A stretch of 64,000 bases of DNA from Thermococcus sp. AM4 (GTDB lineage: Archaea > Methanobacteriota_B > Thermococci > Thermococcales > Thermococcaceae), in assembly GCF_000151205.2 (NCBI RefSeq), contig NC_016051.1:1550001-1614000 (forward strand), read 5' to 3'. Of this stretch, positions 1 through 64,000 are shown in pieces; position 1 is the first letter of the stretch; each line of letters begins with the position of its first letter. A program made the translations under genes and the position numbers. The notes under the pieces are model-generated. The model searched no databases, was not told where the DNA came from, and saw nothing but the letters and a program-made list of their open reading frames with translations.

Positions 1-1
1 G

Positions 2-385
2 CCCAACAGGGAGGTCGAGATAAAGAGGAGGAACGTCATGGGCGTTTCCGTCCCGCTCATCGAGGCCGAGAGCTTCAAGAGAAAGGCCAGCGAGCGCGGC
101 TATGCCTTCGTCTCCACGAGTCCATTCGTTGACGTCGCCGCCGAGAAGTTCGAAGAGGTTCTCGATTTAGCGGTTCGCCTCGCCGAGGTTGAAGAGACGC
201 TGAAAAGACTGGCCAAGGAGATCGAGGTTACAAAGAGGCGCGTCAACGCGCTTGAGTACATCATAATCCCGCGCATGGAGGCAACGGTTAAGTTCATCAA
301 GCAGCGCCTCGACGAGATGGAGCGCGAGAACTTCTTCAGGCTCAAGAGGGTTAAGGCCCTCATAGAGGCCCGCTCCAGCGGTTAA
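2..385 (+). CDS. atpD: A-type ATP synthase subunit D, C-terminal part
   Basis: Subunit D is the central rotor stalk of the archaeal A1Ao ATP synthase and couples the catalytic A3B3 head to the membrane ring. The gene enters from the left edge in an open frame beginning at base 2, so the N-terminus is outside the window. The visible part reads [20 protein letters not shown] followed by a long charged helix with heptad-like spacing ([23 protein letters not shown]), which matches the conserved C-terminal coiled coil of subunit D. The internal ATG at 38 is in frame but is not the real start. It is probably the last gene of the atp operon, as the next gene starts 39 bp downstream and is unrelated. 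Confidence 0.93.
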
Positions 386-424
386 GCTTTTATTTGACCA
401 TTTCTATTTCCATCTGGTGGTAGC

Positions 425-1642
425 ATGACGGAAAGGCTCTTTTACAGGGACCCCTATCTGAGGGAAGCGAAGGCGAGGGTTATTAGAGTTGAGGAGCGCG
501 GCAATAAGGTTGGGGTTCTCCTAGATAGGACGATTTTCTACCCGGAAGGTGGCGGTCAGCCCTCCGACAGGGGGGTGATCGAGGGCAACGGCTTCAGAAT
601 TATCGTTGATAAGGTTCACGGAAAGGACGAGATCTGGCACGAGGGGAAACTTGAGGGAAGACCGCCCCGTGAGGGCGATGAGGTGGGATTAATCCTCGAC
701 TGGGAGTGGCGCTACGAGAACATGAGGGCCCACACGGGCCAGCACATCCTCTCGGCCGTCATAAAGGACCTCCTCGGGGCGGACACAACGGGCTTTCAGA
801 TATTCCCCGATCACAGCAAGATCGAGATCGACTACCCCGGGGAGCTGAGCTGGGAGCTGGTAAACGAGATCGAGAGGAAAACCAACGAAATAGTCTGGGG
901 CGACGTCGAGGTTGAAGTTGAGGTCTACGACGAGCTCCCGGAGGATCTCAAAGCCCGTCTGAGGAAGGCCCTCTCCGAGAAGGTAAAGCCCCCGATAAGG
1001 ATAGTGAAGATTGGAACAGTCGATGTCACCCCCTGCGGCGGAACCCACGTGGGGAGCACGCGCGAGATCGGTATCGTGAAGGTTCTCAACTTCTACCGCA
1101 AGAGCAGGAAGCTATGGCGCATAGAGTTCGCCGCTGGAAACAGGGCTTTGAGGGCTCTGAACGAAATCCTTGAGGATTACTGGGGATCTCTGAGCAGGAT
1201 GCCCAACAAGAACAGGCCCCTTATGGAAAGGGTCGTTGAGCTCAGGGACGAACTTGAGAGGCTTGAGGAGGATAAGTCGAAGCTGAGACGCGAGCTCTGG
1301 CGCTGGAAGGCGGAGGCGCTCCTCAGCAACGCTCGCGAAATCAAAGGAGTCAGGGTTATCACTCTCGTTGAGGATTTGCCGATGAAGGACGCGCAGGCCT
1401 TCGCGATCTACCTCGTCGAGCACAATCCTGACACAATAGCCCTCATCGCCGGTGAAAACTACGTCGTCTTCGCCAAGAACGAGGATCTCGACGTTTCGAT
1501 GAGATCGCTTTTGAGGGAGGTTCTGGCAGAAGTCGGCGGTGGGGGCGGCGGAAGCGACAACCTCGCCAAGGGAGGCGGCTTTAAAGTTTTCCCGGAGGAG
1601 GTTCTCTCTATCGCAGTGAAAAAACTTGAGGAGATGCTCTAG
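425..1642 (+). CDS. alaX: Alanyl-tRNA editing protein AlaX (long form with DHHA1 tail)
   Basis: A free-standing editing enzyme that hydrolyses Ser or Gly mischarged on tRNA-Ala. The two zinc/catalytic signatures of the AlaRS editing domain are present: HTGQH (H103, H107) and CGGTH (C204, H208). A C-terminal half of about 150 residues with a heptad region and the glycine-rich stretch GGGGGGSDNLAKGGG is the DHHA1/C-Ala-like domain of AlaX-L. The 405-aa length fits AlaX-L. The ATG at 425 follows TGGTGGTAGC, a good ribosome binding site. It ends directly against the convergent permease gene with no spacer. Editing activity is inferred from the family. Confidence 0.93.
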   Translation: MTERLFYRDPYLREAKARVIRVEERGNKVGVLLDRTIFYPEGGGQPSDRGVIEGNGFRIIVDKVHGKDEIWHEGKLEGRPPREGDEVGLILDWEWRYENMRAHTGQHILSAVIKDLLGADTTGFQIFPDHSKIEIDYPGELSWELVNEIERKTNEIVWGDVEVEVEVYDELPEDLKARLRKALSEKVKPPIRIVKIGTVDVTPCGGTHVGSTREIGIVKVLNFYRKSRKLWRIEFAAGNRALRALNEILEDYWGSLSRMPNKNRPLMERVVELRDELERLEEDKSKLRRELWRWKAEALLSNAREIKGVRVITLVEDLPMKDAQAFAIYLVEHNPDTIALIAGENYVVFAKNEDLDVSMRSLLREVLAEVGGGGGGSDNLAKGGGFKVFPEEVLSIAVKKLEEML

Positions 1643-2878
1643 CTACATCTCCAGAAACCTCTCCTCCATCTCCAGGTTTATCAGCACGAAGGCCATCGCG
1701 AAAAGCGCGAGGGCCGTTCCGATGGGCAGGACTATCCACCACGCCATGCTGAAGAGCTGGTGCTCCGTTATCATGCTCCCGAGCAGGGTTCCCCAGTTGA
1801 AGCCCGGAATCGCCTCGAAGAACCCGAGCAGTGAAACCAAGGCCACGACCTTGGGCATGAGGGTCGAGAACTGGTAGACGCTGTAGGGCAGCACGGCCTT
1901 TGAGATGTGGTACCTCAGTATCCACCACTTTGAACCTCCAAGGCTCCTGGAGGACTCGACGTACTCCTTGCTGAGCTCCGTTTCCACGAGGGCCCTGACG
2001 TTTCTCGATACCTTGCCAAAGAGCAGAAAGCCCATAACAAGGACGAAGCTCCAGAACGGAACCTTGAGATGCCCCCCGTAGCTCACCTTTCCGGTTATCG
2101 GGATTATCATCACCATGACCGGGACGAGGGGGAGAACAGTTGAGAGCTTGCTCAACGCATCGGTCACCGAGCCCGCGAAGCCGGAGAGCGCACTCGCTAT
2201 TCCGAGTAACGTCCCGAGGAGCACCGCGATGGCCCCAACCGCCACGACCATTTCCATGGTCTCGCGGAGACCCCAGATGAAACCCTGCCAGACGTCCCTT
2301 CCAACGCCGTCTGTGCCCATTAGGCCGTACGTTTTTCCGAGCACCTTTACACTGGGTTTTCCGTTCGTGACGACTTTGATGGTGTAGGTTCCCTTCTCCC
2401 GGAAGATTGGCTCTAGCCCCTTGAATATCAGGTCCGACGTCGTGCAGTTGATTCCGTTGTCCCTGGCTATCCTTTGAAGGACAGGGAAGGCCATCGCGAG
2501 GCGAATCTGGTCCCGGGGAAGCCCCTCGTAGAAGGTGTACTCCCTTCCGTCAGGCATCGTGAGGTTCACGGTGGTCCAGCTGGACGAGTTGGGGTGGATC
2601 ACTATGTCCTGGGGAGGTGCCGAGTAGTGGAAGTCGTATTCGTAGACGTAGAGCCCGCCCTCCGCTCTGGATGGCTTCAGCTCCTCCGTCGGGGGCAGGT
2701 TCCTGCCGAAGAGGTTTACCCACTCTGGAGGGGCCAGCTTGGGGTTCTCGACCCAGTACATCTTGTCGTTCCAGTGTTCGATCGCGTTTTTATCGGCGAG
2801 GTGCGGACTCAGGACCGAGGCGATCAGATAGGCTAGGAGTATCGCTGCCGCGGCCTTCATCTTCAGCGACGCCCTCAT
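1643..2878 (-). CDS. OppC/DppC-like ABC transporter permease (copy 1)
   Basis: An inner-membrane permease of the peptide/nickel ABC family (411 aa). It has an N-terminal membrane helix (AAAAILLAYLIASVLSP), then about 160 extracytoplasmic residues, then a five-helix BPD_transp_1 domain introduced by LMGTDGVGRDVWQGFIWG, the usual start of OppC permease cores. The EAA-like cytoplasmic loop reads ELSKEYVESSRSLGGSKWWILRYHI. I start it at the ATG at 2878 rather than at the longer open frame, because this ATG overlaps the stop of the OppB-like gene (ATGA) and follows GGGAGGGAAGGGC. No binding protein or ATPase gene is adjacent. Its closest relative here is the gene at 5463-6839. Confidence 0.9.
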   Translation of the reverse strand: MRASLKMKAAAAILLAYLIASVLSPHLADKNAIEHWNDKMYWVENPKLAPPEWVNLFGRNLPPTEELKPSRAEGGLYVYEYDFHYSAPPQDIVIHPNSSSWTTVNLTMPDGREYTFYEGLPRDQIRLAMAFPVLQRIARDNGINCTTSDLIFKGLEPIFREKGTYTIKVVTNGKPSVKVLGKTYGLMGTDGVGRDVWQGFIWGLRETMEMVVAVGAIAVLLGTLLGIASALSGFAGSVTDALSKLSTVLPLVPVMVMIIPITGKVSYGGHLKVPFWSFVLVMGFLLFGKVSRNVRALVETELSKEYVESSRSLGGSKWWILRYHISKAVLPYSVYQFSTLMPKVVALVSLLGFFEAIPGFNWGTLLGSMITEHQLFSMAWWIVLPIGTALALFAMAFVLINLEMEERFLEM

Positions 2879-3843
2879 GCCCTTCCCTCCCTGCCGATCC
2901 TGGGATCGAGGTGGAGGTAGATGGACTCCATGACGACGGCGTTCACGAAGTAGAAGAGCAGCATGACGAAGGCGGCGAAAAACACGCCGTAGCTGTTGTA
3001 GTAGTAGCTGACCCCCTGGACGCTGTGGCCGAGCCTGAAGGAATACGCCAGGATCCACCCGATTCCGTGGACGTTGAATATCACCTCAACAACGAAGACG
3101 CTCATCAGAATCTCGAGGAAGTTGTAGGTGGTGAACGTCATAAAGGCGGGCAGGGCAATTCTCAGGAGCTTCCTCTTTATCCTCCCCTCCGGGAGACCCC
3201 GGGCCCTGTCGTAGAGCACGTGGCTTTCGTTGCTCTCAAACTTTATCAGGTTTCTGACGTTGAAGGCGTACTCCCAGACCATTGCCAGAACGAGCGTTAG
3301 AGCCGGCAGGATCAGGCCGAGAACGTAGGCCAGCGCGGTGGAGTTTCCCTCCATGATGGCCCTCCTCAGGTAGCCCTCAAAATCAACCGGTAGCATGGAC
3401 ATCTTCCAGTACAGGGTGTAGAGGAGCACCACCGCTATGAACCAGGGCGGTATTGCCGAGAAAACCGGTGCGAGAACCGACAGCATCCTGTCTGTCCAGC
3501 CCCCGTTGTAGCCGGCCCTAAGTCCGAGGTAGAGGCCGAGGATCAGGATGAAAACCTCGGCAAAGAGGACGAGGATAAGGCTCTTGAGGATGTAAGAGTA
3601 CAGCGCCCTTCCGCTTCTGTTCTTCTCTGTGAGGTGGGTGAAGTAGTAGTAAACCGTTCTCAGGTGCTCCTTCATGAGCTTTACCTTGTCGAAGCTCTCA
3701 ACCTTCCCCTCGGCGTTGTAGGCGTGGGCGTGTATGTACCCCAGAACCGCGAGGTAGTCGAGTATCAAAACGGCGATAATGAACAGCAACAGGTTCTTGG
3801 CGATCACCTTCAGGTACAGATGTCGCCCTCTGTTCATCAGCAT
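2875..3843 (-). CDS. OppB/DppB-like ABC transporter permease (copy 1)
   Basis: The partner permease of the OppC-like gene directly downstream, sharing a 4-bp ATGA overlap and so translationally coupled. It is 322 aa with an N-terminal anchor helix and a BPD_transp_1 domain (about residues 90-310). The OppB hallmark region before the second helix reads LGLYLGLRAGYNGGWTDRMLSVLAPVFSAIPPWF, and the cytoplasmic coupling loop contains ARGLPEGRIKRKLLRIALP. The C-terminus ends in YLHLDPRIGREGRA, the typical DPR ending. OppB/OppC heterodimers normally need OppD/F ATPases and a binding lipoprotein; none is nearby. The promoter is probably the TATA box at 3869-3877. Confidence 0.9.
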   Translation of the reverse strand: MLMNRGRHLYLKVIAKNLLLFIIAVLILDYLAVLGYIHAHAYNAEGKVESFDKVKLMKEHLRTVYYYFTHLTEKNRSGRALYSYILKSLILVLFAEVFILILGLYLGLRAGYNGGWTDRMLSVLAPVFSAIPPWFIAVVLLYTLYWKMSMLPVDFEGYLRRAIMEGNSTALAYVLGLILPALTLVLAMVWEYAFNVRNLIKFESNESHVLYDRARGLPEGRIKRKLLRIALPAFMTFTTYNFLEILMSVFVVEVIFNVHGIGWILAYSFRLGHSVQGVSYYYNSYGVFFAAFVMLLFYFVNAVVMESIYLHLDPRIGREGRA

Positions 3844-3849
3844 TCCCTT

Positions 3850-3877
3850 GTTTTACGTTGGTGTAAACCTTTAAAAG
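3850..3877 (-). promoter_or_regulatory. Promoter of oppBC copy 1: TATA box and inverted repeat
   Basis: Reading leftward, a TATA-like CTTTTAAAG lies at 3877-3869, followed at once by an imperfect inverted repeat at 3868-3850 (GTTTACA on one arm, GTTTTAC on the other, plus-strand order GTTTTAC-GTTGG-TGTAAAC). The repeat would overlap the transcription start, just before the ATG at 3843. That is a usual place for an archaeal repressor operator. The regulator is unknown. Confidence 0.45.
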
Positions 3878-3921
3878 TTTAACCGTTGGGGGTGTTAATC
3901 CTTTGACAACCTGGAAGTCGG

Positions 3922-4737
3922 TCAGGTGAGCCCGAGTCTCTTCTTCACGATTTCCCACTGCCATTCGGGAACCTCGGGCTTCTGGAGTTCCCTCTCGGCC
4001 TTCTCCCTGCTCATGAGGCCGTAGCGAACGAGGGCCGCTATTCTTCGATGCTCGAAGCTGTGCCCGTGCTTTTCCCAGTAGAGCTGTAAGGCCGGCCCCA
4101 GAACGAGGCAGTTGGTTGTATACCCCGGCAGCTCCGGAAACTCGAAGGGAAGCTTTTCCAGTATCTCAAAGCGCTCCCTTTCGGTCATCATTGAGAGCAG
4201 CCTTATCTGAACGACCCCGCCGCTCATGAGCCTGTACGGGTGGTGGCCGAACGGCAGTTCGTGGCCCGTTATTATGTAGCGGTAGCCGTTCCTGAGGGCG
4301 TACTTCCTCAGCTTCTCCATCGTTCTCTTCGAGCAGGCCCTGCAGGGGCTCTGGGCTTTGAGGAGGGCGTTCCTGAATATGTCGGAGTAATCATAGCGCA
4401 GAACCTTAAACGGAACCCCGAGGTGCTCCGCTATTCGCTTCGCGTTCTCTATAGCTTCTTCGGCCATGAGGCCATGATCCACCATAACCGCCTCGAGCTC
4501 CGGAACTTTGTAGACCTCCTTGGCAAGGTAGAGCGCGACAACGCTGTCCTTTCCACCGGAGTATGCAACCACCGCCTTATTGACGTCCCTCATGAGCTCC
4601 TTGAGTTCCCGCCTGACCTTTTCCCGGTCAATGGGATGCCTGAGGTAAACTTGGCACTCACGGCAGATGGGCCTTCCGTCGATAATGTCTATCCTGGCCG
4701 TCCTCTCATCGTTGACGCAGAGCGAGCACTTCAGCAT
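3922..4737 (-). CDS. PP-loop ATPase of the TtuA/Ncs6 tRNA-thiolation type
   Basis: 271 aa. Two N-terminal cysteine pairs (C4xxC7 and C25xxC28) form a zinc ribbon. The PP-loop AYSGGKDS follows (residues 58-65), where ATP activates the target uridine or cytidine by adenylation. Three further cysteines, C132xxC135 and C210, sit where TtuA/NcsA enzymes hold a catalytic [4Fe-4S] cluster. Together these indicate a tRNA 2-thiolation enzyme or close relative. Unlike classical TtuA, no second zinc ribbon is visible at the C-terminus, which ends in a basic helix. It lies between the two oppBC copies with its own short 5' region. The exact nucleotide modified is not decidable from sequence. Confidence 0.85.
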   Translation of the reverse strand: MLKCSLCVNDERTARIDIIDGRPICRECQVYLRHPIDREKVRRELKELMRDVNKAVVAYSGGKDSVVALYLAKEVYKVPELEAVMVDHGLMAEEAIENAKRIAEHLGVPFKVLRYDYSDIFRNALLKAQSPCRACSKRTMEKLRKYALRNGYRYIITGHELPFGHHPYRLMSGGVVQIRLLSMMTERERFEILEKLPFEFPELPGYTTNCLVLGPALQLYWEKHGHSFEHRRIAALVRYGLMSREKAERELQKPEVPEWQWEIVKKRLGLT

Positions 4738-4772
4738 GGGAGAAAGAATGAGAGGCTAGTTAAAAACTTAGC

Positions 4773-5447
4773 TCATCTTTTGAACCTTTCGAGGGGTTTT
4801 CTGGCGGCGTCCTTGGTTTTCTTAAGGCCGCTTTCGGCCTTCTTCTTTCCTGCCCTTGCCGAGAAGAAGACCACTATCGGAAAGGCGTTGCTCAGGAGGA
4901 TTCCGCGGTTGTTCCTGCCCATGAACCATCCGAAGAGCAGCCCGAAAAGGAAACCCGCAGCCCAGAGGTAGAGGAGGAAGTTCCCAGCGCTCATACCGGA
5001 TTTGAGGGTTGCCGAGAGGGTTTTGTACGCCACGCCGAGGGTTACGACGAAGAGAACCTCGATGAGAAGCGAGAGCGTTGAGGCGTTCCCTATTATCGAG
5101 AGCAGCCTTCCCTCGTTGGAGTACTCCCTGACGATTCTCTGGTCATGAATGGTATAAACCAGCGTTTTTGAGAGGTTTGCACCGCTTCTAAACGTCAGAA
5201 AGCCGAGAACCGCTCCGAAGAGGCTGGCGTTTTTGAGCTTCCAGAAGGCCCACAGACCTACGCCAATCCAGATGATGGTGTACACGATCTCATAGCCCTT
5301 CTTCTCGTTCTCGGGGATCTCGATGCGGAAGATTCTCCTCCAGAGCGAGCTTCCCAGCCCCATCGTGAGCCGGGCGATCGCTATCATCGCGTTCAGCCCG
5401 AGGAACACCAAAAGGAGGAAGAGGGCAATCAGCTTCGTCACTATCAT
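4773..5447 (-). CDS. Polytopic membrane protein of unknown function
   Basis: 224 aa with about five hydrophobic segments (near residues 4-28, 53-70, 76-90, 127-145 and 155-180) and a strongly basic C-terminal tail (ARAGKKKAESGLKKTKDAARKPLERFKR) expected in the cytoplasm by the positive-inside rule. I recognise no motif. It sits 15 bp downstream of the second OppC-like gene on the same strand, so it may be read as the third gene of that operon. The PP-loop gene follows 35 bp later. A link to the permeases is inference from position only. Confidence 0.7.
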   Translation of the reverse strand: MIVTKLIALFLLLVFLGLNAMIAIARLTMGLGSSLWRRIFRIEIPENEKKGYEIVYTIIWIGVGLWAFWKLKNASLFGAVLGFLTFRSGANLSKTLVYTIHDQRIVREYSNEGRLLSIIGNASTLSLLIEVLFVVTLGVAYKTLSATLKSGMSAGNFLLYLWAAGFLFGLLFGWFMGRNNRGILLSNAFPIVVFFSARAGKKKAESGLKKTKDAARKPLERFKR

Positions 5448-5462
5448 GGTTTCTATCTCGTT

Positions 5463-6839
5463 TCAAACCTTAATAAACTCTTCCTCGATCCAGTTGGCGA
5501 TAACCACGAAGGAAATGGCCAGGAGGCCCATTGAGACGCCTATTGGCAGGACTAGCCACCAGAGGAACTGGTACTGGGCGTTGTAGACTATCGTCTGGCT
5601 CATCAGGGAGCTCCAGTTGAAGCCGGGTGAGATGTTGAAGAACCCTAAGAGGGTGAGCAGCGCTATGACCCCGGGGACGGCTATGGCCAGCTGTTCAAGG
5701 CTGTACGGAATGAGAATCCGGGAAACGTGTTTTCTCAGTATCCAGAGAAGGCTTCCGCCGAGGGCCTTTGACGATTCGGTGTAGCCCTTCCGGAGTTCCT
5801 CCTTGACTATCGAGCGAACGTTTCTTGAGACGTTTCCGGTTAGGAGAATTCCGAGTACGAGCGCAACGTAGAGGGAATGGATCCTTATCACGTAGACTCT
5901 GTTTTCCAGCTCGATGGTTCCGAGGGCTATTATCGTGACCATGGCGAAGGGGAGCGTTGGAAGAACCGTGAGAAAGCGCGAGGCGAGGTTGGAGCCAGTG
6001 CCGGCCTTTCCCCCTATAGCTCCCAAGGTTCCGAGGACGAGGCCGAGCCCAACGGAGATCAGTGCTCCGGCGAAGGCTATGAGCAGGGTTTCTCCCATCC
6101 CCCCGAGGAAGCCGACCCACACGTCCCTCCCGAGGGTGTCCGTGCCCAAGAGCCCGTGACTCTGACCGGCGATGAAGACCTTCATAGTCTCATTTGGTTC
6201 CAGCCTTGGAACCCTGCCGCCGTGGAGGAGCCTCACTATCGGCGAGTCCAGGGCCTTTACCGTTATTACGTACCTTCCGTACAGGGGCTTCGGATTCGTT
6301 AGACAGTCCTCCTTTGGTTCGGAGAAAACGATGTTAAGAACGTTCTTTCCGAAGAAGGACTCTCCCGTTAGCCTCATGCCGCACCGCTCCTCCGCGAGTT
6401 CCTCAAAGAGGGGATAGTTCTCTCCTAAGTGCAGCGTGTAGTTCATCAGGCCGGGGGAACCGGCGAAGAGCCTTATTGTCTCGTTGTCCGGCGTCGTCAG
6501 GGTTACCTCGATTGACTTCGTGGTGTTTGCAACGATAACCACGTCCTCCGGTGCCACACCGTAATGGAAATCGTACGTGAACCTGAAAACCCCCTCCCTG
6601 TATTTGCCCCTCAGCCACTCCGAGGGAGGCAATCCTTTGAAGGCCCCGTACCACTCGGGGGGTTTCGCCTTCGGGTTCATCTCCCAGTAGTCGAGGTTGT
6701 TCCAGTTCCTAAGGTCGTCGCTCCTGAGGGTGAGGGGGCCTACCAGGGAGGCGATCACATAGGCGATAACCACGATGAGGGCGATTGAGACCCTCCTCGG
6801 TATCCTCATGCCCCTCCCCTCGCGTGCCTTCTCACCCAT
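5463..6839 (-). CDS. OppC/DppC-like ABC transporter permease (copy 2)
   Basis: Second copy of the OppC-like permease. The layout matches copy 1: a membrane helix (RVSIALIVVIAYVIASLVGPL), a roughly 180-residue outside domain, then LLGTDTLGRDVWVGFLGG and the transporter core, ending in a short ANWIEEEFIKV tail. The outside domain shares blocks with copy 1, such as NPKAKPPEW, GLPPSEWL, YDFHYGVAPEDVVI and LTTPDNETI. I chose the ATG at 6839, preceded by GGAGGGAGATCA and overlapping the OppB stop by 8 bp. The ATG at 6809, also with a purine-rich site, is a possible alternative and gives the start most like copy 1. Substrate unknown. Confidence 0.9.
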   Translation of the reverse strand: MGEKAREGRGMRIPRRVSIALIVVIAYVIASLVGPLTLRSDDLRNWNNLDYWEMNPKAKPPEWYGAFKGLPPSEWLRGKYREGVFRFTYDFHYGVAPEDVVIVANTTKSIEVTLTTPDNETIRLFAGSPGLMNYTLHLGENYPLFEELAEERCGMRLTGESFFGKNVLNIVFSEPKEDCLTNPKPLYGRYVITVKALDSPIVRLLHGGRVPRLEPNETMKVFIAGQSHGLLGTDTLGRDVWVGFLGGMGETLLIAFAGALISVGLGLVLGTLGAIGGKAGTGSNLASRFLTVLPTLPFAMVTIIALGTIELENRVYVIRIHSLYVALVLGILLTGNVSRNVRSIVKEELRKGYTESSKALGGSLLWILRKHVSRILIPYSLEQLAIAVPGVIALLTLLGFFNISPGFNWSSLMSQTIVYNAQYQFLWWLVLPIGVSMGLLAISFVVIANWIEEEFIKV

Positions 6840-7857
6840 TGATCTCCCTCCTCGGGTCGAGGTGGATGTAGAGTGCCTCAAGAACCGTTGAGTTCAGGAA
6901 GTAGAACATCGCCATGACGAAGGCCACGAAGAAGATGCTGGGGCCGTCGAAGTGCAGGTACGGCATCTTGGGCTCTCCGAACTCGTTGGGGAGGTATACT
7001 ACCTCCACCGAGTCCGCTAAGACCTTTCCGATTCCCGGGACGTCGAAGAGCTTTTCCACGGCCATTGCACTCATCATCAGGTTGAGGAAGTTGTAGCTCG
7101 TGAAGGTAAGGAACGAGGGGAGAACCGTTCTCAGGAGCTTTCTCATGATCCTCCTGTCCGGCAATCCCTTGAGGATGTCAATGAAGAAGTACTCCTCGAA
7201 GGCTTCCTTCTTGACAAGGTTCCTGACGTTGAAGGCGTAAACAACGACGTTTGAGAACGTCAGCGCTATGACCGGCAGGAGGAGGGCGTTCAAATAGGTC
7301 AGAACACCGATTCCTCCATAGGCCCTCGCCCTCATCAGGGAGTTGGTGTAGCTGATGTCGCCTATGTTCCATTTCCACCACAGAGTCCACACGAAGAGCA
7401 GGGCCCAGAACCAGGCTGGAATTCCGGAGAAGAGGGGAGCCAGCCCCGACAGAATTTTGTCCCAGAGCCCCCCGCGGTAACCAGCCCTCAACCCCCAGTA
7501 GAGGCCGAAGACGAATATCAGGAGCGTCGTCATCGCCAGAACCGCGAAGCTGAGTCCGATCGTTTTCAGGGTTTTCCAGCGTCTCTCTCCCTTGAACTCG
7601 TCTACCACGTACCTGAAGTAGGCTTTAACGTCCCGCCTGATTGAGCTGATCTTCACGCGCTCCGCGCTCTTCTGTATTTCGTTGAGGTACTTTTCGTACT
7701 GGGCCCTTGCCTCCGGCGACATCTTTTCAATGTCCACGGGAGTCTTGGATTCCACCTGAAGGGCCTTTTCCTCCGCGATGGCAACCATCGTCGCCGTGAG
7801 CAGGAGTGCGAGCGATATCAGGATGAGGTTGAAGAGGACGTCCCTAACGATCCTCAT
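6832..7857 (-). CDS. OppB/DppB-like ABC transporter permease (copy 2)
   Basis: 341-aa permease pairing with the OppC-like gene downstream. It has an N-terminal helix, then a polar extracytoplasmic stretch with EKMSPEARAQYEKYLNEIQ, then the OppB core with FGLYWGLRAGYRGGLWDKILSGLAPLFSGIPAWF, the coupling-loop sequence LPDRRIMRKLLRTVLPSFLTF, and the DPRREING end. It is clearly homologous to the gene at 2875-3843, so the two BC pairs arose by duplication or have been kept as paralogous transporters. No OppA, OppD or OppF partners lie in the window. TATA box at 7887-7897. Confidence 0.9.
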   Translation of the reverse strand: MRIVRDVLFNLILISLALLLTATMVAIAEEKALQVESKTPVDIEKMSPEARAQYEKYLNEIQKSAERVKISSIRRDVKAYFRYVVDEFKGERRWKTLKTIGLSFAVLAMTTLLIFVFGLYWGLRAGYRGGLWDKILSGLAPLFSGIPAWFWALLFVWTLWWKWNIGDISYTNSLMRARAYGGIGVLTYLNALLLPVIALTFSNVVVYAFNVRNLVKKEAFEEYFFIDILKGLPDRRIMRKLLRTVLPSFLTFTSYNFLNLMMSAMAVEKLFDVPGIGKVLADSVEVVYLPNEFGEPKMPYLHFDGPSIFFVAFVMAMFYFLNSTVLEALYIHLDPRREING

Positions 7858-7886
7858 AATTCAGCCCTTGGAAAATTTGGGTCCAA

Positions 7887-7955
7887 AATTTATAAACTTT
7901 TGTAGAAAATGAGAACATCGGAATAAAATAAAGTTATATGTAACATCACGTTACA
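7887..7955 (-). promoter_or_regulatory. Promoter of oppBC copy 2 with upstream inverted repeat
   Basis: The minus-strand TATA box GTTTATAAATT lies at 7897-7887, about 30 bp before the ATG at 7857. About 45 bp further upstream is a perfect inverted repeat with arms TGTAAC and GTTACA around ATCAC (7939-7955); it overlaps the stop codon of the radical SAM gene. The repeat may be an activator or repressor site, or part of the terminator region; only the symmetry is seen. Confidence 0.4.
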
Positions 7956-8857
7956 TTCCTTTCCCTTTTTACCAGTGGGACAACGTCCCGCGCAACACGC
8001 CGCGCACTGAAGAGGGTGAGGTGATCCATCCTCCTGTACAGAACGAGCTGGCAGCCGCTTATGCGGACGTCGATGTACCTCTTTGCCTCCATCGCAGCCT
8101 TCAGGAATTCCCTCACGCTCTCCGCCCTGTCGAAGTCTAAACCTGCTTTCCTCAGCCTCTCCACGTTGAGCTCGTGGATCGTCAGGGGCTGGAGCATCAT
8201 CTCATCGATTCCAAGGGAAGATGCCATCTCTGCTATCTTCGGTATGTCCTCGTCGTTTATCCCGGGCATGAAGATCGTTCTAACTGCCGAGCGGACGCTC
8301 TCGTCGGAACCGACTATCCTCAGGGCGTTCACGACGGCGTCGAAGGTGTCGGCGTTGGTTATCTTGAGGTGCTTTTCTCTCGTTGAAGAGTCGAGGCTTA
8401 TCATCACGAGGTCGAAGTCGAGCTTTTGCCAGAGCTCCTCGGTGAGGAGCGAGCCGTTGGTCTGGAGGTCAAGCCTCGCCTCCGGAAAGCGCTCGCGGAG
8501 CATTCTGTTCACCTCGACTATTCGTTTGCTAAGCAGTGGCTCCCCGTACTGCGAAACCGTTATTGCCTTCGGTCTCTCCCAGCCGTAGTAGCCGGGTTTC
8601 GGTGCCTTCCCGAGCTTAACGGCGACGTTCGAGTAGCAGAAGATGCAGTCGTGGTTGCATGCTGGAGTAAGCTCGTAGCTCGGGTGATGAACGGGATTCG
8701 GATTGTTGAGATCGAGGCCCTGGCAACCGATGCAGTGGGTCGGAACTTTTAGATCCATGACGAACTTTTTGAGAAGCCTCGCCTCCTTGTTCTCCAGAAT
8801 CTGGGGCTCGATCCCCATACTCCTCGCGAACTCCTCCCAGCTCATCTTTATGCCCAT
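7946..8857 (-). CDS. Radical SAM protein
   Basis: 303 aa. The radical SAM cluster motif is CNHDCIFC (C67, C71, C74, a CX3CX2C), followed by YGEP, QTNGSLL and the TIM-barrel strands expected for SAM binding. An extra pair, HCIGC (C42, C45), lies upstream of the cluster and could bind metal. The tail is rich in basic residues. It resembles the archaeal COG0731/COG2100-type radical SAM proteins, whose substrates are mostly unknown. Transcription probably starts from CTTTTAAAG near 8888-8896. The gene stands alone; the divergent AAA ATPase is not obviously related. The ATG at 8845 (fifth residue) is an alternative start. Confidence 0.85.
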   Translation of the reverse strand: MGIKMSWEEFARSMGIEPQILENKEARLLKKFVMDLKVPTHCIGCQGLDLNNPNPVHHPSYELTPACNHDCIFCYSNVAVKLGKAPKPGYYGWERPKAITVSQYGEPLLSKRIVEVNRMLRERFPEARLDLQTNGSLLTEELWQKLDFDLVMISLDSSTREKHLKITNADTFDAVVNALRIVGSDESVRSAVRTIFMPGINDEDIPKIAEMASSLGIDEMMLQPLTIHELNVERLRKAGLDFDRAESVREFLKAAMEAKRYIDVRISGCQLVLYRRMDHLTLFSARRVARDVVPLVKRERNVT

Positions 8858-8991
8858 GTCACCACCTGCCCCCTAATCGAAAAGGTCTTTAAAAGGTTGG
8901 CTGGACTGATGTGGGAAGTGGTGCTTTTAGAGGGTCGCTCCGAAGGGATTTAAGAAAAAGTTAAAACCACACCAGAAATTTTAGCTTTCCT

Positions 8992-9062
8992 CCAAGGCTT
9001 ACCCCTAAGAGCTGAGCCTTGGGAACATTTTTAAATGATACCCCCGAAACATGTTTCGGGGG
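8992..9062 (+). promoter_or_regulatory. Palindrome-flanked promoter of the AAA ATPase gene
   Basis: The TATA box TTTTTAAAT is at 9028-9036. It is flanked by two symmetrical elements. Upstream, CCAAGGCT (8992-8999) pairs with AGCCTTGG (9015-9022). Downstream, 9041-9062 is a perfect 22-bp palindrome, CCCCCGAAACA followed by its exact reverse complement. The predicted start of transcription, about 25 bp after the TATA box, falls inside the palindrome, the classic position for a repressor operator. The ribosome binding site GGTTGGG follows immediately. Confidence 0.6.
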
Positions 9063-9067
9063 TTGGG

Positions 9068-10117
9068 ATGAACCGATGGTTTTCCCCTCGTCCAAGGGAA
9101 AGAGTAAATGAACTTTTTGGCAGGGAGACTGAAGTTAGAAGACTAATCAATGCCCTCGAATCAAACAGTTGGGTCGCGGTTTTGGGCCCAAGAATGGCTG
9201 GAAAGACGAGCCTCGCGATTTCATCCTCTAGGGAGTTCGCAAAGAGACATGGGTATTCCGTCGTCTACATAGATTTGAGAAACTCAACGACCCTTCGAGA
9301 AGCCACCGAAAGAATACTTCGCAATCTACCGAGGGGAGTCATCAAAAAGCTTGAGGCTTCCCTCTCATCAATTACAATTAAGGGCCTTGAGGTCAGATTA
9401 AAACAGAATACCTCGGCATCTGGGGCACTTGAAGAAGCACTGAGAAGCCTAAAGAAAACCGTAATAATCCTTGATGAGGTACAGAAAGTCAGAGAAGGAT
9501 TGCCCCAGTTTCTCAATGTCCTGTCAGTTGCCTTCAACGAGAATCCGGAACTGTTAATAGTCTTTTCGGGCTCGTATGCAGGACTCGTGAAAAAACTTTT
9601 CTCTCAAACATATTCGGAGGGGTTGTACGCACGGCAACCAATTGAAATAACGCTCAATCCCTGGGAGCGGAACGTTGCGGAGGAGTTCCTGCAGAAAGGA
9701 CTCAGTGAGTGCGGAATAAAAATATCTGGAATAGAACTTGAGGACATTCTTTGGGAACTCGGAACCCTACCGGGCTGGCTCAGCGCTTATGGCTTAAGGC
9801 GCTGTTTGGGGGATGAACACTTAAAGGCCCTATACAGGGTCAGTGAAAGTGCCGTGAATGAAGCCAAACGGGAACTCGAGAGCCTGCTTGAAGGTCGGTC
9901 TCCAAGTGCCCCAATGGTTGTAAAGCTACTCTCATATGGGGCAACATGGAGTGAGCTGGAAAGAACAGGTATTTCAAAGAGGGCGCTTCATTCCCTCCTG
10001 AACGCCCTAATGAACGACCTATACGTTGTTTCAAAATCTCAGATCGGAAGTCGGGTTGTGTACCGTTTCACCGAGCCCGCATACCGGAAAGCGGCACTGC
10101 TGATTAGTGGGGGATGA
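9068..10117 (+). CDS. Archaeal AAA-family ATPase (COG1672 type)
   Basis: 349 aa. The N-terminal block FFGRETEVRRL-like (NELFGRETEVRRLINAL) is typical of the archaeal ATPase family, followed by Walker A GPRMAGKTS and Walker B VIILDEVQKV. The motif VFSGSYAGLV serves as sensor 1. The C-terminal third looks like a winged helix (EAKRELESLLEG..., GISKRALHSLLNALM). I start it at the ATG at 9068. The longer frame would begin inside the TATA box at 9035, which cannot be transcribed with this promoter. These ATPases are numerous and variable in Thermococcales; their job is not settled. The gene is somewhat AT-richer than its neighbours, compatible with horizontal movement. Confidence 0.85.
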   Translation: MNRWFSPRPRERVNELFGRETEVRRLINALESNSWVAVLGPRMAGKTSLAISSSREFAKRHGYSVVYIDLRNSTTLREATERILRNLPRGVIKKLEASLSSITIKGLEVRLKQNTSASGALEEALRSLKKTVIILDEVQKVREGLPQFLNVLSVAFNENPELLIVFSGSYAGLVKKLFSQTYSEGLYARQPIEITLNPWERNVAEEFLQKGLSECGIKISGIELEDILWELGTLPGWLSAYGLRRCLGDEHLKALYRVSESAVNEAKRELESLLEGRSPSAPMVVKLLSYGATWSELERTGISKRALHSLLNALMNDLYVVSKSQIGSRVVYRFTEPAYRKAALLISGG

Positions 10118-10121
10118 TGCA

Positions 10122-10718
10122 ATGTTCCTCTACTCCAAGAACTTCGATGAACAGAAAGCAAAGGCGATGGAGGGCCTCAGGAAAGCTTTGGCTGAGGATA
10201 AAGTGGACTACGACATAATAACCCTGCTTGAGAAGATCAACGCCCTTGAGAACTACTTTACAACCTCCTCATGCTCGGGCAGGATTTCGGTCATGGAGAT
10301 GCCCCACTTCGGCGACAAGGTCAATTCCGTCTGGCTCGGCAAGTGGCACAGGGAAGTCACAGTCGAGGAAGTTCTTGAGGCCATCGGGAAGCACGAGATG
10401 GGACAGCTCTGGTTTCTCGTTAGGAGCCCTATTCTGCACGTTGCCGCGAGAACCCTGGAGGACGCGGTTAAACTGCTCAACCTCGCGATAGGGCTGGGCT
10501 TCAAGTACAGCAACATCAAGAGCGTGAGCCACAGGAAGCTCCTCGTCGAGATTCGCTCGACCGAGAGAATGGACGTTCCCCTGGGGGAGAACGGCGAGTT
10601 ATGGGTGAGCGAGGACTACGTCGAGAGAATCGTTGCCATAGCGAACGACCAGCTGAGAAGGTTTAAGGGGAAGCTGAAGAGGCTGGAGGGAGAAGTTGGG
10701 AAGCTATCGGGAGGATAG
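10122..10718 (+). CDS. taw3: tRNA wybutosine-synthesis methyltransferase Taw3 (TYW3)
   Basis: Taw3/TYW3 transfers a methyl group from S-adenosylmethionine to N4 of the tricyclic base at position 37 of tRNA-Phe. The conserved TYW3 signature is visible: NYFTTSSCSGRISVME near the N-terminus, then WLGKWHREV, a central region ILHVAARTLEDAVKLLNLAIGLGFKYSNI and a basic C-terminal helix. About 198 aa, close to the archaeal family length. The ATG at 10122 is preferred over an in-frame GTG at 10107 because GGGGGATGATG lies just before it. It starts 4 bp after the ATPase stop, and its end overlaps the convergent PIN toxin gene by 15 bp. Confidence 0.9.
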   Translation: MFLYSKNFDEQKAKAMEGLRKALAEDKVDYDIITLLEKINALENYFTTSSCSGRISVMEMPHFGDKVNSVWLGKWHREVTVEEVLEAIGKHEMGQLWFLVRSPILHVAARTLEDAVKLLNLAIGLGFKYSNIKSVSHRKLLVEIRSTERMDVPLGENGELWVSEDYVERIVAIANDQLRRFKGKLKRLEGEVGKLSGG

Positions 10719-11135
10719 GTACTCTTCAAGCTTTTCAAATTCTTCAAGCAGGTAGAACGCCTCAATACTGGCGTTTCTGCTGTTTTTAATCATTGTTTTG
10801 TCGTTGGAGACTAAAATGCCTCCCGTTAAAATCGCCGTTGCTATGTAGTATGCATCAACGGCGCGAGGGTGGATGTTCTCTGAAACGTAAACCGCAAGGT
10901 TAAACAGTTCGTCTTCAGTTTTTATGTTGAAGTCCTCTATCAGACCCATCAGAGTGCGGTAATCCAGCCTAACGCCGAGTCGTCTTGCCACAGAGAGCAC
11001 TTCAACTATAAAAATCCTGGGGACGTAGACGGATCTCCCTTCAATCAGCCTGAAGAACTGGAGGGCAAGCTCCCTGCGTTCGGGATTCCCCTCAAACAGG
11101 GCATCTATGAGCACGTTAGCGTCTATCACTATCAT
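10704..11135 (-). CDS. PIN-domain ribonuclease toxin (VapC-like)
   Basis: 143 aa with the acidic PIN-nuclease quartet: D5 in MIVIDANVLIDALF, E45 in FIVEVLSVA, D94 in RAVDAYYIATA and D112 in LVSNDKTM. These coordinate Mg/Mn for RNA cleavage. It is the second gene of a two-gene unit; the ATG overlaps the stop of the DUF104 antitoxin gene by 4 bp (ATGA). The pairing of a short antitoxin first and a PIN toxin second is the standard VapBC layout. The RNA target cannot be inferred. Confidence 0.9.
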   Translation of the reverse strand: MIVIDANVLIDALFEGNPERRELALQFFRLIEGRSVYVPRIFIVEVLSVARRLGVRLDYRTLMGLIEDFNIKTEDELFNLAVYVSENIHPRAVDAYYIATAILTGGILVSNDKTMIKNSRNASIEAFYLLEEFEKLEEYLSSR

Positions 11136-11332
11136 CTCCTATCCTCCTCAATAATCTTAGAGGGGCTTTTGAACTTTGGCAGACTCTCGCTGAGCGTTTC
11201 AAGCTTTTTAAGGAAATCTCCGGTAACCACCTTTTCCTTGATGACCAGCACTACCCTCTCATTATCGCGGAGATGAGGCTTTTTGAGGGGCTTAAATACA
11301 CCGTTCTCGTAGATGGCCTCAATTTCCTCCAT
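11132..11332 (-). CDS. AF2212/DUF104-type antitoxin
   Basis: 66 aa. The N-terminus MEEIEAIYENGVFKPLKKPHLRDNERV is the DUF104 (AF2212-like) signature, a small beta-rich antitoxin found upstream of PIN toxins in archaea. The C-terminal half (LETLSESLPKFKSPSKI) would be the toxin-binding tail. The ATG at 11332 is preferred over an in-frame GTG at 11359 because of GGTGGAGCAT directly before it and because family members begin with this sequence. It overlaps the toxin start by 4 bp. Autoregulation by the pair is usual but no operator was recognised. Confidence 0.85.
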   Translation of the reverse strand: MEEIEAIYENGVFKPLKKPHLRDNERVVLVIKEKVVTGDFLKKLETLSESLPKFKSPSKIIEEDRR

Positions 11333-11375
11333 ATGCTCCACCGATAAAGACTTTGGCACTTTGGCCTATAAAAGC

Positions 11376-12059
11376 TCACCCCTCAAGCCCCGCGAACCTG
11401 ATGAGGAAAGCCATGCCGAGAGCTCCCCAGAAGAGAGTTATCACGAGAGATATACTCCCATCTGTCCCAGAAAGAACCTGGGAGGCGCTCACCGTCGGAA
11501 GAAACGCCAGAATTTTTGCAAGCCATCTCGGAAGGACGCTCGCGGGATAGTAAACCGGCGGAAAGACAGTCAGACCGGTAACGAGTAGGTTCGAGAGCCT
11601 CATCACCTGAACCGGCTCTTTCCCTTTAACGCCCAGCAGAAAGCCAATCCCAGCGCTCCAGAGCCACAGGGCCACTATAGCCACTAGCATCCTTGGAAAC
11701 GCCCAAACTCCGAGCCTCCAGGCGAGTATCACCGTTAGCAGGACGACGTAGGGCAAAGCCGGAACGCTCATTCCGATGGAGATGCCGAGGGCCTTTCTCC
11801 AGCTGCTCCCCGGCAGACTCATGATGATGTCGTAGAAGCGCGAGCGGGTTTTCATCCCGACCAGTTCTATCGCCAGATCCGCTACCCCCACTCCCACGAC
11901 GAAGCTCACCAACGCACCGGCTAAGGCGGTGTTCAGGAACATTCCCCCGCTGACGACGTAGACTATGAAGATGAAGGAAAGGGGCTGGAGTGCGAAGCTG
12001 ATGAGCGAGAACCTGCCCCTCGTGAGCGCCCTCGCGTAGTACTCAATCAGAGCTATCAT
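11376..12059 (-). CDS. ABC-2 type transporter permease
   Basis: 227 aa with six hydrophobic segments and the ABC-2 family arrangement (N-terminal YYARALTRGRFSLISFALQPLSFIFIVY, later SNLLVTGLTVFPPVYYPASVLPRWLAKILAFLPTVSASQVL). It is the membrane half of an exporter whose ATPase is encoded directly upstream. The ATG at 12059 follows GGGTGGTCTCG and overlaps the ATPase gene by 17 bp. A TTG at 12074 is in frame but has no ribosome binding site. The substrate could be a drug, lipid or sugar; the sequence does not decide. Confidence 0.85.
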   Translation of the reverse strand: MIALIEYYARALTRGRFSLISFALQPLSFIFIVYVVSGGMFLNTALAGALVSFVVGVGVADLAIELVGMKTRSRFYDIIMSLPGSSWRKALGISIGMSVPALPYVVLLTVILAWRLGVWAFPRMLVAIVALWLWSAGIGFLLGVKGKEPVQVMRLSNLLVTGLTVFPPVYYPASVLPRWLAKILAFLPTVSASQVLSGTDGSISLVITLFWGALGMAFLIRFAGLEG

Positions 12060-12924
12060 CGAGACCACCCGCAATAAAAACGTCCTCTATGGTGAGTTCT
12101 TCAACTTTAAAGGGCACACCGGCCCTTTCGAGGGCCTCAACGACTTCCTTCTCCTCAGCCCTCGAGCGGGTGTAGACGTAGGTGTTCCTCCCGGCCTTTC
12201 TTGTCAGGAAGCCCTCAAGGCGAACCTCACCAAAGGCGATGACCTTTGAATGAAGCCCCCTTAGGTATTCGCCCGCAATCTTCTCCGGCCTTCCGAAGGC
12301 CTCGACCCTTCCGTTCCGCAGGAGAAGTACTCTATCGCAGACGCCCGATATCTCGTTGAGGTAGTGGCTGGTTAGAACTATCGTCGCCCCCTTGGCTCTC
12401 TCGCGGAGAACTTCCCAGAGCTTGAGCCTGCTCTCCACGTCAAGGCCGACGGTCGGCTCGTCGAGGAAGTAAAGTCTGGCGTCGGCAGATAAAACCATCG
12501 CGAGGAGAACCTTCCGCATCATGCCCCCGGAGAGCGTTGAGACGGGCTCGTTCGCGTAGCTTATTTCGAACTCCCCAAGTGCCTTCTCGGTCTTCTTTTG
12601 GGCCTCCCTTCGCCCAAGGCCTCGCATCCTGAGGTAGTGGTAGACGTAGTCCCTTGGAGTGAGCGTGTAGAAGTGGGCTTTAACGTCCTGCGGGAGGAGG
12701 GCAAAGAGCTCTTTCGCTTCGCAGGGCTTCCTTTCAAAAACTCTGACCTCCCCGGAGTCTGGCTTCAAGAGGCACGTTAGAATTCGTATCAGCGTTGTTT
12801 TTCCGGCACCGTTCGGCCCGATTACGCCGACTACCTCGCCCTCGCTAATCGAGAAGGAAACGCCCTCGAGGGCCACCTTTGAACCGTAGAACTTCGAAAG
12901 GCCTTGAGCCTCAACGGCGAGCAT
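12043..12924 (-). CDS. ABC transporter ATP-binding protein
   Basis: 293 aa. Walker A is GPNGAGKTTL (residues 36-45), the Q-loop is in LLPQDVKAHF, the ABC signature is LSGGMMRKVLLA, Walker B is RLYFLDEPTVGLD, and the switch histidine is in LTSHYLNE. After the ATPase domain comes an extra 80 residues (KVIAFGEVRLEGFL to the end) with a small regulatory fold found in ABC-2 exporters such as NodI/CcmA-like proteins. It powers the permease encoded downstream; the two genes overlap and are surely co-translated. Confidence 0.92.
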   Translation of the reverse strand: MLAVEAQGLSKFYGSKVALEGVSFSISEGEVVGVIGPNGAGKTTLIRILTCLLKPDSGEVRVFERKPCEAKELFALLPQDVKAHFYTLTPRDYVYHYLRMRGLGRREAQKKTEKALGEFEISYANEPVSTLSGGMMRKVLLAMVLSADARLYFLDEPTVGLDVESRLKLWEVLRERAKGATIVLTSHYLNEISGVCDRVLLLRNGRVEAFGRPEKIAGEYLRGLHSKVIAFGEVRLEGFLTRKAGRNTYVYTRSRAEEKEVVEALERAGVPFKVEELTIEDVFIAGGLDDSSD

Positions 12925-12986
12925 ACGAGAAGAGTTCTCGCGGAGCTAAAAAGGGTTTTGGAAGTTAAAGGGAAGAATCAAAGCCT

Positions 12987-14624
12987 TCAGTCGAGGTCGC
13001 TACCGAAGTCCTCGCTTCCGCCCTTGCCCTCCTTGTCCTTCTCGAGCTTGCTGGCGGCGATGACGTCGTCGATTCTGAGTATCATTATGGCAGCTTCGCT
13101 GGCGCTCTTGATGGCCTGCTTCGGGACGCGGAGCGGGGCGATGACTCCCTTCTCCATCATGTCGGCCGGCTCGCCCTCGAAGACGTCGACACCGATGGTC
13201 GGACCCTTCTCCTTGTGGGCGGCGATGACCTTCACGAGGGTCTCGACCGGGTCGAGTCCAGCGTTCTCAGCGAGGGTCCTCGGTATGACCTTGAGGGCCT
13301 CGGCGAAGGCCTCAATGGCGAGCTGCTCCTTGCCACCGACTTCCTTGGCGTACTCGTCGAGCCTGATGGCGAGCTCAATCTCCGGGGCACCGCCGGCCGG
13401 GAGTATCTTGCCGTCCTCGACGATGTCCTTGACGACCTTGACGGCGTCCTCAAGGGCCCTCTCGACCTCGTCAACAACGTGCTCAGTACCGCCCCTGATG
13501 AGTATGGTTACCGCCTTCGGGTTCTTGCAGCCTTCAACGAATATCATGTTCTCGCCGGCAACCTTCCTCTGCTCGACGAGCTCGGCCTCACCGAGGTCCT
13601 CAGGAGTCAGGTCGCGGACGTTGGTGACGATCTTGGCACCGGTGGCCTTGGCGAGCTTCTCCATGTCGCTCTTCTTGACGCGCCTGACGGCCATTATGCC
13701 GTACTTGGCGAGGTAGTGCTGGGCCAGGTCGTCGATGCCCTTCTGGACGAAGACGACGTTCGCTCCAACCTCCTTAATCTTGTCGACCATCTCGCGGAGC
13801 ATGCGCTCCTCCTGCTCGAGGAAGGCCTGGAGCTGCTCCGGGCTGGTAATCCTTATCTCGGCGTCGGTCTCGGTCTCCTTAACTTCCAGAGCGTCGTTGA
13901 TGAGCGCGATCTTGGCGTTCTCAACCCTCTTCGGCATGCCGGGGTGGACGACCTCCTTGTCGATGACGACACCCTTGATGAGCTGGGTCTCCCTAACGCT
14001 CGCTCCCTCCTTCTTCTCGAACTTGATGTTGTCGAGGTCGACCTTGTACTTGTCGCCGACCTTCTCGGCGACCTGCCTGACGGCCTCGACGGCGATGTTA
14101 GCGAGGTACTCGCGCTCCTCCTCGGCGGCCTTACCGGTTATGGCAGTAACGGCGGCCTTCTTGAGGGTCTCAACGTCGTCCGGGCTGACCTCCTTGGCGA
14201 TGTTCTCAAGGATCTCCTGGGCCTTCTCGGCGGCGAGAGCGTAACCCTTGATGATTATGCTCGGGTGAATGTTCTGGTCGAGCAATTCTTCAGCCTTCTT
14301 GAGGAGCTCACCGGCGATGACAACGGCGGTAGTGGTTCCATCACCGGCCTCCTTGTCCTGGGTCTTGGCAACCTCAACCATCATCTTGGCAGCGGGGTGC
14401 TGGATGTCCATCTCGTCGAGAATCGTTGCACCGTCGTTGGTGATGACGATGTCGCCAAGGCTGTCAACGAGCATCTTGTCCATACCCTTCGGACCGAGGG
14501 TGGTCCTTATGGTCTCGGCGACAATCCTCGCGGCGAGGATGTTGAGCCTCTGGGCGTCCCTTCCGACGTACCTCTGGGTTCCCTCGGGCAGAATAACGAC
14601 CGGCTGTCCGGCGAGCTGGGCCAT
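12987..14624 (-). CDS. Thermosome subunit (group II chaperonin)
   Basis: 545-aa chaperonin subunit forming the double-ring ATP-driven protein-folding machine of archaea. It shows the group II hallmarks: [28 protein letters not shown] near the N-terminus, [16 protein letters not shown] in the ATP site (catalytic D in the GDGTT loop), the apical domain with its helical lid, and [15 protein letters not shown]. The tail is [13 protein letters not shown], the acidic Pyrococcus/CpkA-CpkB style end, without the Met-rich GGM repeat of some other archaea. The start ATG follows GGGGTGAGGGGAG. Only one subunit gene lies in the window, although many Thermococcus species have two. Confidence 0.97.
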
Positions 14625-14710
14625 CTCCCCTCACCCCCTTCCTTTTTCTTTTTTACGGGATGAGGTCTTTTAGTAACCTTAAGTGCTTCCGCGTTATCAT
14701 TCCTTTGGCC

Positions 14711-14720
14711 TATTTATAAA
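14711..14720 (-). promoter_or_regulatory. TATA box of the thermosome gene
   Basis: TTTATAAATA on the minus strand, about 90 bp before the ATG at 14624, giving a predicted 5' untranslated region of some 60-70 bases. Between it and the gene is CTTAAGGTTACTAAAAG, which partly recalls a heat-shock regulator (Phr) site but does not match the published pattern well enough to call. Confidence 0.5.
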
Positions 14721-14728
14721 TTTTTCGG

Positions 14729-15469
14729 TCATGTTCCCTCGGAGCTTGGTGTCATTGGTGTTCCAAACCTGTTGACGTGAACATCAATTCCGCGCTCCTC
14801 AAGTCTTTCCCTGAGCGCCTCGACTTCCCCGTTCGGCCAGCAGTGTTCCGAGCACCATTTCTCATCCCGCGGGTTCGTCAGGGGCTTTCCAACGAGAGGG
14901 TTCAGGACAACGTAGAAGTCCGTTTCAACTCTCTTCAAGCCTTTCTCCATGTAAGGCCACGCGTCAAAGCCCCTCGCCACAGGAATTCTGAGTTCGAGAG
15001 GGATTCCGTAGTCCGAAACAACTTCAAGGCCCTTCAGGAAGAGCATCCAGAGCTTTTCCGCGGGCTTTTCGGGGAGACCGTATAGTGCCGGAGGAGCCTT
15101 GAGGTCAGTCGCTATATGGTCCACCAGGTCAGCCTTCAGGAGCTTTTCAAGGGGCCTTACGAGTGTTAGGTTCGTGTTGAGGCTTACCGGAACGTCTAGG
15201 AGCTTAACCTCCGCGAAGAGAGAGCTAAGCTCTCGCCACTGCATCAGCGGTTCGCCCCCTGTGACGTGGAAGTAGTCAATGAGAAACGCGCTCGCCTCAA
15301 GCTCGTCGAGGAGGGCTTTTCTGTTGAGGGAGAAGCAGTCGAGACCCTCAGCGATGCGCCAGTTGTGGCAGAAGGGGCATCTCAGATTACACCCGCAGAG
15401 CCAGAGCGTGAAGGTAACCTTCCCGTGCACATCGACCATGCTGACGCTCTTCCATCCGCTCGAGAGCAT
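14729..15469 (-). CDS. nrdG: Anaerobic ribonucleotide reductase activating protein (radical SAM)
   Basis: NrdG uses S-adenosylmethionine and a [4Fe-4S] cluster to put the glycyl radical onto NrdD. The cluster motif is CNLRCPFC (C27, C31, C34, CX3CX2C) after TFTLWLCG, followed by HVTGGEPLMQW and the later RIPVARGF. 246 aa, longer than bacterial NrdG (about 155) and like the archaeal COG1180-type activases. It is encoded 22 bp downstream of nrdD on the same strand, the expected two-gene operon for class III reductase. Confidence 0.88.
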   Translation of the reverse strand: MLSSGWKSVSMVDVHGKVTFTLWLCGCNLRCPFCHNWRIAEGLDCFSLNRKALLDELEASAFLIDYFHVTGGEPLMQWRELSSLFAEVKLLDVPVSLNTNLTLVRPLEKLLKADLVDHIATDLKAPPALYGLPEKPAEKLWMLFLKGLEVVSDYGIPLELRIPVARGFDAWPYMEKGLKRVETDFYVVLNPLVGKPLTNPRDEKWCSEHCWPNGEVEALRERLEERGIDVHVNRFGTPMTPSSEGT

Positions 15470-15491
15470 GAAAACACCTCCAGAAAAGGAA

Positions 15492-18400
15492 TCAGGAGGA
15501 GTAGTGCCTCCTCGTCCAGAACTCCTTCTTCCTAAAGGGGTTCCAGTTCTTGAGTGGTCTGTAGTAGCCGATTATTCTGCTCCATATCTCGACGTTCTTG
15601 CTTCCACAGCGCGGGCAGTGGGTGTGCAGGCCCGTCGTTGAGTAGTTGCAGTCGTTGCAGACGGTTATTGCGGGAGTATAGCTCCAGTAGACGAGTTCCG
15701 TTCTCATGAGCCTCTTCGTGAGCTTTGCCAGGGCCCCGGGGTCCGGCTCTTCGCCGAGGAAGATGTGCATCATCACTCCCCCGGTGAAGCTCCTCTGGAT
15801 CTTCTCCTCAACCCTTATCCTGTCGGCCAGCTCCAGAGAGCCGTAGTAGGGCGCCACGCTGGTCGAGTAAATGGGGTTCTCCGGGTCGCTGAGGTACTCT
15901 TTCAGCTCCGGGAACTCGCGGAGGTCCTTTATGGCGAGCTTCGCCGCGGCGCTTTCACCGGGCACCTCTTCCACGTTCCAGGGCGTTCCGGTTTCCTTCA
16001 TCCACTCCCTTGCCTTTACAGTTGCGAACTCCACCATCTCCTTCATCAGCTCCGCCGCTCTCAGCCAGTCCTTCCTCGTCCCCTCCTCCCAGAGCTTCGG
16101 CTCGTTGAGGTAAATCGAGGCCGCTTCCGGAAGGCCGAGGATTCCGACGGTGTTGAAGTGGCTCCCCGGAAACTCCTCAAGGTAGAGGTGAATCATGCTG
16201 TACATGTGCCGGTAGGCGGTGATAAGCCTCACGTAGCGCTCCCTGAACCAGTCCGTTGTTCTTCTCACGACCTCGAGAACCCTCTCGTACTCCTCCCAGA
16301 ACTTATCGTCGTCTCCTCCGGCCTTAAGGGCGAGCTTGGGGAGGTTTACCGTTGTTACGTTCACCGAGCCGGTGACGTCGGGCATCGCCCAGAGTCCGCC
16401 GAAGCGCCCCCTTTCAAGCCTCTCCAGCGCTTCCTCCTCGGCGCTCTTCTCGGAGACACCGAAGGCAAAGGCCATCTCCGTCTTGTCGATGGCAATCCTG
16501 CAACAGTTGTGGGTAACAACTCCAGAGCTGTGGGTGAAGTAGTGAATACCCTCAACCTCCACGTCATAGAAAGTTCCCCCAACTTCTATCTCCTCTGCCT
16601 CTAAGACTGTAACCCACGCAAGGTTTCCACTCACACGGTGCTTTACTGCCTCACTAGGGCGCCCTATCTCCTCTCCCCAGCTACCCGGGAAGTAGACGAC
16701 AACAGAACCATCGCGATTCTCTCTGAAGTAGGCAGAGATTCCCGTTATTGCCGAGAGTGTTAGGACACCCTCGGCAAGCTCCCTGTTCTTTATGTGGAGC
16801 TCCCAAGCACCCTTTCTCCAATAGCCGTCGCTGTGCAAGAGGCCCTTCAGGAAGGCCCTTCTCACCTTTGCCGGAGCACGCCAGATTACTCCGGGAATCC
16901 TCTTCTCATGACTTAACCCGCTTACACCTTCATCATAGAGTGCCCTTGCGAGGTAAGCATCGTATATTCTCACGTAGGTTAAACTCTCCCAACGCGGGTC
17001 CCTCTTTACTTTAGGTTCTCTTCCAAGGACGTTTATCGAGAACTGCACGAGGAATTCCTTCACGTCCTTTTCCGCACTGTTTATGGAGAACTGTATTCCA
17101 CTGAGATAATATCCTTCCCTGTGCTTCTCCTCGCGGGTTCTTCTGGCCATGTCCGAGCTTCTTATAAACGTCCCGTCGCCATAGAACAGCCCCATGAAGT
17201 ATCCAAAGTCCTCGTTGACATCGATTTCACGCCCATCTTCGAGCTGAAGCTTTGCCTTTTCTCCTTCAATCTCAGTCAAAACTACCGGTATGCGATATGC
17301 ATATCCGCCGAGAGAACGCTTGGCTAACTCTTCAGCCTTCATGAGTCTGACACTGTTGTCATACTTGACCAATACGGGAATTGGATGGTCTGGGGATACC
17401 ACAAAGCTTCTCCCATCAGAAAGATGCACTCTGATGGCTTTCCCATACTCCTTTTTCAGGAACCGTTTAATAGGTTTCCATTCAACTTTTTCACCCTTCG
17501 GGTCAACGGCAAGAACCTCCACAGTATCTCTCACTCCATACCATTCTGCTCCATCATCCTCTCTGGACTCCAACTCACCGGCAAAGCGCTCGAAAAGCTC
17601 CTGTATGGGTGCAACTCCAATATCGCCGTTAGCACGGTAAAGAACATTCTCGTTCTCATACAGACACATCGCGTAGCTCGCGTCCGGGTCAACGACGTTC
17701 GTGTTCAGCCAGTAGAAGCTCCCGCGCTTCGACGCCGTCCCGAAGACCTCCTCAAATACCTCGGGGTCGTCCCAGAGCATCTTGGCAGTGACCATCAGCG
17801 TCGGAATCGGGAAGGTGAAGGGCTGGCCGAGCGCGTCCCCCTCGCGGAGAACCTCGGTTAAGGCTATGAAGAACTCTTTGGCTTCCCTCTCGTACTCGCC
17901 GAGCGGTTCGACCTTCTCTCCAGCGTAAACCGCGTGGTCGCCCTCGAGCATCTTTTTGGGAGCGTCGAGCGTTACGGTGAAGTTGGTGAAGGGAGTTTGA
18001 AGGCCTATTCTCGTGGGGTAGTTGAGGTTGTAAACCAGCCTTTGAATCTGCTGTCTGATTTTACGCCTGTCCAGGCTTTCTTTCCTTATGAACGGCCCAG
18101 CGTACCACTCGACCGAGCTCAAAGCCTGGGCACCGCTGAAGTAGTGCTGCATAGTAATGAGGTAGTTCGCTATGTGGTCGACGTAGGTGTCGAAGTGCCT
18201 GGCCGGCCGGGAGACAATCGTAGGCGTCTTGAGACCCTTTTCGAGTAGCCTCGCGGTGCTGTGGCCTGTGCAGTAGGGGATGTAGAGGCTGTAGGGGAGC
18301 TTGTGGATGTAAATGTCTCCAGAGAAGTGCGCCTCCCTGCCCTCCTTTGGGACGAGCGAGATGCTCTCCTTCAGGGATTCCTCCATCACGTAGGCGAAGA

Positions 18401-18497
18401 AGCCGGTCGGACCAGGGTAGCGGTTCGCATTCTCGAGAACGTCCAGACTGCTCCAGCCAGCGTACTCCTGAATGATGTCACGCTTTACCGTCTCCAT
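15492..18497 (-). CDS. nrdD: Anaerobic (class III) ribonucleoside-triphosphate reductase, intein-containing
   Basis: Makes deoxyribonucleotides without oxygen by glycyl-radical chemistry. The precursor is 1001 aa and is interrupted by a 387-aa intein; the spliced protein would be 614 aa. The extein junction is SYAM / CCRIAI, restoring the conserved active-site CC(R) motif. The C-terminus has the zinc site CNDCN...CPRCG and the glycyl radical segment RIIGYYRPL. I start it at the ATG at 18497, with GGTGGTTTGG before it; a GTG at 18506 is in frame. The intein sits exactly at an active-site cysteine, a typical location for homing endonuclease-bearing inteins. Confidence 0.95.
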   Translation of the reverse strand: METVKRDIIQEYAGWSSLDVLENANRYPGPTGFFAYVMEESLKESISLVPKEGREAHFSGDIYIHKLPYSLYIPYCTGHSTARLLEKGLKTPTIVSRPARHFDTYVDHIANYLITMQHYFSGAQALSSVEWYAGPFIRKESLDRRKIRQQIQRLVYNLNYPTRIGLQTPFTNFTVTLDAPKKMLEGDHAVYAGEKVEPLGEYEREAKEFFIALTEVLREGDALGQPFTFPIPTLMVTAKMLWDDPEVFEEVFGTASKRGSFYWLNTNVVDPDASYAMCLYENENVLYRANGDIGVAPIQELFERFAGELESREDDGAEWYGVRDTVEVLAVDPKGEKVEWKPIKRFLKKEYGKAIRVHLSDGRSFVVSPDHPIPVLVKYDNSVRLMKAEELAKRSLGGYAYRIPVVLTEIEGEKAKLQLEDGREIDVNEDFGYFMGLFYGDGTFIRSSDMARRTREEKHREGYYLSGIQFSINSAEKDVKEFLVQFSINVLGREPKVKRDPRWESLTYVRIYDAYLARALYDEGVSGLSHEKRIPGVIWRAPAKVRRAFLKGLLHSDGYWRKGAWELHIKNRELAEGVLTLSAITGISAYFRENRDGSVVVYFPGSWGEEIGRPSEAVKHRVSGNLAWVTVLEAEEIEVGGTFYDVEVEGIHYFTHSSGVVTHNCCRIAIDKTEMAFAFGVSEKSAEEEALERLERGRFGGLWAMPDVTGSVNVTTVNLPKLALKAGGDDDKFWEEYERVLEVVRRTTDWFRERYVRLITAYRHMYSMIHLYLEEFPGSHFNTVGILGLPEAASIYLNEPKLWEEGTRKDWLRAAELMKEMVEFATVKAREWMKETGTPWNVEEVPGESAAAKLAIKDLREFPELKEYLSDPENPIYSTSVAPYYGSLELADRIRVEEKIQRSFTGGVMMHIFLGEEPDPGALAKLTKRLMRTELVYWSYTPAITVCNDCNYSTTGLHTHCPRCGSKNVEIWSRIIGYYRPLKNWNPFRKKEFWTRRHYSS
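16506..17666 (-). mobile_element. Intein in NrdD (LAGLIDADG homing type)
   Basis: 387 residues in frame inside nrdD (residues 278-664). It starts with Cys (CLYENENVLYRANG) and ends in VVTHN, immediately before the +1 Cys of the host protein, so all nucleophiles for normal protein splicing are present. The block B-like region contains SFVVSPDHPIPV. Two LAGLIDADG-type motifs are visible, GYFMGLFYGDGTF and AFLKGLLHSDGYW, so the homing endonuclease looks intact. The DNA would be removed at protein level only. Confidence 0.92.
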
Positions 18498-18796
18498 CCA
18501 AACCACCTGGATAAATTATCCAACTGCGAAAACGGCGATGGAAGATATAACCATTCCCCTTGAACCGTCGGTCGTTTGTGCAACATTAAGGCGAACAATT
18601 GGGCCGCTGGACGAGATTGGAGGATTGTCTATGAACATGTGACTACCACACTGACGACGGGGATAGTGAAGAGAACGAATAGTGACGAATATTGGTCATT
18701 TAGACAGTATCATGTCACAAAATTCGACGTTTAGACACCAGGGTGTTGACCATATCTTTTTAACCCGTTCGGCCAACCGAAGGGCGGTGATGTGAA

Positions 18797-19819
18797 ATGG
18801 ATGTCAAAGAAGAGTGGGAGAAAGCTTTGGGCGAGAAGGACTGCGAGAAACTGCTCGAGCTCTTTGACGATTACATCGACTCGATAGAGACCGAGGAGGA
18901 GCTCAGGGAAGAGCTCAAGAGGCTCGGGGAAGTGGCGGTTCAGTGCGACGACCCCTACGACCTGCTCCACGAGATTGGACACGTTTACGCTCACCTCGAC
19001 GACGTCGAGAGCGCGATAGAGCTCTACAAGCAGGTCGTTGAGAGGAAGAAGGACGACCCCGAGGAGTACGCGACGGCGCTCTACTACCTCGCCGATGCCT
19101 ACGAGCACTTCGGAATGCCCGAGAAGGCGATAGAGACTTACCAGAAACTCCTCGAGCACGAGGAGAACGTCCTGAAGAACGACAGGGAGATAGCACTGAC
19201 CTTGGCGAACCTCGCGGTGAACTACGACGAGCTCGGCGAGACCGAGAAGGCCATAGAGCTGATGGAGCGTGCGAGAGAGATATTCGAGCGCATAAACGAC
19301 GAGAAGAACAGGCTCATAAGCCTCCTCGACTTGGCGCACTTCCACTACGAGCTCGGGGACTACGACATCGCCGAGGCGCTGATTAAGGAAGTCCTCAGGA
19401 ATCCGCGCGACGACGAGATTGAGATAAACGCCAAGCTTGTCGAGGCCGAGATTCACGCTGGCAGGGAAGACTACGACAAAGCCTTCAAGGCCCTCCGCGA
19501 GGCCCTGCTCAAGGCAATCAACGTGAGCGATGATATATTCGGCGTCGTTTTCGACACGCTGGTTGACTTCATCGAGGGGCTGTTCAACGAGAACGCCTAC
19601 GACACGATAGCAAAGAACATGGAGGCCTTTGCCGAGCTCTTCGAGGACGACACAAGGCATTTCTTCAGGGCGATAGCCGAGCTGGCGCGCTGGCGCGCCG
19701 GAGACGAGGAAGCCAAGGCTCGCTTCGACGAGCTTTACGCGAAGGTGGAAAACGAGGAGCTCCGCTCGATACTCGACGAGTGGAAGAGGCCGAAGCTGAG
19801 CCTGAGTTTGGGGCTTTGA
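18797..19819 (+). CDS. TPR-repeat protein
   Basis: 340 aa, strongly acidic, made almost wholly of helical tetratricopeptide repeats: phrases such as YATALYYLADAYEHFGMPEKAIETYQKLLE, ALTLANLAVNYDELGETEKAIELMERAREIFE and ISLLDLAHFHYELGDYDIAEALIKEVL give at least five 34-residue repeats with the W/L-G-A-P spacing. There is no signal peptide or catalytic motif, so it is likely a cytoplasmic protein-protein adaptor. The ATG follows GGTGATGTGAA; TATA-like ATCTTTTTAA lies at about 18749. Partner unknown. A long open frame on the opposite strand here is a codon-bias artefact. Confidence 0.85.
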   Translation: MDVKEEWEKALGEKDCEKLLELFDDYIDSIETEEELREELKRLGEVAVQCDDPYDLLHEIGHVYAHLDDVESAIELYKQVVERKKDDPEEYATALYYLADAYEHFGMPEKAIETYQKLLEHEENVLKNDREIALTLANLAVNYDELGETEKAIELMERAREIFERINDEKNRLISLLDLAHFHYELGDYDIAEALIKEVLRNPRDDEIEINAKLVEAEIHAGREDYDKAFKALREALLKAINVSDDIFGVVFDTLVDFIEGLFNENAYDTIAKNMEAFAELFEDDTRHFFRAIAELARWRAGDEEAKARFDELYAKVENEELRSILDEWKRPKLSLSLGL

Positions 19820-19926
19820 GCCCTCTGTTCTTCTCTCAATCTGTCCGTTGCATACGAGTTCAGAATCTATAGATGTTATATTTGGTACACCAATAGAAGG
19901 GCAAGAATGTTTAATAAGCAGATGAA

Positions 19927-19941
19927 GAGGGCAAAGCCCTC
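19927..19941 (-). terminator. Possible hairpin terminator after the EF-1beta gene
   Basis: GAGGGC-AAA-GCCCTC, a perfect 6-bp stem that overlaps the stop codon of the EF-1beta gene. It lies in the short region between the convergent TPR and EF-1beta genes. Archaeal terminators depend mainly on T-runs and none follows closely, so this may equally be an mRNA end-stabilising hairpin. Confidence 0.35.
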
Positions 19942-20215
19942 AAATCCTCGAAACGGTCTCGACCTCGGCGCTCTCGACGTTCTCAACCTGCCTGAAGGCC
20001 TCGAGAACCTGGTCGAGGTCGTAACCTTCTTCGTCCTTAGCTAGGACGTAGAACTTGAGGGCGACGAGACCGAAGGCTATGGGCTCGCGCTCGACCTTTG
20101 CCAGGCCGAACTTCTCGGGAAGAGCCTCCTTGAGCTTTGCCTCGAGCTCGTCGAGGTTGACCTCGGGGTCGGTCGGCATGACCTTAACAACCGCAACCAT
20201 ATTGTAGTCGCTCAT
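19940..20215 (-). CDS. ef1b: Translation elongation factor 1-beta (aEF-1beta)
   Basis: 91 aa. Archaeal EF-1beta promotes exchange of GDP for GTP on EF-1alpha. The compact alpha/beta fold of the family is recognisable from MVAVVKVMPTDPEVNLDELEAKLK, the central FGLAKVEREPIAFGLVALK and the end VLEAFRQVENVESAEVETVSRI. The ATG at 20215 follows GGAGGTGGAAAAG. The zinc-ribbon gene lies 17 bp upstream on the same strand, a conserved pair in Thermococcales, so the two are probably co-transcribed. Confidence 0.95.
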   Translation of the reverse strand: MSDYNMVAVVKVMPTDPEVNLDELEAKLKEALPEKFGLAKVEREPIAFGLVALKFYVLAKDEEGYDLDQVLEAFRQVENVESAEVETVSRI

Positions 20216-20232
20216 CTTTTCCACCTCCTAAT

Positions 20233-20412
20233 TCACGGCCCCTCCCATCCGCACTTGGGGCACTTGTATGGGACGCTCAAAACCCTGCAGGATTCGCAGC
20301 GCCAGATGATAGCTTCGCCGCAGTTCGGGCAGACGAAGTGGGTGGCGTGCTCCCTAGGGGTTATCTCCTTTCCGCATGAGGTGCATACGGGTATCTCGAA
20401 CTTCATCTCCAC
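20233..20412 (-). CDS. Small zinc-ribbon nucleic-acid-binding protein (COG2888 type)
   Basis: 59 aa with four CxxC knuckles: CTSC, CPNC, CESC and CPKC, i.e. two zinc sites. The sequence [23 protein letters not shown]...[14 protein letters not shown] matches the archaeal Zn-ribbon RNA-binding family of COG2888 that sits beside EF-1beta. I start it at a GTG at 20412 (GTG GAG ATG AAG) because GGAGGTG lies six bases before; the ATG at 20406 is the alternative. Function in translation is an inference from the gene pairing. Confidence 0.85.
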
Positions 20413-20551
20413 TGCGAACACCTCCAAGAAAGGTGGTTTTTGCCCACTGGTCACCGTTTCAAGGTATCTTTTATAAATCTTTCGAAAGGGCTCAGAAAAC
20501 CTCGCGTCATCATAAAATCAGAAAGGAGAACGCCAATCATCGCCCTCTTCT

Positions 20552-21004
20552 TCAGATCTCCTCCTTGACCGAGACGAACGAAACCATCGTGACCGTTTGA
20601 CCGATTCCCTTTATCTCCCTTAGTTTATCGATGACGATCTTTCCTATCTCCTCCGAGTTCTTTGCCCTGACCTTTATCAGCAGATCCCATTCTCCGGTGA
20701 TTATGTGCACCTCGTAAACCCCGTCGAGCGTTGCAACGCGTTTGGCCACTTCCCTCTGGTTTATCCCCGATTCGGGGTCGTACCTTGCCAGTATGAAGGC
20801 GGTTGTACCGAGGTCGAGCTTCTTGTAGTTGGGCTTTATGGTGAACTTCTCTATAACTCCCTCCTCGACGAGCTTCTTTATCCTGTAGTGCACGGTTGTC
20901 CTCGGTATGCCGATCTTTTTGCTCAGGGCCGCTATGTTCTCCCTGGCGTTCTTCCTTAACTCTTCGAGCAACTTCATGTCTATGTCATCGAGCAGTCCGG
21001 GCAT
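20552..21004 (-). CDS. Lrp/AsnC-family transcription regulator
   Basis: 150 aa. N-terminal helix-turn-helix (LLDDIDMKLLEELRKNARENIAALSKKIGIPRTTVHYRIKKLVEEGVIEKF) followed by a RAM ligand-binding/dimerisation domain (FILARYDPESGINQREVAKRVATLDGVYEVHIITGEWDLLIKVRAKN). I start it at the ATG at 21004; a longer open frame upstream runs into the neighbouring XTP-pyrophosphatase gene and has no family similarity. Such proteins respond to amino acids or nucleotides; the ligand and targets are not visible. Confidence 0.9.
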   Translation of the reverse strand: MPGLLDDIDMKLLEELRKNARENIAALSKKIGIPRTTVHYRIKKLVEEGVIEKFTIKPNYKKLDLGTTAFILARYDPESGINQREVAKRVATLDGVYEVHIITGEWDLLIKVRAKNSEEIGKIVIDKLREIKGIGQTVTMVSFVSVKEEI

Positions 21005-21062
21005 TCCCTTACCCTCCCCGTCATCCGTACAACTTAAACCTTTGTATCTTGGTCGCCCTTTG

Positions 21063-21617
21063 TTATTTAAGGTTTTCTTTGAGCCAAGTGGCAAAGGCCC
21101 TCAGGGCCCTTCCCCTGTGGGAGATCTCGTTCTTCTCCTCCGTTGTCATTTCGGCAAAAGTTCTGTCAAAGCCCTCCGGCTTAAATATGGGATCGAACCC
21201 AAAGCCGCCGCTTCCCCGGGCTTCTTCTGTTATCTCACCGTCTACCCTGCCGGTGAAGATGTGAAGCTCACCGTCCCAGTAAGCGATGACGCTCTTGAAG
21301 TAAGCTCTTCTGTTGCTTTCGCCCTCAAGGAGCTTGAGGATTCCATTGTAGCCAAGGGTCTTGTAAACGTAGGCGGAGTAAACACCGGGGAAGCCCTTGA
21401 GTGCCTCTACGAAGAGACCTGAGTCGTCGAGGAAAAAGGGCCCCTCCGTTCTTTCGGCCAGCCACTCTGCCCCGTATTCTGCGACCTCCTCGAGGGTATC
21501 CGCCTGTATCTCAGGGTAGGCGATGGAGAGCTGGTATACTTCAACGCCGAGCGGTTCGAAGTATTTTTTGGCCTCCTCAACTTTGCCGGGATTGGAGGTA
21601 ATAAAGGCGAGCCTCAT
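21063..21617 (-). CDS. XTP/dITP pyrophosphatase (HAM1/RdgB family)
   Basis: Removes non-canonical purine triphosphates (XTP, ITP, dITP) from the nucleotide pool. 184 aa. The family signature is complete: [16 protein letters not shown] at the N-terminus, [24 protein letters not shown], and [35 protein letters not shown] near the C-terminus, containing the metal and base-binding residues. It precedes the Lrp gene by 58 bp on the same strand. Confidence 0.95.
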
Positions 21618-21657
21618 TCAACCACCGAAGAATAGAGGGAAAGGGGCGTTAAAAGGT

Positions 21658-22146
21658 TTAGTCAATCGTGTACCCTATCTTCTCAACGAGCTCCCTGCGC
21701 TCCCTCTTCTGCTCCTCGGTCTCTATCTTGTTCGCCGCTTTGCCGTCCACTATGCCGAGGACGCTCCGTCCGAGGTCGGTCTCTGCGACGATGACCTGGA
21801 ACGGGTTCTCACTGGCCCCATAAACCATTGCCACCGCGGGGTGGTTCTTGACGGTGTTCAGGACGTTAATCGGGAAGGCGTTCTTCATGAGGATCACGAA
21901 GACGTGCCCCGCGCCGATTTTCACGGCGTTCTTCGCTGCCAACTCCTCAAGCTCCTTGTCGTTTCCGGTGTAGCGCGTGAGCTGCGGTTTTGCTTCGTTC
22001 ATGGCTATTCCGAACTTTATTCCCGGAACGGCCGTGAGAAGGGCCCTGGCAAGGTCATCGACCGTGAATATAGAGAAGTTGCCTTGTCCGATGATGACCT
22101 CCACTCCCTCGGGCTTTTCAACGTCAACCACTTCTATCTTCACCAT
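21658..22146 (-). CDS. Adenosine-specific kinase family protein (COG1839)
   Basis: 162 aa. The whole length matches the 'adenosine-specific kinase' family (Adenosine_kin, COG1839) found in archaea and thermophilic bacteria; markers are IIGQGNFSIFTVDDLARALL, FGIAMNEAKPQLTRYTGND, GAGHVFVILMKNAFPINVLN and MVYGASENPFQVIVAET. The family was named from a structure with bound adenosine, and its true reaction is poorly tested. A GGTGATGAAAG site precedes the ATG. It sits back to back with the regulator gene at 22203. Confidence 0.88.
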   Translation of the reverse strand: MVKIEVVDVEKPEGVEVIIGQGNFSIFTVDDLARALLTAVPGIKFGIAMNEAKPQLTRYTGNDKELEELAAKNAVKIGAGHVFVILMKNAFPINVLNTVKNHPAVAMVYGASENPFQVIVAETDLGRSVLGIVDGKAANKIETEEQKRERRELVEKIGYTID

Positions 22147-22202
22147 CTTTCATCACCGATAAAGATTTAATGCCCATCGATTTAACTTTTTCGTGATCGA
22201 GC

Positions 22203-23117
22203 ATGCAGGATGTCAATCCTGATGAGATAGAACTGCTCGTTGAGTTGTTGAGTAAGTACCCCCTTGAAAGCCTGAAGAAGATAGCCCAACTTGAGGGGCT
22301 GGACTATCACAGGCTCACTCGAATCTATGACAAGTATTACGGCAAGTACGTCTTCGTTAACGCCATATACGATATCAAAAAGCTCGGCCTGAAAAGCTAC
22401 ATCGCTTACCTCTCAGTCCCCAGGGAGCGACTACGTGAGGTCGCCCTGAGGATGAAACAAAACCCCTTCATCGTCGACATCACCGCGATGTTCGGCTTCA
22501 AGAATGGAATCACGGCGATAGTTTACGTCCCCAAGGAACAGGTGGATCTTCTCGATCAGGTCATGGAGAAGTACTCCGACGATTACGAGTACTACGAGGT
22601 TCGGGCTTATCCCCCCTCCGGCGACGACAACTTCGGGGAGTGGAACCTTCCGTACCAGTACGCCATCTTGATGGACATCCTCAAGTGGGACGCAAGGACA
22701 CCCCTCTCGGAAATAGCGAGGGAGCTTGGGAAGAGCAGGCCAACGGTACGCTTTATGATCAGAACGCTCCAGCACAGGGGCATTTTGCTCGGTTACATGG
22801 CAACCATCGAGAACACGGAGCACGACCGGGGTGTGACTGGAATAACGAGCGAGCTAAACGAGGAGGTCCTTGAGAAGTTCAAGGATTACGAGATAAACGT
22901 CGGCGTGCTCCTTGGCAGGGGGTATCTCCTCGAGTGGTACTTTTCCTCCAAGGAGGACCTGGCCCAGAAGCTCTTCGAGTTCAGCAGTTACGTGGAGCAG
23001 CTTGGCATTGAGTACTTCGACCTCCTTGAGGACATAAAGAACCTCTACCCCAAGCAGAGGTTCAGGAGGATGGTAAGAAAGGACGGCAAGGGCTATCGCT
23101 CAATACTCGAGTTTTAG
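22203..23117 (+). CDS. Two-domain Lrp/AsnC-like transcription regulator
   Basis: 304 aa. It has an N-terminal region with weak helix-turn-helix character (ESLKKIAQLEGLDYHRLTRIYDKY), a RAM-like domain (KSYIAYLSVPRERLREVALRMKQNPFIVDITAMFGFKNG), then a second clear helix-turn-helix (ILMDILKWDARTPLSEIARELGKSRPTVRFMIRTLQHRGIL) and a final effector-like domain. Such duplicated Lrp-like regulators are common in Thermococcales. It ends 4 bp inside the convergent radical SAM-like gene. TATA-like CGATTTAACT at 22178-22187. No target is known. Confidence 0.85.
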   Translation: MQDVNPDEIELLVELLSKYPLESLKKIAQLEGLDYHRLTRIYDKYYGKYVFVNAIYDIKKLGLKSYIAYLSVPRERLREVALRMKQNPFIVDITAMFGFKNGITAIVYVPKEQVDLLDQVMEKYSDDYEYYEVRAYPPSGDDNFGEWNLPYQYAILMDILKWDARTPLSEIARELGKSRPTVRFMIRTLQHRGILLGYMATIENTEHDRGVTGITSELNEEVLEKFKDYEINVGVLLGRGYLLEWYFSSKEDLAQKLFEFSSYVEQLGIEYFDLLEDIKNLYPKQRFRRMVRKDGKGYRSILEF

Positions 23118-24061
23118 AGCAATGGACAGTACTCGATCCCCCTGATGTCACCGCTGGCCTGGTACTCAAGGGCCCTGCAGTCGTGGCAGATGTACCTCAG
23201 CGGGCAGGTTGAACAGCCCTCCACCTTGTCCTTCGTCATTGTCCAGAACTCCCTGAGCTTTTTGCTCTTTCCAACGATCCACTTGAAGCTCTTTTCCCTG
23301 AGGTCACCTACGACCATGTTCCTGAGGAGCGGGCACGGAAGGACGAAGCCATCGGCGCTGACCGCAACGGTGCCGGCCAGACAGTCGTGGTACTTGCTCG
23401 TGGTCGGGTTGTTTATCTTCCTGAGCTCTATCGTGTTGAAGTCAAGGTACCTGAGGGATCTCGGGTAGAGAACGTCTATGTACGCCTTGAAGTCACCGTC
23501 TCCTTTAACCTTCTGGATGAACTCCTTTGCCTCGTTCACCCTATCGGGAGTTACCAGAACCAGAACGCCCCGGATCCAGAGCCTCATGGCGGCGGAGATT
23601 ATGGCCTCGGGGTCGTATTCGAGCTCCGCTATGTACTCCACACCGTCGATCGGGCGGATTTTCTCAACGTCCTCAAAGAGGAAGACCGCCCTTATCTCCT
23701 CGATGCCGACCCTGAAGGCCATCTCAACTGCCTCGTTGAGCTCCTCGGGGGAGTCGTAGTTGGTGATCCAGACCTCGGTTCCGCCCATGGACTTGAAGTC
23801 CCTGAGGATCTTCTCTATCTCCTCCCTCTCGAGCTTTCTCCTTCTTAGGATGAAGCTGTTGTTTCCGAGGCATCCTATTGAGCGTGGAATCCCGTAGAGT
23901 TCATTGAACCTTCCCTTACCGGCACCGAGCTGGAGGATGAGCCTCTCAACGCTTCCGGCGTGGGGCGTTTCGCTCCAGGGGGGCTTTCCAACGACTATTT
24001 CTTCAGCCCTCGGTTTGATCTCCTGGGTAACTATGGTCCCAACCTTCGCGATCTCCTCCAT
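23114..24061 (-). CDS. Radical SAM/SPASM-like protein lacking the SAM cluster cysteines
   Basis: 315 aa. The central part has the strand/helix order of a radical SAM barrel (GGTEVWITNYDSPEELNEAVEMAFRVGIEEIRAVFLFED...). The C-terminus is rich in cysteine and looks like a SPASM auxiliary-cluster domain: DCLAGTVAVSADGFVLPCPLL, then CSTCPLRYICHDC and EYCPLL. At the place where CX3CX2C is expected, only GCLGNNSF (C64) is found, so the SAM-binding cluster appears lost. The ATG at 24061 is chosen because GGTGGTGTTG precedes it. It may keep a structural, regulatory or electron-transfer role. Confidence 0.72.
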   Translation of the reverse strand: MEEIAKVGTIVTQEIKPRAEEIVVGKPPWSETPHAGSVERLILQLGAGKGRFNELYGIPRSIGCLGNNSFILRRRKLEREEIEKILRDFKSMGGTEVWITNYDSPEELNEAVEMAFRVGIEEIRAVFLFEDVEKIRPIDGVEYIAELEYDPEAIISAAMRLWIRGVLVLVTPDRVNEAKEFIQKVKGDGDFKAYIDVLYPRSLRYLDFNTIELRKINNPTTSKYHDCLAGTVAVSADGFVLPCPLLRNMVVGDLREKSFKWIVGKSKKLREFWTMTKDKVEGCSTCPLRYICHDCRALEYQASGDIRGIEYCPLL

Positions 24062-24156
24062 CAACACCACCGTAGAATGGTACGCGCCCAACGGTTATAT
24101 ACTTTTTCTATGCAGATTTCGCACACCACTGAAAGTAGTCAGCAAAAAGTGGAAAA

Positions 24157-24582
24157 CTAAGCTTTGTGGTAATTCTCCCCCTCAATCCAGAAGGTGCCCT
24201 CCTCGGTGACCTCTTTCTTCCACACTGGAACCCTTTTCTTGACCTCGTCTATGGCCCAGCGGCACGCATCGAAGGCCTCTCCCCTGTGTTTGCCGCTGGC
24301 AACTATCAGGATGGTATCCTCACCGACCTCCAGCTCCCCGACGCGATGCCATATCAGGATGTCCAGTATTGGAAACTTCTCAAGGGCCTCCTTCCTGATC
24401 TTCTCCATCTCCTTCAGGGCCATTTCCTCGTACGCCTCGTAGATCAGCTTTAACACCCTTCTGCCCCTGTTCTCGTTCCTGACCTTTCCGAGGAAAACAA
24501 CGTACCCCCCGGCCTCGTCCGTCTCCACGAGCTTTATGGCCTCGTCAACGCTGAAGGCCTCCCGGGTGATCCGAACTTTCAC
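24157..24582 (-). CDS. moaE: Molybdopterin synthase catalytic subunit MoaE
   Basis: MoaE makes molybdopterin from precursor Z with sulfur delivered by MoaD. The sequence has the MoaE course: FSVDEAIKLVETDEAGGYVVFLGKVRNENRGRRVLKLIYEAYEEMA, ILIWHRVGELEVGEDTILIVASGKHRGEAFDACRWAIDEVKKRVPVWKKE, with the conserved R, H and K residues of the active site. In Thermococcales this cofactor serves tungsten enzymes. GTG at 24582 is chosen (GGTGGTGGAC before it); GTG at 24591 is an alternative. The ThiF/MoeB enzyme 1 kb away may belong to the same pathway. Confidence 0.92.
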   Translation of the reverse strand: MKVRITREAFSVDEAIKLVETDEAGGYVVFLGKVRNENRGRRVLKLIYEAYEEMALKEMEKIRKEALEKFPILDILIWHRVGELEVGEDTILIVASGKHRGEAFDACRWAIDEVKKRVPVWKKEVTEEGTFWIEGENYHKA

Positions 24583-24659
24583 GTCCACCACCGTCTTTGA
24601 TTCGTTCCTCCCCTTTAAGTACTTGCCCGCAACGTTTTTGAGGTTGGGGGTGAGGTTTA

Positions 24660-25562
24660 ATGGGTGATAAGGTGAGGGGCAAGCTCATAGCCGTTGCTCT
24701 GATTCTCATCGTTTTCGCATCGGGCTGTCTGACCGGTTCCGGAAACTCTCAAGGCTCATCTCAGCCGTCCACTACCCCTTCCAGTACCCCGTCAACGGTT
24801 TCATTCACGTCCACTTCGTCGTCCCGATCCGCTACCTCTTCCACCTCTTCCCCCCTTGAGACCTCCTCGACGATGACCACAACCACGACCCCCGACTACC
24901 TCGATGAGCTCATCCGGTCCCTCTCGGGGATCTCCTCGTATCTGGCCCTCGTGAACACGACGATCAACTCCACCGTGAGGATAGAGGGCCGGGGCGTTGT
25001 GAGGGTCGAGAACGTCTCGGTCTTCTCGAACTCGACTGCCTTCTACGATCTCTCAAACGAAAGAATGGACGTGAACATGACCGTTCTGACGAAGCCAGCA
25101 GGGGCCAGGGTCTTCACGAGGATAATCCTCTCGGGAGACGTTGCGAGGGTCTATTCCTTCGGCGAATGGAAGGAGTTCCACAGTGGCCAAGAAGGCTTTG
25201 ACGTCATTAGGAAGACCTTTAAATCAAACCCCCTCTCCCTGGCACTCGAAGCTTCGAGGGAGGGGAGCTGCCGGGTAACTGCCGGCGAATACTACGTTCT
25301 CCAGTGCACGAGCAAAAACGCCTTTGAGGAGCTGATAAAGTCGGCTGTGGGTGCCCCAGAGGGTTCAGAAGTTTCGGTGACCCTCGGCAGGGTGGAAGTG
25401 GTATTTCATAACCTCCGGCCGGTGAGGGGAAGAATAGAGGTCGGCTTCGTGGTTTCCACGACGTACACCGATGCCTCGGGCGGGACCTTCAGGCTGGTTC
25501 AGAGGGGAAAAATAGTGGAGACCTTCGCGGTGATTCGCTCCTACAGCTCAACGAGCTCGTAG
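24660..25562 (+). CDS. Lipoprotein with Ser/Thr-rich linker, unknown function
   Basis: 300 aa. A signal peptide with lipobox (LIAVALILIVFASGC) predicts cleavage before Cys and lipid anchoring outside the membrane. It is followed by about 55 residues almost entirely of S, T and P (QPSTTPSSTPSTVSFTSTSS...), a likely O-glycosylated stalk. The remaining domain has alternating beta-strand character (INSTVRIEGRGVVRVENVSVFSNS, RVFTRIILSGDVARVYSFGEW). No family recognised. Its 3' end overlaps the ThiF-like gene by 22 bp on the opposite strand. Confidence 0.8.
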   Translation: MGDKVRGKLIAVALILIVFASGCLTGSGNSQGSSQPSTTPSSTPSTVSFTSTSSSRSATSSTSSPLETSSTMTTTTTPDYLDELIRSLSGISSYLALVNTTINSTVRIEGRGVVRVENVSVFSNSTAFYDLSNERMDVNMTVLTKPAGARVFTRIILSGDVARVYSFGEWKEFHSGQEGFDVIRKTFKSNPLSLALEASREGSCRVTAGEYYVLQCTSKNAFEELIKSAVGAPEGSEVSVTLGRVEVVFHNLRPVRGRIEVGFVVSTTYTDASGGTFRLVQRGKIVETFAVIRSYSSTSS

Positions 25563-26236
25563 ACGTTGTGGGCTAGATCGATTATCAGGAGCCTGTTGAG
25601 GAGCGGCTCTCCAAGGCCCGTTATCAGCTTTATGACCTCCATGGCCTGAATCGACCCGACGACGCCGGCGGTTGGCCCGATTATCGGGAACTTTCCCTTC
25701 TTTTCCTTCACCCTCGGGAAGATCTCCCTGAGCGTTTTCGTCTTTCCCGGCAGTATCGTCGTCACCTGTCCGTAGGTGCCCTCAACTGCCCCGTGCACGA
25801 GCGGCTTTCCGGTTCTCTTCGCGTAATCGTCCAGGAGGAAGCGTGCCTCAAAGCTGTCAAGGCAGTCAACTATGACGTGGGCCTCGCCGAGAACCTCGTC
25901 GATGTTCTCCTCCGTAAGTTTCACGGGTCTGGCAACTATCTCCACGTCCGAATTGAAGCGTTCAAGCTTCCACTTTGCCGATAGCGGTTTGGGCCTCTTT
26001 CCAAGGTCCTCCTCCCAGTGGAGCAGCTGTCTGTTGAGGTTGCTCAGCTCGGGTTTCTCGGGATCGATGAGTATTAACCTGCCCACCCCCGCCGCCGTAA
26101 GGTAGAGCGCGACCGGTGACCCGAGGCCGCCGACGCCGACAATCGCGACGGTGCTGTTCTTCAGTCTCTCCTGTCCCTCCGTCCCGATCATCATTATCTG
26201 CCTGTCGTACCTCTGGAGTTCCCCCTCCGTGAGCAT
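25541..26236 (-). CDS. ThiF/MoeB/HesA-family adenylyltransferase
   Basis: 231 aa. It is an E1-like enzyme that adenylates the C-terminal glycine of a sulfur carrier (MoaD or ThiS type). Seen: RYDRQIMMIG at the start, GVGGLGSPVALYLTAAGVGRLILIDPE (Rossmann loop), LSNLNRQLLHWEEDLGKRK-like region, and VDCLDSFEARFLLDDYA. The CxxC pairs that bind zinc in most MoeB/ThiF proteins are absent. I start it at the ATG at 26236; the longer open frame to 26494 runs through the divergent gene and is not protein-like. With MoaE nearby, a role in molybdopterin or thiamine/cysteine sulfur transfer is likely but unproven. Confidence 0.88.
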   Translation of the reverse strand: MLTEGELQRYDRQIMMIGTEGQERLKNSTVAIVGVGGLGSPVALYLTAAGVGRLILIDPEKPELSNLNRQLLHWEEDLGKRPKPLSAKWKLERFNSDVEIVARPVKLTEENIDEVLGEAHVIVDCLDSFEARFLLDDYAKRTGKPLVHGAVEGTYGQVTTILPGKTKTLREIFPRVKEKKGKFPIIGPTAGVVGSIQAMEVIKLITGLGEPLLNRLLIIDLAHNVYELVEL

Positions 26237-26324
26237 GGGATCACCCCTTCCATTAACGCCTCCGCCCTTATGAAGGTTGGGACAAAGTTTTTTGAGGTTA
26301 TTCCAATCGCATACGGTGGCAATA

Positions 26325-26642
26325 GTGAAGTGGCATGAGTTTAGGGAGCTGCTCCTCACGGAGGGTTTCGTTGAGCTGGACGATCTGCGTATAGAGCTCA
26401 CCCTCGACAACACATTCATGGATCTTGAGTACATTCCGAGGATAGCGGTGTACTCTGGAAGAACGGGGCGGTGGCACGTCCTCAGGAATCCCATAAAACC
26501 TGGAAAGAGACTGGATGAAGGCTGGGAAAACGCCGTTGAGGTTCTCTGGAAGATAATAACCGGCTCTGCAAAGCCCGATTTCGGGGACCCGGATCTTGAG
26601 AGGGACTTCCTCGAAACGCTGAGAAGACACGTTGAGCCGTAG
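26325..26642 (+). CDS. Hypothetical protein, about 105 aa
   Basis: A small acidic protein with KWHEFRELLLTEGFVELDDLRIELTLDNTFMDLEYIPRIAVYSGRTGRWHVLRNPIKPGKRLDEGWENAVEVLWKIIT. I recognise no family. The GTG at 26325 is chosen as start because GGTGGC lies four bases before it; the longer frame from a TTG at 26277 lacks a ribosome binding site. It is divergent from the ThiF-like gene, and deoC begins 48 bp downstream with its own TATA box. Confidence 0.7.
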   Translation: MKWHEFRELLLTEGFVELDDLRIELTLDNTFMDLEYIPRIAVYSGRTGRWHVLRNPIKPGKRLDEGWENAVEVLWKIITGSAKPDFGDPDLERDFLETLRRHVEP

Positions 26643-26649
26643 CAAAACC

Positions 26650-26659
26650 GCTATATACC
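26650..26659 (+). promoter_or_regulatory. TATA box for deoC-encapsulin operon
   Basis: GCTATATACC, 32-41 bp before the ATG of deoC at 26691, with the ribosome binding site GGGTGGTGGGG just before the start. It gives the operon a promoter separate from the gene upstream. Confidence 0.6.
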
Positions 26660-26690
26660 CCAAGCCCTCACATCTATTGGGTGGTGGGGG

Positions 26691-27359
26691 ATGGACATAG
26701 CGAAGTATATTGACCACACGAACCTCAAGCCCTACGCTACCAGGGAGGACATCATCAGGCTCTGCGAGGAGGCGATCCAGTACGGCTTCTACGCCGTCTG
26801 CGTGAATCCCTACAGGGTTAAGCTCGCCAAGGACTACCTGCGCGAGAAGAACGCCGATGTCAAGGTCGCGAGCGTCATAGGCTTCCCCCTCGGTGCGACT
26901 CCAACGGAGGTCAAGGTCTTTGAGGCCAAGAGAGCCCTCGAGGACGGCGCCGATGAGCTCGACATGGTCATCAACATAGGCGCCCTCAAGGATAAGGACT
27001 ACGACTACGTTAAGAGGGACATAGCTGAGGTCGTCAAGGTCGCCCACGAGAGGGGCGCGAAGGTCAAGGTCATAATCGAGACCTGCTATCTGACCGAGGA
27101 GGAGAAGGTGAAGGCCTGCGAGCTGGCCAAAGAGGCCGGAGCGGACTTCGTGAAGACCTCGACAGGCTTCGGAACCGGTGGGGCGACGGTCGAGGACGTC
27201 AGGCTGATGAGGAAGGTCGTCGGCCCCGAGATGGGAGTTAAAGCGGCCGGAGGGATAAGGACGTACGAGCAGGCCTTAGCCATGATCGAGGCCGGGGCAA
27301 ACAGGATAGGCACCTCGAGCGGCGTGAGAATCGTGGAGGGGGCGAGGAATGCCAAGTAA
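26691..27359 (+). CDS. deoC: Deoxyribose-phosphate aldolase
   Basis: Splits 2-deoxyribose 5-phosphate into glyceraldehyde 3-phosphate and acetaldehyde, a step in nucleoside salvage. 222 aa, a normal archaeal DERA. The Schiff-base lysine is K155 in VKTSTGF; K184 in [11 protein letters not shown] and D91 in [10 protein letters not shown] are the other catalytic residues. The N-terminus [11 protein letters not shown] is also typical. Its last 11 bp overlap the DUF1884 gene, so the two are co-translated. DeoC is one of the enzymes reported as partner or cargo of family 4 encapsulins. Confidence 0.97.
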
Positions 27360-27636
27360 GGAGGAGATGCTTGAGCTCATCGAGAGGGCCTCCCAGGAGC
27401 TTAGGGAGGAGGGCGTTAACCCGGACATCCTCTTGGCTGGCCCGGGCTTCGTTGAGGTTATGGGCGAGCTCATAGACGTGCTCGACCTTCCGGTTTACAT
27501 CATAAAGGAGCTTGAGTACGACGCGGTTATAGCTGACTCCCGCTACCTCGGACAGGTCAGGAAGGCCTCAAAGAGGATCTCCATCGAGCCCCTCATCGTC
27601 GAGGAAGAGGTCTGGGAAGAGATAAGGAAGCTCTGA
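27349..27636 (+). CDS. DUF1884 protein, putative family 4 (A-domain) encapsulin
   Basis: 95 aa. The sequence runs [67 protein letters not shown]. This matches the DUF1884 family (P. furiosus PF0899 type: NPDIILFG..., DAVVIDS..., AAKRIKI), which has the A-domain part of the HK97 capsid fold without P-domain or E-loop and has been classed as family 4 encapsulin. The ATG at 27349 overlaps the end of deoC by 11 bp and has GGGGGCGAGGA before it. A shell or scaffold for DeoC is inferred from family and context; assembly state is not visible. Confidence 0.78.
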
Positions 27637-28215
27637 TCACTTCTTTCTCTCTATTGGCTCCGGCCAGTCCTCCAGTTTTTTCACGTAGAACGCCGTTCCC
27701 GTTCCCAGAACAACACCCGTTACGATCGAGACGGTTTTTGGGGCGAGGATGGCCAGAATGTCGGTTGCTCCCTTTATCATGAGGTACGCGTAACTGCCAC
27801 CCAGGATCGTTATTCCCGCGAGCACAGAGCCCACGAGAAGCGTTGAGAACTCCGGGCCCCTTTTGGCCAGTCCACCTGCGACCGCGCTGGCGGAGGAGCA
27901 GAGAACGAGGCAGAGAACGACCTCTTGAAGGTTGGCCCCCATAGAGTAGGCCGCCACTGCTATGCCAAAGGATCCAGCGATTCCGCCAATCCAGCCGAAC
28001 GTGAGGCTGGAGAATATCAACCCGGCGTAGCTCATGTCCATACCGTTCTCCCTTATGAGCGAGAGGCCCAGCGAGAGTGCAAACGAGAAGGAGATGGCCG
28101 ACAGGAGCATGTTGCTTCCAACGTTGAAGTTTTCCCTGTTCCTGATCAGAAAGCCCAGATACGCCGCGAGAACGAGGAGTATGAAGGCCTTGAGCCAGAG
28201 CGGGTTTACGTCCAT
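27637..28215 (-). CDS. Membrane protein of unknown function
   Basis: 192 aa with five to six hydrophobic segments (for instance AFILLVLAAYLGFLI, LLSAISFSFALSLGLSLI, VLCLVLCSSASAVAGGLA, LLVGSVLAGITILGGSYAYLM, IVTGVVLGTGTAFYV) and a short basic tail ending in ERKK. Many small residues and glycine pairs suggest packed helices. No family recognised. It ends directly against the encapsulin gene (convergent, zero spacing) and stands alone. Confidence 0.65.
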   Translation of the reverse strand: MDVNPLWLKAFILLVLAAYLGFLIRNRENFNVGSNMLLSAISFSFALSLGLSLIRENGMDMSYAGLIFSSLTFGWIGGIAGSFGIAVAAYSMGANLQEVVLCLVLCSSASAVAGGLAKRGPEFSTLLVGSVLAGITILGGSYAYLMIKGATDILAILAPKTVSIVTGVVLGTGTAFYVKKLEDWPEPIERKK

Positions 28216-28288
28216 ATTCCATCCCGGGTGGAGTAAAGCTTTCGCCTTAAATCCTTTTCCCAGAAACGAAAGGAAAGGGGTAGGGGTC

Positions 28289-29626
28289 TCACTTCAGGGC
28301 GGCCTTCAAAGCCTCCTCGAATATCTCCATCGCGACGTCTATCTCTTCCTTGGTGACGATGAGCGGCGGGATGAAGCGTATGCTGTTGTCGCCGCAGCCG
28401 AGCAGAACGAGACCGCGCTTCGCCGCCTCTCCAACGATCCTGTCCCTGAGCTCGGGGTACTTCTCCTTGGTGTCCTTGCTCTTGACGATCTCGACGGCCT
28501 GGGCCAGACCGAGACCGCGAGCGTCTCCGATGACCTCGTAGTTCTCCTTGAGCTCCTCGAGTATCTTGTGGAGGTAGTTTCCAACCTCTTGGACGTGTGG
28601 GAGGAGCTCCTTGACAATCTCGACAACCTCTATTCCGGCCGCGATGGCAACGGGGTTGCCACCGAAGGTGGTCGCGTGCCTTCCGGGCTTGTCGAAGCTT
28701 ATCTCCTTCCTGTGGACGACACCAGCGAGCGGAAGTCCACCGCCGATGGCCTTACCGAACTGGATGAGGTCGGGCTCGACTCCGAAGTGCTCGATGGCCC
28801 AGAACTTGCCAGTCCTGCCTATGCCCATCTGAACCTCGTCGTCCGCCAGGAGGATTCCGTACTCGTCGGCGAACTTCTTGAGCTCCTTGAAGAAGTTCTT
28901 CGGCGGGACGACGTAACCGCCTTCACCCTGTATCGGCTCGAAGAATATAGCTCCAACCTCGTGGGGCGGAACGTGCCTGAAGACGTACTCCTCTATGAAG
29001 TCGAGAACCCTGTTTATGAGCTCGTCCGGCTCGTCGTAACCGTCGATTCCCCAGGTGTTCCTGTAGGGGTTCGGGTAGGGTATGTGGGTGACGCCCGGCA
29101 TGGTCGGGAAGAAGCCGTCCTGCTGGACCCACTTGCTGGCGGTAAGGCTCAGAACGGCCTGGGTCCTTCCGTGGAAGGCGTGGTAAAACGCCAGGAACTG
29201 CTTCCTTCCGGTCCCGTACTTGACGAGCTTCATAGCGGCCTCGTTGGCCTCGGCACCGCTGTTGCTGTAGACAACTTTCTTCTCGAAGTCACCCGGAGCG
29301 AGCTCGATGAGCTTCTCAGCTAAAACGACGGCGTTCTCGTAGAAGAAGTCGGTGAGCGAGTAGTGGGTGAACTTCTCGGCCTGCTTCTTTATCGCCTCGA
29401 CGACGCGCGGGTGGGCGTGGCCGACGTTTATAACTCCAACACCGCTCGCGAAGTCGTAGAAGACGTTTCCGTCAACGTCGTAAACCCTTATTCCCTCACC
29501 GCGCTCGATGACTATCGGAAGGTTCTCGGGGTCCTGGGTGGTCATGGCGAGGTACTTGAAGTTCCTCTCTATTACCTCCCTCGCCCTGGGTCCGGGAAAC
29601 TCTTTAACGTTCGGTCTAACCACCAT
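28289..29626 (-). CDS. Class III PLP aminotransferase, ornithine aminotransferase-like
   Basis: 445 aa. PLP-binding lysine in [13 protein letters not shown]; other hallmarks are [36 protein letters not shown] and [19 protein letters not shown]. The N-terminus [43 protein letters not shown] is the one of the Thermococcales ornithine delta-aminotransferase/amino-acid racemase group. I favour ornithine aminotransferase by remembered similarity, but 4-aminobutyrate-type or broad amino-acid racemase activity cannot be ruled out. ATG at 29626 follows GGTGATCAAC; the GTG at 29635 lies inside that site. Its promoter shares an element with the regulator gene at 56513-57088. Confidence 0.85.
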
Positions 29627-29649
29627 GTTGATCACCGCCCGAAGCTCGA

Positions 29650-29674
29650 CGTTCGGCTATATAACTCTATGCTC
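29650..29674 (-). promoter_or_regulatory. Aminotransferase promoter with shared TATA element
   Basis: On the minus strand the TATA box GAGTTATATAGCCGAACG lies about 30 bp before the ATG at 29626. Nearly the same block occurs at 57127-57152 before the PH1932-type regulator gene (AGAGTTATATTGCCGAACG). The match covers the TATA box and the eight bases after it, plus GAGCA upstream. Confidence 0.6.
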
Positions 29675-29760
29675 AATGATGAACATCTTTGACCGAAAGT
29701 TTTTCGAAAATCAGGAAATCAGTATTGGTTAGTGTTCATACGGATCTCTTTAAAACAAAA

Positions 29761-30732
29761 TTAGAAGGGGAAATCGTCAATATACAAACTGCTAACTATC
29801 TCCTCTAAACTTTTGATCTCCCTTTCTCTATAAAAATATATTACCCTTCCTTTGCCGCGTCCATACTCCATTTTCCAATTCCACCCTTCTTCTGGGTCAT
29901 ACTTCTTTAGGAGGTCTATGAATGGAATCGGTTTATAGTGCTCCTCGTTGTAGAACATGTCCGTAGGCATACCAACTAGGATTTTCTCTTTGAAACGGTG
30001 TTTTCTCTTAACCAACCCTACCCTCACAATGCCTTGTTTTTTTAATATGGAATTTAGCCGCCTTACTCCCGGTACAAGAGAATACACAAAGCCATTTATA
30101 ACAATCGCTACGATATCTCTGGATTTGAGATAATTTAGGACTTTTTGATGCACTTTTAAGTCTTTTTCCATGGCTTTTGATGGGGGTTTCGAGAACTTTA
30201 TATCTCTAAGTATTATTTCGATGTTACGAGTTATACACTCTTTGAATCCGGCTTCCTCGAGGAGATAGGATATTCGTTCTCCTTTTCTTTCAGAAGCTCC
30301 CCATAATAATCCTCTAAGTCCTATTCTTCTTTTTATCTCATCTATATCATATCCCCTGAGATAGAGCTGTTCAATGTAATCCAGAACAACGTGTAATATC
30401 GCTGCTTTAAGTCCTTCCACTCCATAGGTGTCGTATATTTCCTTAATAACTTTCATACCAGTTGTATCTCTATCTGTAAACAATATTTTGGCGTATTTTC
30501 TAACATTATTTGGAAACATTTTGGACAATCTGAGGAGGCTCTCTTTAATATCCTCAGGGGAGTTTCCTCTGATTAATCTGACTACTGCTTCCATCGCTAT
30601 CATATTGGTTATCATAACTTTAACTGAATCATGATGGCTCATGTCATCGATAATTCTATCAACTTCATTGGCTAAATCACCGTTTATACCACATTCTTCA
30701 GCCCATTTTCTGTGGAGTTTATGACTTGGCAT
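29761..30732 (-). CDS. AT-rich orphan gene, unknown function
   Basis: 323 aa, basic. The start MPSHKLHRKWAEECGI and a following IIDDMSHHDSVKVMI give histidine/aspartate clusters that recall an HD-type helical domain, but no proven motif is present. The middle contains TDRDTTGMKVIKEIYDTYGV and ILHVVLDYIEQLYL; the C-terminal part (VAIVINGFVYSLVPGVRRLNSILKKQGIVRVGLVK) looks like a separate alpha/beta domain. Base composition is clearly lower in G+C than all neighbours and the codons are A/T-ending, a mark of recent acquisition. ATG follows GGTGGAGAATAT; TATA-like CTTTTAATTA near 30766. Similar PSHKLHRKWA proteins are, as far as I recall, patchy in Thermococcales. Confidence 0.75.
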   Translation of the reverse strand: MPSHKLHRKWAEECGINGDLANEVDRIIDDMSHHDSVKVMITNMIAMEAVVRLIRGNSPEDIKESLLRLSKMFPNNVRKYAKILFTDRDTTGMKVIKEIYDTYGVEGLKAAILHVVLDYIEQLYLRGYDIDEIKRRIGLRGLLWGASERKGERISYLLEEAGFKECITRNIEIILRDIKFSKPPSKAMEKDLKVHQKVLNYLKSRDIVAIVINGFVYSLVPGVRRLNSILKKQGIVRVGLVKRKHRFKEKILVGMPTDMFYNEEHYKPIPFIDLLKKYDPEEGWNWKMEYGRGKGRVIYFYREREIKSLEEIVSSLYIDDFPF

Positions 30733-30810
30733 ATATTCTCCACCACATAGATTGTAAAGGAGAAGTAATTAAAAGGATTTGCATCATTATCAAGCAAGAT
30801 TGTTGTGAAG

Positions 30811-31803
30811 TCACTCCCCGTTCTTCTCGGCCCACTTCTCGAGGAACTCCTTGGCGGAATTTGCCGCTATCGCTCCCTGGCCGACCGCGACTGCAATCTG
30901 CTTGAAGACGTTGGTTATGTCTCCGGCCGCGAAGATGCCCGGAACCTTGGTGCGCATGTACATGTCAACCGGGATGTAGCCGTAGTCGTCGGTTATGCCG
31001 AGGTGCTTAACGAAGTCCGTCTTCGGCTCGTAGCCGATGAAGATGAAGACTCCGTCGACCTTCATCTCTTTCTCCTCGCCGGTCTTGACGTTCTTCAGCC
31101 TTACCCCTTCGACCCTGTCCTTCCCTATTATCTCGGTGACGACGGTATCTAGTATCGCCGGAATTCCGCTCTCCTTGAAGCGGTCCTGCAGTATCTTATC
31201 CGCCCTGAACTTCTGCCTCCTGTGGACGAGCGTTACATCAACGCCGATGCTCTTGAGGTAGAGGGCCTCCTGTAAAGCGGTGTTTCCACCGCCGACGACG
31301 ATGACCTTCTTGCCCTTGAAGAGCGGGCCGTCGCAGGTGGCACAGTAGGAAACGCCCTTTCCGGTGAGCTCTTCCTCGCCCGGAACCTTGAGCTTCCTGG
31401 GCGAGGCTCCAACGGCTATTATTATCGTCCTCGCGCGGTACTCCTTGCCGTTCTTGGTCTTTACGGTGAACTTGCACGGGCCTTCGTAGTAGGCGCACTC
31501 CGCTGGGTCAATCCTCTCGACCTCGTCGAAGACCACATCAACGCCGAGCTTCTTGACCTGCTCGTGCATCCTCGCGGTCAGCTCGGAACCGCTGATTCCC
31601 TCGGGGAAGCCGGGGTAGTTCTCGATCAGGTCGGTCAGCGCCATGTTTCCTCCCAGATCCTTGCTGATGATCAGGGTGTCGAGGCCGAAGCGCTTGGCGT
31701 ATATTGCCGCCGTAAAGCCCGCTGGGCCCGCTCCGATGATGAGAACGTCCCAGAGCTTTTTCTCGTACTCGCCACCGCGTGAAAATCCTCCAAGGCTGAA
31801 CAT
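30811..31803 (-). CDS. trxB: Thioredoxin reductase (NADPH)
   Basis: 330-aa FAD/NAD(P)H disulfide reductase. FAD site LIIGAGPAGFTAAIYAKR near the N-terminus, redox-active CATC (C154, C157) in VSYCATCDGPLFKG, NAD(P) site VVGGGNTALQEALYL, and the C-terminal FAD segment PGIFAAGDITN. It reduces thioredoxin/glutaredoxin-like protein disulfide oxidoreductases in the cytoplasm. The ATG at 31803 is chosen, with GGAGGTG six bases before, over a GTG at 31812. TATA-like TTTAAATAA lies upstream near 31840. Confidence 0.95.
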   Translation of the reverse strand: MFSLGGFSRGGEYEKKLWDVLIIGAGPAGFTAAIYAKRFGLDTLIISKDLGGNMALTDLIENYPGFPEGISGSELTARMHEQVKKLGVDVVFDEVERIDPAECAYYEGPCKFTVKTKNGKEYRARTIIIAVGASPRKLKVPGEEELTGKGVSYCATCDGPLFKGKKVIVVGGGNTALQEALYLKSIGVDVTLVHRRQKFRADKILQDRFKESGIPAILDTVVTEIIGKDRVEGVRLKNVKTGEEKEMKVDGVFIFIGYEPKTDFVKHLGITDDYGYIPVDMYMRTKVPGIFAAGDITNVFKQIAVAVGQGAIAANSAKEFLEKWAEKNGE

Positions 31804-31870
31804 CTCTCCCACCTCCGCGCTTTCCTAACGTGGGTTATTTAAAAGGGTTGTTGCCCAAAAGTGGGTAAAA

Positions 31871-32404
31871 TTAAACGAGCTTTATCGACCCGTCGAGGAG
31901 CAGGTGAAGCGTGTAGCCGAGGAAGGCCGCGAGGCCAACGTAGAGCCCCTCCCCGATGCTCAACTTCAGCCCGTACCCGACGAGGACGAAGGCGAGGAAC
32001 CCGTAGACGGCCGCGAAGAGGAGAGAATGAACTATTCCCCTGTGCTTCGGCATCAGGGCCGTGAAGAGGTACCACGCGAGAACCCCCGCGAGGGCCCCCA
32101 CGAGCCACGCCCCAACTGGATTGAGCCACTCCGGGTTGAGGCTTATCGCCTTGTTGGCCCAGAGGAAGACCGCGCTCCCGACGGCAACGCTGACTATCGG
32201 CTTGGTTCCCCTGTGGATCAGCGCGTCCGGATGATCCATGTCCGGGAGGTCGCTTCCGAGGACGTAGAAGGCGTAGCCTAGAACGAGCGCGATGGGCGTG
32301 AGCTTCAGGGGAACGTTAAGGTAAACCCTCAGGACCTGGCCCACGAGCACCGCTAAGGGGTACGTGATCACCCCGCTCAGGACGTGAACGTCGTAGTTCG
32401 GCAA
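31871..32404 (-). CDS. DUF457 (YdjM-type) membrane-bound metal-dependent hydrolase
   Basis: 177 aa with about four membrane helices and conserved polar motifs: GSDLPDMDHPDALIHRG near residues 50-66, MPKHRGIVHSLLFA near 112-125 and HLLLDG near the C-terminus, the histidine and aspartate set of DUF457 (LexA-binding/inner-membrane hydrolase). It starts with a TTG at 32404, four bases after the stop of the Cdc6-like gene and preceded by GGAGGAGTGAGGC, so both genes are likely one operon. Substrate unknown. Confidence 0.82.
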   Translation of the reverse strand: MPNYDVHVLSGVITYPLAVLVGQVLRVYLNVPLKLTPIALVLGYAFYVLGSDLPDMDHPDALIHRGTKPIVSVAVGSAVFLWANKAISLNPEWLNPVGAWLVGALAGVLAWYLFTALMPKHRGIVHSLLFAAVYGFLAFVLVGYGLKLSIGEGLYVGLAAFLGYTLHLLLDGSIKLV

Positions 32405-32407
32405 GCC

Positions 32408-33598
32408 TCACTCCTCCTTCTCCTCGAGGAACTTCCTGACGTAGTGGGGCACCTTGTAGTTTCCTCCGGGGTCACCGACGAGGAACCCTATCGTGACGAG
32501 CTTGTTCAGTGCCTCGTAGACCTGATTCGCTGGCTTCTTGAGTTCTTTGGCAACGCTTATGTAGCTCACCGGTCCGCCGTTGAACTTCTCGACGATGACC
32601 TTCACGAGATCGCGGTAGTCCTTCGGAACCCTTCTGAGGTACTCCTCGAGGCTCTTGGGCTCCTCAAGGATGGTGCTAACGACCAGCTCGTCTATTGGGT
32701 CGAAGGCGCGCTTCGCGGCCTCGCTGAGGACGTAGTGGAGCAGCCTCAGGATCTGCCTCGGGTTACCCTTCGCGAGATCGTGGATTAGCCTTATCGCCTC
32801 GTCGGTGAAGGGGTAGATTGGATCGTCGGTGTCCCTTATTCTAACCCTGTTGAGCCTCTTCTTCACGAGCTCAAAGGTTTCCTCAACGCTCATGGGTCTC
32901 AACTTAAACTCGTAGTGGAGGCGCATGAAGAATGCCGGGAAGATCCTGGAGTACTCCTCGTAGGCCTCTGGAACCGAGGCGAAGGCAACGATGCAGCCCG
33001 GGGGCATCGTGCTTATCACGTGCCTGAGCATCTCGAAGAACTGTATCTTCTCCTGCTCTCTGGCACCCTGCATGTTCTCGAGCTCGTCGAGAAGAAGGGC
33101 AGAGTAGGGGTACTTTTTGAGCTGCTGGACGAGGAGCTCCGCTATGTCCCTGCTCTTGTACTCCTTCGTGTCGCTCAGCATCTTCTCAAGCCTGTCGATG
33201 AATCCGAGCTTTCTCGATAGATTTTCAAGGAAGATGTTCGTCCTGCTCCTCGGGGGCTTGAGGGCATAGAAGATGTCGCGGGTGAGCTTGAGGATGTCGT
33301 TGGTATCGACCTTAACGTATATCGCCTTACCCCCTTCCCTCTCTATCGCTCTTGCGATGCTCTTGAGCCTCTGGGTCTTTCCCATTCCAAGGGGACCGAC
33401 TATGCTCATCGCTATTGAGCTCTTGTTTCCTATCACCTCAGAGATTATCATGGAAAGCTTCATATCGACCTCCTGATAAACGTGAATCGCCTCAACGTCC
33501 TCTATCCCCTCGCTCGCGAGCTGTTCAAAGGGATTCCTTGAGAGGCCGTAGATCTCGTAGCTCTGAACGGGATAAACTTTAAGTTCCTCGCTCTCCAT
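32408..33598 (-). CDS. Orc1/Cdc6-like AAA ATPase
   Basis: 396 aa. Walker A GPLGMGKTQ (residues 68-75), Walker B LLLDELEN (D170, E171), arginine-rich sensor 2 region KGNPRQILRLLHYV, then a winged helix (GPVSYISVAKELKKPANQVYEALNKLVTIGFL) at the C-terminus. The order AAA+ lid plus winged helix is that of Orc1/Cdc6, but sequence is divergent from the true origin-binding Cdc6 and there is no replication origin-like repeat region next to it. It may act in another DNA process. First gene of an operon with the DUF457 protein; divergent from the THUMP gene. Confidence 0.8.
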   Translation of the reverse strand: MESEELKVYPVQSYEIYGLSRNPFEQLASEGIEDVEAIHVYQEVDMKLSMIISEVIGNKSSIAMSIVGPLGMGKTQRLKSIARAIEREGGKAIYVKVDTNDILKLTRDIFYALKPPRSRTNIFLENLSRKLGFIDRLEKMLSDTKEYKSRDIAELLVQQLKKYPYSALLLDELENMQGAREQEKIQFFEMLRHVISTMPPGCIVAFASVPEAYEEYSRIFPAFFMRLHYEFKLRPMSVEETFELVKKRLNRVRIRDTDDPIYPFTDEAIRLIHDLAKGNPRQILRLLHYVLSEAAKRAFDPIDELVVSTILEEPKSLEEYLRRVPKDYRDLVKVIVEKFNGGPVSYISVAKELKKPANQVYEALNKLVTIGFLVGDPGGNYKVPHYVRKFLEEKEE

Positions 33599-33659
33599 TT
33601 AAACCACCCGGATTAATTTGTCGGTTGGGATATAAAAGTTTGTCCACCGGTGAGCTGAA

Positions 33660-34145
33660 ATGGTTGTCCTTATCGTTACCTGTCCACCGGGAAGGGAGGG
33701 CGATGCCATCCTCGAGCTGGAATGGGCCCTCGATAGAGTTCGAGTCCGGGGGACGGACTGGAGGGGACTTCTCGTGGTGGAAAGTTCCCTTCCGAAAAGT
33801 GAAGCGATAGAGAGGCTCAAGAGGTTCGAGACCCAGGCGATCCAGAGGGTTGTTCCCCTCGATCTCATCGTTCAGGCTTCGCCCGAGGGGATCGAGGCCG
33901 CTGCCCTCGAGCTCATGAGGGACAAAACCGGGACCTTCGCGGTCAGGGCGAGGGTGAGGGGAAACAAAAAGCTGAAGGGGATGGAGCTCGAGAGGAAAAT
34001 CGGCGGGGCCATCGTGAGGGCTTACGGCCTCAGGGTAAACCTCACCGACCCCGACTGGACCCTTGCCATCGAGGTCCTCGGGAAGAAAGCGGGCGTTGGC
34101 GTCCTCGGCAGGGGAGAGGTGCTCAAATTTGAGGTCGCTGATTAG
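33660..34145 (+). CDS. THUMP-domain RNA-binding protein
   Basis: 161 aa. A THUMP domain, an RNA-binding fold found in tRNA-modifying enzymes, covers most of the protein: VQASPEGIEAAALELMRDKTGTFAVRARVRGNKKLKGMELERKIGGAIVRAYGLRVNLTDPDWTLAIEVLG is the standard THUMP sequence (COG1818, Tan1-like). No catalytic domain is present, so it likely assists a partner enzyme; yeast Tan1 helps Kre33 in acetylating tRNA cytidine 12. The ATG follows GGTGAGCTGAA. The ASCH gene follows 11 bp later. Confidence 0.88.
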   Translation: MVVLIVTCPPGREGDAILELEWALDRVRVRGTDWRGLLVVESSLPKSEAIERLKRFETQAIQRVVPLDLIVQASPEGIEAAALELMRDKTGTFAVRARVRGNKKLKGMELERKIGGAIVRAYGLRVNLTDPDWTLAIEVLGKKAGVGVLGRGEVLKFEVAD

Positions 34146-34156
34146 GGGGTGGTCGT

Positions 34157-34507
34157 TTGAGACGCTGGAAGATGGGCCTTCAGGAGGAGTACCTGAGGGC
34201 GATAGCAGAGGGAAAAAAGAAAATTGAGGGTCGCCTGTACGACGAGAAGAGGCAGGCCATAAAGCCGGGCGACGAGATAGTCTTCGAGAACAGGCTCGTC
34301 TGCGTCGTGAAGGACCTGAGGGTTTATTCGTCCTTCAGGGAGATGCTGGAGAAGGAGGGCCTTGAGAACGTCCTGCCGGGAGTGAAGAACATCGAGGAGG
34401 GCGTTAAGGTCTACAGGCGCTTTTATTCCGAGGAGAAGGAGAAGAAGTACGGCGTGGTCGCGATAGAGGTCGAGCCAGTAGCGTGGATTGGGGAACCGTT
34501 GGAGTAG
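34157..34507 (+). CDS. ASCH-domain protein
   Basis: 116 aa. The sequence RRWKMGLQEEYLRAIAEGKKKIEGRLYDEKRQAIKPGDEIVFEN and later YSSFREMLEKEGLENVLPGVKNIEEGVKVYRRFYSEEKEKKYGVVAIEVEPV is typical of archaeal ASCH proteins, a PUA-like RNA/nucleoside-binding fold; some relatives are amidohydrolases of N4-acetylcytidine. Start at TTG 34157 is chosen because GGTGGT precedes it and family members begin with this sequence; the ATG at 34172 would cut off the first strand. Probably co-transcribed with the THUMP gene. Confidence 0.85.
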   Translation: MRRWKMGLQEEYLRAIAEGKKKIEGRLYDEKRQAIKPGDEIVFENRLVCVVKDLRVYSSFREMLEKEGLENVLPGVKNIEEGVKVYRRFYSEEKEKKYGVVAIEVEPVAWIGEPLE

Positions 34508-34567
34508 TAGCCCGGTTTTCGATTTCTTTGAACCACAAAAAGCAAAAAGAGGAAGTTGAGGAAAGAC

Positions 34568-36067
34568 TCAAAGATACCTCTCCTTCACCCACCTGATGAA
34601 GTAGTCCGGGTTCAGCTCCTCGCCGATGGCCTTCTTTAACAGCTCCTTCGGCGGGTAGATGCTTCCCCAGCGGTGTATCTTCTCCCTCAGCCAGGCCTTT
34701 ATCGGTTCGAACTCGGCCCTTGCAACCTTGTCTTCTAAGTCCGGGATGTCCTTCTTCATATGGTAGTAAAGCTGGCTCGCGAGGAGCGTTCCGATGCTGT
34801 AGGTCGGGAAGTAGCCTATCGTTCCGTGCGCCCAGTGGATGTCCTGAAGGATTCCCTCCGCGTAGGTCTTCGGCCTTATGCCGAGAAGCTTCTCCATCTC
34901 CTCGTTCCAGAGCTCCGGTAAATCCCTGGCCTTGACGCCCTCGTTGAGCATCATTCTCTCAAGCTTGAAGCGGAGGAGTATGTGGAAGTTGTAGGTGACG
35001 ACATCTGCTTCAGTCCTGATGAAGTCCGGGCGAACGATGTTGAAGTACAGGTAGACGTCCTCCGGCGTGTAGTTGGCCATGAAGGGCAGGTTCTCCTTCA
35101 GGACGGGGTAGATTAGCCCCGCGAACTCCCTTGAGCGTCCGATGATGTTCTCCCAGAACCTGCTCTGGCTCTCGTGGATTCCAAGGGAGACGCCACCGGC
35201 TATGGGGCTGAACATGAACCTCTCGTCCTGCTGGAGCTCGTAGAGGGCATGTCCGAACTCGTGGACGGTGCTCAGTATCGTCCTCCTGAAGTCGTAGCCC
35301 TCGTATCTGGTGGTTATCCTCACGTCCCTGATTCCGAACTCGGTCGTGAACGGGTGGGCGGAGACGTCCAGGCGGGAACGGACGCCGAGCGGGAAGCCAA
35401 ACTTCTGGAGAATCCAGAGGTTGACCTTCTCCATCTGGGCTCTCTCATACTTCTCCTTCTCGAGGGGGTGCTCCCTCGGAACCTTGCCCTCCTCCATTAT
35501 CTTTTCAAGGAGGGGCTTTAGCTCCTTCTCGAGTTTGTCGAACATCCTCTCGACTTCCCTGGTGGTGAGGCCCTCCTCGAACATGTCCAGCAGGGCATCG
35601 TAGGGCTCGTCCTCGTAGCCGAGGTACTCAGCGGCGCGCTTGGCGAGGTCTATAATTTTGTCGAGCCAGGGCTCAAACTTGGAGTAGTCGTCGCTCTTCT
35701 TCGCCTCCTCCCAGGCCTTCGTCGCCTGGCTCGTGACCTCGCTCATCTCCCTGAGGAACTCGGGCGGGAAGGCCCTGCTGATTCTTATCGAGCGGTCGAG
35801 AACCCTGACGACACCGCGCTCGTACTCGTTGAGGTTTTCTATTCCCTTGGCCTTCTCGACGAGCTCGACGAAGTCCGGTTTGAGGAGGAACTCCTGGCCC
35901 AGAACCGAAAGCTCGCCCTGCGCAACGGAGCGCTCGAGTATCCCCTCCCTGGGCATGTTGACCTCCATGTCCCAGCCGAGCACGCTCTGGGCGTGGCCTA
36001 TTGCCCATATCCTCCTGTACTTGGTTAGAATCTCCCTGATGATCTCGTTCTGAAAAACCGTTTCCAT
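34568..36067 (-). CDS. Thermostable carboxypeptidase (M32 / Taq family)
   Basis: 499 aa. A zinc metallopeptidase that removes C-terminal amino acids from peptides in the cytoplasm. Active-site HEFGH (residues 269-273) and the downstream zinc ligand in HESQSRFWEN (E299); also DVSAHPFTTEF and DIHWAHGTIGYFPTYSIGT, hallmark blocks of the family (P. furiosus carboxypeptidase 1). The ATG at 36067 follows GGTGGTGTTT. The gene stands alone, divergent from the PfkB kinase. Useful for a peptide-fermenting organism. Confidence 0.95.
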   Translation of the reverse strand: METVFQNEIIREILTKYRRIWAIGHAQSVLGWDMEVNMPREGILERSVAQGELSVLGQEFLLKPDFVELVEKAKGIENLNEYERGVVRVLDRSIRISRAFPPEFLREMSEVTSQATKAWEEAKKSDDYSKFEPWLDKIIDLAKRAAEYLGYEDEPYDALLDMFEEGLTTREVERMFDKLEKELKPLLEKIMEEGKVPREHPLEKEKYERAQMEKVNLWILQKFGFPLGVRSRLDVSAHPFTTEFGIRDVRITTRYEGYDFRRTILSTVHEFGHALYELQQDERFMFSPIAGGVSLGIHESQSRFWENIIGRSREFAGLIYPVLKENLPFMANYTPEDVYLYFNIVRPDFIRTEADVVTYNFHILLRFKLERMMLNEGVKARDLPELWNEEMEKLLGIRPKTYAEGILQDIHWAHGTIGYFPTYSIGTLLASQLYYHMKKDIPDLEDKVARAEFEPIKAWLREKIHRWGSIYPPKELLKKAIGEELNPDYFIRWVKERYL

Positions 36068-36200
36068 AAACACCACCGGGGAACTTTGGAGTGGCCTGCT
36101 TTTAAACCTTTTCGACGCCCATCTAAACGAAAAGTTGGAAGCGAATTACAACCACAAAAATCGCTTTAAGGGTGCTCGCCTACAGCGTTCGGGTGAAACT

Positions 36201-37028
36201 ATGGGGGTAGAACTCGTCGTCCTCGGTCACGTTTCAATTGATACCATAGTCTTCCCGGACGGGAGGAAAATTGAGATGCCCGGCGGAGCGGCTGCGGCCG
36301 TTGCGACCTCCGCCGCCCTGGCCGGCGCCAATGTTGGCCTCGTCACTAAAGTTGGCGAGGATTTTCCGAGAGAATGGCTCCAAAAGCTCGCGGAATACGT
36401 TGACATCAGGGGAGTTCAAATCCTCCCCGGAAAGACCATTCACATCTGGGTTATCTACAAACCCGACGGAAGCGTCGAGTCGCCGGTCGAGATGGGCGTT
36501 GCGGAGAGAATGGGTGAAACGCCGATTCCCGATGATTACCTCAAAGCGAAAATCTTCCACATAGCCCCGATTCCTCCAGAGGAGCAGCTCAAGGCCATCG
36601 AGAGACTTGAAGGGAAGAGGGTGAGCCTCGACTTCAATCCGACCTACTACGAGGACTACCGGAGAAAGCCGGGCCTCGTGAGGGAGCTCGTTTCGAGGAG
36701 CTACGCCATCTTTCCAAACGAGAGGGAGGCGAAGCTAATCACCGGGTTCGACGACGTGGAGAAAGCCGCCGAGGAGCTGTACTCGTGGGGAACTGATCTG
36801 GTTGTTATAACGAGGGGAGAGCGAGGAGTTCTGATTTACGACGGCGACTTCCACGAGTTTCCGGCGTTGCCAGTTGAGGGTGAGATAGACCCAACCGGTG
36901 CCGGCGATGCCTTCGCGGGCGGTTTTCTCGCCGGGCTCGTGAAGGGGAAAGCGCTTGGGGAGTGTGCAAGACTCGGTCTAGAGCGGGCGAGAGAAGTCCT
37001 GAAGAAGAGGGGGAGCTGGAGCGTTTAG
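36201..37028 (+). CDS. PfkB-family carbohydrate/nucleoside kinase
   Basis: 275 aa. N-terminal VVLGHVSIDTIVFPDG and MPGGAAAAVATSAALAGANVGLVTKVGEDFP (PfkB signature 1), and C-terminal DPTGAGDAFAGGFLAGL (signature 2 with catalytic Asp). The shorter lid and the PNEREAKLITGF motif suggest a sugar or nucleoside kinase. Thermococcales use such enzymes for ribose 1-phosphate, cytidine or inositol; I cannot assign the substrate. The ATG at 36201 is chosen after GGGTGAAACT; upstream frame residues are not protein-like. TATA-like CGCTTTAAGG near 36163. Confidence 0.88.
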   Translation: MGVELVVLGHVSIDTIVFPDGRKIEMPGGAAAAVATSAALAGANVGLVTKVGEDFPREWLQKLAEYVDIRGVQILPGKTIHIWVIYKPDGSVESPVEMGVAERMGETPIPDDYLKAKIFHIAPIPPEEQLKAIERLEGKRVSLDFNPTYYEDYRRKPGLVRELVSRSYAIFPNEREAKLITGFDDVEKAAEELYSWGTDLVVITRGERGVLIYDGDFHEFPALPVEGEIDPTGAGDAFAGGFLAGLVKGKALGECARLGLERAREVLKKRGSWSV

Positions 37029-37453
37029 TCCTCCCCCGCCATTCTGGTGAAGAGGTAGAGGGCCAGCACGACTCCGGCCGCTACGGCCGTGACTTCCAGC
37101 CTCGGGAGGAACGGGGATACTGTCCGGATCAGCAGGTACGTTGGAATGCTCAGGGACACCGCCAGTATCAGAACGGCGTAGTGCTCGTAGGGGGCTTTCT
37201 CCCTGTCCATCTGTCCCATCTCGATCGCCAGCAGTGCCAGGGCAACGATCGCTATTCCCTTTATCCCCCCGACGTTTCTGTAAACGAGGTCTATTCCAGC
37301 CCCGGCCAGGAAGAGCATGCCGAAGAAGTGCCAGTGTATCCCGAGCAGCGCCAGGGGAAGGAGCAGAAGGCTCCACCTGTCCACAGTGTGTAGCAGGTAC
37401 ATAGAGAGCACCAGCGGGATCAGCGAGTAGAACCTCCTTCTGGGTTTTCTCAT
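37025..37453 (-). CDS. Membrane protein, last gene of the MoxR operon
   Basis: 142 aa with about four to five hydrophobic stretches (FYSLIPLVLSMYLL, WSLLLLPLALLGIHW, IAIVALALLAIEMG, YAVLILAVSLSIPTYLLI, TAVAAGVVLALYLF). The ATG overlaps the DUF58 gene stop (ATGA), and its own end overlaps the convergent PfkB gene by 4 bp. No family recognised. As the fifth gene in a stepwise-overlapping operon with MoxR, DUF58 and DUF4129 proteins, it probably belongs to the same membrane-linked complex. Confidence 0.75.
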   Translation of the reverse strand: MRKPRRRFYSLIPLVLSMYLLHTVDRWSLLLLPLALLGIHWHFFGMLFLAGAGIDLVYRNVGGIKGIAIVALALLAIEMGQMDREKAPYEHYAVLILAVSLSIPTYLLIRTVSPFLPRLEVTAVAAGVVLALYLFTRMAGED

Positions 37454-38700
37454 AGGTGGATCACCTCTGCGATGGCAGCTTTAAGGGGTTTCTTGACGTC
37501 CCAGTCGATTATGATCCCGTGGGTGGCCATTTTCCTGAGCTGTGCCTTCCTCTTCAGCCTGAGGATCCTCACCGCGAGCTCTTCCTCCTTCGTCTTCGGC
37601 TCGACGAGGCTGTATGGGTCGGGGGAAATCACGATGACCTTGTAACCGTAAGCCGACATCGTTCTCAGGGCCTCCCTGCTCTCCTCCGTGAGGAGAGTGG
37701 AGAAGTAGAGGAGCTGGGCCCTCGCCGGGAAGCGAGATCTGATGAGGTGCTCGACCTGGTAGGCTATCATGTTGTTCCTGTCTGGCTTCGCGGTGCTTAA
37801 GAAGTCAATGCACTTGAAGAAGTGCCTCTTTCCGTAATCGACGCGAACCCACAGGGGCACGGCCTCCGCCAAGAGCAGACCGAAGCTGGTTCCGTTGTGG
37901 AGGGCGTTGAGCATGAGAGAGGCCGCGGCCCTGACGATGTAGTCAAAGACCCGTCCTCCCCGGTAGGAAGCGTCGACGATGAACACAACGTCGACCTTTC
38001 TCTCGCTCTCGTACTCGTTGGCCATTATCTTTCCGGTCTTCGCGGTTGCCTTCCAGTTGATTATCTTGAGGGGATCTCCGGGCTGGTACTCCCTTATGGC
38101 GTGGAACTCAACCCCCTCACCAATCCTCGGAGATGGCAATGGACCGGCGGTGATCTTGGTTCCCCGCGTTGAGTAGGGCGTCGGAACGTCCTCGATGAGG
38201 GGCATACCTATCAGTTCGGTGTAGTGCTCTATGAAGTGGTCGAGCTTGAAGAAGCCCATCGGATCCCGGTAGCTGATCCTCACCCCGTTGAACTCGTGTA
38301 TCCCGCGCCTGACCCTAACCTTGTACGTTATCGTCCTTTCCTCGTCCGTTCCGAGGGACAGAACGTGTTCCCTGCTCCCCTCGATTAGCTCAAGCCCCTC
38401 CGGGATGTCCTCCTCGATCTTGAGGCTGGGTATCCTTGCGTTCGATTTGATCCTCAGCTTTATCTCCGCCGTTTCGCCCTCCAGCATTCTATCGTGCGGT
38501 ATCTCCCTCTTGACCTCGAGCTTTATCTCGGGCCTGAAGAAGAATATCGACACGAAGAAGACCCAGAGCACGGGGAGTATCAGGTAGACTAACTCCCAGC
38601 GCAGGAAGAAAAAGGCCGAGATTAGTATCAGCCACATTGCCAGCAGGGTTTCGGCCGCTCTCTCCGTCAGTTCTGGCTTTATTTCTCCGGGCATGGCCAT
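37450..38700 (-). CDS. DUF58 domain protein
   Basis: 416 aa. Two N-terminal membrane helices (LLAMWLILISAFFFLRW, LVYLILPVLWVFFVSIFFF), a beta-rich region, and then the DUF58 motif (REYQPGDPLKIINWKATAKTGKIMANEYESERKVDVVFIVDAS), in which DVVFIVDAS starts a von Willebrand A-like fold. DUF58 proteins almost always pair with MoxR ATPases. The ATG at 38700 overlaps the moxR stop (TGATG). Confidence 0.88.
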   Translation of the reverse strand: MAMPGEIKPELTERAAETLLAMWLILISAFFFLRWELVYLILPVLWVFFVSIFFFRPEIKLEVKREIPHDRMLEGETAEIKLRIKSNARIPSLKIEEDIPEGLELIEGSREHVLSLGTDEERTITYKVRVRRGIHEFNGVRISYRDPMGFFKLDHFIEHYTELIGMPLIEDVPTPYSTRGTKITAGPLPSPRIGEGVEFHAIREYQPGDPLKIINWKATAKTGKIMANEYESERKVDVVFIVDASYRGGRVFDYIVRAAASLMLNALHNGTSFGLLLAEAVPLWVRVDYGKRHFFKCIDFLSTAKPDRNNMIAYQVEHLIRSRFPARAQLLYFSTLLTEESREALRTMSAYGYKVIVISPDPYSLVEPKTKEEELAVRILRLKRKAQLRKMATHGIIIDWDVKKPLKAAIAEVIHL

Positions 38701-39653
38701 CACTCGAACTTTGGAACTGGAACGCGGTCGAGGAGCTTCTTCATTATGCTCTCCTGGCTGACCCTCGTGTACCAGAGCTCGCGCTTGAGGATGAGCCTGT
38801 GGCTCAACGCCGGAACGGCGATGGCCTTGATGTCGTCGGGTATGACGTAGTCCCTCCCGTTGAGGGCGGCGTACGCTCTGGAGAGCTTCAAAAGGGCGAG
38901 GCTTCCCCTCGGCGAGGCCCCGACCTCGATCTCCTTCTTGTCCTCCCTCGTTGCCGTGACGATGTCGGTTATGTACTCCAGTATCGCGTCGCTGACGTAG
39001 ACGTCCTCTATGGCGCGCTGCATCTCCACGACCTCTTTCGGGGTCGTAACCGGGCGTACGTCAACTTCCTCCTTCTTCCTCTCCATCCTTCTCCGGAGGA
39101 TCTCCATCTCCTCCTCCCTGCTCGGGTAGCCAACGCGGAGCCTGACGAGGAAACGGTCGAGCTGGGCCTCGGGAAGCGGATAAGTTCCCTCCTGCTCTAT
39201 CGGGTTCTGGGTCGCTATGACTATGAAGGGCTTCGGGAGCTCGTAGGTGTTGCCCTCAACCGTAACCTGTCTCTCCTGCATCGCCTCGAGCAGAGCGGAC
39301 TGGGTCTTTGGAGGGGCGCGGTTTATCTCGTCCGCGAGCAGGACGTTGGTGAAAACGGGCCCCTTCTTGAACTCGAACTCCAGGGTTTTCTGGTTGAAGA
39401 TGCTAACGCCGAGGATGTCGCTTGGAAGCAGATCCGGCGTAAACTGAACGCGCCTGAACTCCACCCCCAGGGCCCTGGCAAAGCTCTTGGCCATCAGCGT
39501 TTTCGCCAGGCCCGGCAAGTCCTCGAGCAGTATGTGGCCGTCAGCCAGGATCGTCGTCAGTATGAGCCTGAGCACCTCGTCCTTTCCCACTATCGCCTTC
39601 TTGACCTCTCCGAGTACCTCTTTACCCTTCAGCTGGACTTCTTCCACCTTCAT
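38700..39653 (-). CDS. MoxR-family AAA ATPase
   Basis: 317 aa. AAA+ chaperone-like ATPase with Walker [15 protein letters not shown], Walker [25 protein letters not shown], sensor 1 [23 protein letters not shown], and C-terminal lid. MoxR proteins help activate or insert metal cofactors and partner proteins with VWA domains. The start at ATG 39653 (GAGGTGGATATTG before) lies inside the 3' end of the preceding gene; a TTG at 39671 is less likely. Located in the middle of the five-gene operon 37025-40924. Confidence 0.92.
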
Positions 39654-40074
39654 CAATATCCACCTCAACAACCTTCAAAGCCTTCTCGAGGTTCTCCAAA
39701 AAATCTCCCTCCTTCCTTATTAGGAGGAGGGCTTCGTTGGGCTTCTCGTGAAGCCGTCTGTAAGTTTCGGCCTGGTTATCGGAAAGCGTCATATAGATCT
39801 CGATTATCTGCTCCTCGAGGATCGACCTCGAAACGGGGCTCTTCTTGGCCTTCTCGATTATCTTGGCTATCCTCTCGATCTCGTCTTTTCTCTCCACGAT
39901 TTCCTTCCTGCTTATCGAGGGGTACGCTATCCTCAACTCCTCCCCGAAGAGGTAGGCGAGCGTGATGATCGACAGCAAAAGAACCGAGAGCCATCTGAGG
40001 ACGTACGCCCCGAAGATTATCCCCCCGATCAGGGGGAGCGCTATGAGGATCAGGAAGGATTTACGTATTCTCAT
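39622..40074 (-). CDS. Small membrane protein of the MoxR operon
   Basis: 150 aa. Two adjacent membrane helices ([38 protein letters not shown]) followed by a cytoplasmic, charged, helical region ([52 protein letters not shown]). This layout is common between DUF4129 and moxR genes in Thermococcales but I know no function. It overlaps moxR by 32 bp and the DUF4129 gene by 14 bp. Confidence 0.78.
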
Positions 40075-40924
40075 CCATCCCCCTCCGCATCTCCCTGTAG
40101 GCTTTCAGGGCCATCTCCGCGTCCTCCCAGGTTACTTTTTCGGGGGCGTACTTGGCCTTCTCAAAGAGCCTAGTCAGCTCGATGAAGGTCTCCCTCCTAA
40201 AACCAACCTTTTCAGCGTGCTCCCAGTGCGTCCAGCTCTCCTTGTAGGGAATACCCAGGTACTCAAGCCAGAGGACGGCGTTCTTGTATATGCCAACGAT
40301 CGCGTCCCTCGGGTTGTCGAAGGCTTCTAAGCCCTCCTCCTGGAGCTTTCTGTCAAAGGCTTCAGCCTTGAGTTTGATCGCCTTTCTCTTCCTTCTCCGG
40401 ATCATCTCACGGTAGTAGTTCGCCCCCCAGATCACCAGAAAGATCAGGAAGGCAACCCCTATCGTGTAGCCTATCCACACCGGAAAGCTGGACGTTTCCC
40501 CTCCCTTCGCATGGTGAGGAGTGACGTTGTAGGACTGGGGTGTCCCCACCACCCCCGTGGTTGTCGTCGTGTTGTTGGCTGTGGCGTTGCGGGGGAGCGG
40601 CTGAACGCCCCCGGCGAGTATCTGGAGAACCGCACCGAAGAGAAGGGCCATTATGAAGAACGCCAGCATTCTCGTGACGATTTTTCGGTCCTTGTAGAGG
40701 TCCTTTCTCTTGCTCGGGATATCGCGCCAGCTCAGAAACAGAAGGAGAACTATCATCATCGAGACGATGCTCGTTAGCGATATTATTATGGACCATACGG
40801 TTGGGCTTGAGTTGCTTCTCTCGATCTCCCCGCGCCTGACCGTGGGATGGAAGAGCAGTGCCATGAGGAGCAGTATGCCGAGCATTACCGCGAGAGCTTT
40901 CGTTCTGGTTGACATCTCCCTCAT
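40061..40924 (-). CDS. DUF4129 domain membrane protein, first gene of the MoxR operon
   Basis: 287 aa. One helix at the N-terminus (ALAVMLGILLLMALLFHP), two more (WSIIISLTSIVSMMIVLLLFLSW and MLAFFIMALLFGAVLQILAGG), a Ser/Thr/Pro-rich outside loop with TANNTTTTTG, another helix (IGYTIGVAFLIFLVIWG), then the C-terminal DUF4129 domain (AIVGIYKNAVLWLEYLGIPYKESWTHWEHAEKV, ELTRLFEKAKYAPEKVTWEDAEMAL). DUF4129 often resembles transglutaminase-linked domains. The gene heads the operon; ATG at 40924, alternative ATG at 40915. Confidence 0.82.
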   Translation of the reverse strand: MREMSTRTKALAVMLGILLLMALLFHPTVRRGEIERSNSSPTVWSIIISLTSIVSMMIVLLLFLSWRDIPSKRKDLYKDRKIVTRMLAFFIMALLFGAVLQILAGGVQPLPRNATANNTTTTTGVVGTPQSYNVTPHHAKGGETSSFPVWIGYTIGVAFLIFLVIWGANYYREMIRRRKRKAIKLKAEAFDRKLQEEGLEAFDNPRDAIVGIYKNAVLWLEYLGIPYKESWTHWEHAEKVGFRRETFIELTRLFEKAKYAPEKVTWEDAEMALKAYREMRRGMDENT

Positions 40925-41007
40925 TTCCCCTTTGGAGTTACCCTTTAAATCTTTTTCATTCCGGTAACGTTAAAACGCCCTCCGGTGATGAATCTCAGGG
41001 TGAGACC

Positions 41008-41502
41008 ATGGAGAGGCTTCCGAGGCTCTACGTTGAGGCGGCTTTTGAGGAGTGTTTCACCGGTGGAAAGGCGGTGGAGGACTGCGTTGTGATCATGGGC
41101 AACGTTGAGGTCTGGCTCGGGAAAGGTGAGGCCCTGCCGGACTTCATCGACGTGGAGAGGGCGAAGTTCCTCAAAAGGGAGGTGTACGACAGGTTTTACC
41201 TCTACGTTGACAGGGTTGAGAGCAGAATGCTGGTTGACGCGGTCCTTGTCCTCCCCGACGGCAGAACGAGGATATACCTAAGGAAGGGCGACGAGCTGCT
41301 CCTCCTGCCCGTTGAAGGCTTCACGAAGACCCTCATCGCAAACGTCGGAAACAGGGTTAGAACAGGGGATGCCTTCGCGGCGGTAACGACGAGGAAGGGA
41401 GAGGTCCACTATCTCAGACCCCCGAAGAGCGGCACCGTGGTTTTCATAGACGAGATAACCAGCAGGCCCCACTACGTCTACTACATCCTCCCAGAGGAGT
41501 GA
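41008..41502 (+). CDS. DUF2118-like protein
   Basis: 164 aa. MERLPRLYVEAAFEECFTGGKAVEDCVVIMGNVEVWLGKG leads into an alpha/beta domain and a C-terminal beta-sandwich half (GNRVRTGDAFAAVTTRKGEVHYLRPPKSGTVVFIDEITSRPHYVYYILPEE) whose spacing recalls biotinyl/lipoyl-like folds. I think it belongs to DUF2118, an archaeal family without known function; this rests on memory. The ATG at 41008 is chosen after CAGGGTGAGACC; the longer frame upstream runs into the divergent operon. Confidence 0.72.
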   Translation: MERLPRLYVEAAFEECFTGGKAVEDCVVIMGNVEVWLGKGEALPDFIDVERAKFLKREVYDRFYLYVDRVESRMLVDAVLVLPDGRTRIYLRKGDELLLLPVEGFTKTLIANVGNRVRTGDAFAAVTTRKGEVHYLRPPKSGTVVFIDEITSRPHYVYYILPEE

Positions 41503-41529
41503 CCACTCTTTCCCATTTTTGTTCCAAAG

Positions 41530-41539
41530 GTTTATAAAC
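41530..41539 (+). promoter_or_regulatory. TATA box of the FKBP gene
   Basis: GTTTATAAAC, a symmetric strong TATA box 44-53 bp before the ATG at 41583. The predicted transcription start is near 41560, just before the ribosome binding site GGAGTTGAAGG. Confidence 0.6.
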
Positions 41540-41582
41540 CCGGCCAGCGAGTTCCGATGGAAGAATTTTGGAGTTGAAGGAA

Positions 41583-42053
41583 ATGAAGGTTGAACGTGGT
41601 GATTTTGTTCTGTTCAATTACATCGGCAGATACGAGAACGGTGAGGTCTTCGACACATCCTACGAGGACGTTGCCAAGGAGCAGGGAATCTTCGTCGAGG
41701 ACAGGGAGTACGCGCCGATAGGCGTTACCATCGGAGCCGGCGAGATAATTCCCGGCATAGAGGAGGCCCTCATCGGCATGGAGCCCGGGGAGAGGAAAGA
41801 GGTTATCGTGCCCCCGGAGAAGGGCTACGGCATGCCCAGGGAGGATCTGATCGTGCCCGTTCCCATCGAGCAGTTCACCTCCGCCGGTCTCGAGCCGGTT
41901 GAGGGGATGTACGTTATGACCGACGCGGGGATAGCCAAGATACTGAAGGTTGAGGAGAAGACGGTTAAACTCGACTTCAACCACCCCCTCGCGGGGAAAA
42001 CCGCGATCTTCGAGATAGAGGTCGTTGAAATAAAGAAGGCCGGCGAGGCCTGA
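41583..42053 (+). CDS. FKBP-type peptidyl-prolyl isomerase (17-18 kDa archaeal type)
   Basis: 156 aa. Speeds cis/trans isomerisation of proline and acts as a folding helper in the cytoplasm. FKBP core motifs VERGDFVLFNYIGRYENGEVFDTSYEDV, IGAGEIIPGIEEALIGMEPGERKEVIVPPEKGYG and FNHPLAGKTAIFEIEVVEI are clear. About 50 residues (after EKGYGM: PREDLIVPVPIEQFTSAGLEPVEGMYVMTDAGIAKI) form the insert-in-flap domain, giving the length of Thermococcus FKBP18. ATG at 41583 is chosen; the TTG at 41568 has no binding site. Confidence 0.95.
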   Translation: MKVERGDFVLFNYIGRYENGEVFDTSYEDVAKEQGIFVEDREYAPIGVTIGAGEIIPGIEEALIGMEPGERKEVIVPPEKGYGMPREDLIVPVPIEQFTSAGLEPVEGMYVMTDAGIAKILKVEEKTVKLDFNHPLAGKTAIFEIEVVEIKKAGEA

Positions 42054-42062
42054 TCTCCTTTT

Positions 42063-42974
42063 TCAAAAGCTCAGGTTCACGTACTTCATTCCCTGGAAGA
42101 CGAGTGCCCCCATTATGGCTAGCATTATGCCGTACTTTATCCCGGCCGAGAACTTGCCCTCTCTGATGACGCCTATTCCAAGCCCCGACACTATAGCCTG
42201 GATTATGACGAAACCGAGCAGTATGTTCAGGACCGTTGGGATCTGGGCCTGGGCCGGTCCCTGGACCATTATTCCCATGAGCTTTCCAACCGTTCCGATG
42301 ATGGCCGGTCCAACGAAGCCGCTGGTGATGATGAAGAACATCATCTGCATTCCCGTTGAGGCCTTTCTCTCCTGCTTTATCCTGAGGATCTCGCGAACGT
42401 CGTTGGCGACGTAGACGAGGACGTCGCTCATAGGAGCGCCTCTCTCAAGGGCCTCGATGATGATCATGAGGGATCTGTATATCACCGGTGACTTCCTGTT
42501 CCTCAGGGCCATTACCCTCAAGGCCTCGACCGTTGAGCGGCCCTTCCTGATCTCACCAACGACCCTCTTGAACTCCTCTGTTAATGCCCCGAACTTTGCA
42601 GTCGTCAGGTCCTCAAGCGCCTCGGAGAACGATATACCAGCCCTCAGAGAGCTGGCCAGATAGAAGAACGCGTCCGGGAGGTTCTTCTCCATCTCCTCAA
42701 GTCTCTTGGAGATCCTCCAGTACGGGTAGGCGAAGGCCATGCCAACGAAAACCGCCACGAGCGTTGCGACGGCGTAGAGTGCATTCGACAGTATCAGGAC
42801 GACGACCGCGAAGATAACGGAGAGGAGGATCGAGATTATCAGGTACTCTATCGCCAGGAACTCTATTCCAGCCGAGTAGATGAATAGCTCGTAGCGTTTT
42901 ACCCACTTCGCCGGCAGGATTCTCTCGAGGATCCTCGTGAGCAGGACTGCAATTCCACCGGATTCCCTCGGCAT
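42063..42974 (-). CDS. TadC/FlaJ-type secretion membrane protein (second copy in operon)
   Basis: 303 aa. A T2SSF-domain protein that anchors a type II/IV secretion ATPase in the membrane. N-terminal cytoplasmic stretch, two helices (FLAIEYLIISILLSVIFAVVVLILSNALYAVATLVAVFVGMAF), the cytoplasmic T2SSF domain (RLEEMEKNLPDAFFYLASSLRAGISFSEALEDLTTAKFGALTEEFKRVVGEIRKGRSTVEALRVMA), then helices near the C-terminus. Last gene of the secretion operon, convergent with the FKBP gene. Confidence 0.87.
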   Translation of the reverse strand: MPRESGGIAVLLTRILERILPAKWVKRYELFIYSAGIEFLAIEYLIISILLSVIFAVVVLILSNALYAVATLVAVFVGMAFAYPYWRISKRLEEMEKNLPDAFFYLASSLRAGISFSEALEDLTTAKFGALTEEFKRVVGEIRKGRSTVEALRVMALRNRKSPVIYRSLMIIIEALERGAPMSDVLVYVANDVREILRIKQERKASTGMQMMFFIITSGFVGPAIIGTVGKLMGIMVQGPAQAQIPTVLNILLGFVIIQAIVSGLGIGVIREGKFSAGIKYGIMLAIMGALVFQGMKYVNLSF

Positions 42975-42979
42975 TCACC

Positions 42980-44056
42980 TCACCTCGGCTCACCGCGCTT
43001 TATCATGGTGACTATTATCAGGGACAGCATCGGGAACGCGAAGAGCAGTATGACCGCCAGTGCCGACGGCGAAAGCGCCAGGTTCCCTCCTCCGCCCTGG
43101 GCGCTGAAGGCGGAACCTGCCAGTATTGCCACTATGAACATCGTTGGCATGACTATTGTCATGAACATGTATATGAAGGCTATACCGTTCACCTTCTGCA
43201 CGTATTCGACCAGCTTCATCCTGTACTCGAAGGCGAAATCTTCCGCCATTTTGTAGAGTATCTCCGCGAGGTTTCCACCGAACTTTATTGCCCTGAGGAT
43301 CTGCTTCACGACCCTGCTCACGCTCTCCGAACCCATCTTCTCCTCGAACCTCTCGAGTGCCTCTTCGAACGATGCACCCGCGCGCATGTCCCTCACTATG
43401 AGCTCGAACTCCTCGGAGGCAACGCCATAATCGGCCTTGGCGACAGAGACGAGTGCCTCAGCTATACCGACTCCCGCGCTCAGGAGGGACGCTATGTGCC
43501 TGAGAACGTAGGGCAGTGCCTTCTCGACCTCCGCTACTCTCCTCCTCCACACTATTCTGGGGTAGTTCCTCATGTAGAGGAAGCCGCCTATGAATCCGAG
43601 CAGTCCGAGCATCATCGACGTGAAAAAGTCCATCTCAAGCAGCAGGCCGAAGGCAAAGGCGAACGCACCCAGGAAAATGGAAGTTACGATCATCAGGGCC
43701 ACGTACTTCTCCTTTGACATCCTGATGTTTGCGCGGTATAGATCGTAGTCGAGGCCCTTTATCGACTTCGTCAGCGACTCGACAGGCCCCTTGAACCTCT
43801 TGAGGAAGGCCTCTGCTAACCTCTCCCCGAAGGAGGTCGTTATCTCCTTTCTCCTCCACTCAAGGATCTCTTCGAGTTCCCTCTCCCTTTCGCTTTCCTT
43901 GCTCTCCTCCGTTTCCTTCTGGATCTCTTTGAGCGCTCTGAGTCTCTCCTGGAGGCTTTTCCGGCGGGGGAGCTTTCTAACCGGCTTCTCCGTGACCTCG
44001 AGCGTCGTGCCGCCGAGCTTTTCAAGGAAATTGAGGAATGCCTCGATGACTCCCAT
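42980..44056 (-). CDS. TadB/FlaJ-type secretion membrane protein (first copy in operon)
   Basis: 358 aa. A long charged N-terminal coil (LQERLRALKEIQKETEESKESERERELEEILEWRRKEITTSF), helices at about residues 120-165, a T2SSF domain (RVAEVEKALPYVLRHIASLLSAGVGIAEALVSVAKADYGVASEEFELIVRDMRAGASFEEALERFEEKMG) and C-terminal helices. Paired with the next gene, it forms a TadB/TadC-like membrane platform for the KlbA-type ATPase encoded directly upstream. Confidence 0.87.
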   Translation of the reverse strand: MGVIEAFLNFLEKLGGTTLEVTEKPVRKLPRRKSLQERLRALKEIQKETEESKESERERELEEILEWRRKEITTSFGERLAEAFLKRFKGPVESLTKSIKGLDYDLYRANIRMSKEKYVALMIVTSIFLGAFAFAFGLLLEMDFFTSMMLGLLGFIGGFLYMRNYPRIVWRRRVAEVEKALPYVLRHIASLLSAGVGIAEALVSVAKADYGVASEEFELIVRDMRAGASFEEALERFEEKMGSESVSRVVKQILRAIKFGGNLAEILYKMAEDFAFEYRMKLVEYVQKVNGIAFIYMFMTIVMPTMFIVAILAGSAFSAQGGGGNLALSPSALAVILLFAFPMLSLIIVTMIKRGEPR

Positions 44057-44065
44057 ACGAACACC

Positions 44066-47000
44066 TCACGCTATGTTCCTGATCTGCTCCTGTATCTGGG
44101 CCGAGCTATCCCTCTCGATCTTCTCTATGAGGGCGTCTTCATCGATGTAGAACATCTTGATGTAGTGGCCGACCTCTTCTATGCTCCTGATGCCCTTCTC
44201 CATCATCCACTCGAGGATTATCTTCCTCTTCTCCCTCTCCATCTCCAGCTCGCTTATGCTCATTCCCGTGTGCCTCGCGAGTTCGTTTATGACCCTGCTC
44301 GGAACTTCCGTTGGCTGGAGCTCGTCCTTTGCCGGATCGTACTTGTAGAGCTTGTTGAGCTGTATGCTCTCGCCCTCGATTCCCGAGATTTCCGCTATCT
44401 CCGTGACCCTCCTGACGGTTCCCTTCTTCCTGCTGTTGAACCTGACCTGCATCAGGATTATGTCGAGGGCAGGGATCATTATCCTTGGAACGTTCATCGG
44501 CGGGCTTTCAAGCCTCACTATCGTCTCACGGGCGCTGTTGGAGTGTATGGTGCCCATACAGTTCGACACAAGGATCCCGTTGGCGACGTAGTTGTGGTCC
44601 TCCTCAACGGTCAGGTCGTAGAGGTACTCTATGCCCAGCTCCTCCGGCTCGACCTCCTCGACGCTAACGACCTCGTCCCAGTAGACGTCTCCCTCCGCTA
44701 TTAGCTCAAGCCTCTTCGCCTGAACCCATGCTTCTTTATCTCTGAGATCGCTCGCAACCTGTTGGAGGGCGAGCGCTATGCCCCTGAGCGCGGAGCGCCT
44801 GATTTCCTTCATCCTTCCCTTCTCAACGTGCCTTATGAGGCTCTCCGATACCTTCTCGCCGGCATAGCTTGAGGCGAGCCTCGAAAGCTCCGAAACCGTG
44901 AGGTTGAGCCTTCTCCTGAGGGGTTCGAGCATCGCCGGCGAAATCGGTACGCGGTCGGCCCTCTTTCCACGATAGGAGCGGTACTTTCTGATGAGCTCCT
45001 CAAGCTTCTCCCTCTTCCGCGAGTGCCTGAGCGGTATCGAGCGGTGGAATCTAATTAAGTCCTCAACACCCCTCACCGTGACCCTGAATATCACGCCCTC
45101 CTTGTAACCCCTGTTCTTCACGCGGGAGACGGTGCTTATTATTCCAAGCCTCTGGAGGGCATACCAGACCTTCCTCGCGAGGTTCTCGCTCCTCGTCGTT
45201 AGGATAACAGCAGGGCCGTTTTCGTCTATGTAGGCATCGGCATCGAAGAGGCCGGCTATGAAGTGCCTCAATAGATCATCGTTCGAGAGAACCAGATCTG
45301 GAACGTCGAGGCTCTCCTTGCGCCCTTTGGGTATTCCGAAGGCCCTGTGGAGGAACTCGGCGAAGGGCCTTGAGCCGTAGGTTACCACCGTGTAGGCAGA
45401 TTCGCGCTTTACCTGCGGCTCGCTCTCGGGAAGGAACTCCGAGATTGCAGAGGTGAATGCCTTCATGTAGGATTCGTCGTCGAAAGTGGCCGAGATGTAG
45501 TAGCCGTTTGATGAAATGTAACCGTCTCCAAGGAGGACTCCAACGGCGTAGGAAAGGCTCTCATTCACCTCGCGGACGAGCTTCACGGGTTTCGAGTTGA
45601 TTGAGAGTAGATACTGTGCCATCTCGGGAGGAATGCCGTCGTTCGGAACCTTTACGAGGCCGTTTCCGTTGGGGACGAGGTAGTAGTCGCTTATCCCCGC
45701 GTAAACCTCGGGGTTGATGATTGCCCTCCTCTGGGGCGGCCTTGGGGGCTTCCTCATCACGGCCACTCTGTCACCGGGCTTGAGTTTCTCCGCTTCCTTC
45801 CTCACCACGTCGCCGTCGGAGAACACGAAGAACGGGTGGGTCTTTGTGAGTATCACCTCGTTGCCCGTCCTCGTCCTCACGCGGATGAGCTTCTCTCCCT
45901 CTCTGACCTTCCTTCTCCAGACCCTCGAAACGACGTGCTTTCCTGCCTTGAGGTCCGGGCCAACGCTCACGACCTCGAACCTGTCTTCCTCATCGAGAAC
46001 CACGTACTCCAGATCCCTGTAGGTTTCAATTCTGTCGGAGTATTTCCTAAATAGCTCCTCGAGCAGGTCGCCGATGAGAACGAAGCGGCCGTCCGAGAGC
46101 TGGATGACCGAGAAGTCGTAGAGGGCGCCATTATGACCCGTGTTCATGGCTGTGAACATCGTCCTGGCCTCTGGGCCACGGACCTCACCGACGATGATTC
46201 TATCGGGACGCATACGGAGGGTGTTCTTGACGAGGTCGTCCATCGTGACCTCTCCCTTGCCCTCGATGTTCGGCGGCCTGGTTTCGAGCCTGACCCAGTG
46301 CTCGACGGGCAGCTGAAGCTCGGCCGTGTCCTCGATGCTGATAACGCGCTCGCTGGGCGGGATGAACATCGCCAGTGCGTTCAGGGTAGTCGTCTTACCG
46401 GAACCGGTTCCACCGGCCACGAGTATGTTGGCCGGCTTCACCCCCAACCCATCAACGAGGAGCCACAGGAAGGCTGCAACGTCGCTGTTCATGGTTCCAT
46501 ACTTTATGAGGTCGATTATCGTTAGCGGGTCCTTCTTGAACTTACGGATAGTTATCGTCGGACCGTCGAGGCTTATAGGAGGTATCGTGGCGTTAACACG
46601 GCTTCCATCGGGGAGACGGGCGTCCAAAAGCGGGTTCTGCTGGTCTATCCTCCTGCCCACTTCCCTGGCTATCCTCTCGATGATGTTGAGTATGTCCCTC
46701 TCCTCCTTGAACACTATGTTGGTTTTGCACATGTAGAAACGCCTGTGCCACACGTAGACCGGCTTGTTGGTTCCGATGACCATGATCTCCTCAAGGTTGT
46801 CGTCCCTCACGAGGGGATCGAGAAGGCCGTAGCCGAGCATGCTCTGCACTATGAGCTCCGCCAGAACCTCTATTCTTCCCTCGGAGAAGTTTGGGGCCGC
46901 CTCTTTGAGCATTCTCTTGACTTCCCTGAGGAATATCTTCCTCCTCTCCTCGTAGTTCGGGATCAGAGTGGGATCGATCTGGATCTCCGTTATCGCCCGC

Positions 47001-47650
47001 TCTCTGACCTGTTTCAGGAGGTTCTCTTCATCCTTCGAGAGCTTTGGTAGTCTTATCTCGTATATCGGCACGGGCTCTCCCTTGACTTTCAATATTCTGA
47101 CGTTTCCGTACGCGTCCAGAACTTTTGCCCTGCCCCCGTAGGACAGCTCTTCCGTTTTGGTTTCTCCTATTATGCTCTGAAGCCCGAGGGAGGGCTTTGG
47201 CTTGGGGAGAGGCAGTGGCAGGGGCTGTGACCTGGCCGGGGCCTTGGGTTTGCTTGGGGCCGTCCCCGTGCTTCCTCCGAGGATCTGGCCGAGGAGATCA
47301 ACTCCGGTGGGCGTTTCGGGCTTTTTCTGCCTCTCGCTTGGCTTCTCCTTTCCCTCCTTTCCCCCGAGGATTGCGCTCAGCGATGGAGCCGGTGATTCTT
47401 CCTTGGGCTTCTCCGCTGACTTGAGGATCTCTTCAAGGGGATTGCCCGCTGGAACCGGGGGTTTTTTTGGTTCTTCCTTCTTTGAGCCGCCAAGGATTTC
47501 CTCGAGCGGGGAGCCCTCTGAGATGAAAGGTAATGGGGGCTTCTTCTCCTCCTTCTTCTCACCCAGTACGTTTGCGAGGGGATCGCTCTTGCCCCCGAGT
47601 ATCTCATCTATCCATGAACCGGAGAGCTCCTTCTTCTTTTTCTTTTCCAC
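44066..47650 (-). CDS. Type II/IV secretion ATPase (KlbA/TadA-like), intein-containing
   Basis: A secretion motor of the VirB11/TadA/GspE family. Precursor 1194 aa with a 522-aa intein; spliced product 672 aa. Walker [13 protein letters not shown] (about residues 413-421), Walker B-region [15 protein letters not shown], and the conserved [19 protein letters not shown] and [13 protein letters not shown]. The first 140 residues are low-complexity, rich in K, P and E, with a repeated ILGG-type motif. Start at GTG 47650 is chosen (GGTGAG with six bases spacing); a TTG at 47683 would overlap the neighbour and lacks a ribosome binding site. The intein position, just before CMGTIHSN, is that of the Methanocaldococcus and Pyrococcus KlbA inteins. 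Confidence 0.93.
44561..46126 (-). mobile_element. KlbA-type intein with alanine at position 1
   Basis: 522 residues (509-1030 of the precursor). It begins NTGHNG / [13 protein letters not shown] with Ala instead of Cys or Ser, and ends [12 protein letters not shown] before the +1 Cys. This Ala1 form is the known property of KlbA inteins, which splice by direct attack of Cys+1 on the first peptide bond. The penultimate residue is Ser rather than His. Two endonuclease motifs are present, [13 protein letters not shown] and [14 protein letters not shown], so a LAGLIDADG-type homing endonuclease is likely intact. The tail contains the splicing block [16 protein letters not shown]. Confidence 0.92.
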
Positions 47651-47657
47651 CACACTC

Positions 47658-48689
47658 TCACCCACGGTAATTATTCCATTCAACGCGGTAGCTTATTTCA
47701 AGGGTGTTCACGTCTTTACCCATGTACACGACCCATATCGGGAAGTCGAGGGGCTTGACGGCCGGTGCGTGGATCTCGGGCTTTTTGATCTTCGTTCCCG
47801 AGATGAGGCTGTCGGTGAGCTTGAAGAGCCCGTTGGAGGAGTTTCTGGGTTTATTCTGGGGGGTCTTGGGCGTGGTGAATCCCCTGTATCCGAGTATGAA
47901 GTTCAGGTAGTCGCTGTATTTCATGGAGTACGGGGGCTGGTAATCGGTCATCGTCGCGTTGTGGAATATCACCGGCTGGGACACCGCGAAGAACAGCGGG
48001 AACTCGACGTTCGATGTACTGTTGTCGTCAGTGCTGTCCGGGACGTCGGTGAGCTTGAATTTAACGATTCCCTCGTATTTGAGCATCTTGATGTAGCCGT
48101 CCATCGAGGGCAGAACCTCGTTGAACCTTATGACCAGCGGGTAGTTCAGGAGCTGGGGGTAAGCCACTCCGCAGATCGGATAGTTGAGGTTCTCGTAGGT
48201 GTGGATCTTTCCACCCGTGAAGGTTCCGTTCTCATAGTTCAGGATGTACAGTCCCACGTCTGTCGGGCAGGAGTCCTTGTAGTCCTTGAGCTTGATGTAG
48301 TATTTGTGGGCCTCCGTGATCGAGAACTGGACCTTAACTGTTTCGTAGGGGTAGATCCAGAACCCGACGCGGTAGTTGAGGGTGTTGTTGAGCGTCTCCG
48401 GGGAGAGCTGGTACACCATCTCCCCCCTCGTCTCGTTGAAGGTCCCGACGAGCCATTCCCCGTTGTTCTGTCTGTAAACTTTGAAGTCGTACAGGGGGTT
48501 GGCCACTATGAACTTGGGATAGGGGGCCAGATTGATGAGCGTGACGTTTACGTACATTATCAGCTGCCCGCTCAGGCCGATGTTGTTGTAGTTCTCCCCC
48601 GGAAGGTTGTAGGTTTCACTCTCGGCGAGCGCGGGAAGGGACAAGAACAACAATGAAAGGGCCAGGAGGGGAAGGAGCTTGGCTTTCAT
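47658..48689 (-). CDS. Exported protein of the secretion operon
   Basis: 343 aa. Signal peptide [25 protein letters not shown] with a likely cut after ALA. The remainder is beta-rich, with many Asn and Tyr ([69 protein letters not shown]) and ends in [23 protein letters not shown]. No family recognised. The ATG at 48689 follows GGGGTGGGATCG. It lies between the DUF515 gene and the ATPase, so it may be an outside component of the same secretion or pilus-like machine. Confidence 0.75.
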
Positions 48690-48702
48690 CGATCCCACCC
48701 CG

Positions 48703-50148
48703 TCAGCTCTTCTCGACGAGCTCGCCGATGTACACCGTGTTGATGTGGCTGAGCACGTCCGGAACGTAAACCGAGGGCACCTCGACGATCACGAGGAACG
48801 GAACTCCGTTCGGCACGTTCTGGAGCTGGAGCCTCTTCTCGAGGGCGAGTAAGTTGTCCCCGTAGTTTTCAAGCTGCTTGATGGCCTCCTCCGAACCCTG
48901 TATCTTGCCCGAGGAGATCGCCCTCATTATCTCGCCGAGGTTGACCGAGTAGTAGTACGAGGCCGAGGATGACTCGGAGTAGCTCTCGCTCGAGCTGGAG
49001 GAGCTGGAGGAGCTTCCGCCCGTTGAGACCGTTGTGTCGCCGGCGCTCGCGGAGTTCTGGCTGCTTGAGGAACTCTGGCTGTTGGAGTTGGAGTTGCTCG
49101 AGGAGCTGCTTCCCTGCTGCTCGTTCAGGTTTATTATGCCTGCGTCCGCCGGGAGGAGGACGGAATCAACGTAGCCGAGGTCCGCTATCTGAAGGTACTG
49201 CCTGTTGGTGGCGTTCTGGGCGAATATCATTATCTTTGCGCCCGGCTCGATGAATCCCCCAACAACCCTGTCCCTGGTGAGGAGGAGGGCTATCTTAACG
49301 AACTGGACCTCCTTGACGCTGTACTGCATCAGAACGGTGTAATCCTGGATCCCGGAGAGGATGGCCTTCGCCTGTTCCTTGGTGTATATCTTCTTGTGGC
49401 CGTTGAACTCGAGAACCACGTAGTCGCCTTTGATTGAGTCAACCTTGTAGGTGTAGTACTCGCGCCAGAGCTGGAGCAGGTAGGGGGTTGGGTCCGTCGA
49501 GTTGACGACGTCTATTGAGGTGGCGTTGTCGATCCTGGCAAGTAGTTCGTTCTCTATCTGAAGGGCGTGGGCCCTTATCTGGCTCGGCAGCGGCTGGGCA
49601 AGCAGGGGTTCAAACAGGAGTTTTATCTCAGTCTTCTTCTGCTCCTTGGCTTCGTTCAGGCGTTTGAGCTCCTCCTGTCTCTTTTTCTCTTCAAGCTCCG
49701 CTTTGTATTTGTTGTAGACCTGGAGGTAGGCGCTCTTTATATCGATGGAGTTGAGCTCTTCAACGCTTTTCGCCGCCTCTATCTTCGCTTTGAGCTCTCT
49801 GTACGTGGCCTGCCCGTAGCTGGTCTTCAGTATGTCCCCTTTGAAGTACGAATTCAGTTCGGCCAGCTTCCTCTGCTTTGCGTCTCTCAACTCTTTCGCC
49901 TTCTGACTTGAATACCACGAGTAAGCAGCGAACGAGACTATCAGGATCAGGATTATCAGGATTGAGGCACCGATGAGGATTCTCCTCTTCTTCTCCCTCT
50001 CCCTAATGTTGCTCAGGCGCCTTATCCTGCGGGGAGGTTTTGGTTTTGGGGAGGGCTTTGAAACGGGCGTGGGAGGCGTCTCGGGCTCGGCACTCGCCTT
50101 ACCCAGCTCTCTTAACCTTCTAATCTTGGCTTCTATATCCTCGGCCAC
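48703..50148 (-). CDS. DUF515-like membrane-anchored protein, first gene of the secretion operon
   Basis: 481 aa. The N-terminus is cytoplasmic and Pro/Lys-rich (PETPPTPVSKPSPKPKPPRRIRR), then one helix (ILIGASILIILILIVSFAAYSWY), then a long outside coiled coil (KYKAELEEKKRQEELKRLNEAKEQKKTEIKLLFEPLL), a beta-rich domain (GFIEPGAKIMIFAQNATNRQYLQIADLGYVDSVLLP), a serine-rich tract of about 80 residues (nearly all S, with N, Q, T, G) and a final domain (NGVPFLVIVEVPSVYVPDVLSHINTVYIGELVEKS). I associate it with archaeal DUF515 by memory. GTG at 50148 follows GGTGGTGTTCACA. The coil and stalk suggest a spacer between membrane and cell surface. Confidence 0.72.
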   Translation of the reverse strand: MAEDIEAKIRRLRELGKASAEPETPPTPVSKPSPKPKPPRRIRRLSNIREREKKRRILIGASILIILILIVSFAAYSWYSSQKAKELRDAKQRKLAELNSYFKGDILKTSYGQATYRELKAKIEAAKSVEELNSIDIKSAYLQVYNKYKAELEEKKRQEELKRLNEAKEQKKTEIKLLFEPLLAQPLPSQIRAHALQIENELLARIDNATSIDVVNSTDPTPYLLQLWREYYTYKVDSIKGDYVVLEFNGHKKIYTKEQAKAILSGIQDYTVLMQYSVKEVQFVKIALLLTRDRVVGGFIEPGAKIMIFAQNATNRQYLQIADLGYVDSVLLPADAGIINLNEQQGSSSSSNSNSNSQSSSSSQNSASAGDTTVSTGGSSSSSSSSSESYSESSSASYYYSVNLGEIMRAISSGKIQGSEEAIKQLENYGDNLLALEKRLQLQNVPNGVPFLVIVEVPSVYVPDVLSHINTVYIGELVEKS

Positions 50149-50530
50149 TGTGAACACCACCATAAGGGTTATCGTAATACCCTCTTGTTAAGTCAGTTAG
50201 TTTTTTGAACTCCAAGCTTTATTTAGGTTTCGGTGGGAGGGATGGAGCGATTGGAGGCCCGTGTGGTGGAAATAAGGGGCAGATGTCCCGTGTTTAAGCC
50301 AGGGGACAGGATAGTAATCGAGGGGCCCAAAGTAAAGCTCGACGAGACCGATGCAATCTGCACCCACGCCTTCGCATCACTGCTCCCCTACATCGTGGCC
50401 CTGCGAAAGGGTATTAAACCGAGCGAGCTAGGCCTCGGAAGGGGAGAGAAAGCCTACGTCCAGTGCCTCGACCCGGGACCGCCCTACACGGACGGTGGAA
50501 CTGTAATCTTCGAGATAACGGTGGTTAGAG

Positions 50531-53042
<2,512 letters not shown>

Positions 53043-53087
53043 TCAAACCACCGGAAAAGGTAAGAAGTTGAAATTTAAAAGAGTTTC

Positions 53088-53765
53088 TCAGCACAGAATC
53101 GAATCCTCGCTCAGGACGTCGAACTCGACCCTTCCGATGCCCTCAATCCACGCTTCAATTTTATCCCCGTGCCTCAGCGGGCCGATTCCTGCCGGTGTTC
53201 CGGTCGCGATTATGTCCCCGGGATCGAGCGTCATAACGGAGCTTATGTACTCTATGAGCTCGGGAACCTTGAAGACCATCTCGCCCGTTCTTCCGAGCTG
53301 TCTAAGTTTGCCGTTCACCTTCAGGCCGATTTCGAGGTCGTCTATCTTCAGCTCGCGCTTATCCACGACCCTCGGGCCGACGGGAGCGAAGGTGTCGAAG
53401 CCCTTGGCAATCGTCCAAGGAAGGCCCTTCTCCCTCGCCTCGGCCTGGAGGTCTCTCGCCGTAATGTCAAGCAGAATCGTGTAGCCGAGGACGTAATCCA
53501 TGGCTTTCTCCGCCGGAACTCTCTTCGCGCGCTTCCCGATTATAACCGCCAGCTCGACCTCGTGGTCAACCCTCTTGCTCATTCTGGGAAGGATTATCGG
53601 CTCGCCAGGACCGATGAGCGCACTCGGGGGCTTGAGGAAGAAGACCGGTTTTTTGGGAATGTCGCTCTCCATCTCCCTCGCGTGCTCGGCGTAGTTCTTG
53701 GCGAGGGCTATTATTTTGCTCGGGCGTAGCTCATAGAAGCCGTCCATGTAAGGCAACCTGACCAT
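53088..53765 (-). CDS. Fumarylacetoacetate hydrolase (FAH) family protein
   Basis: 225 aa. FAH fold with metal-binding VDHEVELAVIIGKRAKRVPAEKAMDYVLGYTILLDITARDLQAEAREKGLPWTIAKGFDTFAPVGPRVV, and LIEYISSVMTLDPGDIIATGTPAGIGPL, all hallmarks of the MhpD/HpcE-like family. Members hydrolyse C-C bonds or decarboxylate acyl-pyruvates; the archaeal substrate is uncertain. The ATG at 53765 follows GGTGATGGC; the longer frame upstream covers the divergent gene and is not coding. Confidence 0.9.
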   Translation of the reverse strand: MVRLPYMDGFYELRPSKIIALAKNYAEHAREMESDIPKKPVFFLKPPSALIGPGEPIILPRMSKRVDHEVELAVIIGKRAKRVPAEKAMDYVLGYTILLDITARDLQAEAREKGLPWTIAKGFDTFAPVGPRVVDKRELKIDDLEIGLKVNGKLRQLGRTGEMVFKVPELIEYISSVMTLDPGDIIATGTPAGIGPLRHGDKIEAWIEGIGRVEFDVLSEDSILC

Positions 53766-53863
53766 GCCATCACCGTTCTGAGTTCTAGGGAGGCGAATTA
53801 AACCTTGCCATACGAGGGGCAAAAGTAATAAGGGGGAACGCCGAATGTAGAACGGTGGTGATC

Positions 53864-54811
53864 GTGAAGAAGGTCCTCGTGAAGGAAAACCCAATCGGCC
53901 TCATGGTTATGGGTGTGGTGTTCGCCCTGTTTTTTGCGTTCATAGCCACCTCCGTTCTCAGCTCCTTCGGCTCTTTTGCACCCGCCGGCTTTGGAATAGC
54001 GTTCATCCTCTTTCCCCTCCTCTTTGTGGGTATCCTCGTCTTCGTTGGAGGCAGACTGCTGGCAGGGGGAAAGAAGGCTTCCAGCCTGTTCAGCCAGGCC
54101 ACCGTCTCGGAAACCTCAATCAGCTTTCCGGAAGAGCTTGAGTACGAGGTTGGAAGGGTTTTCCTTGAAGGTTACTGGACCTACACCACGACGAGCACGG
54201 GGAGTGGAACAACGAGCAGCCGAAACTACCGCACGAGAAGGAGTTTCAGGCCCGCCGGCAGGGGTCGCGGCCTTGAGGTTGAGCTGCCAAGGGAACCCTT
54301 CAGGGTCGAGCTTAGAGCCGATGGAACCGGAACAATCGATGCCCCGGCCATAAGGATCCTCAGCGAGCCCTACAGGAATGCCCTCGTTATCTTTCTGACC
54401 GACGAAGGCGTGGTTAATGGAGAGGGGAGCCTTGACCTCAGCAGGGGAAACGACATGGCCCAGGTTACGTTCAGGGGCGAGGGGAAAATGCTCAGGGGAA
54501 GCGTCTGGGCGGAGCTCTCCAAGGCGAGAGGGGTTAGGGTTGAGTACGGCCTTGATAAACTATGGAAAACAGTGGCGAAGGGAAAGGGGAGCTTTGAGTT
54601 CTCATTCTCCACCCTCCCGCAGGAGAAGATCCTGATCTTCTCCCATTACAACACGGTCACGCCTCTTGCGATCCTTAAAAAGCTGTGGAGCGGTCCGGTG
54701 ATTCTCGGCCATGGGACCTTTGAGCTCAAAGCGGTTCTTGACATACCCTTGGGAAGGGACGTCGTTGAACGGGCAACCTTTGAAGTTGAGCCTCCCAGAG
54801 GGGAGGGCTGA
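53864..54811 (+). CDS. Membrane protein, tandem paralogue 1
   Basis: 315 aa. Two N-terminal helices (PIGLMVMGVVFALFFAFIATSVLSSF, GFGIAFILFPLLFVGILVFVGGRLLAGG) then an extended beta-rich domain with conserved blocks LPEELEYEVGRVFLEGYW-like, ELSKARGVRVEYG and a C-terminal LGHGTFELKAVLDIPLGRDVVERATFEVE. The downstream gene shares these blocks, so the pair arose by duplication. GTG at 53864 is chosen; it is directly preceded by GGTGGTGATC, a strong binding site. Unknown function. Confidence 0.78.
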   Translation: MKKVLVKENPIGLMVMGVVFALFFAFIATSVLSSFGSFAPAGFGIAFILFPLLFVGILVFVGGRLLAGGKKASSLFSQATVSETSISFPEELEYEVGRVFLEGYWTYTTTSTGSGTTSSRNYRTRRSFRPAGRGRGLEVELPREPFRVELRADGTGTIDAPAIRILSEPYRNALVIFLTDEGVVNGEGSLDLSRGNDMAQVTFRGEGKMLRGSVWAELSKARGVRVEYGLDKLWKTVAKGKGSFEFSFSTLPQEKILIFSHYNTVTPLAILKKLWSGPVILGHGTFELKAVLDIPLGRDVVERATFEVEPPRGEG

Positions 54812-54813
54812 GG

Positions 54814-55791
54814 ATGAGGATTGTTCCCCTTTCCTTCAAGTTCCTTCCCCGTTTTTCCACGCTCGCGGCCCTCGCCCTGCTCTCTTCTGCCGTGCTCTTG
54901 AAGCTGTACCTTTCTCACTTTGAACCGCCTGTGAACATAGGTAGTGAGGATAAGCTCCTAATTGGAGTAGCCTTCCTGATCCTTGCGACCACTGTCGGAT
55001 GGATCATCTCCCAGAGCCGCAGAGCCTTTTCCTTTGCGGGTGCCGTATCTGTCTCTGGGAATTCTCTCGTTCTCCCGGAGGAGGTCAAATACGAAACGGG
55101 TCGGCTTCTCCTCGAGGGGCACTCCTATTACACGGGAAGGGGGAGGCACTACCGGATTGAGAGGAGGTTCGCTAGGTTTTCCTCAGGGAGGGGAACCGAG
55201 ATTGTTCCTCCCTGGGACGAGTTCTCCGTCGAGATAAACGGGGATGGGCGCGGATACCTCAACGCACCGGCGGTGCTCATAAAAACAGGGAGGTACTCCG
55301 GGTTGGTCTTGATATTCTTCACCTCAAGGAGCGAAACCTGCTTTCGAGATACCATGCACCTTGAGATAAATGGGGATAAGGCAACGGTTGAGTACAGCTT
55401 TGATGGAAGTGTCCTTGGAGGCACTGTCAATTCGTGGCTCTCGAAGGCGAGGGGAGTCAGGCTCTACCTCTCCGGCGGAGGCGGTGAAGTTAAGAAAAAG
55501 CTCGGAGAGGGCAGGGAGTTTGAGTTCCATTGCCGACTCCTCCCAGAGGAGGACACGGTTCTTGTTGCTCCCTTCCGCTTCATTACTCCCATGATGATAC
55601 TGGGCAACCTCGGTAGGTTTTTACCGTCCCCACGAGAGGGCCTTCTCCTCGGGCACGGAACGTACGAGCTGAAGGCTGTTCTGGACGTACCTTTCGGTAG
55701 GGACGTCGTTGAGAAAGCTGAATTTCGGGTTGAACTGAAGAAGGAAGGGAAGGTAGAAAAGAGGGAAAGGAGCGAGTTCGAGAAGGAGTAG
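54814..55791 (+). CDS. Membrane protein, tandem paralogue 2
   Basis: 325 aa. N-terminal helices (FSTLAALALLSSAVLLKLYL, LLIGVAFLILATTVGWIISQ) then a domain matching the previous gene: LPEEVKYETGRLLLEGHSYYTG, FSSGRGTEIVPPWDEFSVEINGDGRGYLNAPA, WLSKARGVRLYLSGG, and LLLGHGTYELKAVLDVPFGRDVVEKAEFRVE. A charged tail follows (EGKVEKRERSEFEKE). The 3-bp gap to the first copy and the shared order point to an operon of paralogues, which may form a heteromer. Unknown function. Confidence 0.78.
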   Translation: MRIVPLSFKFLPRFSTLAALALLSSAVLLKLYLSHFEPPVNIGSEDKLLIGVAFLILATTVGWIISQSRRAFSFAGAVSVSGNSLVLPEEVKYETGRLLLEGHSYYTGRGRHYRIERRFARFSSGRGTEIVPPWDEFSVEINGDGRGYLNAPAVLIKTGRYSGLVLIFFTSRSETCFRDTMHLEINGDKATVEYSFDGSVLGGTVNSWLSKARGVRLYLSGGGGEVKKKLGEGREFEFHCRLLPEEDTVLVAPFRFITPMMILGNLGRFLPSPREGLLLGHGTYELKAVLDVPFGRDVVEKAEFRVELKKEGKVEKRERSEFEKE

Positions 55792-55808
55792 GGATTCTGG
55801 GATTAAAC

Positions 55809-56099
55809 TCAAGACTTCACTTTCTTTTCAAAAACTCTAATTATCCACTCCATCTCACTTGAAACAGGGGGTTCGTTGGATAGTTCCACAACAAATCTTG
55901 AGCCATGTGGCAATTTTTCAGTCTTTGTGTACAAGTACAATCGTTCTCGTTCCCCAAACCCATAAGAAAACAGAAAATCGGACATTGGGGGAGATATAAT
56001 CCTAATTTGAATGACCTCCACTGTAGGGTATTTTTCCTGGAGATTTTCAAGCAGGATTTCAAAGACTTTCTTGACGTTACTGTCATCAGTTCTTCTCAA
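55809..56099 (-). CDS. Hypothetical protein, possibly N-terminally truncated
   Basis: About 96 aa from a TTG at 56099: KKVFEILLENLQEKYPTVEVIQIRIISPPMSDFLFSYGFGERERLYLYTKTEKLPHGSRFVVELSNEPPVSSEMEWIIRVFEKKVKS. Base composition is AT-rich compared with the neighbours. The frame stays open upstream to about 56165 (FIEDSRLIVFDFSPNPFLRR) with convincing protein-like sequence but without any ATG, GTG or TTG except the one used, and no ribosome binding site is visible. Either an unusual start is used or the 5' end was lost. No family recognised. Confidence 0.5.
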   Translation of the reverse strand: MRRTDDSNVKKVFEILLENLQEKYPTVEVIQIRIISPPMSDFLFSYGFGERERLYLYTKTEKLPHGSRFVVELSNEPPVSSEMEWIIRVFEKKVKS

Positions 56100-56199
56100 A
56101 AAGGGATTTGGAGAAAAGTCAAAAACAATGAGTCTTGAATCCTCAATAAAACACCTAGGGCTCGGTTATTATTAAAACCTCCCTCATTGCAAACTTCCC

Positions 56200-56502
56200 C
56201 TACTCCTCCAGTTTGTCCTGGGGGGTTTCCTCCTCCTCAACTATACGCCTGCCGGCCGCTACCATATCTATGCTGTGGACAACCCCTCCGAACTCCTCTA
56301 TGGTCTGGACGATCTCTTCATAATCGAGGTCGTCTCCGACGACGGTTATTTTAACGTTCTCGGTCTCCTTGTCTATCTCAACCAGCGTTATGTTCACGCC
56401 CTCAACTCCCTCGAGCTCGCTCAAACCGAGCGCCAGCTCCGTAACGATGGGCTGGTGGGGCTTGAGAACGTCGAGAACCAGGAGCCTTATCCCCTTACCC
56501 AT
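56200..56502 (-). CDS. DUF211 protein
   Basis: 100 aa. GIRLLVLDVLKPHQPIVTELALGLSELEGVEGVNITLVEIDKETENVKITVVGDDLDYEEIVQTIEEFGGVVHSIDMVAAG is the DUF211 pattern, a small ferredoxin-like (ACT-like) fold in archaea, thought to bind a ligand or metal as a ring-shaped oligomer. It lies 10 bp behind the ArsR-type regulator on the same strand, so they form an operon. An acidic tail (EEEETPQDKLEE) follows the fold. Function not known. Confidence 0.87.
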   Translation of the reverse strand: MGKGIRLLVLDVLKPHQPIVTELALGLSELEGVEGVNITLVEIDKETENVKITVVGDDLDYEEIVQTIEEFGGVVHSIDMVAAGRRIVEEEETPQDKLEE

Positions 56503-56512
56503 GACGCATCCC

Positions 56513-57088
56513 CTACTTCCTCAGGATCTCGCCGAGCTTTTTAAGCAGCTCCAGAACCTCATCGTCCCTGCCCATCCTCGCCATGGCGAGCCACTCTATG
56601 GCGTGGATTATGTCCTCGTTTGAGAAGTCCTTGAGCTTGTCCTCGTTCTCCTCCATCTCCCTGGAGATCTCCGTCTTGTACTGGTGCTCCTTCTTGAGGA
56701 GCTCGTCCATAACGTTGAGGAGCTCGGCGTCGTCGAACTCGTAGCCGAGGGCCTTGAAGATCTCCAGCTTGGTCTTGAGCCTCGAGCGGGCGAAGTAGCG
56801 CAGCTCTTCATCGCCGAGGTAGAGGTTGATGTAGAAAGCGTCGGCGGTTCTTCCGTAGTACTTCTCGATGAGGTTGCCCTTCATCTCCGTCCTCTTGACC
56901 TCAACCAAACCCGCTTCCTTGAGCTTTTCGATGTGGTGGTATATCGTCTGTGGGGTCTTTCCGAGGATCTCGCTCAGCTGTGAGATCGTCATCTCCCTGT
57001 TCCTGAGCAGGGAGAGGATCTTCCGCCTCGTGTCCTCGAGCATAAGCTTAATAACCTCTGGGTCGGTGATAACCTTCACCTTGGCCAT
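56513..57088 (-). CDS. ArsR-type winged-helix regulator (PH1932 family)
   Basis: 191 aa. The N-terminal winged helix EDTRRKILSLLRNREMTISQLSEILGKTPQTIYHHIEKLKEAGLVEVKRTEMKGNLIEKYYGRTAD is very close to P. horikoshii PH1932, whose structure is known. The rest is a helical dimerisation domain rich in acidic residues (EISREMEENEDKLKDFSNEDIIHAIEWLAMARMGRDDEV). ATG at 57088 follows GGTGAGGGCA. The promoter region has a palindrome at 57104-57119, a possible autoregulatory operator, and shares a TATA element with the aminotransferase gene. Confidence 0.9.
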   Translation of the reverse strand: MAKVKVITDPEVIKLMLEDTRRKILSLLRNREMTISQLSEILGKTPQTIYHHIEKLKEAGLVEVKRTEMKGNLIEKYYGRTADAFYINLYLGDEELRYFARSRLKTKLEIFKALGYEFDDAELLNVMDELLKKEHQYKTEISREMEENEDKLKDFSNEDIIHAIEWLAMARMGRDDEVLELLKKLGEILRK

Positions 57089-57103
57089 TGCCCTCACCAA
57101 TTT

Positions 57104-57119
57104 AAACGCTTTAACGTTT
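57104..57119. promoter_or_regulatory. Imperfect palindrome before the PH1932-type regulator gene
   Basis: AAACG-CTTTAA-CGTTT, 16 bp, between the TATA box (around 57135-57145 on the minus strand) and the ATG at 57088. The position and symmetry suit binding of a winged-helix dimer, so negative autoregulation is likely, but it is inferred from position only. Confidence 0.4.
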
Positions 57120-57126
57120 GTATGAG

Positions 57127-57152
57127 CGTTCGGCAATATAACTCTTTTGCTC
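57127..57152 (-). promoter_or_regulatory. Regulator promoter with shared TATA element
   Basis: The minus-strand sequence GAGTTATATTGCCGAACG contains the TATA box of the regulator gene. It is almost identical to the promoter of the aminotransferase at 29650-29674 (one substitution in the TATA block, one single-base indel upstream). Confidence 0.55.
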
Positions 57153-57235
57153 TATAGTGCAAGACGTGATTTTACAAAGATAAAGAGGTCCACCGGTACC
57201 GCTCGATAAACGGATAAAATATCCATAACGCGAAA

Positions 57236-57245
57236 GCTTATATAC
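57236..57245 (+). promoter_or_regulatory. TATA box of the ADP-forming acyl-CoA synthetase gene
   Basis: GCTTATATAC, with predicted transcription start near 57268 and the ribosome binding site GGGGTGGTGTC before the ATG at 57277. The short leader suggests strong constitutive expression, as expected for an energy-metabolism gene. Confidence 0.6.
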
Positions 57246-57276
57246 GCCCTCCGAAAAGCCTTCAGGGGGTGGTGTC

Positions 57277-58680
57277 ATGGAGAGCCTCGACTTCCTGTTT
57301 TACCCGAAGAGCGTCGCTGTCATAGGAGCCTCGCACGTGCCAGGGAAGGTTGGAAACGCCATAATGCGCTCGATAACGCTCCGCTTCAACGGCAAGGTCT
57401 ACGCCGTCAACGTCAAGGGCGGTGAAATTGAGGTCAACGGGAAGAAGTTCAAGGTCTATCGGAGCATCAAGGAGATTCCCGACGAGATTGATGTGGCGGT
57501 CATCGCGGTTCCGGCCAAGTTCGTGCCGGACGTCATAGACGAGTGCGGTGAGAAGGGCGTCAAAGGTGCCATCGTTATCTCCGCCGGCTTCAAGGAGGCC
57601 GGAAGGGCCGACCTCGAGGAGGAACTCGTTAAGCGCGCCAGGAAGTGGGGCATTCGCGTCGTCGGGCCGAACTGCCTCGGTGTTACGAACCTTGAGAACG
57701 GCTTCGACTGTAACTTCAACCCGCCCGAGAGGCAGGCCAGACCGCCCTTCGGAAAGGTCGCCTTCATGAGCCAGAGCGGGGCCTTCGGAGCGGCAATCCT
57801 CGACTGGGCGGCCAGGGAAAAGATAGGAATGAGCAAGTTCATCAGCCTCGGCAACATGGCCGACCTCGACGAGAGCGACTTCATGGACTACCTCGGCGAC
57901 GACGAGAAGACCGGAGTTATAACCGGCTACCTTGAGGGCGTCAAGGACGGAAGGAAGTTCCTCGAGACGGCAAAGCGCGTTACCCTCAAGAAGCCCGTCG
58001 TGATTCTCAAGAGCGGAAGGACCGAGGCAGGAGCCAAGGCCGCCGCAAGCCACACAGGCTCACTCGCGGGTTCCTACGCGATTTACAGGGCGGCCTTTGA
58101 GCAGAGCGGTGTTCTGGAAGCGACCACGATGAGACAGCTCTTCAACTACGCGAAGGTCTTAGCTATGCAGAAGCCGGCCAAGGGCGACCGCGTCGCGATA
58201 GTCACCAACGGCGGTGGAGCAGGAGTCATGATGAGCGACGGCCTGCTCGAGCGCGGTTTGAAGATGGCGGAGCTTAGCGAGGAGACGCTGAAGAAGTTCG
58301 AGGAGGACGTCAAGGCCGGAAAGCTTCCTGCTCACATGTCCTACAAGAACCCGATTGACGTCATAGGCGATGCCCCGTCGAGCAGGTACGAGATAGCCAT
58401 GCGCTACGCCCTCGAAGACCCGAACGTCGATGTTCTCGTCGTCATCGCGCTCTTCCAGAGCCCTGCCCTCGACGAGGGAATCATTGACGCGGTCGAGAGA
58501 ATGAAGGCCTACGGCAAGCCGATTGTCTTCGTTGCCCCCGGTGGAGACTTCCCGCACAAGATGGCTAGGAACATCGAGCAGAAGGGCATTCCGGTCTACG
58601 AGACCACCGAGGATGCCGTTGACGCCGTCTACGCCCTCGTCAAGTACGGCGAGTGGCTCAGGGAGAACGGAAAGCTCTGA
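57277..58680 (+). CDS. ADP-forming acetyl/acyl-CoA synthetase, alpha subunit
   Basis: 467 aa. Converts acyl-CoA, ADP and phosphate to acid, CoA and ATP, the main substrate-level ATP step in peptide- and sugar-fermenting Thermococcales. CoA-binding domain YPKSVAVIGASHVPGKVGNAIMRSI, ligase domain with VVGPNCLGV, MSQSGAFGAAILDW, and the phosphohistidine loop AASHTGSLAGS (His near residue 257); also IVTNGGGAGVMMSD. The beta subunit is not next to it, which is common because alpha subunits are scattered. Several isozymes exist; whether this one prefers acetyl-, branched-chain or aryl-CoA is not decidable. Downstream lies the CRISPR leader. Confidence 0.95.
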   Translation: MESLDFLFYPKSVAVIGASHVPGKVGNAIMRSITLRFNGKVYAVNVKGGEIEVNGKKFKVYRSIKEIPDEIDVAVIAVPAKFVPDVIDECGEKGVKGAIVISAGFKEAGRADLEEELVKRARKWGIRVVGPNCLGVTNLENGFDCNFNPPERQARPPFGKVAFMSQSGAFGAAILDWAAREKIGMSKFISLGNMADLDESDFMDYLGDDEKTGVITGYLEGVKDGRKFLETAKRVTLKKPVVILKSGRTEAGAKAAASHTGSLAGSYAIYRAAFEQSGVLEATTMRQLFNYAKVLAMQKPAKGDRVAIVTNGGGAGVMMSDGLLERGLKMAELSEETLKKFEEDVKAGKLPAHMSYKNPIDVIGDAPSSRYEIAMRYALEDPNVDVLVVIALFQSPALDEGIIDAVERMKAYGKPIVFVAPGGDFPHKMARNIEQKGIPVYETTEDAVDAVYALVKYGEWLRENGKL

Positions 58681-59160
58681 GCCCCTTTCTTCTATTATCA
58701 TGCTCAAACCACTGTATTTCAGGAAAAATAACCTTTAACGGCTGTTTTTGTTCAGTAAAGTCATTTCAAAGCCCTGGAGATGAATTTCAACTGTTTCGAA
58801 AACATAACATCCTGTAACAATGTCAATCACCTAATGTAACGAATTTTCTTCAGAACATAGAGCAGACGACTTCCGCCCCCCTAATCCGGATGAAACCTGT
58901 TTAAAATTGTTCGTTTCTGGCTTAGAGCCTGTTTAATGTTCGGCCTTGAAAATTCTCCCCTTTTGAAGCTTTGGAGATCAACTGCATTTCGACCTCGATT
59001 TTGTCATCTCGGAACATTAGGACCAGGCTAGCCGATTGGAGGTGTTTCAGAGCTTCAATCCGAGTTCCCTCATGATCGTTTCAAGACCGATTTCTAGAAA
59101 GGCTTAAATATCGGGGCGTTCTTATTTCTTCGTTGGGCGAAAGGGCGAATTTCGCGCCCT
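58681..59160 (+). promoter_or_regulatory. CRISPR leader
   Basis: A 480-bp AT-rich stretch with no open reading frame, directly before the first repeat. It contains a TATA box GCTTAAAT at 59102-59109, which gives a transcription start near 59128 and so a pre-crRNA reading rightward through the array. The last 26 bases contain an inverted repeat around GGGCGAA and TTCGCGCCC, adjoining the first repeat at 59161; such leader ends can mark where new spacers are inserted. I see no other gene or RNA in it. Confidence 0.7.
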
Positions 59161-60814
59161 GTTGCAATAAGACTCGAGGAGAATTGAAAGTCGATATAGA
59201 GGGTCACGGCGCTCATCGGGGTTAGGTTGCAATAAGACTCGAGGAGAATTGAAAGTGATTCCATCAATCGCGGTTAAATTCGCGGGCATCCAGTTGCAAT
59301 AAGACTCGAGGAGAATTGAAAGTGACGTTGTAGCTCTGCAGGGGCAGAGTGAAGCTCACCCCGTTGCAATAAGACTCGAGGAGAATTGAAAGAGACTTCA
59401 TGGCGGGCACTCAGAAACCACTTGTGCTTAGTTGCAATAAGACTCGAGGAGAATTGAAAGGTGTAACCCCGAGGAAGTCCGCTATCCATTCGGTCAAAGT
59501 TGCAATAAGACTCGAGGAGAATTGAAAGGACAAAGCATATTCGTTGCAAGCGTTGACCTTAAGGGTTGCAATAAGACTCGAGGAGAATTGAAAGAACCGT
59601 TTCGCTTCCTTCTTGCATGGTTCCCACATCCGTTGCAATAAGACTCGAGGAGAATTGAAAGTTTTCAGCAACAACAAAGCAACTAAATCAGATGAAAGTT
59701 GCAAGTTGCAATAAGACTCGAGGAGAATTGAAAGTATTCTGTGGGCTCGGTAGGGAGTAGGATTATTTTTGTTGCAATAAGACTCGAGGAGAATTGAAAG
59801 TTCAAAATAGTGGGCAATTTCTGCGGGGATTTTGTCAGTTGCAATAAGACTCGAGGAGAATTGAAAGAAGCTCGGCGAGAGCATCTCAATCTCTCTCAGC
59901 GCGCCGTTGCAATAAGACTCGAGGAGAATTGAAAGGGAACCACCCTCTGCCAATGATTTTATCGTCTTCGTGTTGCAATAAGACTCGAGGAGAATTGAAA
60001 GCAGATACCGATATATTTGTATGTCTACGACGCAGATAAGTTGCAATAAGACTCGAGGAGAATTGAAAGTTTGATAGCTCCGGCGCGCTTCAAATATCTC
60101 TCGACGCGTTGCAATAAGACTCGAGGAGAATTGAAAGCCAGATGTGTCCCTCGACGTGGGCATCTGGTAGGCCAAGCGTTGCAATAAGACTCGAGGAGAA
60201 TTGAAAGTGAGACTAATCAGGAAAAGCGGGATCAGATAGGCGAAAAGGTTGCAATAAGACTCGAGGAGAATTGAAAGTACGGGACATTAGTTACGACAAA
60301 AAGAGTTCAGGGAAGTTGCAATAAGACTCGAAGAGAATTGAAAGGGGGTTTTTAAACGAAGCGGGAACCTCAGCGGAGATAGTTGCAATAAGACTCGAGG
60401 AGAATTGAAAGCGAAGACGAAGATGGCGCCCTCTATGCCCTTGAGACCCGTTGCAATAAGACTCTAGGAGAATTGAAAGGGGTGATATGACTGTCAGCGT
60501 TGAAATGTACCCCTCTTGTTGCAATAAGACTCCAGGAGAATTGAAAGACGACTAATCGAAAGCTTTCGATAGTACTCCATTCACGTTGCAATAAGACTCT
60601 AGGAGAATTGAAAGTGTCGGGGTCGCTGATCTCTGCGATAATGTAGTTCTGTTGCAATAAGACTCTAGGAGAATTGAAAGCGGTAGCTTCTTCCTGGCTC
60701 TGATCCCAAGTAACTACGTTGCAATAAGACTCTAGGAGAATTGAAAGTTTTCTCTGTGTATGTAGACCCTCATGTATCCCTCCTGTTGCAATAAGACTCT
60801 AAGAGAGAAGACCA
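59161..60814 (+). CRISPR. CRISPR array, 24 intact repeats plus one decayed, 24 spacers
   Basis: Repeats of 30 bp starting GTTGCAATAAGACTC and ending GAGAATTGAAAG occur at 59161, 59226, 59293, 59363, 59431, 59499, 59565, 59632, 59705, 59771, 59838, 59906, 59972, 60040, 60108, 60178, 60248, 60315, 60382, 60450, 60518, 60585, 60651, 60718 and (decayed) 60785. Spacers are 35-43 bp, mostly 36-38. The repeat 3' end supplies the AUUGAAAG tag known from Pyrococcus crRNAs, giving rightward transcription. Repeats 1-17 and 19 are identical. Repeat 18 has A instead of G at position 18. Repeats 20 and 22-24 have T, and 21 has C, at position 16. The last keeps only its first 22 bases with two changes. No cas genes lie in the window. 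Confidence 0.98.
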
Positions 60815-60822
60815 AAATGTCG

Positions 60823-60832
60823 CAAAATATTT
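60823..60832 (+). promoter_or_regulatory. TATA box of the small membrane protein gene
   Basis: CAAAATATTTAAT region, centred about 28 bp before the ATG at 60857. This spacing means transcription would start at or next to the start codon, so the mRNA is probably leaderless. Confidence 0.5.
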
Positions 60833-60856
60833 AATCCCAGAGTTCAAAGTGCGTAC

Positions 60857-61072
60857 ATGAGCCTCGGAAGGAAAATCAAATCGTTCGTCGAGGACTTCAA
60901 AGTTGTAATCCTGCTCCTCATGATACCGGTTCTCCTAATCCTGTTCCGGTTGCTCCTCACGGCATCGTACATCCTAACCGGAGGCTACCTCCTCGGGATC
61001 ATCGCAATCCTGCTCGTACTGCTCGGCATCGGATGGATCCTGAAGCCGGCGGACGTAGAGAGACGCATCTAA
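60857..61072 (+). CDS. Small membrane protein, 71 aa
   Basis: MSLGRKIKSFVEDFKVVILLLMIPVLLILFRLLLTASYILTGGYLLGIIAILLVLLGIGWILKPADVERRI: two long hydrophobic segments (about residues 15-35 and 41-62) between basic ends. No motif recognised. It lies at the distal end of the CRISPR array with its own TATA box and overlaps the convergent MBL-fold gene by 4 bp. A link to CRISPR is not supported by anything beyond position. Confidence 0.65.
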   Translation: MSLGRKIKSFVEDFKVVILLLMIPVLLILFRLLLTASYILTGGYLLGIIAILLVLLGIGWILKPADVERRI

Positions 61073-61836
61073 ATCTCAACCCACGTGAAGTCCCTCGCAA
61101 CCTCGCCCGGAATTCCGGCTTCCCTGACCTTCTTCTCCAGGACCTCGTGAGGATAGTTGCTGTGGCTTATATGCGCGAAGACGGTGTAGCCTGCCCCGAC
61201 CCTCTTCGCCAGCTCTATCGCCTCCCTGACCCCGAGGTGCGAGCCGGGAATGGCTTCCCTGTGGGTCATCTCCGCTATCAAAAGGTCGGCTCCCTTCATG
61301 AGCTTTATTGCTTTTTCGTCCTTCAGAATCTCCGGCCCGGTGTCGCCGGTTATCGCTATCCTCTTCCCCTTCACCTCTATGACGAAGCCACCGGCCGTTA
61401 CCGTGTGGGTAACGGGAAAGTGAACTACCCTCATCTTCCCGATTCTTGTCTCCTCCCAGAACTCAAGCTCGTTGTAGGCCCACTCGTGCCCCTCCGGACT
61501 TTCCGAGCCGAAGGCCAGCCTCGCTAAGCTTTTCGCGACTTCCAGTGCTTCCCTGTGGGAGTAGAAAGAGATGCGCTTGAAGACCTGGAGCTCGGGCAGG
61601 CCGAAAACGTGGTCGAAGTGGCCGTGCGTTATTAAAACCTGCTCTACTTCCCTGTTCAGCCTCTCCAGGTGGTAGTGCAGGTCTGGACTCGGGTCTACGA
61701 GCGTTCCCTCGAAGTAGAGCGAGAATCGCGTTCTCCTTAAGGCCGGATTAATCCTCGCCCGCGAACAGTTCTCGCAGGTGCAGAGTGGCTTTGGTGTCCC
61801 GCTGTATGAACCTGAGCCGAGAATCACGACCTTCAT
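61069..61836 (-). CDS. MBL-fold metallo-hydrolase (PhnP-like)
   Basis: 255 aa. Metallo-beta-lactamase fold with the metal site THGHFDH, the later ITGDTGP, and further His residues near the end (VFAHISHSNYP). The N-terminus VVILGSGSYSGTPKPLCTCENC carries an extra CxCxxC cysteine set as in PhnP-like phosphodiesterases, which bind an additional zinc. The likely role is hydrolysis of a cyclic phosphate or similar ester; the substrate is unknown. The ATG overlaps the EamA gene stop by 4 bp (ATGA). Confidence 0.85.
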   Translation of the reverse strand: MKVVILGSGSYSGTPKPLCTCENCSRARINPALRRTRFSLYFEGTLVDPSPDLHYHLERLNREVEQVLITHGHFDHVFGLPELQVFKRISFYSHREALEVAKSLARLAFGSESPEGHEWAYNELEFWEETRIGKMRVVHFPVTHTVTAGGFVIEVKGKRIAITGDTGPEILKDEKAIKLMKGADLLIAEMTHREAIPGSHLGVREAIELAKRVGAGYTVFAHISHSNYPHEVLEKKVREAGIPGEVARDFTWVEI

Positions 61837-62678
61837 TCCCTCACCCCGCTCTCCTCTCTGCTCACAACTAGCGTTCCAAGGATTATTAAGGCTAAGCCCG
61901 CGAGGTGATAGAAGGTTACCCTCTCGCCGAGGAGCGCAATCGAGACGAGCCCCGTCAGAGCGGGCGCGGGCGTTAAAATGGCCGTCGCCTTCGAGAGGTT
62001 AATCCGCGCTATCGCCAAATACCAGAGGCTCTGGGTGAGCGCTATTATCAGCCCCTCCGCCAGCGCGAGCTTCGTGAAGGCGAAGCCGGTAATAAAGGCT
62101 GGAACGAGGAGGAGAAGCCCGCCGGAGGTGTTCCTCAATGTCGCTATCGTCACCGGGCTGTAATCGGTTCTCTTGGCTATTGCGTGCCCGAGCTGCCAGA
62201 AGAGGGGAGTTAGGAGTAGTAGGATGTCGCCCTTCAGGAGCTCCGGCCTCTTTCCCTGCGCGACCACGAGGAAGACGCCCGTGATGAGTGCCAGGGCCGA
62301 AACTACTGCCCTTCCGCTTATCCTCTCCCCCAGGAGGAGCCACGAGATGAGGAAGGAGTAGAAGACCTCGAAGCGCGTGAGTATTGCCGAATTAATCGCC
62401 GTACTCAGCCTCGTCCCGTAGGCGAAGAGAGAATATGCCACCGCCGTCGCGAAAAGGCCCGTTAGAAATGCCTTTCTTAGCTCGGCCGGCCTCTCCCGGA
62501 TTTCTCTCGCCTGACCGCCGAGCAGTATAACCGGCCAGAGGATTAGCGAGGCTATTAAAGCGGACAGAGAGGCGAAGGCGAATGGATTAACTGGATTGGC
62601 TTTGATTACGACCGGCTCGAGGCCGAGCAGGAGCAGTACGACAAACGCTAACAGCGTCCCCTCTGTTTCGCGGTCCAT
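61833..62678 (-). CDS. EamA/DMT-family transporter
   Basis: 281 aa with ten membrane helices in two EamA repeats (first: LLAFVVLLLLGLEPVVIKANPVNPFAFASLSALIASLILWPVILLG; second: ILLLLTPLFWQLGHAIAKRTDYSPVTIATLRNTSGGLLLLVPAFI). The motif YSLFAYGTRLSTAINSAILTRFEVFYSFLISWLLLGERI and its repeat YLAIARINLSKATAILTPAPALTGLVSIALLGERVTFYHLAGLALIILG are typical of drug/metabolite exporters. Likely exports an amino acid or small metabolite. Forms an operon with the MBL-fold gene. Confidence 0.88.
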   Translation of the reverse strand: MDRETEGTLLAFVVLLLLGLEPVVIKANPVNPFAFASLSALIASLILWPVILLGGQAREIRERPAELRKAFLTGLFATAVAYSLFAYGTRLSTAINSAILTRFEVFYSFLISWLLLGERISGRAVVSALALITGVFLVVAQGKRPELLKGDILLLLTPLFWQLGHAIAKRTDYSPVTIATLRNTSGGLLLLVPAFITGFAFTKLALAEGLIIALTQSLWYLAIARINLSKATAILTPAPALTGLVSIALLGERVTFYHLAGLALIILGTLVVSREESGVRE

Positions 62679-63050
62679 GGGCGGAGTTGGAAGGTGAGGT
62701 TTTTATGGGCTTCTCTACCCACCGCGAGGTCGAAGGCCAGCTCAGGGCTTTCTTTTTCCAAATCTTTTTCGCGATTATTCCATAGTGCTTCTCATAGCTC
62801 TCCAATCAACGAGCTCGGCTTTCTTTTCGAGCTGTTTTAAAACTCTCCTAGCCTTTCTCGCCGTCAGATCCCTCTATTACAAAGTTTTGAGCTCATCCTG
62901 ACGGTTGACAAATTCTCCAAACACAATTATATAAACGTGATTAGAGTTTTTATTCTGAGAGAGTTGGTTTGAGCATTGAATCCCTCAGGATTATAGCCCT
63001 ATATCAAAACTCTTTTAGGCCCTTCTTCTTAATACGGCACGGTGGTGAGC
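62679..63050. other. Intergenic region with broken frames and inverted repeats
   Basis: No intact gene. On the minus strand between about 62690 and 62873 there is protein-like sequence split over different frames (RDLTARKARRVLKQLEKKAELVDW up to a stop at 62775, then KESPELAFDLAVGREAHKN in another frame), which looks like the remains of a decayed gene. A strong TATA (AATTATATAAACG) is at 62925-62937. After it AGAGTTTT (62943-62950) pairs with AAAACTCT (63006-63013) and CTGAG (62955-62959) with CTCAG (62984-62988), nested inside. This could be a structured leader or small RNA in front of the RelB gene; only the symmetry is certain. Confidence 0.35.
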
Positions 63051-63254
63051 TTGGAGAAAGTGAGTGAAACAACTGTTGAGCTCGTGCTGACCGAACTTAA
63101 GCGCATAAGGCGTGAGCTCCAGCGACTTGAGGACCTTCTTATGGATGAGAGCCCTGAATTGAATGAAGATGAACTCGAAGAGCTCCTGAGGGAAGCCAGA
63201 GATGAGTCCATTGGATGGGTCAAACTTGAAGATCTGCCAAAGCCGGAGGATTGA
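63051..63254 (+). CDS. RelB-like antitoxin
   Basis: 67 aa, strongly charged. EKVSETTVELVLTELKRIRRELQRLEDLLMDESPELNEDELEELLREARDESIGWVKLEDL looks like the archaeal RelB antitoxin: a helical body that wraps around the toxin and an acidic tail. The start TTG at 63051 is preferred, with GGTGGTGAGC before it; the GTG at 63042 lies in that site. It lies directly before the RelE-type gene, as in P. horikoshii aRelB-aRelE. Confidence 0.8.
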   Translation: MEKVSETTVELVLTELKRIRRELQRLEDLLMDESPELNEDELEELLREARDESIGWVKLEDLPKPED

Positions 63255-63256
63255 GA

Positions 63257-63529
63257 ATGAGTTTCTCGGTTGAGGTTCATCCCCGCGTTGCCAAAGTGCT
63301 CTCAAAGCTGAAGCCAGCCCACTACCAGCGAATTTACGACTTTTTGTCCCTTCTCCAGGAGGAGCCAGTCCCTTCGAGTTTATACGACGTGAAGAAGCTT
63401 AAAGGTACGGGAGACCTCTCCGTTTACCGTGTGCGCGTTGGTGATTACCGTCTGATTTATGTTGTTGATTGGAGCAACTCAAGAATTAGGGTTCTCCGGC
63501 TTGAGCGGAGGGGCTCGGCTTATAAATGA
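63257..63529 (+). CDS. RelE-type mRNA interferase toxin
   Basis: 90 aa. SFSVEVHPRVAKVLSKLKPAHYQRIYDFLSLLQEEPVPSSLYDVKKLKGTGDLSVYRVRVGDYRLIYVVDWSNSRIRVLRLERRGSAYK is a classic RelE fold; the basic end (YRVRVGDYRLIY... RVLRLERRG) carries the RNA-cutting residues. It cleaves mRNA on the ribosome when free of antitoxin. The ATG at 63257 is used after GGAGGATTGAGA, two bases behind the antitoxin stop. Probably chromosomal and stable rather than plasmid-borne. Confidence 0.88.
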   Translation: MSFSVEVHPRVAKVLSKLKPAHYQRIYDFLSLLQEEPVPSSLYDVKKLKGTGDLSVYRVRVGDYRLIYVVDWSNSRIRVLRLERRGSAYK

Positions 63530-63675
63530 ATTCCCTCACTTTCCAAAAACTTTAAATTCTCCTCTCCCCTTTCTCTTCCCATGCTCGGTGGTCGTTTTTG
63601 GCTTTGGTGAGGTCCATCTCTTCTGCACCGCCTTAGCCATGAGTTTCGTTTCCACTGGAAATGGAGGTGTTGGAA

Positions 63676-64000
63676 TTGGAGTTTAAGGTTACCCCCTGGG
63701 ACGTTGAAGGTTTGGTCGACTACAACAAGCTGATAGAGCAGTTCGGAACCAGCCCGCTGACTGACGAGCTGCTTGAGAAGACGGCAAGGCTCACGAAGAG
63801 AGAACTGCCGATTTACTTCCGCAGGCGCTTCTTCTTCTCCCACAGGGACTACGACAAGGTTCTGGCCGACTACGAGAGCGGAAGGGGCTTCTTCCTGTAC
63901 ACGGGAAGGGGTCCGAGCGGGCCGATGCACATAGGCCACATAATCCCCTTCTACGCCACCAAGTGGCTACAGGAGAAGTTCGGCGTCAACCTCTACATAC
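63676..64000 (+). CDS. trpS: Tryptophanyl-tRNA synthetase, N-terminal part
   Basis: Open at the right edge. The sequence EFKVTPWDVEGLVDYNKLIEQFGTSPLTDELLEKTARLTKRELPIYFRRRFFFSHRDYDKVLADYESGRGFFLYTGRGPSGPMHIGHIIPFYATKWLQEKFGVNLYI matches archaeal TrpRS; GPMHIGH is the class I HIGH motif that binds ATP. Enzyme charges tRNA-Trp. I favour the TTG at 63676 as start because GGAGGTG lies six bases before it, the spacing seen at other genes here; the ATG at 63661 is an alternative that would add five residues. Confidence 0.93.
   Translation, partial: MEFKVTPWDVEGLVDYNKLIEQFGTSPLTDELLEKTARLTKRELPIYFRRRFFFSHRDYDKVLADYESGRGFFLYTGRGPSGPMHIGHIIPFYATKWLQEKFGVNLYI

Follow-up and report, generated by a model that had tools for sequence, protein, structure and literature searches.

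The klbA gene of Thermococcus sp. AM4 very probably carries a class 2 intein that houses both a LAGLIDADG homing endonuclease and a helix-turn-helix (HTH) domain. Inserted at NTGHxG|CMGTIH, it would splice through attack by Cys+1 and spread by homing with co-conversion. The intein is one more member of its class: the mechanism class is the one that an initial annotation of this DNA had proposed, and the novelty claims made there are not upheld. What the present analysis adds to that annotation is the HTH accessory domain, the evidence for homing and a linked extein codon at position -2. The host gene lies at 44066..47683 on the minus strand of the window, by which we mean the entire stretch of 64,000 nucleotides analysed (all window features given below are on this strand), and encodes a KlbA-type type II/IV secretion ATPase interrupted by the intein. 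From the TTG start as listed, the frame is open across 1205 codons and specifies a 1205-aa precursor. Its ATPase part matches Pfam T2SSE at 4.2e-45 and PilB3_C weakly, and the best NCBIfam matches of the product, all below cut-off, are archaellum/TadA ATPases. The intein itself (44561..46126; precursor residues 520-1041) is 522 aa long, runs from Ala1 to Ser521-Asn522 in an alignment with 40 relatives, and matches Pfam Intein_splicing at 8.6e-25 and LAGLIDADG_3 at 4.6e-16, a match that is not attributable to chance. It is followed by the TGT codon of Cys+1 (44558..44560), the attacking nucleophile of class 2 as predicted by homology, and preceded by the extein codon for Gly(-1) (46127..46129), which separates codon -2 from the intein.

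We searched 94 Thermococcales genomes and read the klbA region for nearly all of them; one of the 94, G081, gave no strong klbA match. A single KlbA insertion site is shared by 44 empty alleles and 46 fully read intein alleles. The empty alleles run uninterrupted through NTGHDG|CM(G/S)T(I/L/V)H, joining exactly at Gly|Cys, and in 46/46 fully read intein alleles Ala1, the Ser-Asn end and Cys+1 fall at the same place. The coordinates originally given for a 522-aa intein are thus exact, since empty alleles of relatives join at these very junctions, and the three terminal features described for the window copy recur in every fully read allele. No ordinary Cys or Ser at a better junction, a possibility raised in the initial annotation, emerged from the alignment, because the 44 empty alleles fix Gly|Cys and the 46 intein alleles agree. 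Two further alleles, L049 (genome G084) and L051 (G015), have frameshifts within the intein; if these are not sequencing errors, the C-extein would be lost from the product. One allele (L052/L103) is fragmentary.

Every class 2 intein is a KlbA orthologue with Ala1 and Ser at position G:6 (PMC4031507), and the Mja KlbA intein is a typical example carrying both residues (PMC7765530). In line with this definition, the 41 full-length and 5 shorter alleles display the complete signature of Ala1 (41/41 and 5/5, respectively), Thr and His in block B, Asp at F:4, the Ser-Asn end (Ser at G:6, as the class definition requires) and Cys+1. In the full-length alignment (n=41), Thr94 (B:7) and His97 (B:10) of the block B motif TKTH (45836..45847) and Asp504 (F:4) are invariant. 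On the shared site and the class definition, the window copy is indeed of the KlbA type, sits where KlbA inteins are known to insert, and has Ala1 and Cys+1. The features that had been called non-canonical, the Ser-Asn C-terminus among them, are in fact what defines the class. Neither does its full length make it exceptional in class 2, contrary to what had been suggested: 41/46 fully read Thermococcales alleles are 499-531 aa long (the others 433, 322, 236, 207 and 196 aa), so that full length is the norm in this order and the window copy is not a special subject.

The type member of the class, the Mja KlbA mini-intein (MJ0781, PDB 2jmz/2jnq), is homologous to the window intein (4.7e-13) and to the splicing part of the shorter intein L056 (3.1e-54). 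It shares with the window intein the NTGHxG| site, Ala1, T..H of block B, Asp at F:4 and Ser at G:6, and its construct begins NTGHDG|ALAYDEP. Unlike the window copy, however, it is without endonuclease or HTH domain, has Asp at -2 and has a different loop before VSN; this spacing before the last block, with extra residues in the mini-intein, is a counter-point to the comparison. The catalytic positions and the match to Mja KlbA nonetheless point to the class 2 route without a first acyl shift that had been proposed for the window intein. By analogy with Mja KlbA, the peptide bond between Gly(-1) and Ala1 would most likely be attacked directly by Cys+1, Asn522 would cyclise although no His precedes it, and ligation of the exteins would follow; from the same analogy and the conserved residues, we infer direct Cys+1 attack for the full-length copies of Thermococcales. 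These other full-length inteins, such as the 520-aa copy of G006, have the same site, signature and three domains as the window intein, and those with an intact endonuclease are 65-97% identical to it. G006 shows no essential difference, and keeps Asp(-2). The Pho and Pfu KlbA inteins are about 520 aa long (InBase).

As predicted from the sequence and a structure model, the domains follow one another as HINT-N, LAGLIDADG, HTH and HINT-C. The N-terminal part of the HINT splicing domain covers intein residues 1-126 (45749..46126), as indicated by a phmmer match to Mja KlbA 2jmz and by the model, and the C-terminal part, which holds blocks F and G (44561..44704), is recognised by profile matches including intein_Cterm. 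The LAGLIDADG homing endonuclease domain, at residues about 127-391 (44954..45748), is delimited by Pfam LAGLIDADG_3, purifying selection and AlphaFold2/Foldseek results. Both endonuclease motifs reported for the window intein are present (the first at 45509..45550, the second at 45224..45265), intact and with their catalytic Asp. The HTH accessory domain, at residues about 392-474 (44705..44953), matches HTH_31 weakly in the window copy; we place it between LAGLIDADG and HINT-C because the homologous segment of the 236-aa intein L056 matches HTH_3 at 2.6e-11, and because of the AlphaFold2 model (pLDDT 90.4, pTM 0.85), in which the accessory region is helical, and its top Foldseek matches in the PDB, the TliVMA intein 7qss and PI-TkoII 2cw7, whose accessory domains are helix-turn-helix-like (PMC8966425). 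TliVMA and PI-TkoII share HINT, LAGLIDADG and an HTH-like accessory domain with the window intein, but reside in other host genes and at other sites, and the 7qss structure is that of a C1A mutant, i.e. of a class 1 intein with a natural Cys1. In two class 2 inteins, L056 and the 322-aa L053, the LAGLIDADG part is gone but the HTH segment remains.

A rival reading takes the window intein for an inactive relic, its splicing lost along with KlbA function in the strain or its endonuclease dead. Some relatives have indeed decayed, L049 and L051 through frameshifts in the intein and L029, L035 and L050 through damaged endonuclease motifs or a deletion. The window copy, however, agrees with the other 40 full-length alleles at every alignment column in which they are all alike, its 1205-codon frame is open, its catalytic Asp residues are intact, and pairs that include it give dN/dS of 0.03-0.07 for the endonuclease, which near the window copy is under strong purifying selection; we consider a relic very unlikely. 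Splicing by the class 1 or class 3 route via another nucleophile or junction is more improbable still: class 3 inteins likewise lack Cys1/Ser1 (PMC7664689) and Ala1 alone cannot tell class 2 from class 3, but all 41 full-length alleles have Asp rather than Cys at F:4, so that the class 3 nucleophile is absent and that class (WCT motif, Cys at F:4) is ruled out by sequence, and the empty alleles place the junction at Gly|Cys.

Comparison of inteins with their exteins further shows that the KlbA intein moves between species, with homing as its apparent history. Between the window and its closest relative, L014, HINT-N and the endonuclease give a dS of 0.33-0.34 and the exteins one of 1.02; the window intein groups with L010, L013 and L014 and its extein with L010 and L011; and the extein tree requires at least 21 switches between presence and absence of the intein. 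The endonuclease, judged active from the selection on it, would most likely cut intein-free klbA alleles, and recombination would copy the intein in, and with it some 10-24 bp of host DNA from the upstream side, the Asn(-2) codon among them. Of the upstream differences in five pairs of closely related intein-containing and empty alleles, 19/165 lie within the final 24 bp (p 6e-8, with the G-to-A change of codon -2 left out), and the downstream difference lists from the same comparison show no such crowding, which argues for a short, one-sided upstream co-conversion tract. The upstream clustering could partly reflect a locally variable stretch; over the last 12 bp the values are 0.154 for empty-empty pairs vs 0.212 for mixed pairs. 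The haloarchaeal MCM-d intein, in which a flanking residue is co-converted at homing, offers a precedent (PMC10643990).

This analysis also revealed, as a by-product that may be new, an apparent link between extein codon -2 (46130..46132) and endonuclease integrity. The codon is AAT (Asn) in the window and GAY (Asp) in 44/44 empty alleles. Asn-Gly, the pair that Asn(-2) forms with Gly(-1), is prone to deamidation in the heat. Asn(-2) is found in 37/41 full-length alleles, encoded by AAT each time and always with both catalytic Asp residues kept, and thus in 37/38 counted alleles with intact endonuclease motifs. The four full-length alleles with Asp(-2) are L029 (GNG), L035 (a deletion), L050 (GSG and DGN) and, as the exception with intact motifs, L044; all five shorter inteins have Asp(-2). 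The frame-shifted L049 and L051, which read GHNG and have intact motifs, were excluded from these counts. A Fisher test gives 3e-8 with relatedness ignored, a value that represents a handful of events, since the HINT tree holds only 5 Asn/Asp steps and 4 steps of endonuclease loss. In addition, on the intein tree, which takes one genome per species, 0 changes are counted for the wobble base of AAT and 1 for that of the CAT before it, where 90 comparable sites have a mode of 4-5; in this 90-site distribution 5/4005 pairs of sites sum to <=1 change, and the p of about 0.001 that follows should serve only as a guide, because the location was noticed after the fact. An alternative-frame ORF from the ATG inside AATGG was rejected, as it is 8-84 aa long and not conserved.

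We give roughly an even chance to pure hitch-hiking, in which the AAT of an early donor would be co-converted at each homing and would revert to Asp after endonuclease death, Asp being preferred by the host ATPase. The short upstream tract covers codon -2, every empty allele has Asp there, the four full-length Asp(-2) alleles carry reversion-like CATGAT codons, and L044, with Asp and intact motifs, is nested in the intein tree among the inteins of another genus. What fits hitch-hiking less well is the constancy of the AAT and CAT wobble bases, among the lowest of the 90 sites, when the wobble base of Gly(-1), which lies between those codons and the intein, has changed 14 times, as is ordinary for glycine codons. 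A role of Asn(-2) in helping full-length class 2 precursors to splice is a possible but less probable explanation: it would agree with Asn(-2) in 37/41 full-length and 0/5 shorter alleles, but the full-length Asp(-2) alleles (L029, L035, L044 and L050) exist, and a conserved wobble base is not explicable by a splicing role. Finally, it seems unlikely that, where the endonuclease works, the upstream CAT-AAT functions as a DNA element carried by the intein and reverts to the host-preferred Asp codon once the endonuclease is lost; such an element might be, for instance, a half-site variant that the endonuclease does not cut, or one that it binds for control.

The full-length, decayed, mini and empty alleles at this one site form a natural series for the coexistence of class 2 splicing with a nested endonuclease, and within this set the state of a host codon tracks the integrity of the endonuclease. 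If codon -2 were functional, inteins would carry a piece of host sequence as part of the element, and we regard this linked codon as the only part worth following.

KlbA-like ATPases were also found in other classes of the phylum, where the matches are uninterrupted. A genome scan with Thermococcales-derived patterns, which miss Mja KlbA, saw no class 2 intein outside Thermococcales among L105, L119, L121-L123, L126 and L132, which are of the Cys1/His-Asn type where their ends are visible (L132 is an N-terminal end only), and is weak evidence that class 2 inteins may be absent there. In the window, klbA is flanked (42063-44056 and 48703-50163, both minus) by genes for two T2SSF membrane proteins and a DUF515 protein, a neighbourhood that appears to resemble a type IV pilus-like gene cluster. 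L058 (G093:C29, 363-3653) is a single open frame of 1097 aa with two tandem KlbA-like ATPase copies and no intein. An ordinary class 1 intein with LAGLIDADG motifs, with junctions AM|CLYENE...VVTHN|CC, is present in the NrdD (anaerobic ribonucleotide reductase) gene of the window (15492-18506, minus). The organism is intein-rich, as the intein splicing profile has 18 matches in the whole genome (G000), several of them inside one gene.
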